Shown here: piece by piece, positions 1-32,208 of the stretch
Layout of the letters: each line of letters opens with the position of its first letter
How positions within the stretch are numbered: position 1 is the stretch's first letter
Assembly (NCBI GenBank): GCA_018701255.1
Contig: JABIWM010000077.1
Span: 1-32,208 of the forward strand
DNA length: 32,208 bases
Reading direction: 5' to 3'
Origin: Alphaproteobacteria bacterium
GTDB taxonomy: Bacteria > Pseudomonadota > Alphaproteobacteria > Puniceispirillales > UBA1172
Translations under genes and position numbers: made by a program
The notes under the pieces: generated by a model
The model's database searches: none
What the model saw: only the letters and a program-made list of their open reading frames with translations
What the model was told of the DNA's origin: nothing

Positions 1-402
1 AGAACTGGCAGGGGCATGAAGTTTATCAGCAAGGTCAAAACGCACAATCGCTTCTTGCAGAATATCATTGCCGTTTCGGTTGCTGGTTCGGCCGGAATAG
101 CCTGCGACATCAATATTTTGTTGCACGGTTAAGCTTCCAAACACCCTCAGATTCTGGAAGGTACGGGCGATGCCGCGATGCGCGCGCTGATGGGCGGATA
201 GCTTATCAACAGACTCGCCATTTATCGATATTGTGCCTGTAGAATGACGAAGCAATCCGGAAATAAGATTAACCAATGTGCTTTTCCCAGCACCGTTTGG
301 GCCTATTAACCCTCGCACCTCACCCGGTGCAATGGACATGCTGACATTCTGTACGGCTTTGACCCCACCAAAGGTTTTTGATACGCCTTTCAGCTCAAGC
401 AT
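1..402 (-). CDS. ABC transporter ATP-binding protein, LivG-type (branched-chain amino acid/amide family), C-terminus truncated by window edge
   Basis: Reverse-strand translation from ATG at 402..400 begins MLELKGVSKTFGGVKAVQNVSMSIAPGEVRGLIGPNGAGKSTLVNLISGLLRHSTGTI..., with a Walker A GPNGAGKST. The reading frame stays open to base 1. Absent from the ORF track because it runs off the edge. Confidence 0.9.
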   Translation of the reverse strand, partial: MLELKGVSKTFGGVKAVQNVSMSIAPGEVRGLIGPNGAGKSTLVNLISGLLRHSTGTISINGESVDKLSAHQRAHRGIARTFQNLRVFGSLTVQQNIDVAGYSGRTSNRNGNDILQEAIVRFDLADKLHAPASS

Positions 403-1036
403 TCTGTATTTCCTCAATTAGGTTTGCTGTTGTCACCTGACGGCAATACCCCTTTATGGTTTCTAAGGAATGATCATGCCTTTTTGGGGTATAAGTCAAA
501 CAGGCATCTGTCACTTGTGTCACCAGATATCCCAGATCACAGGCATCACGGATGGCGCTTTCGACACATTGGTCTGTGATAAGCCCTGAGATAACCAACT
601 GCCGCACGCCCAGATTGCGTAGAATGTAATCAATATGCGTGGAAATAAATACCGAAGATGAAGACTTGGGAAGAACAATCTCATCTCCTTTTGGGGCAAT
701 CTGATCAATCACTTTTCCGTCCCATGACCCTTTCGGGACATGAAAGCCTGTGATTTTGTAATCCAGCGAACGATCACGGCCATCTTCGGTCAGGCTTTCG
801 ATGGTTGTGTACATCACCTCAATCTTTTTTTCGCGGAAAGCCGTTTGCAATGCCTGCATATTAGGGATCACCCGGCTTTCCAATTCGTCAAAATACCAGC
901 CATATTTTTTATGAAAACTTTCTTCAGGCAATCCTGCAAACTCTGTCCCATTTTTATGGGCAGAAAAATTTTGAACATCTACAAACAGAAGCGCAGAGTG
1001 TTCAGGAACAAGAGGGACTTCTCTGGTTAATGTCAT
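395..1036 (-). CDS. Isochorismatase-family cysteine hydrolase
   Basis: 213 aa. Triad-like residues: Asp in LLFVDVQNF, Lys in VLPKSSSSVF, Cys in GLITDQCVESAIRDACDLGY. Overlaps LivG start by 8 nt. Confidence 0.9.
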   Translation of the reverse strand: MTLTREVPLVPEHSALLFVDVQNFSAHKNGTEFAGLPEESFHKKYGWYFDELESRVIPNMQALQTAFREKKIEVMYTTIESLTEDGRDRSLDYKITGFHVPKGSWDGKVIDQIAPKGDEIVLPKSSSSVFISTHIDYILRNLGVRQLVISGLITDQCVESAIRDACDLGYLVTQVTDACLTYTPKRHDHSLETIKGYCRQVTTANLIEEIQNA

Positions 1037-1800
1037 GGCAGGGACTCCATTAATTCGGTTATGGCTTCGGCAAGCAGTTCTGCCCAGAATTTTGCCCCTT
1101 CAGGATGGTCGATCTGGTCATTGCGAATCTCAATAAGGCAATGCGCCAAGCCAAGGGTTTCAGCATAATGGGGAATAAACCAGTCGGTTTCATTATCAAT
1201 GGTGTAAGGCGCATTGATTGCCAATTCCAATTCAGGATGGCGTTTGGCAATTGAGGTAATCAGGCTCTCGGCGGTACCAAGAGATGCCCGTGTCAAAAAA
1301 CCTGCTTGCCAGGGGCGCGATTTACCATCCATTTCAGGGGTAAAAGAATGAATGGAAAACGCCGCCCGTCTTGGCGTTTCAAAAAGGCGCTTAATTGCCG
1401 CATTCATGGGATCGAAAATGGCTTTGACCCGATCAGCTTTTTCGGATTGGCAGGCCGCTATATTCGCAGGGATATGCGCATGATCACTCTCGAAAGGAAT
1501 GGATTGTGGTGTAAGAGGGGGACGATTACAGTCGATCACCAAACGGGAATAATGTTGAATGACAAGCGGCGCTTCAAGCAGATTTGCAATTTGCCGGGCG
1601 ACCATTTCGGCGCCAATATCCCATCCACGATGACTATTCAAGACCTCAGCGCTGACTCCCAAAGAGCCTAGTGTTTTAGGGATAGCACGGCCAGCATGCT
1701 CACAAACCAGCACCATATCAGAGGGCTTATTACCATGCAGAACTTCTACTGGTGATGGGTCTGTTTTTCCTATAAGAGGCGAAGCTAAGACTTGATTCAT
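1033..1800 (-). CDS. N-formylglutamate amidohydrolase-family protein
   Basis: ORF 1033..1869. VLVCEHAGRAIP, HRGWDIGA, YSRLVIDCNRP and IEIRND are characteristic. Start MNQVLASPL at 1800 preferred over the 1869 start, because the upstream 23 aa look non-conserved and hydrophobic. Stop overlaps the downstream start by 4 nt. Confidence 0.87.
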   Translation of the reverse strand: MNQVLASPLIGKTDPSPVEVLHGNKPSDMVLVCEHAGRAIPKTLGSLGVSAEVLNSHRGWDIGAEMVARQIANLLEAPLVIQHYSRLVIDCNRPPLTPQSIPFESDHAHIPANIAACQSEKADRVKAIFDPMNAAIKRLFETPRRAAFSIHSFTPEMDGKSRPWQAGFLTRASLGTAESLITSIAKRHPELELAINAPYTIDNETDWFIPHYAETLGLAHCLIEIRNDQIDHPEGAKFWAELLAEAITELMESLP

Positions 1801-1883
1801 AAAATGAGTATAAAGAAACAAAAAACCCAAAGTCAAATGTTCTATGATTGACTGAATGATTAATTTCATAAACTATAAGCGGC

Positions 1884-2747
1884 ATGAATATCAGAAGACG
1901 AATTGAAAAAGCAGCGACCGGTTTCACTCCTTCAGAACGGAAACTTGCCTCTGTGCTGTTGTCTGATTATCCCTATGCCGGATTGATCAAAATGCATGAA
2001 CTAGCTGATCAGGCAGAGGTTTCTCAGCCATCAATATCCCGATTTGTGATTAAAATAGGGCTGTCTGGATTTCCGGAATTACAAAAGCATCTGATGTCAG
2101 AGTTGCGCGAAGGCAATCGCTCGCCTGTGGATATTCACGCCACATCTGAGCAGATCAAAGGCGGCTACTTAAATGGCTTTCTTGCCCTTGCGGCGGAACA
2201 AATGGCGTCAGCGGGTCAGGCGGTAACCGAAAGCCAGTTTGAACAGATTTGCGGTTTGCTGGCTAACCCGAAACGCGCGATTTACGCGGTAGGGGGAAGA
2301 ATAAGCGATACCATAGCACAGCACCTTTCTTTTCATCTTCGCCAATCGCGTGAGCGTGCCTATCATCTGCCAAGAGATTCAGAGGACTGGCCAGAATATC
2401 TGTTGCGAATGAAACCCGGGGATGTGTTTTTCCTTGTTGATTTTCGGCGCTATCAGAAAAACCTCTGGCAACTGGCGAAACAGGCGCAAGCCCAGAAGGT
2501 TCAGGTGGTGTTAATGACGGATAATTGGCTATCACCTGCAACGCGATATGCATCAGAAGTGCTGGTTGTTCCCATCGAAACAGGTACTATCTGGGACAGT
2601 TATGCTCCGGCGCTGGCCTTGACCGAAGCCTTGGTTACCCGTGTGGCGGAAAAAACATGGGGGCAAACGCGGAAACGGATTGAGGCATGGGATGCCATGC
2701 GTGATGAATTTATGGAGAGAAAACATGAGCAAATTATCGACCGTTGA
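1884..2747 (+). CDS. MurR/RpiR-family transcriptional regulator (HTH + SIS domain)
   Basis: N-terminal HTH (MHELADQAEVSQPSISRFVIKIGLSGFPELQKHL) followed by SIS-like domain (RAIYAVGGRISDTIAQHLSFHLRQ...GDVFFLVDFRRY). Confidence 0.9.
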   Translation: MNIRRRIEKAATGFTPSERKLASVLLSDYPYAGLIKMHELADQAEVSQPSISRFVIKIGLSGFPELQKHLMSELREGNRSPVDIHATSEQIKGGYLNGFLALAAEQMASAGQAVTESQFEQICGLLANPKRAIYAVGGRISDTIAQHLSFHLRQSRERAYHLPRDSEDWPEYLLRMKPGDVFFLVDFRRYQKNLWQLAKQAQAQKVQVVLMTDNWLSPATRYASEVLVVPIETGTIWDSYAPALALTEALVTRVAEKTWGQTRKRIEAWDAMRDEFMERKHEQIIDR

Positions 2748-4062
2748 GGATAAAAACGCGAAGGGGCAATTGATCTTTGCGGCGACTTGCGATCTTGCCG
2801 GTAAGGTACGCGGAAAGGCTTTCCTGAAATCAGATTTAGAAAGACGACTAAAACGTGGCATGGGCTGGGTTCCCACCAATGTTCTGATTAACTGTTTTGA
2901 TGGCATTGGCGATACGCCTTTTGGGGCGCTAGGGGATTTGCTGCTCATTCCCGATCAAGCCGCCGCGGTCAATGCGGATTTTGGCACATATTCAGAACAT
3001 TTTATGCTTGGTGATATTGTGACACTGGATGGTGAGCCATGGGATTTTTGCACCCGCGCCATTCTTAAATCTGCCCTAGCCCGGCTAGAACGCATTAGCG
3101 GCGTCAGATTAATCTCTGCCTTTGAGCATGAGTTTCAGCTCAAGAGAGATATGGGATTAATTGGCGAGGGCTTTGGCCGGTCTGGTTTTGAAATGCAGCG
3201 CCCGTTATGTGAAACCCTAATGCAACAAATTCATGCGGCAGGACTTTCCCCTGATAGCATTATGAAAGAATACGGCCCGGAACAATATGAAGTAGTAATC
3301 GCCCCCGAAGAAGGGGTGCGCGCGGCGGATGCGGCCGTGATCTTAAAAGAACTGACACGTTCAACAGCAAGGTTTCATGGCGAAGACGCTACCTTTACCC
3401 CGATCCGTGACCCTGCCAGTGTCGGCAATGGTGTCCATATACATATGAGTTTTCTGAACGCGGATAATACCCCTGCTACTTATGATGCGGACAGGCCATA
3501 TGGGATGTCCGCTTTGACCGGCTCGTTTGCTGCCGGGGTGTTGAAATACCTTGATGCCATTATCGCAATCACCGCCCCTTCGGTGATCTCTTATTTGCGG
3601 CTGACCCCGCACCGGTGGTCTGCGGCGTTTAACAATTTGGGCTTTAGGGATAGGGAGGCCTCACTTAGGATTTGTCCGGTTACCGCTAAAGAGCCTACCG
3701 ATATCGCAAGACAGTATAATATTGAATACCGCGCCGCTGATGCGGCGGCTTGCCCTCATCTGGCTTTAGCCGCGGTTGTCCATGCTGGCTGTCAGGGCAT
3801 CGAAGAGGGATTGCCTGCTCCTCAACCAACCGAAGAAGATATTTCTCTTCTTTCTGTCGCCGATTTGTCAAAGCGTGGATTTGTTCGCTTGCCAGAAACC
3901 TTGGATGGGGCGCTAAATCGCTTTATCGAAAATGATGTCGTCAGAGGCTGGTTTCCTGACACATTCGCCAGTGTCTATAAAGCTCATAAGGAAAGTGAAA
4001 TTGCCCATGTAGCTGATATGGATACGGCGGCACGCTGTCAGCTATATGAGTCCGTGTATTAA
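2725..4062 (+). CDS. Glutamine synthetase-family ligase (gamma-glutamyl-amine/amide ligase type likely; not obviously housekeeping GlnA)
   Basis: Preferred start MSKLSTVEDKN at 2725 (ORF track opens at 2641). Contains SAFEHEFQL, NGVHIHMSF, LTPHRWSAAFNNLGFRDREASLRICP. About 445 aa. Confidence 0.88.
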   Translation: MSKLSTVEDKNAKGQLIFAATCDLAGKVRGKAFLKSDLERRLKRGMGWVPTNVLINCFDGIGDTPFGALGDLLLIPDQAAAVNADFGTYSEHFMLGDIVTLDGEPWDFCTRAILKSALARLERISGVRLISAFEHEFQLKRDMGLIGEGFGRSGFEMQRPLCETLMQQIHAAGLSPDSIMKEYGPEQYEVVIAPEEGVRAADAAVILKELTRSTARFHGEDATFTPIRDPASVGNGVHIHMSFLNADNTPATYDADRPYGMSALTGSFAAGVLKYLDAIIAITAPSVISYLRLTPHRWSAAFNNLGFRDREASLRICPVTAKEPTDIARQYNIEYRAADAAACPHLALAAVVHAGCQGIEEGLPAPQPTEEDISLLSVADLSKRGFVRLPETLDGALNRFIENDVVRGWFPDTFASVYKAHKESEIAHVADMDTAARCQLYESVY

Positions 4063-7000
4063 ATGATATTTAGGGGCGGTTGCGCACCCCCGCAATTAAA
4101 CTTTTCTAATAAAGCACTCTGTTTGATCTTAGTGCTTTTAACCGCATCCTTTTTTACAGAACCAAAGCCGCGAATTTGTTCTGGCAATTCTGCAAGATCA
4201 ACAGCAATATTGTAATTATCCTTATTTATTCCCGCTATTACCAAGTTTATCAGGTCTTGATATTCTGCAATGAGGTCATGTTCCATCCGTCGTTCTGATG
4301 TATATCCAAACACATCAGCCCAGCTGCCACGCAAGTGTTTTCCGTATGCAAGTAATTTGAGAAATGGCCGTATCCATCCCCCGAAACGTCTTTTTCTTGG
4401 GCGGCCGGTGGCGGCATCAACGCCACCCAGAAAAGGTGGAGCAAGGTGATGGATCACCCGATAGTTACCATCAAACTGGTCAGCAATAGATTGCTTAAAT
4501 TCAGAACCTGTTAACAGTCTGGCAACTTCATATTCATCCTTAAAGGCCATAAGCTTGTAGAGATTTTTTGCTACGGCAATGGTTAAACGTTTTTGGGAAT
4601 CGGTATCTGCTTCACAAACTGATGTAATCAATTCTTCATAACGTTTTGCATAACCTTTATTCTGATAACCGATAAGGCGGCCAGCGCGATCTGCGATGAT
4701 ATCTTCAAGTGTTTCTGTTTCTTTGCAGTCATTATTTTTCATATCGAGCCAGTCGGGATTATTCGCATAAGCCCGCCCCCAGCCAAAGGCAGCTTCATTG
4801 AGCGCAACCGAAACATTATTGAAACGGATAGCTTTAATAATCGCTGCTTCAGAAAGAGGGATCAGTCCGCGTTGCCAGGCCACTCCAAGTAGAAAGAGAT
4901 TAGCGCCAATCGTATCACCAAGGAGCTGTTGGGCAATAGCTGTTGTATTAACAAACACGCAATGTTTTGCGGGTACGGCATGTTGAAGTCGTTCACGCAT
5001 CTGCTCTGATGGAAGCGCGAAGTTACGGTCACGCACAAAATCACCTGTCATCATCTCATGGGTATTCGCTATGATATGCGCATGTGGACGGAGCAGGCCA
5101 AGGGCTTCATGCCCTGCACTTGTAAGTAGATCGCTACCAAGTAAGAGGTCTGCCGTACCCGGCGCAACACGAATAGCTTTGATCTGCGAGGGTGAGGCGG
5201 CCAAACGGATATGGGTAGTAACCGCACCGCCCTTTTGTGCTAGTCCGGCCATATCGATTAATCCCACCCCTTTGCCTTCTATATGCGCGGCCATGCCAAG
5301 TAATGCGCCAAGGGTGACAACGCCGGTGCCGCCAACGCCAGTGATCAAGATGCTTCTGGGCTGGTCAAGATCAAGGAGAGGTTTTGGCAATGGTAAATTG
5401 GCGGGGACTTTTGCAAACATGTCTGGCTTGCGAAGCTGGCCGCCTTCAATGGTAACAAAGCTCGGGCAGAAACCTTTGAGGCAGGATACATCCTTATTGC
5501 AGGCAGATTGATCAATTGCCCGTTTTGTGCCAAGTGGTGTTTTCAGCGGCAGGATTGCCACGCAGTTCGATTGTGCGCCGCAATCGCCGCAACCTTCACA
5601 CACATCGGGATTGATCATCACCCGGCGTGGCGTATCAGCAACAAGCCCCCGCTTGCGGCGGCGGCGGAGTTCTGTCGCGCAGGTCTGAACGTAAATAAGT
5701 GCTGACACTCCTTGCACTTTAGCAAGTGCACGCTGAACAGGTTGAAGCTGGCCACGGTCATGTACCCGAATACCGGCGGCTAGTCCTGACGTATCAACAA
5801 GCTCAGGTTGATCGGTTACAATCTCAACTTTAGACACACCAGCGGCCAGCACTTCTGCCGCTATCTGGGTTGGTGATAAACCGCCTTCATGCATTTGCCC
5901 ACCTGTCATGGCAACGGCATCATTAAATAGAATTTTATAGGTAATATTTACTTTTGCAGCGATGGCTGCGCGGATTGCCATCAGGCCAGAGTGATTATAA
6001 GTGCCATCCCCAAGGTTCTGAAATACATGTTTGCGCTGGGAAAAAGGCGCCTCACCAATCCAGTTGGCTCCTTCGCCGCCCATCTGGGTATAACCCTCGG
6101 TAGAACGTTCCATCATCTGGCTCATCCAGTGGCAACCGATACCGGCATATCCCCGTGCGCCTTCGGGCAGGATGGTTGAGCTGTTATGTGGGCATCCGGC
6201 ACAGAAATAGGGTGTGCGGGCGATATCCAGAGGATTGAAGCTATTTGCTGGATAGAAGCGTTCTGCTATCATTTTATCATCCGGTAGATGTGAAGCTAAC
6301 TGCCGGGCTATTAACATTGGGTCAAGCACCCCATCGGCAGGAAATAGCACGTTGCCGGCTTCATCCTTCTTGCCAATAATCTCAGGTGCGTTTTTATGAC
6401 CATAGAGGATTTCACGCGCCTGCCCCTCAATAAGCCCGCGTTTTTCCTCAATGATAATCAGTTTATCAAGGCCAAGGGCGAAGGCTTTCAGCCCCTCTGG
6501 TTCAAGCGGCCATACCATACCAATCTTATAAGTGGTGAGGTTTAGTTTCGCGGCTTGCGCCTCATCCAATGCAAGCAGGGTTAGCGCAGATTGTGTATCC
6601 ATCCAGCTTTTGCCTGTGCTGATAATTCCGATTTTCGGCGTTTTACCACGAGGCCAGATGATATTATCAAGATGATTTGCTCTTGCGTAAGCCTGAGCAG
6701 CATTGAGCTTATAGCGATGAAGCCGCCGTTCCTGTTCATGACGGTCATCGTGCGCACGGATATTGACACCACCCTCAGGCAGGGCGATATCAGGAAATAT
6801 CGGGGGTGGTAGATCGGCGGTAAGATGAACTGAGCCACTGCTTTCAATATTGTCCTTGACGCATTTGAGCCCCACCCATAATCCGGAAACACGGCTCATT
6901 GCCCAGCCATGCAAACCATAATCAACAATGTCTTCTATATTGGCGGGGTTCAATACTGGCATCATTGCATCGACCAGAGCATATTCACTTTGATGGCAAG

Positions 7001-7523
7001 TCGTGGAACTTTCACAGGAATGATCATCACCCATGAGCATAAGCACACCGCCCTTATCTGCACTGCCAGACAGATTGCCATGACGGAAGACATCACCAGA
7101 CCGGTCAACTCCGGGTCCCTTGCCATACCAGAGCGCAAAAACCCCGTCTTTTGTTCCCTCGCCACGAATACTTGCCTGCTGAGTCCCCCAGATAGCCGTG
7201 GCTGCCAAGTCTTCGTTGAGAGCAGGCTGAAACCGGATATCTGCTTTATCAAGATATGCGCTGGCTGATACAAATTGCTGGTCAAGTCCGCCGAGGGGGG
7301 AGCCGCGATAGCCTGTCACATACCCACAGGTATTCAACCCCATCATCCGGTCACGTTCTGCCTGTATCAGGCAAAGACGGATGATAGCTTGAGTGCCTGT
7401 AAGAAATATGCGGTCGCTGGTAAGATCATATTTATCATTTATAGATATCGGTGCCATAACAGATAATGGGGTGTCATCACCGCCAGAATCATCAGGTAAT
7501 GGTGGTTTAATATCACTTTCCAC
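4059..7523 (-). CDS. Indolepyruvate:ferredoxin oxidoreductase, fused alpha/gamma-type (IorAB-like)
   Basis: 1154 aa. N-terminal pyruvate-ferredoxin-like domain (GYRGSPLGGLDQQF), TPP region (GIGCHWMSQMMERSTEGYTQMGGEGANWIGEAPF), FeS cysteines (PDVCEGCGDCGAQSNC..SACNKDVSCLKGFCPSF), C-terminal gamma-like domain (ILITGVGGTGVVTLGALLGMAAHIEGKGV). Confidence 0.94.
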   Translation of the reverse strand: MESDIKPPLPDDSGGDDTPLSVMAPISINDKYDLTSDRIFLTGTQAIIRLCLIQAERDRMMGLNTCGYVTGYRGSPLGGLDQQFVSASAYLDKADIRFQPALNEDLAATAIWGTQQASIRGEGTKDGVFALWYGKGPGVDRSGDVFRHGNLSGSADKGGVLMLMGDDHSCESSTTCHQSEYALVDAMMPVLNPANIEDIVDYGLHGWAMSRVSGLWVGLKCVKDNIESSGSVHLTADLPPPIFPDIALPEGGVNIRAHDDRHEQERRLHRYKLNAAQAYARANHLDNIIWPRGKTPKIGIISTGKSWMDTQSALTLLALDEAQAAKLNLTTYKIGMVWPLEPEGLKAFALGLDKLIIIEEKRGLIEGQAREILYGHKNAPEIIGKKDEAGNVLFPADGVLDPMLIARQLASHLPDDKMIAERFYPANSFNPLDIARTPYFCAGCPHNSSTILPEGARGYAGIGCHWMSQMMERSTEGYTQMGGEGANWIGEAPFSQRKHVFQNLGDGTYNHSGLMAIRAAIAAKVNITYKILFNDAVAMTGGQMHEGGLSPTQIAAEVLAAGVSKVEIVTDQPELVDTSGLAAGIRVHDRGQLQPVQRALAKVQGVSALIYVQTCATELRRRRKRGLVADTPRRVMINPDVCEGCGDCGAQSNCVAILPLKTPLGTKRAIDQSACNKDVSCLKGFCPSFVTIEGGQLRKPDMFAKVPANLPLPKPLLDLDQPRSILITGVGGTGVVTLGALLGMAAHIEGKGVGLIDMAGLAQKGGAVTTHIRLAASPSQIKAIRVAPGTADLLLGSDLLTSAGHEALGLLRPHAHIIANTHEMMTGDFVRDRNFALPSEQMRERLQHAVPAKHCVFVNTTAIAQQLLGDTIGANLFLLGVAWQRGLIPLSEAAIIKAIRFNNVSVALNEAAFGWGRAYANNPDWLDMKNNDCKETETLEDIIADRAGRLIGYQNKGYAKRYEELITSVCEADTDSQKRLTIAVAKNLYKLMAFKDEYEVARLLTGSEFKQSIADQFDGNYRVIHHLAPPFLGGVDAATGRPRKRRFGGWIRPFLKLLAYGKHLRGSWADVFGYTSERRMEHDLIAEYQDLINLVIAGINKDNYNIAVDLAELPEQIRGFGSVKKDAVKSTKIKQSALLEKFNCGGAQPPLNII

Positions 7524-7633
7524 AGCAACCTCCTCTAATAACTGAAAAAGGATATCACCAACATGACAAAATTAATCACTAAAACATGCTACAATCATTT
7601 GATAATTTAGAGGATTATGCTAATATTTGCTTT

Positions 7634-8101
7634 ATGGATAAAATTGATCTGAATATTCTCAACGAATTGCAGCATAACGCTCGCATCACCAATCAGGAGC
7701 TGAGCGAAAGGGTAAACCTGTCGCCCACGCCATGTTTAAGACGTGTGAAAATGCTAGAAGATGCGGGCATTATCAAGGGATATAGTGCGATTGTTGATCC
7801 CGAAGCCTATGGGTTGCCAATTATGGCTTTTGTTTCTGTAAGGCTTGAGCGCCAGACGGAATCTGAGATTGTTAGCTTTGAAAAGGCTATGACGGAACTA
7901 GATGAGGTTGTCGCCTGCTATTTGATGTCGGGTCGTCATGATTATATGTTGCAGGTTTTTGCGCATTCACTCAAAGACTATGAGAATTTTGTCCGTAAAA
8001 AACTGACGCATGTTTCCGGCCTTGGCGAACTGGAAACACATTTTGCCTTTGGCCAGGTCAAACGGTCAATGTCGCTGCCCCGAGTAAATATGCACCCATA
8101 A
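7634..8101 (+). CDS. Lrp/AsnC-family transcriptional regulator
   Basis: Start MDKIDLNILNELQHNARITNQELSERVNLSPTPCLRRVKMLEDAGIIKGYSAIVDPE, classic Lrp HTH plus RAM domain. ORF track start 7586 is probably too early. Confidence 0.93.
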   Translation: MDKIDLNILNELQHNARITNQELSERVNLSPTPCLRRVKMLEDAGIIKGYSAIVDPEAYGLPIMAFVSVRLERQTESEIVSFEKAMTELDEVVACYLMSGRHDYMLQVFAHSLKDYENFVRKKLTHVSGLGELETHFAFGQVKRSMSLPRVNMHP

Positions 8102-8261
8102 GTTTCTGCCAGTTAATCTGAGAAATCCAGTCAGCCTTAAATCTATTCCCAACCATTATGTCCATGTGACAAAATCAGCTGGTGATATGTGATTGATAGG
8201 TAATTTTGTTTTTCAGTAAAATGATCCTTGCTGTTTAGTTTATATAAGATATTGTTTTTTC

Positions 8262-10130
8262 ATGACATTTAAGAACGAAGATAATGGTCACAATGTCCTT
8301 AATGAGATATTTGGTTACTCGAGTTTCAGGCCGGGTCAGCTAGAGATTATTGAGGCCATTTTAACTAAGCGGAATGTAATGGTTGTTATGCCCACGGGTG
8401 CGGGTAAGTCACTTTGCTATCAAGTGCCGGCAATCTACTCAAAGCAGAAAACGATCATTATCTCACCGCTGGTTGCCCTTATAGATGATCAAGTGACCGC
8501 GCTTTCGCAGTTAGGCGTTAAAGTTAGTAAACTTCACTCAGGAATGTCGCGTGATGAAAATGTTGATCAGTGGCGACAATTTGCTTCGGGGGCGTCAAAC
8601 ATCCTTTATATGAGCCCAGAGCGATTGATGCAGCCAAGGATGCTGGATGCATTGCAACGTCAGTCGATAGGAATATTTGTGGTTGATGAGGCGCATTGTA
8701 TCTCAAAATGGGGTGCGGATTTTAGAACGGATTATCAAGAACTGGCTCAACTGAAACGGCTATTTCCGGACGCAGTAGTTGCCGCATTCACCGCCACCGC
8801 AGATAAGGCAACACGGGCAGATATCGTTGACAAACTGACTGGTGGCAATTGCGAAGTATTTGTTAAGAGTTTTGACCGGCCAAATCTCTCATTACAAGTG
8901 TCGCCAAAGCAGGACTTTAAAGCAAAATTACTGAACTTTCTCTTAGAAAGAAAAGGCCAGAGCGGCATTGTTTATTGCCTGTCGCGAAATGAAACAGATC
9001 AAGTTTACGAGTTTCTGAAAAAAAATGGGTTTAACACCATTTCCTATCATGCCGGAAAATCGGCTGAACACAGGAGAGAATCACAAAATCGTTTCATGAC
9101 AGAAGATGCCGTAGTCATGGTTGCTACAATTGCTTTTGGAATGGGAATAGATAAGCCGGATATTCGGTATGTTGTGCATGCTAGTATGCCAAGTAGTGTT
9201 GAGGCTTTCTATCAAGAAATTGGCAGAGCGGGCAGGGATAACGCGCCAGCAGAAACACTCATGTTTTATGGTCTGCAAGACATTGTTAAAAGACAGAGAA
9301 TGATATTCGATGGAGAAGGAAGTGAACAGCACAAGCTCTTAGAATATAAAAGACTTGAGGCACTGATAGGATATTGTGAAACGACATCCTGCCGAAGGCT
9401 GGCGCTTCTGTCATATTTTGATGAGTCCGTTGTGAATTGCGGAAACTGCGATAACTGTCTGCATCCGCCTGATATGCAGGATGTCACTAATCTAGCCAAG
9501 TTATTAATATCGGCGGTTAAGGAAACAGGTCAGTATTTTGGAGTAGCGCATATTATTGATGTTGCGCGCGGGGCAGATACGGCAAAAATAAAAGCTCGTT
9601 CACATAACCAAATAGGTGTCTTTGGTTTAGCGGCTGACCAATCAAAACCGGTTCTGCAGTCTATCATCCGCGAATTGATTGCGGTTAATGCTCTTAAAGT
9701 CAATTTAGAAAAATATGGCGCCTTAGAAATCACAGACAAAGGAAGCAGGATTCTCCGTGGTAGTGAAACGTTTATGGCCAAGGTTTTATCCAAAGTGATT
9801 ACATCCACAGCGCCCACGGAAAACTCAACTGTAACGCCCGCCATTTTAGAAAATAATCAAATGCTTTTGGTAGAACTTAAAAAATTGAGACTTGCGCTAG
9901 CAAAAGAGCGTTCAGTGCCAGCATTTGTTATTTTTTCGGACAAGACACTCATACAAATAGCCAATGAATTGCCAACCAGTGAAGAGGAATTTTTGTCAAT
10001 TAACGGAGTTGGAAAAACTAAACTTAAGGCGTTTTATAAGCCGATCTCAGATATCATCACATTGTTCATCAAATCGACTGGCGCGGACGCGCGGACAGCT
10101 GAACATATTGCGGTTAGCGATCAGTTATAA
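8262..10130 (+). CDS. recQ: ATP-dependent DNA helicase RecQ
   Basis: Motif 0 FGYSSFRPGQLEII, Walker A PTGAGKSLCYQVPA, DEAH, FTATAD, IAFGMGIDKPDIRYVVHASMPSSVEAFYQEIGRAGRD, Zn-binding C..C (CRRLALLSYFDESVVNCGNCDNC), C-terminal HRDC. Confidence 0.96.
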   Translation: MTFKNEDNGHNVLNEIFGYSSFRPGQLEIIEAILTKRNVMVVMPTGAGKSLCYQVPAIYSKQKTIIISPLVALIDDQVTALSQLGVKVSKLHSGMSRDENVDQWRQFASGASNILYMSPERLMQPRMLDALQRQSIGIFVVDEAHCISKWGADFRTDYQELAQLKRLFPDAVVAAFTATADKATRADIVDKLTGGNCEVFVKSFDRPNLSLQVSPKQDFKAKLLNFLLERKGQSGIVYCLSRNETDQVYEFLKKNGFNTISYHAGKSAEHRRESQNRFMTEDAVVMVATIAFGMGIDKPDIRYVVHASMPSSVEAFYQEIGRAGRDNAPAETLMFYGLQDIVKRQRMIFDGEGSEQHKLLEYKRLEALIGYCETTSCRRLALLSYFDESVVNCGNCDNCLHPPDMQDVTNLAKLLISAVKETGQYFGVAHIIDVARGADTAKIKARSHNQIGVFGLAADQSKPVLQSIIRELIAVNALKVNLEKYGALEITDKGSRILRGSETFMAKVLSKVITSTAPTENSTVTPAILENNQMLLVELKKLRLALAKERSVPAFVIFSDKTLIQIANELPTSEEEFLSINGVGKTKLKAFYKPISDIITLFIKSTGADARTAEHIAVSDQL

Positions 10131-10138
10131 TTCCGGTT

Positions 10139-10336
10139 TTACTTAATTGGCGTAGCACCGGTTTCCATATGAATGATCTTACCATCTTTTAGTGGCTTCT
10201 GAACCAGCATCGCAAACACGGCGTACCGTGCTTTCGGCAGATACATATTGAAAAATCTTTTGCGCCCAAATTCCAGTAGTGGTTGGATTAACAATAGGGT
10301 TTGGATACGCGCAGGATAAGGATAATTCAGCCGCAA
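10139..10336 (-). other. Possible small CDS with TTG start, C-terminal extension, or gene remnant
   Basis: ORF of 65 aa (...FGRKRFFNMYLPKARYAVFAMLVQKPLKDGKIIHMETGATPIK). It is in the same frame as the upstream 356-aa gene, separated only by TAA ACA AGC CGT TAT. Composition looks protein-like, but no family was recognised. Confidence 0.3.
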
Positions 10337-10348
10337 ATAACGGCTTGT

Positions 10349-11419
10349 TTAACTCAAGGCGTGTAACAGATCAGTTGCTTGTTCTTGCGCGGTTTCTGCC
10401 GATAGCTTTTCGATGGGTTTTCCAAGAAATTGAAATAAGGCTTGCTGGGTTTCTTCTGTGAAAAATATGGTTCCGTCTTCGGTCATGCTTGCTATTCCAT
10501 CCCATGGTAAGGACGCTTCGTTAACCGCGATAGCTTGTTGCATCGACCATTCGTCAGGAAGATTAAAGGCCATTCCCGTCTTACTTACCCGGACAGGATA
10601 GCCCCCCACATAATGCCCAATACCGGGCAAATGAATAGCCGTTTCTGTTGCACCGGTCAGGGCGCGCAGGGCGACAAGAGCAGAAGAAGCCGTTACCCGA
10701 TTAAAATGCAAATCATAGGGAAAGGCAAAAGGCTGGCGCAGGGCTTTTTCAGCAATATTAGTAATGTCTTTATTATCTAATGAAGCCTTGAGCATATAAG
10801 GCGGTATTTCATGGGGTATGACATCATTCAAAACGAAATACTCAAATGCGTGTTGCGCGACTAATTTTACGTCAACTTCAGCTGGGTTAGCTCCTAGAGC
10901 GCGGCTGACTTCCATTTGTATCTTGGCGATAGGTTCTTGAACATTACCTATGCCGCAATCAGGCCCAAAACCGGTTCGGTTAAGCATGGCGTTAATCACA
11001 TCCGGAAACGACGCGCCAATCCAGAAAGCATCAATATTAGCCTTAGCGATCTGATTGCGAAAAGTTTGCATCAATGACAAATGCAGAGCAGTGTAACCGG
11101 CAAATGGAATATGAATATTACTAGGTGGCAGTTTCCACCAGGGAAATAGAGAAGGAGCAGAAAAAATATAATCTGGATTTATATTTCTCAGTTTAGTTGG
11201 GAAATCATTGCTATGAACATCTAAATCCTCTGCGATGATTTGTGGAAAATATCCCTCGATCCCTGCCCCTAATAGCGCATTATTAACTCTTTTCTGCGCT
11301 TTATTGATATCTCTGCTGGCAACGATAATAGTAGAAAATATATCGGTTCTTGCAACCGCTTCTAACAGATGTGTCGCAAGTTCGCCAATAGAGATAAAAA
11401 GCAGTGTCGGTTTATTCAT
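10349..11419 (-). CDS. Uncharacterised protein, Rossmann-like N-terminus (possible NAD(P)-binding/opine- or saccharopine-dehydrogenase-like)
   Basis: 356 aa. N-terminal beta-alpha-beta pattern MNKPTLLFISIGELATHLLEAVARTDIFSTIIVASRDINKAQKRV. Family assignment not certain. Confidence 0.75.
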   Translation of the reverse strand: MNKPTLLFISIGELATHLLEAVARTDIFSTIIVASRDINKAQKRVNNALLGAGIEGYFPQIIAEDLDVHSNDFPTKLRNINPDYIFSAPSLFPWWKLPPSNIHIPFAGYTALHLSLMQTFRNQIAKANIDAFWIGASFPDVINAMLNRTGFGPDCGIGNVQEPIAKIQMEVSRALGANPAEVDVKLVAQHAFEYFVLNDVIPHEIPPYMLKASLDNKDITNIAEKALRQPFAFPYDLHFNRVTASSALVALRALTGATETAIHLPGIGHYVGGYPVRVSKTGMAFNLPDEWSMQQAIAVNEASLPWDGIASMTEDGTIFFTEETQQALFQFLGKPIEKLSAETAQEQATDLLHALS

Positions 11420-11491
11420 AATACATATTTTCTAAAATGTTTCTCAAGCCGCATGATAATATTCGCCCAAATTTCTGCTATTCCTCTAGCA

Positions 11492-11521
11492 ATATTCCCC
11501 TTGGCAATATCCCCCTTGGCA
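11492..11521. repeat. 15-bp tandem repeat, 2 clear copies with degenerate flanking copies
   Basis: atattccccttggca / atatcccccttggca, preceded by attcctctagca and followed by atatttaaggca. Intergenic between the Rossmann protein and the XRE gene. Confidence 0.8.
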
Positions 11522-11596
11522 ATATTTAAGGCAAGCATATTTGAGCGGCAAGTAACAGTGTCAGTGCATCCCCGCCACCCAACAAGCATGGTTTTG

Positions 11597-12406
11597 TTAA
11601 GCGGCAACAAAAGCATTTTCACCAGCATCAATGGTATTGTGGATATTCTGGCGAATAAATAAGGGTATTTCTGGGCTGGTTGGATCGAAAATCCCGCATC
11701 CCTTTAGCGCGTTATATCGGTTTACCGATGGGCCAAGAAATTGAAAAATAGAACGATAGCAAGATATATCCTGAACAGATTCCATTGTGTTGCCTAAACC
11801 TAGACCTGAAAAAAACTGCTGGCGGGTTAACGTGGCAAATAAGGTGGTATGCCATATGGTTTGACCAAGCCATCTCTCACGCTCAGATATATAAAGCCTG
11901 TGCCCAGAATAATATGCGATACCGTCATATTTGGTAACACTTGATGATCCGTCAATATTGACCAGTCTTTCAATTGATCGCGTTCCTATAAGCCCATCAA
12001 CCTCAAACAGCTGAATAAGGCTACGTTGAATCATGCTTTTTTTAGCCTTAACAATGAAATGATTGTAATAAAATCCCAAGAATGACCCCATATCATTAAT
12101 AGATTGCGATTTTTTTTGCACCTCGGAAATAAATTTATTTGAAAAGGACTGATTATTCTGGCCAGTTTTAATTGGCCGGATGGTAATCAATTTCCGGAAT
12201 TCATCATGCGGTAAAAGCAGCTCCCAATCCTCTAGCCCGAAATAGTCACAAATCATCTGCAGACTGCGAAGTCTTGGTAAAGACCGGCCTGAGAGATATT
12301 TAGTGAATTGCTGTCTGGATATTTTTATGTCATTGCAAACATCAGTGATTGATGCGCTATATCCGATCAACAGGCGTAAATTTTTGCCTAGATTCTGATG
12401 TTTCAT
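11597..12406 (-). CDS. XRE-type HTH transcriptional regulator
   Basis: 269 aa. N-terminal NLRLLIGYSASITDVCNDIKISRQQFTKYLSGRSLPRLRSLQMICDYFGL is a Cro/XRE-like HTH. C-terminal domain not recognised. Confidence 0.82.
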   Translation of the reverse strand: MKHQNLGKNLRLLIGYSASITDVCNDIKISRQQFTKYLSGRSLPRLRSLQMICDYFGLEDWELLLPHDEFRKLITIRPIKTGQNNQSFSNKFISEVQKKSQSINDMGSFLGFYYNHFIVKAKKSMIQRSLIQLFEVDGLIGTRSIERLVNIDGSSSVTKYDGIAYYSGHRLYISERERWLGQTIWHTTLFATLTRQQFFSGLGLGNTMESVQDISCYRSIFQFLGPSVNRYNALKGCGIFDPTSPEIPLFIRQNIHNTIDAGENAFVAA

Positions 12407-12420
12407 GTTAAATGACCCCC

Positions 12421-12454
12421 TCTTTTCAATAAAATCATCTTTTCAATAAAATCC
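12421..12454. repeat. 17-bp head-to-tail direct repeat, 2 copies (tcttttcaataaaatc[a/c])
   Basis: 12421-12437 tcttttcaataaaatca; 12438-12454 tcttttcaataaaatcc; 16/17 identical. It lies just upstream of the XRE start codon in the divergent intergenic region. Confidence 0.9.
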
Positions 12455-12641
12455 TTAATGACTAGGTGACGCGATAAGCATACTAAAGTTGACTAATAGC
12501 GTCAATAAATAGGGTTTTATCTATATGAATCAGATTAAAATTACGACATAGTTTTTATGTGAGCGTTGATATGGGCTTATTTGAAGGTCAGATCAAACGC
12601 TTTTAATTTCGAGGAGTAATGTTTTAGGGAGGCTAAGCAAA

Positions 12642-14192
12642 ATGTCTGGAAATAAAATGATTAGAAAAATAGAAAGCGTATCAATGCGGCTGGTAACAGC
12701 GTTCATACTGTCGTTCGTTTTCTTAACTGGAACAATTAATATTGTAAGAAGTGATGAATTAAACGTCAGACTCGGAGAAGATTTTACTACACTTGATCCG
12801 GCTTTCTGGCAAAGTGGCGCAGATTTGACAATGATCAATGTGTTATTTCCGAAACTAATCGAATTTAAATCAGGATCAGATTGGGAATATGAACTGCAAG
12901 CCGCTGAGTCCATTGAACAGGTTGATGAATTGACGATCAAATTCACCCTGAAGCCCGGACTTATGTGGACAGACGGTTATGGTGAAGTAACAACCGAAGA
13001 TGTGAAATATTCATATGAACGTTACATCGACCCAGAATTAGCATCACCAATTATCGGCGACTGGCTTCCACTTAAAGAAGTTGAAATTGTCGATAAATAT
13101 AGTGGAATTATTCACCTGAAAGAGCCATTTGCACCAATTTGGTGGAGTACACTTCCTTATTCAAGTGGAGCAATTGTTTCTAAAAAGGCAACAGAAGAAG
13201 CAGGCGGTAAGTTTACAACTGACCCCGGTGCAACAGCTGGTGCTTATAAAATTGAATCATGGACACCTCGCGAAAAGACCGTGTTAGTTCCACATGATGG
13301 TTGGAACGGACCTGAGGTCGGATTTGATAAAATAACAATCTACCCTATTCAGGAACCAAAATCGGCAGAAATAGCTTTTGAAGCAGGTGAAATTGACATT
13401 ACTGAAATCTCAATTGGTTCTGTGCCTAATTATAGAGAGTCATTGCCAGCTGGCGGTGTGCTGGATGTGCGGCCAACGGCTGACTATACCTTTTTGGGCA
13501 TTAATATTGCGAACGAAAAGCTGTCTGACGTTCGCGTAAGACAAGCGATCAAAATGGCCATTGATATTGATGCCATTCTGCAAGGAGCGTATTTTGGCGT
13601 TCCCGAGCAAGCAAGTGGATTAGTTGCACCGGGATTAGTCGGTTATACTGGCATCATGCCCGGCGCCAGAGATGTTCAGGGTGCAAAGGCGTTATTGGAT
13701 GATGCTGGCGTTAGTAATCTAAGCCTGGAGCTTGATGTTCTAAACACAGCTGAATTCATTACGGCGGCACAAATTATTCAGGCCAATCTTGGTGAAATTG
13801 GAATTAACCTGCAAATCAATCAGCTTGATTCAGGTGCGTTCTGGAATGTCGCTGCAGACAGAAAAGAAGATTTGCAGCTTACTTTGAACAACTATACAAG
13901 CCCACCTGATCCATCATGGTCAACACAGTGGTTTCTGCGTGACCAAAAAGGCATCTGGAATTGGGTATGGCTGGATAGCGAGGACTTTGACAACCTGCAC
14001 TTCGCCGCATTGAAAGAGACCGATATGAACAAGCGGTCAGATATGTATGTTGATATGCAGAAAGTCATGGATGAGTCTGGCGGATTTCTATTCATCATGC
14101 ACCCGCCTAGCGTGATCATTTATAGAGACACAATCAACCCGGGACTTTATCCTAATGGTGGGCTGAAGCTGACAGACTTTAAAGCCAATTAA
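12642..14192 (+). CDS. ABC transporter substrate-binding protein, peptide/nickel (SBP_bac_5, Dpp/Opp) family
   Basis: 516 aa with N-terminal signal-like segment. VRLGEDFTTLDPAFW, FTLKPGLMWTDGYGEVTTEDVKYSYERYIDP, VRQAIKMAIDIDAIL are typical. Confidence 0.93.
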   Translation: MSGNKMIRKIESVSMRLVTAFILSFVFLTGTINIVRSDELNVRLGEDFTTLDPAFWQSGADLTMINVLFPKLIEFKSGSDWEYELQAAESIEQVDELTIKFTLKPGLMWTDGYGEVTTEDVKYSYERYIDPELASPIIGDWLPLKEVEIVDKYSGIIHLKEPFAPIWWSTLPYSSGAIVSKKATEEAGGKFTTDPGATAGAYKIESWTPREKTVLVPHDGWNGPEVGFDKITIYPIQEPKSAEIAFEAGEIDITEISIGSVPNYRESLPAGGVLDVRPTADYTFLGINIANEKLSDVRVRQAIKMAIDIDAILQGAYFGVPEQASGLVAPGLVGYTGIMPGARDVQGAKALLDDAGVSNLSLELDVLNTAEFITAAQIIQANLGEIGINLQINQLDSGAFWNVAADRKEDLQLTLNNYTSPPDPSWSTQWFLRDQKGIWNWVWLDSEDFDNLHFAALKETDMNKRSDMYVDMQKVMDESGGFLFIMHPPSVIIYRDTINPGLYPNGGLKLTDFKAN

Positions 14193-14212
14193 AGGCTTCC
14201 AGAAAACAAAAT

Positions 14213-14247
14213 GATGGGGCTGGCCGTTAGCTGGCTCCATCTGTTTT
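14213..14247 (+). terminator. Stem-loop with short U tract between SBP gene and permease gene
   Basis: GATGGGGCTGGC-CGTTA-GCTGGCTCCATC (12-bp stem with three G:U wobbles), followed by tgtttt. Confidence 0.55.
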
Positions 14248-14340
14248 CATGCAATCATGAGCCAGAAAATATCACAGTATGCTTTGTTTAGCTTTAGTGA
14301 GATGATAGACTTTTAACCATAGATGATATTGGACTGATAT

Positions 14341-15285
14341 ATGATTAAGTATACCATTCAGAGAATTCTATTGGCTGTTTTGATCATAGTATGCGCTGTT
14401 GCCACTATGTTTATCATGATTCATGCGGTACCGGGTGATCCCGTAAATGTCATGCTTGGGCCTAGAGCGACTCCGGAAATAAAAGAAGCATTGCGGGCAA
14501 GGCTTCATCTTGATCAGCCGATAACGACCCAGCTGTTTTACTTTTTCAGAGGTCTTTTAATGGGCGATTTCGGATATGATTTACGTTCAAATCGTCCCGT
14601 TCTGGATATTATTTTAGAACAATTTCCTCATACGCTAATTCTGGTAACATCCGCGCTTATCGTGTCAACCATTGGCATACCTGTTGGCCGTTATGCCGCC
14701 ATACATCGTAATGGCACATTTGACCGGATTGTCGGAACGATTTCTGTTTCCATCATCGCCATGCCCGCTATTGTTGTTGGGCTATATATGCTTTTGTTTT
14801 TTTCGGTAGAATTAAGATGGTTTCCGGTGATTGGTGCGGGTGACAAAAACGACTGGCTTGATTATCTATGGCATCTGACTTTGCCGGTCATTACCATCAG
14901 CATTGCCTGGATCGGTTACATCTCGCGGATTGTGCGCGCATCAATGATTGAAGTATTAAGCCAAAATCATGTCCGTATGGCACGCGCATTCGGTTTGCCC
15001 GAATCTAAAGTTATTAACAGATATGCGCTTCGTATTGCTGTCCTGCCATCAATAACCATGCTTGGGGTTAGTGTTGCATTAATTCTGTCAAGTACGGTGA
15101 TTGTTGAAATCATATTTTCGCGCCCCGGTATTGGCAGTCTTTTATACGAATCAGTTCTTAGCCGGAATTACCCATTAGTCATGGGCGCGGTTTTGTTTAG
15201 CACTATTTTCATCGTTGCAGGAACGACCATAGCTGACTTGGTAAATGCCGCCATTGATCCCAGATTACGGAAGGAAAAAGACTAA
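14341..15285 (+). CDS. ABC transporter permease, DppB-type
   Basis: MIKYTIQRILLAVLIIVCAVATMFIMIHAVPGDPVNVMLG N-terminus and EAA-like loop RMARAFGLPESKVINRYALRIAVLPSIT. Confidence 0.94.
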   Translation: MIKYTIQRILLAVLIIVCAVATMFIMIHAVPGDPVNVMLGPRATPEIKEALRARLHLDQPITTQLFYFFRGLLMGDFGYDLRSNRPVLDIILEQFPHTLILVTSALIVSTIGIPVGRYAAIHRNGTFDRIVGTISVSIIAMPAIVVGLYMLLFFSVELRWFPVIGAGDKNDWLDYLWHLTLPVITISIAWIGYISRIVRASMIEVLSQNHVRMARAFGLPESKVINRYALRIAVLPSITMLGVSVALILSSTVIVEIIFSRPGIGSLLYESVLSRNYPLVMGAVLFSTIFIVAGTTIADLVNAAIDPRLRKEKD

Positions 15286-16169
15286 TGTCATCGGGGAAAA
15301 GAGAGCAGGTTGAAATCCGTCGAACAAACAGAATAAAAAGTTTGTTTGGTAAACTTCTTGGTGATCCCATGGGTGCCATAGGGGTGTTGATAGTTGCCAG
15401 TTTTTTGATCATCGCATTATTTGCTGATGTGATTGCCCCTTATGAACCAAATAAAATTGATATTCTTAACAAGTTACAGGGGCCAAGTCTGGATCATCTG
15501 GTCGGCACCGATCAGCTAGGCAGAGATACTCTATCCCGTCTTATTCACGGCACCCAGATTGCGCTTCTTGTTGCCGCCATATCTATTGGTTTAGCTGTTT
15601 TAATCGGCTCAGTTCTTGGCGCGATTGCCGGATATGGCCCGACTTGGCTAGACTTTATTATCATGCTGATTTTTGACACGATGCGATCATATCCGGTGAT
15701 AATGTTTGCTCTTGCGGTGGTCGTGCTTTTTGGCCCCAGCTTAACGACAATCATCATTATTATCATGGCCACATCATTCCCTACCTATGGGCGGTTGATG
15801 CGAACGCAAACACAAACGCTCAGAAAGTCGGAATATATTTTATCCGCGCAAGCGCTAGGCATAAGCACACCGCGCATCTTATTAAGACATATACTACCAA
15901 ACACAATTGGCCCGATTCTGATTGTTGCCAGTATGGATGTTCCATTTGTCATTGCTCTAGAAGCCGGGCTCAGCTTTCTGGGGCTTGGGGTAAGACCACC
16001 TACACCAAGCTGGGGAAGTATATTAAATGATGGGTTTACTTACATCAGAAACTCACCCTGGATTTTGTTTAGCGCGGGCGCGCCTCTCATATTGGTGACG
16101 ATTGGGTTCACTTTTTTAGGCGAACAGCTCCGTGATGTTTTAGATCCAAAAATAAGTAAGGATCGGTAA
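15285..16169 (+). CDS. ABC transporter permease, DppC-type
   Basis: DVIAPYEPNKIDILNKLQGPSLDHLVGTDQLGRDTLSRLIHGTQIAL; EYILSAQALGISTPRILLRHILPNTIGPILI. Start overlaps previous stop (taATG). Confidence 0.95.
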   Translation: MSSGKREQVEIRRTNRIKSLFGKLLGDPMGAIGVLIVASFLIIALFADVIAPYEPNKIDILNKLQGPSLDHLVGTDQLGRDTLSRLIHGTQIALLVAAISIGLAVLIGSVLGAIAGYGPTWLDFIIMLIFDTMRSYPVIMFALAVVVLFGPSLTTIIIIIMATSFPTYGRLMRTQTQTLRKSEYILSAQALGISTPRILLRHILPNTIGPILIVASMDVPFVIALEAGLSFLGLGVRPPTPSWGSILNDGFTYIRNSPWILFSAGAPLILVTIGFTFLGEQLRDVLDPKISKDR

Positions 16170-17851
16170 TGAAAACGTCATTAGAACATGTTCTGGAAAT
16201 TCGTGATCTGACAATTGCATATGGTGAACAGCCGGCAATAAAATCTATTGACCTATGCGTTGGTAATGGTCGCATCGTTGGTATCGTAGGTGAGAGTGGC
16301 AGTGGAAAATCTACGTTAGTGTCGGCCTTAATCGGGTTGCTTTCACATTCGGCAAAAATAACCGGTGGTCATATTTTATTTAGTGATAAGGACCTCACTA
16401 AAATAACCCCACATGAATTCAGAGATATTCGCGGGCATCAAATATCTATGGTTTCACAAGATGCATTAAGCGCACTTAATCCGGTGCTGACCATTGGTGA
16501 TCATTTGATGGATATTCAGTTTCGTGAGCCGATTGGAAATGCTGAAAAAAGAAAAAGGGCAATCGCGGCGCTTCAATCCGTGCATATGCCAGACCCGGAA
16601 GCGCGTTTATCCATGTATCCGCATGAGCTATCGGGCGGCCAGAAACAACGTGTTTCTATCGCCATGGCAATTATGATGCGGCCTAAAATTCTAATTGCGG
16701 ATGAGCCAACAACCGCGCTAGACGCAACATTAGAAGTTGAGATTATCTCGCTGCTTAAAGAGCTGCAGGTAAAGATTGATTGCGCCATGATCTTTGTGAC
16801 ACATCATTTAGGTGTTGTTACTTCTCTTTGCGATGATGTTGTCGTTTTACATAATGGGGTTGTTCAAGAGGCGGGAGTCGTAAGAGAGGTTTTTGTTAAT
16901 CCCCAAAGCCAGTATACGAAAAATCTTTTGCTCTGTGATCCTGCTCATATTAAGGAAAAGTGCCGGCAATTACCCACTATGAGCGCCCCACATGAAAAAA
17001 AGATAGAAAAGAAAACGGCGGCCAAGAAACGTATTGCTATTGATGAAGGCCCTATTTTACAGATCAAGGATTTGGTTGTTAAATTCCGCAAATCCTTTGA
17101 ACTAAAACACATGATTTTGCGAAGCAAACCAGCTGAAATTACGGCGGTTGACAGTGTATCTCTTGATTTATTCAAAGGCGAAACATTGGCAATTGTTGGT
17201 GAGAGTGGTTCCGGCAAGACAACCTTGATCAGGTCTATATTAAAGCTTGTTTCCTGCCAGTCAGGGAGCATTGCTTTTATGGGCAAATCACCATTGACCA
17301 AGGATCGGAAAGAATTGGCATCTATCCGGCGTGACATCGCTCTAGTGTTTCAAGACCCGGTTGGCAGTTTGAGCCCAAGAATGACTATAGAAAGCATCAT
17401 CAGGGAAGCGATGCATCATGGAGCGCCTCGCAACATATCAACGCGAAATGAAGTGGAAAGATTGCTGTTGCTTGTTGGCCTTCCTGCGGCGTTTGCCTCG
17501 CGCTATCCACATGAGATTTCTGGTGGACAGGCACGGCGCGTATGTGTTGCAAGAGCATTGGCGCAACAGCCTAAAATGATCATTGCTGATGAACCAACAG
17601 CAGGACTGGATGTTTCGATACAGGGGGAAATCCTCAATCTGTTATCAGAGCTTCAAGATAGTCTTCAATTGCCAATATTAATCGTTACCCACAATCTTAA
17701 TGTCGTGCGTCATATTAGCGATAGAATGGTGATTATGTTACAGGGTAAAATTGTTGAACAAGGTTCCACAGAAGATATTTTTTCAAACCCCAAACATGAT
17801 TATACAAAACGTCTTCTGGCATCAAATATTCATGTTCTGCCAGCGCCCTAA
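16169..17851 (+). CDS. ABC transporter ATP-binding protein with two fused ATPase domains (DppD-DppF-like)
   Basis: 560 aa. Two Walker A (GESGSGKSTLV, GESGSGKTTLI), two signature motifs (LSGGQKQRVSIA, ISGGQARRVCVA), two Walker B (ILIADEPTTALD, MIIADEPTAGLD). Confidence 0.95.
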   Translation: MKTSLEHVLEIRDLTIAYGEQPAIKSIDLCVGNGRIVGIVGESGSGKSTLVSALIGLLSHSAKITGGHILFSDKDLTKITPHEFRDIRGHQISMVSQDALSALNPVLTIGDHLMDIQFREPIGNAEKRKRAIAALQSVHMPDPEARLSMYPHELSGGQKQRVSIAMAIMMRPKILIADEPTTALDATLEVEIISLLKELQVKIDCAMIFVTHHLGVVTSLCDDVVVLHNGVVQEAGVVREVFVNPQSQYTKNLLLCDPAHIKEKCRQLPTMSAPHEKKIEKKTAAKKRIAIDEGPILQIKDLVVKFRKSFELKHMILRSKPAEITAVDSVSLDLFKGETLAIVGESGSGKTTLIRSILKLVSCQSGSIAFMGKSPLTKDRKELASIRRDIALVFQDPVGSLSPRMTIESIIREAMHHGAPRNISTRNEVERLLLLVGLPAAFASRYPHEISGGQARRVCVARALAQQPKMIIADEPTAGLDVSIQGEILNLLSELQDSLQLPILIVTHNLNVVRHISDRMVIMLQGKIVEQGSTEDIFSNPKHDYTKRLLASNIHVLPAP

Positions 17852-17866
17852 AAACAGGAGTGTAGG

Positions 17867-19300
17867 ATGAATAATGATGATCTTTGCTATATGTCAGCAA
17901 CCGAGGCACTGGCAAAATTTCAAGCGCGTTCCTTATCACCTGTTGAGCTGATCAGTGCCATTATCCATCGGGCTGAAGCCATTCAGGAAAACATTAATCC
18001 TTTTGCCGACTGCTATTTTGATGAGGCGCTTGACGCAGCAAAAGTGTCAGAAAAAAAATACCAGAATCCCGATAACTATCATGGGCAAATGGGACAACTA
18101 GAAGGCTTGCCGTTAGCGGTTAAAGATAGCACGCCAATACAGGGGCGACGTTCAGCAAATGGGTCGCTTATCAATAAAGACCGAATTGATGAGTTCAGTA
18201 ATCCGTCTATTGAACGTCTGCTGGAACATGGTGCTAATCTTTTTGCCCGTACCACCTGTCCGGAATTCTGCTGGTTATTTACATGCCATTCGCGCATGTG
18301 GGGTGTCACGCGCAACCCATGGCGACTTGATATCACGCCCGGCGGCTCATCAGGAGGGTCGGCGGCGGCCCTGGCCGCAGGTGCCGCAACCATAACAACA
18401 GGAAGCGATAGCGCAGGTTCAATTCGGCAACCGGCCAGCCAATGCGGTGTTGTCGGTTACAAACCGCCTTATGGCCGCATGCCACTATCGCCATATAATT
18501 CATTTAATCCATATGTTCAGATTGGCCCCATGGCACGAACGGTGGCAGACACGGCTTTGATGTCAAATGTCATGTCAGGCATGCATCCGCTGGATCACAC
18601 ATCCCTTTCAGATACATGTATATTACCTGAACATCCATTGGATATTGCGGGAATGAAAATAGGCTTTTCTACTGACCTTGGCCATTATGATCTAGATAGT
18701 GATGTTGAGCATGAGTTTTTAACATCGCTCCAGTGTTTGAAAGATGCTGGTGCTTTAATAGAAGACGTTCCGTTGAGCGGCTTGAGTGAAATGATTGAGT
18801 TGTCGCATGGCGCGCAGGAATTCGAAGCGCATGGATTTTTGCAGGACGCCATAGATAATCATTCAGATGTGATTAGTGACTATGTGCCGGAATTACTTGA
18901 AACAGCTCTTAAATATAATGCTGAGGATTTGCAACGATCCAAGTCATTATCTGGTGATATCTGGCAACAAATCCTTGGCCCGATTTTTCAAAAATATGAT
19001 GCTTTCCTTTGTCCCACGGTGGCAACGCCAATGGTTCCGGCAGAACATTGGCAAACCCATACGATATTAGTAGGCGAGCGCCATCTAACCGATACAGAGA
19101 TTACAATGACAGCATTATTCAATCATTTTAGCAGGTGCCCAGTGTTAGCGGTGCCAAGCGGTATCACCAAAGCAGGTCTGCCTTGTGGGCTTCAAATCGT
19201 CGGGCGACCTTATGATGATATGACGGTTTTCCGCGTTGGCACAGCATTAGAAAAAGCCCGCCCATGGTTACAAACACCTGAAAGCCGGCCGGTGCTTTAA
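17867..19300 (+). CDS. Amidase (amidase-signature family), tandem copy 1
   Basis: Lys in LAVKDST, cis-Ser in TPGGSSGGSAAA, nucleophile Ser in TGSDSAGSIRQPAS. Begins 15 nt after the ABC ATPase stop. Confidence 0.93.
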   Translation: MNNDDLCYMSATEALAKFQARSLSPVELISAIIHRAEAIQENINPFADCYFDEALDAAKVSEKKYQNPDNYHGQMGQLEGLPLAVKDSTPIQGRRSANGSLINKDRIDEFSNPSIERLLEHGANLFARTTCPEFCWLFTCHSRMWGVTRNPWRLDITPGGSSGGSAAALAAGAATITTGSDSAGSIRQPASQCGVVGYKPPYGRMPLSPYNSFNPYVQIGPMARTVADTALMSNVMSGMHPLDHTSLSDTCILPEHPLDIAGMKIGFSTDLGHYDLDSDVEHEFLTSLQCLKDAGALIEDVPLSGLSEMIELSHGAQEFEAHGFLQDAIDNHSDVISDYVPELLETALKYNAEDLQRSKSLSGDIWQQILGPIFQKYDAFLCPTVATPMVPAEHWQTHTILVGERHLTDTEITMTALFNHFSRCPVLAVPSGITKAGLPCGLQIVGRPYDDMTVFRVGTALEKARPWLQTPESRPVL

Positions 19301-19345
19301 TTGATAATAATGGAACAACCTAAGATAATTGAAATGAGGAATAAA

Positions 19346-20770
19346 ATGAGCAGTGATGATCTTTGTTATATGTCAGCGGTTGAAGCTATCAATCATTTTC
19401 GTAAGCGGTCACTTTCACCAGTAGAATTGCTGGATGCTATCATTGATCGCGCGAACGCCATTTCTGCGACCGTCAATCCCTTTGCCGATTGCTATTTTGA
19501 TGAGGCGCGACAAAGAGCAAAAATATCTGAAGCCTTATACGCGAAAAAAGACGCTAATATTGGCTCTCTTGAGGGTATTCCACTGGCGGTAAAGGATATC
19601 TGTAATATTGCTGGAAAGCGGACAACTAGCGGTTCGCTTATTTATAGTGAGAATATTGCCCAGCAAACATCTGCCCATGTTCAGCGCCTGCAAGACGCTG
19701 GCGCAAATGTTTTTGCCAGAACAACAATTCCGGAATTTGCATGGTTATTTACCACGCAATCGCGCATGTGGGGCGTGACACATAATCCATGGAGATCAGG
19801 AATATCACCGGGTGGTTCATCAGGTGGTTCTGCCGCCGCTGTTGGGGCGGGTGCAACGACATTGGCAACCGGCAGTGATAGCACCGGATCAATCCGTCAA
19901 CCGGCCAGTCAATGTGGTGTTGTTGGATATCAGCCACCGCATGGGCGTATTCCCAATATCGGGTCAAGTTCATTCAATGGTTACAGCAAACCGGGGCCAA
20001 TGACCCGAACGGTCGCTGATTGTGCACTGATGGCCAATATCATGTCTGGCCCGGATGATAGAGATCATAATTCGCTGGATCCGGTTGCTGAAATCACTTT
20101 AGATGATGTTGATCTGTCCGGTATGAAAATAGCTTATTCCCTCGACTTGGGATGCTACGATATGGCAGACGATGTGGTCAGAGAAACGCTGGCATCTATC
20201 GAAGCCTTGCGGCGGACGGGCGCTGTGGTTCAAGAGGTTCAGGTCAGCTGGGCAAAAGACCTTATTGATCTGGCTTATGGGGCGCAAGAAGTCTTGTTTG
20301 CAGAGTTTCTGAATGTGGCGGTTAATAAACACGGTGATCTGGTTAGCGATTATGTGCCGCAATTACTTGAAACGGCAAATAGCTATCCGGCGAACACTTA
20401 TTTTAAAGCACTTGAAGCGGCAGGTAGAGTTTGGCGGGATCATATAGGGCCGTTATTTAACCAATATGATGCTTTTATTACCCCAACCACCACCTATACC
20501 GATATTCCGGCAACGGGATGGCAAAAAGACACGGTGACGGTAAATGGCAAAGATTACACAGATACGGAAACGACCATGGCGGTTTTGTGGAATATGTATA
20601 ATAGGTGTCCGGTGATGGCCGTCCCGTCAGGTAGAGCCAATAGTGGTGTGCCAACAGGCATCCAGATTATTGGACGACCTCTTGATGATCAAACGGTGTT
20701 TCGTATTGCCAGCGCATTTGAAAAAGAAAGACCATGGCTTGATTGCGCTGAGAGGCGACCAGTTTTATAA
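19346..20770 (+). CDS. Amidase (amidase-signature family), tandem copy 2
   Basis: Start MSSDDLCYMSAVEA preceded by gagga SD (ORF track opens at 19301). LAVKDIC, SPGGSSGGSAAA, TGSDSTGSIRQPAS. Collinear and clearly paralogous with 17867..19300. Confidence 0.93.
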   Translation: MSSDDLCYMSAVEAINHFRKRSLSPVELLDAIIDRANAISATVNPFADCYFDEARQRAKISEALYAKKDANIGSLEGIPLAVKDICNIAGKRTTSGSLIYSENIAQQTSAHVQRLQDAGANVFARTTIPEFAWLFTTQSRMWGVTHNPWRSGISPGGSSGGSAAAVGAGATTLATGSDSTGSIRQPASQCGVVGYQPPHGRIPNIGSSSFNGYSKPGPMTRTVADCALMANIMSGPDDRDHNSLDPVAEITLDDVDLSGMKIAYSLDLGCYDMADDVVRETLASIEALRRTGAVVQEVQVSWAKDLIDLAYGAQEVLFAEFLNVAVNKHGDLVSDYVPQLLETANSYPANTYFKALEAAGRVWRDHIGPLFNQYDAFITPTTTYTDIPATGWQKDTVTVNGKDYTDTETTMAVLWNMYNRCPVMAVPSGRANSGVPTGIQIIGRPLDDQTVFRIASAFEKERPWLDCAERRPVL

Positions 20771-20935
20771 AGCCAAAAAGAGAGTGGCGCGAAGAAAAGG
20801 CTATATAAATCGGAGTTAACCCTAATTACATATTCAAAAATCACATTTTGTGCGGTATTGTCAATGCTAACGTATCTATTTAGTTAAAATAATAATAATT
20901 AAAGGATCAGTATCACACAGGAGACAAAGTTTCTA

Positions 20936-22591
20936 ATGGATGTTGATTATATCATTGTCGGGGCAGGATCAGCGGGATGTGTGCTGGCTAACCGGCTGAT
21001 CAATAGTGGAAATAATCGGGTGTTATTACTGGAAGCAGGGCCGAATAACACGGCACTTTCTTTAAAAATGCCGGCAGCCGTTTTGTCAAACCTGACAAAT
21101 ACCAAGCATAATTGGGCTTTTCAGGGTGAGCCGGAGCCTGAATTAAACGGCCGCCAGTTACAGCATGATCGCGGTAAGACACTGGGTGGGTCATCGTCTA
21201 TTAACGGGATGGTATTCATCCGGGGACATGCGCTTGACTATGAAGGCTGGCGGCAATCCGGATGCGTGGGTTGGAGTTATGCTGATGTATTACCATATTT
21301 TAAACGGATGGAAAATTATGGCGGTGGCGGTGATGAGTATCGGGGCGAAAGCGGCCCACTTCACGTTCATCGTGCCAAACCGGAAGACCCATTAACACTG
21401 GCTTTTTTGAAAGCTGGTGAAGAAGCAGGCTACGCGGTAACGGATGATATCAGCGGAAGATGTCAGGAAGGTTTTGGCGTTTCAGACCGAACTGTTTTTA
21501 AAGGCGAAAGGTGGAGCACAGCACGCGCCTATCTTGATCCGGTACGTCGTCACTCTCATCTGACCATACACACACAAGCACAGGTACAACGGCTTATTTT
21601 TGAGGGCAACAAAGCCACCGGAGTAACTTATAAAGACCGTAGCGGACATATTGTAAACGCATATGCTAGCAAAGAAATTATTCTTAGCGCAGGCGCCGTG
21701 GGCTCGCCACATATTCTGATGTTGTCAGGCATTGGCCCGGCCAGACATCTGCGTGATATGGGTATTGATGTGCGTCATGATTTACCGGGTGTTGGCCAGA
21801 ATCTCAATGATCATCCTGATTTTGTGCTGAAATATAAATGCAGACAGCCCGTATCTTTCTGGCCGAAAACAAAGCCGCTGGCAAAGCTAATGGCGGGCAT
21901 CCAGTGGCTGACAACACGCCGGGGGATTGTGGGCTCTAACCTTTTTGAGGGATTAGGGTGCATCCGGTCATCGCCTGAGGTGGAATATCCGGATTTGCAG
22001 ATTATCATTTCCCCCATTGCTGTTGATGACGCCACATGGAAGCCGCTTCAGGAACATGCTTTTCAGATTCATGTCGGGCTGATGCGCGCATATAGCCGTG
22101 GCAAAATTGAATTGCGGTCGTCTGATCCTGAACATCCGCCTAGTATTCTGGTAAATTATCTGAAAGATAGCCGTGATCGGGAAGCTATGCGTAAAGGCAT
22201 AAAGCTTGTTAGGGAATTAGTGGAACAGCCAGCATTTTCAGAACTCCGAGGTGAGGAAATTTTCCCGGGGAATGATGTGCAATCTGATGATGAGTTTGAC
22301 CGCGTTCTGAATACACATACAACAACGCAATGGCATTTATCCTGCACCGCCCGAATGGGTGATGCGAATGATAAGGGTGCAGTGGTTGACGCTAGTGGGC
22401 GAGTGCATGGGATATCGGGATTGCGGGTAGTCGATGCATCAATCATGCCGGTTGTCACAAATGGAAACACCAATGCCCCGACTATCATGATCGCCGAAAA
22501 ACTAAGTGATGATATTTTGGGGTATCCACCATTGCCGCGTATAGAAAAAGATGTCTGGCGTTATACGGATACCGCATCAGGCCAGCGCTAA
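20936..22591 (+). CDS. GMC-family FAD-dependent oxidoreductase (choline/alcohol dehydrogenase-like)
   Basis: FAD motif DYIIVGAGSAGCVLANRL, GKTLGGSSSINGMVFIRGHALDYEGW, GAVGSPHILMLSGIGP, C-terminal HLSCTARMG...VVDASIMPVVTNGNTNAPTIMIAEK. Confidence 0.95.
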   Translation: MDVDYIIVGAGSAGCVLANRLINSGNNRVLLLEAGPNNTALSLKMPAAVLSNLTNTKHNWAFQGEPEPELNGRQLQHDRGKTLGGSSSINGMVFIRGHALDYEGWRQSGCVGWSYADVLPYFKRMENYGGGGDEYRGESGPLHVHRAKPEDPLTLAFLKAGEEAGYAVTDDISGRCQEGFGVSDRTVFKGERWSTARAYLDPVRRHSHLTIHTQAQVQRLIFEGNKATGVTYKDRSGHIVNAYASKEIILSAGAVGSPHILMLSGIGPARHLRDMGIDVRHDLPGVGQNLNDHPDFVLKYKCRQPVSFWPKTKPLAKLMAGIQWLTTRRGIVGSNLFEGLGCIRSSPEVEYPDLQIIISPIAVDDATWKPLQEHAFQIHVGLMRAYSRGKIELRSSDPEHPPSILVNYLKDSRDREAMRKGIKLVRELVEQPAFSELRGEEIFPGNDVQSDDEFDRVLNTHTTTQWHLSCTARMGDANDKGAVVDASGRVHGISGLRVVDASIMPVVTNGNTNAPTIMIAEKLSDDILGYPPLPRIEKDVWRYTDTASGQR

Positions 22592-22610
22592 TCCGCGAAT
22601 AATTTTCGAA

Positions 22611-23222
22611 TTAATTTTTCGGGGGACGCCCGCTATACACATACTGATTGGTGGATAGGTCGCCATGCCAGACATATACAGACATAAAAGCATTGCTCTG
22701 TGTTTTAGTGGCATGTGGAAGATATGACGGGTGATGGGATCGTCCGTTTACGGTTAATAATGAATAAGGTGCATCGCCCCTTTTCCATAGACAGTCACCA
22801 GCAAGCATAATAAAAATTTCTTCCGCCGGATGCGTGCGTAACCCATATTCCAAATGTGAAAGCATGCCATAAAGCCCTATCCGGACGATGTCAGATTTTA
22901 TTAATCCGTCGGGGCCAAGCAATTCAACATGCGATTTGAAGGTGCTATCTTTTTGATAAAGCGGATCACTGGATGTTTCTGGCGGCGCCCAGTTGAAAGC
23001 AATATCGAGAATATCAGCACAGACCGGATGCGCATCCGGAAGTCGCATGACTTCCTGAAGTGGGGCAGGTAAAGCCCCGCCCGGATGATCCATATCATAC
23101 GCGCCGGTTTGGGATTGTAATTCTTTGCGGGCAATCCGTTCTATATCTAGATCGCCATCAAAAACATCAGCCAGAGTTTTAAAAAACGTGCTTAATGTCA
23201 TTATGCTATTATTATTTCCCAT
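22611..23222 (-). CDS. Cupin protein of the DMSP lyase / lyase-like (DddQ/DddL-type) superfamily; function uncertain
   Basis: 203 aa. EYGLRTHPAEEIFIMLAGDCLWKRGDAPYSLLTVNGRSHHPSYLPHATKTQSNAFMSVYVWHGDL resembles the DddQ/DddL core (HxHxxxExYxxxxG ... W.RGD.P ... HHPS..PHA..T ... YVW.G). Start may be MTLSTFF at 23201. Confidence 0.78.
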   Translation of the reverse strand: MGNNNSIMTLSTFFKTLADVFDGDLDIERIARKELQSQTGAYDMDHPGGALPAPLQEVMRLPDAHPVCADILDIAFNWAPPETSSDPLYQKDSTFKSHVELLGPDGLIKSDIVRIGLYGMLSHLEYGLRTHPAEEIFIMLAGDCLWKRGDAPYSLLTVNGRSHHPSYLPHATKTQSNAFMSVYVWHGDLSTNQYVYSGRPPKN

Positions 23223-23404
23223 TCAGAACATTCACATTATGTAAATTAACAATGCATTTAGAATAATGCTTTTTAGATGGTGCCATTTAATATCAATAAT
23301 GGAAAGAATTATAAACGCTATCATCATATCTTTTTAAAATCATCCTATACAGATAATAAAAATTATGCCTATTATTTTATAAAGATAATTCAAGGGAGGA
23401 TATC

Positions 23405-24439
23405 ATGATAAAGAAGCATTTATGTTCAGCCGCTGTTGCTGTTGGAATGTTATCAGCATCGCAAGCCTTTGCTGCAGGTGAGTTAAATATTTTTAACTGG
23501 GGTAACTACACTAGCCCTGAACTGATTGAAAAATTCGAAAAAACCTATGACGTTAAAGTTACAATTACCGATTATGATTCTAATGATACGGCTTTAGCAA
23601 AAGTCCGTGCCGGTGCGCATGGTTTTGACATTGCTGTACCATCAGCGAGTTTCATGCCAATCTGGATCAGCGAAGGATTGTTGTTAGAAACAAATCCGGC
23701 TCAGATGTCTAATTATGGTAATGTCCGCGATAATTTCAAAAGCCCTGACTGGGACCCCGGCCACCGGTATTCGGTTCCTTATCAGTGGGGCACCGTTGGC
23801 GTTATTGTTGATAGCACGCTTTATGATGGCGATATCAACACATGGGCAATGGTATTTGAGCCGCCAGCAGAACTGTCTGGTAAAATTAACGTAGCACCAG
23901 AAATGCTTGATCTGATTGATGCGGCATTAAAATATACTGGTGGTGAGCCATGTACTGACGATAAGAGCCAGCTGAAAAAAGCGCGTGATACACTGGTTAG
24001 CGCAAAGCAGCACTGGCTATCAATGGATTACGGCGTGATTGAAAAGTTTGCTGGCCGTGATCTGGGAGCATCGCTGTACTGGAATGGTGCCGCGTTCCGT
24101 GCAAGAGAGAAAAACCCTGATGTTCGTTTTGGCTATCCAAGAGAAGGTTATCCTATCTGGATGGACGCGGTAGTTGTTCTCAAAGACGCAAAGAATGTTG
24201 AAAATGCCAAGCTGTTTCAGAACTTTCTTATGGAACCGGAACATGCTGCGATGGCATCAGCCTTTGCCCGTTATGCCAACGGTATCAAAGGTTCTGAGCC
24301 ATTCATGCCAGAAGATATGAAGGGCGCACCAGAAGTAGAGATTGCAGCAGAGTTTATTCCTAATGGATTCTTCAGCAAAACCTGCCCACCGCATGTGCAA
24401 GAAATGTATTCTGCTATCTGGACAGAATTACAAAAATAA
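23405..24439 (+). CDS. Polyamine-type (PotD/PotF) periplasmic substrate-binding protein
   Basis: Signal peptide MIKKHLCSAAVAVGMLSASQAFAAG; GELNIFNWGNYTSPELIEKFEKTYDVKVTITDYDSNDTALAKVRAGAHGFDIAVPS. Confidence 0.92.
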   Translation: MIKKHLCSAAVAVGMLSASQAFAAGELNIFNWGNYTSPELIEKFEKTYDVKVTITDYDSNDTALAKVRAGAHGFDIAVPSASFMPIWISEGLLLETNPAQMSNYGNVRDNFKSPDWDPGHRYSVPYQWGTVGVIVDSTLYDGDINTWAMVFEPPAELSGKINVAPEMLDLIDAALKYTGGEPCTDDKSQLKKARDTLVSAKQHWLSMDYGVIEKFAGRDLGASLYWNGAAFRAREKNPDVRFGYPREGYPIWMDAVVVLKDAKNVENAKLFQNFLMEPEHAAMASAFARYANGIKGSEPFMPEDMKGAPEVEIAAEFIPNGFFSKTCPPHVQEMYSAIWTELQK

Positions 24440-24463
24440 ACCAGCGTCATGCTTGATATAATG

Positions 24464-24496
24464 AATAGAGGCGATACATATCGCCTCTATTTTTTT
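24464..24496 (+). terminator. Rho-independent terminator downstream of the PotD-like gene
   Basis: Perfect 12-bp stem AATAGAGGCGAT-ACAT-ATCGCCTCTATT followed by a T run. Confidence 0.88.
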
Positions 24497-24499
24497 ATG

Positions 24500-25951
24500 C
24501 TAAATATGGTGAAACTGGCGGATCAAACCCACTTGCTTATCATGCCAGGGCATGGATGTTTCACATTGCGCCGCCAGACTGATTAGCATTTCGTCATTGC
24601 CATATGCGCTGGCAAAATGAACGCCAATGGGCAGCTGATCAGATGTCCAATGAAGCGGCAAAGACATAGCCGGTTGGCCGGATGCGTTAAATGCCGCCGT
24701 GTATGGTGAATAGGCAAACACACCATCGGGGCCATTGCGATAATCCATAAAATCGGCATTATCCGGTTTGAACCGGCCAATGAGAGCAGGCGGCTCAGCC
24801 AGAGTCGGAGTAACCAGAACGTCAAAATCTTCGAATAGCGCGGCCATTTTGCGGCCAAAGGCATGAATCATATTGATGGATTGCAGATAATCCGCCCCCG
24901 ACACGGTTTTGCCAAGCTGAACAGCGCCATAAGTTACCCCATCCACATCATCGGGGGTTAGCGCATCTATATCTTTTTTATACCGGACGGAAAGCAATGT
25001 TCCGGCGGCTACAATTTTTGTCCAAGCCATCATCATATCCCTAACATCAGGGGCAATAGTTGACGACCATGAGCTAACATGATGACCAAGCTGACGTAAC
25101 ATATCAGCCGTATGGCTAACCGCTTTACGGCATTCTTCGTGAACAGGATTACCCATAAAATCGGTATCCAGTACAGCAACCCGTAACCCTGATTGTTGAT
25201 CATCCATAGATGCCATAAAGCCTTTATGTAATGGAGGAGCAGAATAAGGTGCGCCCATATCAGAACCTGAACATTGATCAAGCATAAAGGCGCTATCACG
25301 AACGGAACGTGTAAGAAAGCCGTCAATTGCCATGCCTGCCCAGCCTTCGCCAACACCGGGGCCATCGGGCAGGCGGGCGCGTGTTGGTTTGATGCCAACC
25401 AAGCCACAGCATGACGCCGGAATACGGACAGACCCGCCACCATCAGACCCATGCGCGAGTGGCACGATACCGGCGGCTACGGCTGAACCTGAACCGCCCG
25501 ATGATCCGCCGCTGGTATGATTTAAATTCCAGGGGTTACGCGTAGGGTTGCCATAAACGCCAGCTTCGCTAGTCGGGCCTATGCCAAGCTCAGGTGAGTT
25601 TGTTCTGGCATAGGGGATAAGTCCAGTTTTCAGTATCCGCGTGTAAATGGAGGCATCATAGGAATAAACAGTATCACGATAAAGCCGTGATCCGTTATGT
25701 GAGGGAAAGTCTTTTGCTTCGGCGCCCAAGTCTTTTAATAAGGTCGGCACGCCATATAATGGTGCGCTTTGTTCGGTCGTAGCGATGAGGTCTTGTGCTT
25801 TGGATGTATTAATATTGACGATGGCGTGCAGAGAAGGGTTCAAACGTTCTGCCCGCGAGAGGCTGGCCTCTAGCATTTCTGATGCGGAAACCGCACCTTT
25901 TTTAATCTGTTCGGCTAGAGCAATAGCATCACATTCAAATAGTTCATCCAT
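24500..25951 (-). CDS. Amidase-signature hydrolase, NylA (6-aminohexanoate-cyclic-dimer hydrolase)-like
   Basis: 483 aa. [73 protein letters not shown]-terminal [44 protein letters not shown] resemble NylA as recalled. Confidence 0.9.
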
Positions 25952-26167
25952 GAATTTCTCCTATCAAATGGGCGGTTTATATTAATCATGACACGTCATT
26001 CTAAAAACCATTAATACCGTTAGCAATTAATTGACATAACGTATTTTGGCACTCAAACTAAAATCATAACCTATTATTCTGGAGATGTTATTATAAAAGC
26101 GTCATATAAAAATAGCGAGCAACTACCCAAGGTTCTGTCTGGCACCGATTCCGATATTTTTGCCAAT

Positions 26168-27322
26168 ATGCCAAGAATGGATTGGGATCGCCCCCCTTGG
26201 AACAGATGGACATTTCAACGTATCCGCAATGTAATGCCAACATCAACTGTTTGGCGCGGCACTAATCCTGCTCCGGCGCTTCCCCGGAATGAGCAGGATA
26301 TTGAACAGGTTCAATTTACCAGATCAAATCAAGCATCCCAATCTATCGCCGATTTTCTGGATGACAGCTACACAGACGGGTTTCTGGTTATGGCTGACGG
26401 ACATATTGTTCATGAAAGCTATTACAATGGAATGAAACCGCATACCACGCATCTGATGCAATCGGTATCCAAATCCATTACGTCTACGGTTACCGGTATT
26501 ATGATTGGTCGCGGACAGTTAGACCCACAGGCGTTAGTCAAAACCTATATTCCGGAGCTGGCAGATACAGGATGGGCAGAAGCCACGCTTCAACATGTTC
26601 TGGATATGACAACCGGTGTTCAGTATAGCGAAGAATATACAAAACTGGATTCAGATGTGGGTAAAACCGATGTGGCATCAGGCTGGCGGCCTATTGCGCC
26701 AGATGCTGATCCTGACATTGACTGGCCGGCATCTGTCTGGGATCAGATTTTAACATTAAAGTCTTGTGACGCAGAACATGGCGAGCGGTTTTTATACCGG
26801 TCAATAGAAACTGATCTGCTTGCCCATATTATGATGCGCGTGTCGGGATTGCCGCTTCATGAATTGATCAGCAATGAATTATGGCAACCCATGGGCGCAG
26901 AAGAAGACGGATATTTCACGGTAGATGCCAGAGGATATGGGCTGGCCAGTGGCGGATTTAATGGATGTCTTCGGGATTTTGGCCGCTTTGGCCAGCTTTA
27001 CCTTGATAATGGCATGGGCAATGGCAAACAGATTATTCCGCCGGAATGGATAACAGATGTCCGGCGTGGGGCGCATGGATTATTTTCAGAAGACCGGCGA
27101 AAAATTTTGCCAAAAGGATGCTATCGCAATCAGTTCTGGATAGAAGATCAGGATAAAGAATCCTTTATGTGTCTAGGCGTTTTTGGTCAGCTTATCTATA
27201 TAGCACCGGCCTATAATATGGTTGTGGTGAAGCTGTCTACATGGCCGGAGTTTCTGGATGATAATTTTAAAGCGGATACACAGCTTGCTATTCATGCGAT
27301 TGCCGCCGCGCTAGGGAAATAA
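26168..27322 (+). CDS. Class-C beta-lactamase-fold serine hydrolase, NylB (6-aminohexanoate-dimer hydrolase)-like; true start probably upstream (near 26090)
   Basis: WDRPPWNRWTFQRIRNVMPTSTVWRG, TDGFLVMADGHIVHESYY, HLMQSVSKSITSTVTG (SxxK), FLYRS (Tyr), GQLIYIAPAYNMVVVKLSTWPE align with NylB as recalled. The frame is open upstream to 26024 with protein-like sequence. Confidence 0.88.
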   Translation: MPRMDWDRPPWNRWTFQRIRNVMPTSTVWRGTNPAPALPRNEQDIEQVQFTRSNQASQSIADFLDDSYTDGFLVMADGHIVHESYYNGMKPHTTHLMQSVSKSITSTVTGIMIGRGQLDPQALVKTYIPELADTGWAEATLQHVLDMTTGVQYSEEYTKLDSDVGKTDVASGWRPIAPDADPDIDWPASVWDQILTLKSCDAEHGERFLYRSIETDLLAHIMMRVSGLPLHELISNELWQPMGAEEDGYFTVDARGYGLASGGFNGCLRDFGRFGQLYLDNGMGNGKQIIPPEWITDVRRGAHGLFSEDRRKILPKGCYRNQFWIEDQDKESFMCLGVFGQLIYIAPAYNMVVVKLSTWPEFLDDNFKADTQLAIHAIAAALGK

Positions 27323-27414
27323 GTTGACTGTAACGCCAAACCCTTAGATGATTGTCTTCATTGGATAAATATTAACACTATCCGTCATGAAATAAGAACA
27401 GGTATATTAATGTT

Positions 27415-28530
27415 ATGAGCAAGACCAAAAAGGATGCCATTGCCATTCATGTCAATGGAGTGGGAAAATATTTTGGCTCTGAGCCAAATCTCGTTAAAGC
27501 ACTAGACAATGTATCTATTGATATTCGCCGTAATGAGTTTTTCACGCTTCTTGGCCCATCAGGATGTGGAAAGACCACTTTGCTTCGATTAATTGCAGGC
27601 TTTGAAAGTCCCACATTTGGACAGATGCTTCTCGATAATCAGGATATTACCAATCTTCCCCCTTATCACCGTTCTGTTAACACCGTGTTTCAGAGCTATG
27701 CGCTATTTCCACATTTGACCGTGGCTGAAAATATTAGCTTTGGTTTGGAAATGCTAAAAAAACCAAAGCATGAAATTTCTGCCACTGTTGATGAAATGCT
27801 GGCTCTTGTTCATATGGAAGAGCTGAAACACCGCCGCACGGATCAGATTTCGGGCGGCCAGCAACAACGGGTTGCCTTGGCCAGAGCATTAGCCCCCAAA
27901 CCTGATGTATTGTTACTGGATGAACCGCTATCCGCGCTTGATTACAAATTGCGGCGGGGGATGCAAATTGAATTAAAACGATTGCAACTGGAAACGGGCA
28001 TCACGTTTATTTTTGTTACCCATGATCAGGAAGAAGCCTTAACCATGTCAGACCGGATCGCCGTCATGAGCAATGGCCATATCCTGCAAGTGGGAACACC
28101 TAATGAGATTTATTACAACCCTCAAGAGCGTTTTGTTGCCGACTTTATTGGCGAATCCAATTTTATAGAAGCTGAGGTCGTTTCTGTAACAAAAGGCCGG
28201 TCAGCTACCGCTTCTCTGCGTCTGGCTGGTACGCGGAAAACATTTAAAGCAAACATGCCTGCCAGTAAGTCAAAAGATAAAACAGCGACGGTTTTTATTC
28301 GGCCGGAACATGCAAAGCTGCAAAAATCTACACGCGGGGCGACTCTCACCGGCACCTTGACCAATATGCTATTTTTTGGAACGGATACCAATTATCACCT
28401 GGAACTTGATAATGGTGATGCCTTTGTTGTGCGTTCCCAGAATGAAATCGGTCATGCTTTCCATCCCGCTATCGGCGATAAGCTGGGGGTGGTCATTGAT
28501 GAGCAAGCTATTCAGGTATTGAAGGACTAA
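27415..28530 (+). CDS. Polyamine-type ABC transporter ATP-binding protein (PotA-like)
   Basis: [75 protein letters not shown]-terminal TOBE-like region. Confidence 0.95.
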
Positions 28531-28535
28531 GCATC

Positions 28536-29462
28536 ATGGCGCGAAAATTAAGCGAGATGGAAGCAGAACGTATTAAGCGCAAAAATAGAGCCAACTGGCT
28601 GCTATCTATGCCAGCTATACTTTTACTTTTGTTTGCGGCATCCGGGCCATTATTGATTGTTATTGTCTATTCTTTTCTGACTCCGGGAAATTATGGCGGC
28701 ATATTGTGGGAATTTTCTGGGGAAGCATGGTTCAAGGTGCTTTTTGCGCAAGATATTTTTGATGATACGATTTCACTTTCTGATGCGCATCTATCTATTT
28801 TCTGGCGGTCTGTTCAACTCTCTTTTCTCACAACATTGATCTGTCTGATACTGGGCTTCCCGACAGCATATTTTATTGCAACACGGCCGCCTAAAACACG
28901 GAATATCTGGCTATTTCTGATTACGATTCCGTTCTGGACAAATTTGTTGATCCGGACATTCGCTATTCTGGAACTGATCAGAAATAAAGGGGTGATCAAT
29001 AACTCGCTTATATCGCTGGGCATTATCAATGAACCGATCAACATGCTCTATACGGATATGGCCATTGTTATCGGGATGACCTATGTGTATCTGCCATTGA
29101 TGGTTCTGCCTATTTATGCCGCTATGGAGCGTTTTGATTTTCGCTATGTTGAGGCTGGATTTGATCTCTATGCGTCGCGTTTCAAAGTCATGCGGCGAAT
29201 TATTCTGCCGATTATCAAACCCGGCGTTATTGCGGGTTCAATTCTGGTTTTTGTTCCGTCACTTGGGGCATATGTCACGCCGCGTATTCTGGGTGGTGGA
29301 AAGAATTTGATGATTGGCAATCTGATTGAGCTACAATTCGGACAGGGTAAAAACTGGCCATTAGGGGCGGCATTGGCGGTGACAATGTTGCTCATTGTAT
29401 TGCTTGCTTTGATTTTCTACATGCGGATTTCACAACGGTCGGAACAAAAAGATGCTCAATAG
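28536..29462 (+). CDS. Polyamine-type ABC transporter permease (PotB-like)
   Basis: WKVLF-type N-terminus, FPTAYFIATRPPKTRNIWLFLITIPFWTNLLIRTFA, EAGFDLYASRFKVMRRIILPIIKPGVIAGSILVFVPSLGAYVTP. Confidence 0.94.
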   Translation: MARKLSEMEAERIKRKNRANWLLSMPAILLLLFAASGPLLIVIVYSFLTPGNYGGILWEFSGEAWFKVLFAQDIFDDTISLSDAHLSIFWRSVQLSFLTTLICLILGFPTAYFIATRPPKTRNIWLFLITIPFWTNLLIRTFAILELIRNKGVINNSLISLGIINEPINMLYTDMAIVIGMTYVYLPLMVLPIYAAMERFDFRYVEAGFDLYASRFKVMRRIILPIIKPGVIAGSILVFVPSLGAYVTPRILGGGKNLMIGNLIELQFGQGKNWPLGAALAVTMLLIVLLALIFYMRISQRSEQKDAQ

Positions 29463-30273
29463 ATTATTCTGGAAAAAACGTGAGTTCTCTGTCACCTATC
29501 AATTTGGCTTTGCCACTATCGCATTAATCTGCTTTTTTGCGCTCTATGCCCCAATCTCTACGCTGGTTTTTTATTCGTTTAATGCCGGAAATAATCTCAT
29601 GCTATGGGAAGGCTTTTCTTTTCAGTGGTATGTTGAGGCCAGTAAAAATGAACTGGTGCAAGAAGCTGCTATTAGATCACTAATTATTGCTGTCTGTGCG
29701 TCATTGATCTCAACGCTTGTTGCAACAATGGCCGCGCTTGGAACAACACGGACAGCACCATTTAAAGGCCAGAAGCTGATCTTCATCATGATCAATCAGC
29801 CGCTAATGGTTCCTGAAATCGTGACCGCAGTAGCATTGCTCATCTTTTTTGCCATTATTAAAACATTCACTAATTATTATGGACTGGGTTATTTAATAAC
29901 GGCACATGCGGCTTTTTGTGTGCCGTTTGCCTATTTGCCTATTAAAGCCCGTCTTGATGGGATGGATTTAAGCATGGAAACGGCGGCGGGTGATCTTTAT
30001 GCAACACCGTTTGTTGTTTTCCGGCGGATAACATTACCTTTATTATGGCCGGGTATTCTGGCTGGTGCGATGCTGTCGTTTGTTATTTCGCTGGACGATG
30101 TCATTATCACCGAGTTTGTGAAAACTGCCGGGCAAGATACGCTTCCAACCTATATGCTGGGGCAGTTGCGGCGCGTCATTACGCCGGAAATCAATGCCAT
30201 TTCATCGGTTCTTTTGGCGGTATCTCTGGTTGTGGTGACTATATTCTTCCTGTTTACCAGAAAGCGGTATTAA
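29452..30273 (+). CDS. Polyamine-type ABC transporter permease (PotC-like)
   Basis: YAPISTLVFYSFN, METAAGDLYATPFVVFRRITLPLLWPGILAGAMLSFVISLDDVIITEFV. 11-nt overlap with PotB-like gene. Confidence 0.95.
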   Translation: MLNRLFWKKREFSVTYQFGFATIALICFFALYAPISTLVFYSFNAGNNLMLWEGFSFQWYVEASKNELVQEAAIRSLIIAVCASLISTLVATMAALGTTRTAPFKGQKLIFIMINQPLMVPEIVTAVALLIFFAIIKTFTNYYGLGYLITAHAAFCVPFAYLPIKARLDGMDLSMETAAGDLYATPFVVFRRITLPLLWPGILAGAMLSFVISLDDVIITEFVKTAGQDTLPTYMLGQLRRVITPEINAISSVLLAVSLVVVTIFFLFTRKRY

Positions 30274-30307
30274 ACAGCATATCAACACTGGGTTACGGAA
30301 AACCGCT

Positions 30308-31969
30308 TTAGGCTTGATAGGTAATTTTGCCGCCACAGATTGTGGTTTGCGCTTTTGACTGATCCAGCTCATCAGGGTTCATTGTGGTCAGATCATGTGA
30401 CATGACCACAATATCCGCCATCATGCCGGGGCTAAGCCTGCCTTTTTTATCCTCATTAAACTCAACCCACGCATTGCCGCTGGTGTAGCTTTCCAATGTA
30501 TCCATCAGGCTCTGGGTCTGATCACGCCAAGGCGGTGATAGCCGGCGCGGCGCAACAGCAGATTTAATATTAGGCATCACATCAACCGGAATAACAGGCC
30601 AGTCTGTCGAAAAAATAACCCGTGCGCCCGATTGACGAATATCCTGCCACGCATAAGCCAGCGGGATTTGATGCGGATGCAACATCCGGCTGACGCTTTC
30701 TTCGGAAAAATAAACACCCCATGGCGCATGACCGGGCTGAATAGAAGCCACAACCCCCAATTCGGCAAAGCGCGGCAGATCATCGGGATGAAGCACCTCA
30801 ATATGTTCAATCCGGTGGCGGCTATCCCGCTTGCCATTTGTTTGCTGGGCTAGTGCATATCCATCCAGTGTCTGGCGAATGGCGCGATCACCAATAGCAT
30901 GAACAGATATCTGGAATTGCATGGCGTCTGCTTTAACGCAAGCTGCCTTGAAATGATCTTCCTCAAACACCGCATCACCAATGGTATCCAGTCCGGGATA
31001 TTTATCCAGCATCAGCGCGGTGGAGCTTTCAACAACGCCATCAACAAACATTTTTACCCGATTACACCATACCCAATCACCGGTAAAATCACGGCGCATG
31101 GTCGCCGCTTCTTCAAACCGGTCAAGCTCATCAAAGTTTTTAAAATGAAAAGGCACTTCGGTTCGGCAAAGCAAATCACCCCGTTGCTCAAGCTCTTTGA
31201 GCAATTCCAGCGTATATATATTACCATCCATATTATGCAGTCCGGTTATTCCGTGGCTGGCACAATGTTTGAACCCGCGTGCAATAGCATCGGCATCATT
31301 GCGGCGTTCGGTGGCATTAGCCGCGGGATCGGGATTGCGGCCGGTGACCAAACCAATCATGTCACGTCCGCCATATCGGGTTAGCCTTAATACAGGGGCG
31401 TAGGCACCGGGTTCACGCAATTCACCTGCGGCTTTACCATCGGCGCCGATAACAATTTCAGCGCCTTTATCGACTATGCCGCCATTAAGAATTCCGGCCA
31501 ATTCAAGCGCTTTTGTATTTGCCCAGATAGTATGGTGGTCTGCTGCAAACATGGCAAATGGTCTATCAGGAAGCACTTTATCCAGATCATGTCTTGTCGT
31601 CTGTTTGCCCGATGCAATGATGTTGTAATCAGCCTGAACAGCAAACACCATTGTATCATCAGGGCAGGATTTTTCCCATTGCCGGACACGGTCTGTCAGA
31701 TTATCAATACCTTTAACCCCATAAAGGTCTAGATAATCCAGCTCAGCCGAACCACCAAATAAATGGACATGGCTATCAATAAAGCCGGGTAACACCGAAT
31801 GTTTACCGGCATCAATAATCTGTGTGTTCATGTCAGCCAGATCGCGCATGTCAGCGGTTTCACCAACGGCCAGAATATGACCGTCTTTTATTGCACATGC
31901 ATTGGCATTCGGGTTTTCATCCGTAAAGGTGATGAAATTACCGTTAATGATGATCATATCAGCGGTCAT
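30308..31969 (-). CDS. YtcJ-type metal-dependent amidohydrolase (amidohydrolase_3 family)
   Basis: 553 aa. AIKDGHILAVGE, VLPGFIDSHVHLFGGSAELDYLDL, SVHAIGDRAIRQTLDGY, RHRIEHIEVLHPDDLPRF, ARVIFSTDWPVIPVDVMPNI. Confidence 0.92.
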   Translation of the reverse strand: MTADMIIINGNFITFTDENPNANACAIKDGHILAVGETADMRDLADMNTQIIDAGKHSVLPGFIDSHVHLFGGSAELDYLDLYGVKGIDNLTDRVRQWEKSCPDDTMVFAVQADYNIIASGKQTTRHDLDKVLPDRPFAMFAADHHTIWANTKALELAGILNGGIVDKGAEIVIGADGKAAGELREPGAYAPVLRLTRYGGRDMIGLVTGRNPDPAANATERRNDADAIARGFKHCASHGITGLHNMDGNIYTLELLKELEQRGDLLCRTEVPFHFKNFDELDRFEEAATMRRDFTGDWVWCNRVKMFVDGVVESSTALMLDKYPGLDTIGDAVFEEDHFKAACVKADAMQFQISVHAIGDRAIRQTLDGYALAQQTNGKRDSRHRIEHIEVLHPDDLPRFAELGVVASIQPGHAPWGVYFSEESVSRMLHPHQIPLAYAWQDIRQSGARVIFSTDWPVIPVDVMPNIKSAVAPRRLSPPWRDQTQSLMDTLESYTSGNAWVEFNEDKKGRLSPGMMADIVVMSHDLTTMNPDELDQSKAQTTICGGKITYQA

Positions 31970-32075
31970 GACAGAATTTCCCTATTCTTATATTAAAAAC
32001 AAATAAAATTGAAGATGCTCATTATTATCCAATATGTTCTGCCCGTCTGTCAAAAGCAACTAGCCTCTTATGCTA

Positions 32076-32208
32076 TTAATAAACTGCGCGTCCTTTACTT
32101 AATGGACAGTCTTTGGCGAGGCCTTGCCATTTGACATGGCCGGATTCAAGCCATATGGCTTTGTCGGCAAAGCTCAATGCTGCATCTGAATTCTGATCAA
32201 CAAGAATG
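32076..32208 (-). CDS. ABC transporter ATP-binding protein, LivF-type, C-terminal fragment (N-terminus beyond window)
   Basis: Reverse-strand translation ILVDQNSDAALSFADKAIWLESGHVKWQGLAKDCPLSKGRAVY-stop. The (I/L)LVDQN...AL..AD...LE.G C-terminus is typical of LivF. Absent from the ORF track because it runs off the edge. Confidence 0.85.
   Translation of the reverse strand, partial: ILVDQNSDAALSFADKAIWLESGHVKWQGLAKDCPLSKGRAVY

Follow-up and report, generated by a model that had tools for sequence, protein, structure and literature searches.

Three cupin DMSP lyases, DddQ, DddW and DddK, provide the framework for the gene described here. In DddQ, six aligned residues (Tyr120, His123, His125, Glu129, Tyr131 and His163) lie in the active site and are essential, and His125, Glu129, His163 and Tyr131 are the zinc ligands (PMC4437653). 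Replacing His81 of DddW, the equivalent of DddQ His123, with alanine abolishes both iron binding and activity (PMC4437653). The base proposed for DddK is Tyr64, and its His56 becomes a metal ligand once substrate binds (PMC10686828, PMC12582016). Changing Tyr64 to alanine or phenylalanine abolishes DMSOP cleavage or reduces it by more than 90% (PMC10686828); a report cited in PMC12582016 puts the activity left in Y64F at about 10%, with a second tyrosine compensating. As Y64F keeps that much activity, a phenylalanine at the equivalent position of our protein, residue 137, does not by itself exclude lysis. In the literature we searched, we found no experimental test of arginine at the DddQ His123 position. 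Lei et al. reportedly described, in 2018, a split of the PF16867 'DMSP-lyase-like' cupin family.

A DddQ-like cupin with an altered first motif

The window, the whole stretch of 32,208 nucleotides analysed, carries a cupin gene on its reverse strand (Table 1). The profile search that an earlier note on this DNA had proposed gave 41.9 bits (E 1.1e-10) against PF16867 (DMSP_lyase), whose curated cut-off is 27 bits, and the genome search gave 41.5 bits; no NCBIfam model matched the open reading frame. The best solved relatives by sequence are DddQ proteins from Ruegeria pomeroyi (5cu1, E 2e-11), Roseovarius (4b29) and R. lacuscaerulensis (4la2), and every match to a solved structure at E < 0.1 is a DddQ. 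For the AlphaFold model (mf0a5caacc7fd, mean pLDDT 73.8), PDB ranks 1-6 are all DddQ entries, with the predicted fold superposing over nearly the full length at TM 0.54-0.66. Chance resemblance or misalignment to DddQ is ruled out by the profile score and the ungapped HMMER alignment. Translation probably starts at Met8 (23201), as same-genus and other homologues begin there and the ATG at 23222 has no Shine-Dalgarno-like stretch before it.

Table 1. Features of the cupin gene and its surroundings (residues numbered from the first ATG)
Feature	Position	Strand	Remark
PF16867 cupin gene, 203 aa from first ATG, stop included	22611..23222	-	frame intact
Likelier start codon, Met8 (MTLSTFF...)	23199..23201	-	matching Met opens homologues
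DMSP_lyase profile match, residues 97-177	22692..22934	-	profile search
Tyr126 (DddQ Tyr120)	22845..22847	-	kept in 19/20 intact clade members and 55/55 others
Arg129 (CGC), at DddQ His123 / DddW His81	22836..22838	-	Arg in 19/20 intact clade members
His131 (DddQ His125), putative metal ligand	22830..22832	-	invariant
Glu135 (DddQ Glu129), putative metal ligand	22818..22820	-	invariant within clade
Phe137 (TTT; DddQ Tyr131)	22812..22814	-	Tyr/Phe within clade
His170 (DddQ His163), putative metal ligand	22713..22715	-	invariant
BetA-like GMC oxidoreductase (choline dehydrogenase sub-family), convergent	20936..22591	+	tail-to-tail with cupin
PotD/PotF-like solute-binding protein, divergent	23405..24439	+	182 bases between starts as read
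Opp-type transporter and two amidases	12642-20770		
Third amidase	24500-25951		
Pot-type transporter	27415-30273		
Amidohydrolase	30308-31969		

The core of motif 1, R129-T-H131-P-A-E-E135-I-F137-I-M-L-A-G142 (YGLRTHPAEEIFIMLAG), aligns to DddQ (5cu1, 4b29, 4la2) without a gap from upstream of Tyr126 to beyond Gly142. This bears out the earlier reading that the first histidine has become arginine and the tyrosine after the glutamate phenylalanine. Because the alignment is ungapped across the motif, no neighbouring residue supplies the missing histidine or tyrosine, which was the one way in which that reading might have failed on alignment. Motif 2, HHPSYLPHATKT...YVWHG, is intact, as had been noted, and Tyr126, a residue the earlier note did not mention, is retained.

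With DddQ (5CU1, Roseovarius nubinhibens 4B29 and 4LA2; numbering of R. lacuscaerulensis DddQ) the window cupin shares fold, length, the equivalents of Tyr120, His125, Glu129 and His163, and motif 2, including the tryptophan of VLWRG. It differs in having arginine for His123 and phenylalanine for Tyr131 (tyrosine in other members of its clade), and it belongs to a separate clade. No direct sequence match to DddW or DddK was obtained, but mapping through the literature matches its metal-site positions to H83/E87/H121 of R. pomeroyi DddW and H58/E62/H96 of Pelagibacter DddK. By the same mapping, the histidine needed for activity or acting as a substrate-bound ligand (DddW H81, DddK H56) is arginine in the window cupin, and DddK Tyr64 is phenylalanine. 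The profile score places the protein among the PF16867 'DMSP-lyase-like' cupins; most of the relatives examined in that family read HxHxxxExY, whereas the clade to which it belongs reads RTHxxxExY/F. Going by the published DddW, DddQ and DddK mutants, it is unlikely to be an efficient canonical DMSP lyase.

A conserved arginine clade

We inferred a maximum-likelihood tree from 76 sequences, leaving out columns 129 and 137. In it the window protein and 20 further sequences, from contigs of alpha- and gammaproteobacteria, form a group with 100/100 support (the Arg clade). DddQ fragments cluster elsewhere (100/97), leaving the cupin outside the characterised DddQ clade. The tree placement that had been suggested thus separates the protein from DddQ, but it also shows that we are not dealing with a lone variant.

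A scan of our genome collection found eight relatives at 48-96% identity, from Hyphomicrobiales, Granulosicoccaceae, Rhodobacteraceae, Chromatiales and other MAGs. Searching 136 genomes of the same order with a profile gave 15 strong matches, spread over 14 genomes of which the window's is one. Besides the window, 385 genomes of the class and 399 of the phylum yielded a single strong match, the distant L084, so the clade appears rare and patchy. All relatives from these searches except one, L083, carry arginine in place of the histidine; L084 does so yet falls outside the Arg clade on the tree. A search of viruses found no clade member, and the plasmid matches were all distant relatives, 30-36% identical across roughly half the length, with no full-length copy among them.

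Among the 20 intact clade members, His131, Glu135, His170 and Trp185 show no changes, and L083 is the one exception at both Arg129 and Tyr126. Position 137 behaves differently. Within the clade it is tyrosine in 12 members and phenylalanine in 8, requiring at least five changes on 8.3 tree units; outside, tyrosine is found in 52 of 55 relatives, with three changes on 47 units, 5.7 times more tree (His129 is likewise present in 52 of the 55). Outside the clade 13 columns are conserved, and of these only 137 shows more than one change within it, although one search pattern for the first relatives contained phenylalanine at 137, and with the same-order sequences only, which were mostly found without that pattern, the changes drop to two (P about 0.10). 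Since tyrosine and phenylalanine interchange within the clade, Phe137 alone carries little information.

The values of dN/dS, 0.063 between the window cupin and same-genus L032 and 0.098 for the pair L075/L076, indicate that the gene is maintained, and dozens of columns are invariant across nine sequences with identity down to 47%. A decaying or non-catalytic copy might have been suspected, given that two key residues differ from those of characterised lyases and that a distant relative, L082, does look decayed, with aspartate at 137 and its glycine lost. Set against the low dN/dS, the intact frame and the invariant columns, it is highly improbable, and strong purifying selection rules out degeneration of the window cupin. 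The description of its core as degenerate in an individual gene is contradicted by that selection and by arginine in 19 of 20 clade members. Judged from the sequences, the window cupin belongs to a known family as a conserved variant, that of the Arg clade, and Arg129 is a fixed, old feature of this clade. What sets the clade apart is its own replacement of histidine by arginine, with a relaxed tyrosine, rather than loss of function in a single gene.

Departures from the motif were also seen in other proteins. L083 (G075:C105:9152-9760), a G075 paralogue inside the Arg clade, reads CRIHTHPAEEIY: histidine is back at 129, Tyr126 has become cysteine and the following glycine arginine, possibly a compensating swap. 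A second break with the lyase motif is seen in L068 and L046, which form a PF16867 sub-group with serine for the first histidine (SSHSGEET), one of them having histidine at the tyrosine position. L084 lies near these two and combines arginine with methionine.

Gene neighbourhoods

The BetA-like oxidoreductase gene next to the cupin also adjoins it in the same-genus contig L032. When 22 loci were clustered by gene order, neighbours differed among the clade loci and revealed no consistent pathway. The tightest arrangement, at L039, is an MTTB-family methyltransferase gene, three bases, the cupin and an overlapping dimethylglycine-dehydrogenase-like gene; the MTTB-family protein has glycine betaine methyltransferases among its closest solved relatives. 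In both L095 and L098 the gene just upstream of the cupin is homocysteine-S-methyltransferase-like, and the two copies are 81% identical to each other. Together with the choline-dehydrogenase-like gene, these neighbours point weakly to methylated-onium metabolism. Some cupin-MTTB adjacency is expected by chance, as the genome has nine MTTB matches, eight of them strong.

Eight strong MTTB genes are unusually many for a 2-Mb genome and mark a large investment in the chemistry of quaternary amines. Across the order, MTTB genes occur in 77 of 136 genomes, while none of the genomes listed for family f4 has one. Every genome of the order with an Arg-clade cupin also encodes MTTB; since the same holds for almost every member of those families, this profile is uninformative. 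An alcohol dehydrogenase that looked like a recurrent neighbour was also discarded: its orthologues are confined to one genus (L092, L093 and L094), and the alcohol-dehydrogenase-like genes of L088 and L095, at 21-26% identity, are different genes.

Similar neighbours accompany other DMSP-lyase-like cupins. In L007 and L008, a cupin with the canonical motif is followed directly by an MTTB-family gene in the same orientation. Dimethylglycine-dehydrogenase-like genes adjoin the cupins of L042/L069, L047 and L049; L042/L069 (G470:C36:27278-28414) are tandem cupins, the first within a 991-aa open frame, with the dehydrogenase-like gene 84 bases after the pair. In the window itself, the surrounding transporter, amidase and amidohydrolase genes suggest uptake and cleavage of amide-linked compounds.

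Proposed function

Our working view, which we think probable if far from assured, is that the window cupin represents a working but uncharacterised sub-family of 2-His-1-Glu metalloenzymes with an anion-binding arginine and a small carboxylate substrate other than DMSP. A single divalent metal would be held by His131, Glu135 and His170. Arg129 takes the place of the fourth, substrate-dependent histidine ligand of DMSP lyases; it is unlikely to be a metal ligand itself and would more plausibly bind the substrate, its fixed positive charge holding a carboxylate or other anion beside the metal. Proton transfer, if there is any, could be carried out by the conserved Tyr126. As residue 137 alternates between tyrosine and phenylalanine, the metal-bound tyrosinate base of DddQ and DddK is presumably not needed. 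For the substrate, a small, probably zwitterionic carboxylate other than DMSP is likeliest, perhaps another onium compound, since Trp185 after motif 2 is kept.

It had been proposed that the gene encodes either a lyase with an altered mechanism or a non-lyase. The choice itself stands, with a canonical lyase made unlikely by the published mutants; what falls away is the premise of a single degenerate gene, since the clade is conserved. That the protein is a genuine DMSP or DMSOP lyase of altered mechanism, with the DMSP carboxylate bound by Arg129 and Tyr126 as the base, seems to us unlikely, though many of its features would fit. It shares the fold of DddQ, its nearest solved relatives, and keeps the metal ligands, Tyr126 and the motif 2 tryptophan, and 12 of the 20 clade members have Tyr137. 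Some DMSP lysis may occur, as DddK Y64F remains about 10% active (PMC12582016) and Tyr126 could serve as base. The organism may also meet DMSP, as its genome has two DmdA-like genes (381 and 363 bits), but both matches fall under the model cut-off of 410 bits. Moreover, the histidine replaced here is needed in DddW and listed as essential in DddQ (PMC4437653), and it is kept in 52 of the 55 relatives outside the clade.

The same metal site could be read as that of an O2-dependent, dioxygenase-like enzyme, with 2-His-1-Glu coordination, three open metal positions and Arg129 anchoring the substrate carboxylate. The 2-His-1-Glu facial triad is common in Fe(II) oxygenases, and loss of the fourth protein ligand would leave just such a site. 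SbzM, a cupin that oxidises L-cysteine, offers a precedent (PMC6331615). However, no sequence link to cupin oxygenases was seen, with all solved matches below E 0.1 being DddQ, and we regard this reading as quite improbable.

Returning to the 2-His-1-Glu metalloenzyme with an anion-binding arginine, the reaction is probably related to, but different from, DMSP lysis, to judge from the residues kept and lost. We suggest, tentatively, that the Arg clade makes up a new enzyme family among the DMSP-lyase-like cupins, whose members would combine a 2-His-1-Glu metal site with a catalytic or anchoring arginine and act on a methylated N- or S-onium carboxylate other than DMSP. Betaine catabolism would be one example, hinted at by the operon of MTTB, cupin and dimethylglycine-dehydrogenase-like genes at L039.

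Annotation and significance

The warning that annotation could mislabel the gene as a DMSP lyase proved well founded: the protein passes the PF16867 cut-off, no NCBIfam model matches it, and homologues of the family on plasmids carry the record name 'dimethylsulfonioproprionate lyase family protein'. Many Sinorhizobium meliloti plasmids (hits H4-H28) carry a PF16867 relative, named dimethylsulfoniopropionate lyase in some records; the gene of this soil symbiont may be mis-annotated too. The window's own genome holds a second PF16867 cupin, L001 (C76:12205-12594; 73 bits), with a canonical HxHPALEIY motif. It belongs to a different clade, has a long WWW-rich C-terminus and is the better candidate for a true lyase.

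DMSP lyase releases the climate gas dimethyl sulfide, and estimates of its marine release draw on the numbers of DMSP-lyase genes counted in genomes and metagenomes. The Arg clade would inflate such counts, because it passes the family cut-off without the first histidine and often without the tyrosine. A one-residue rule, arginine in RTHxxxE, separates the clade and would prevent the mislabelling. The Arg clade is also a natural test of which residues are truly needed for lyase chemistry.
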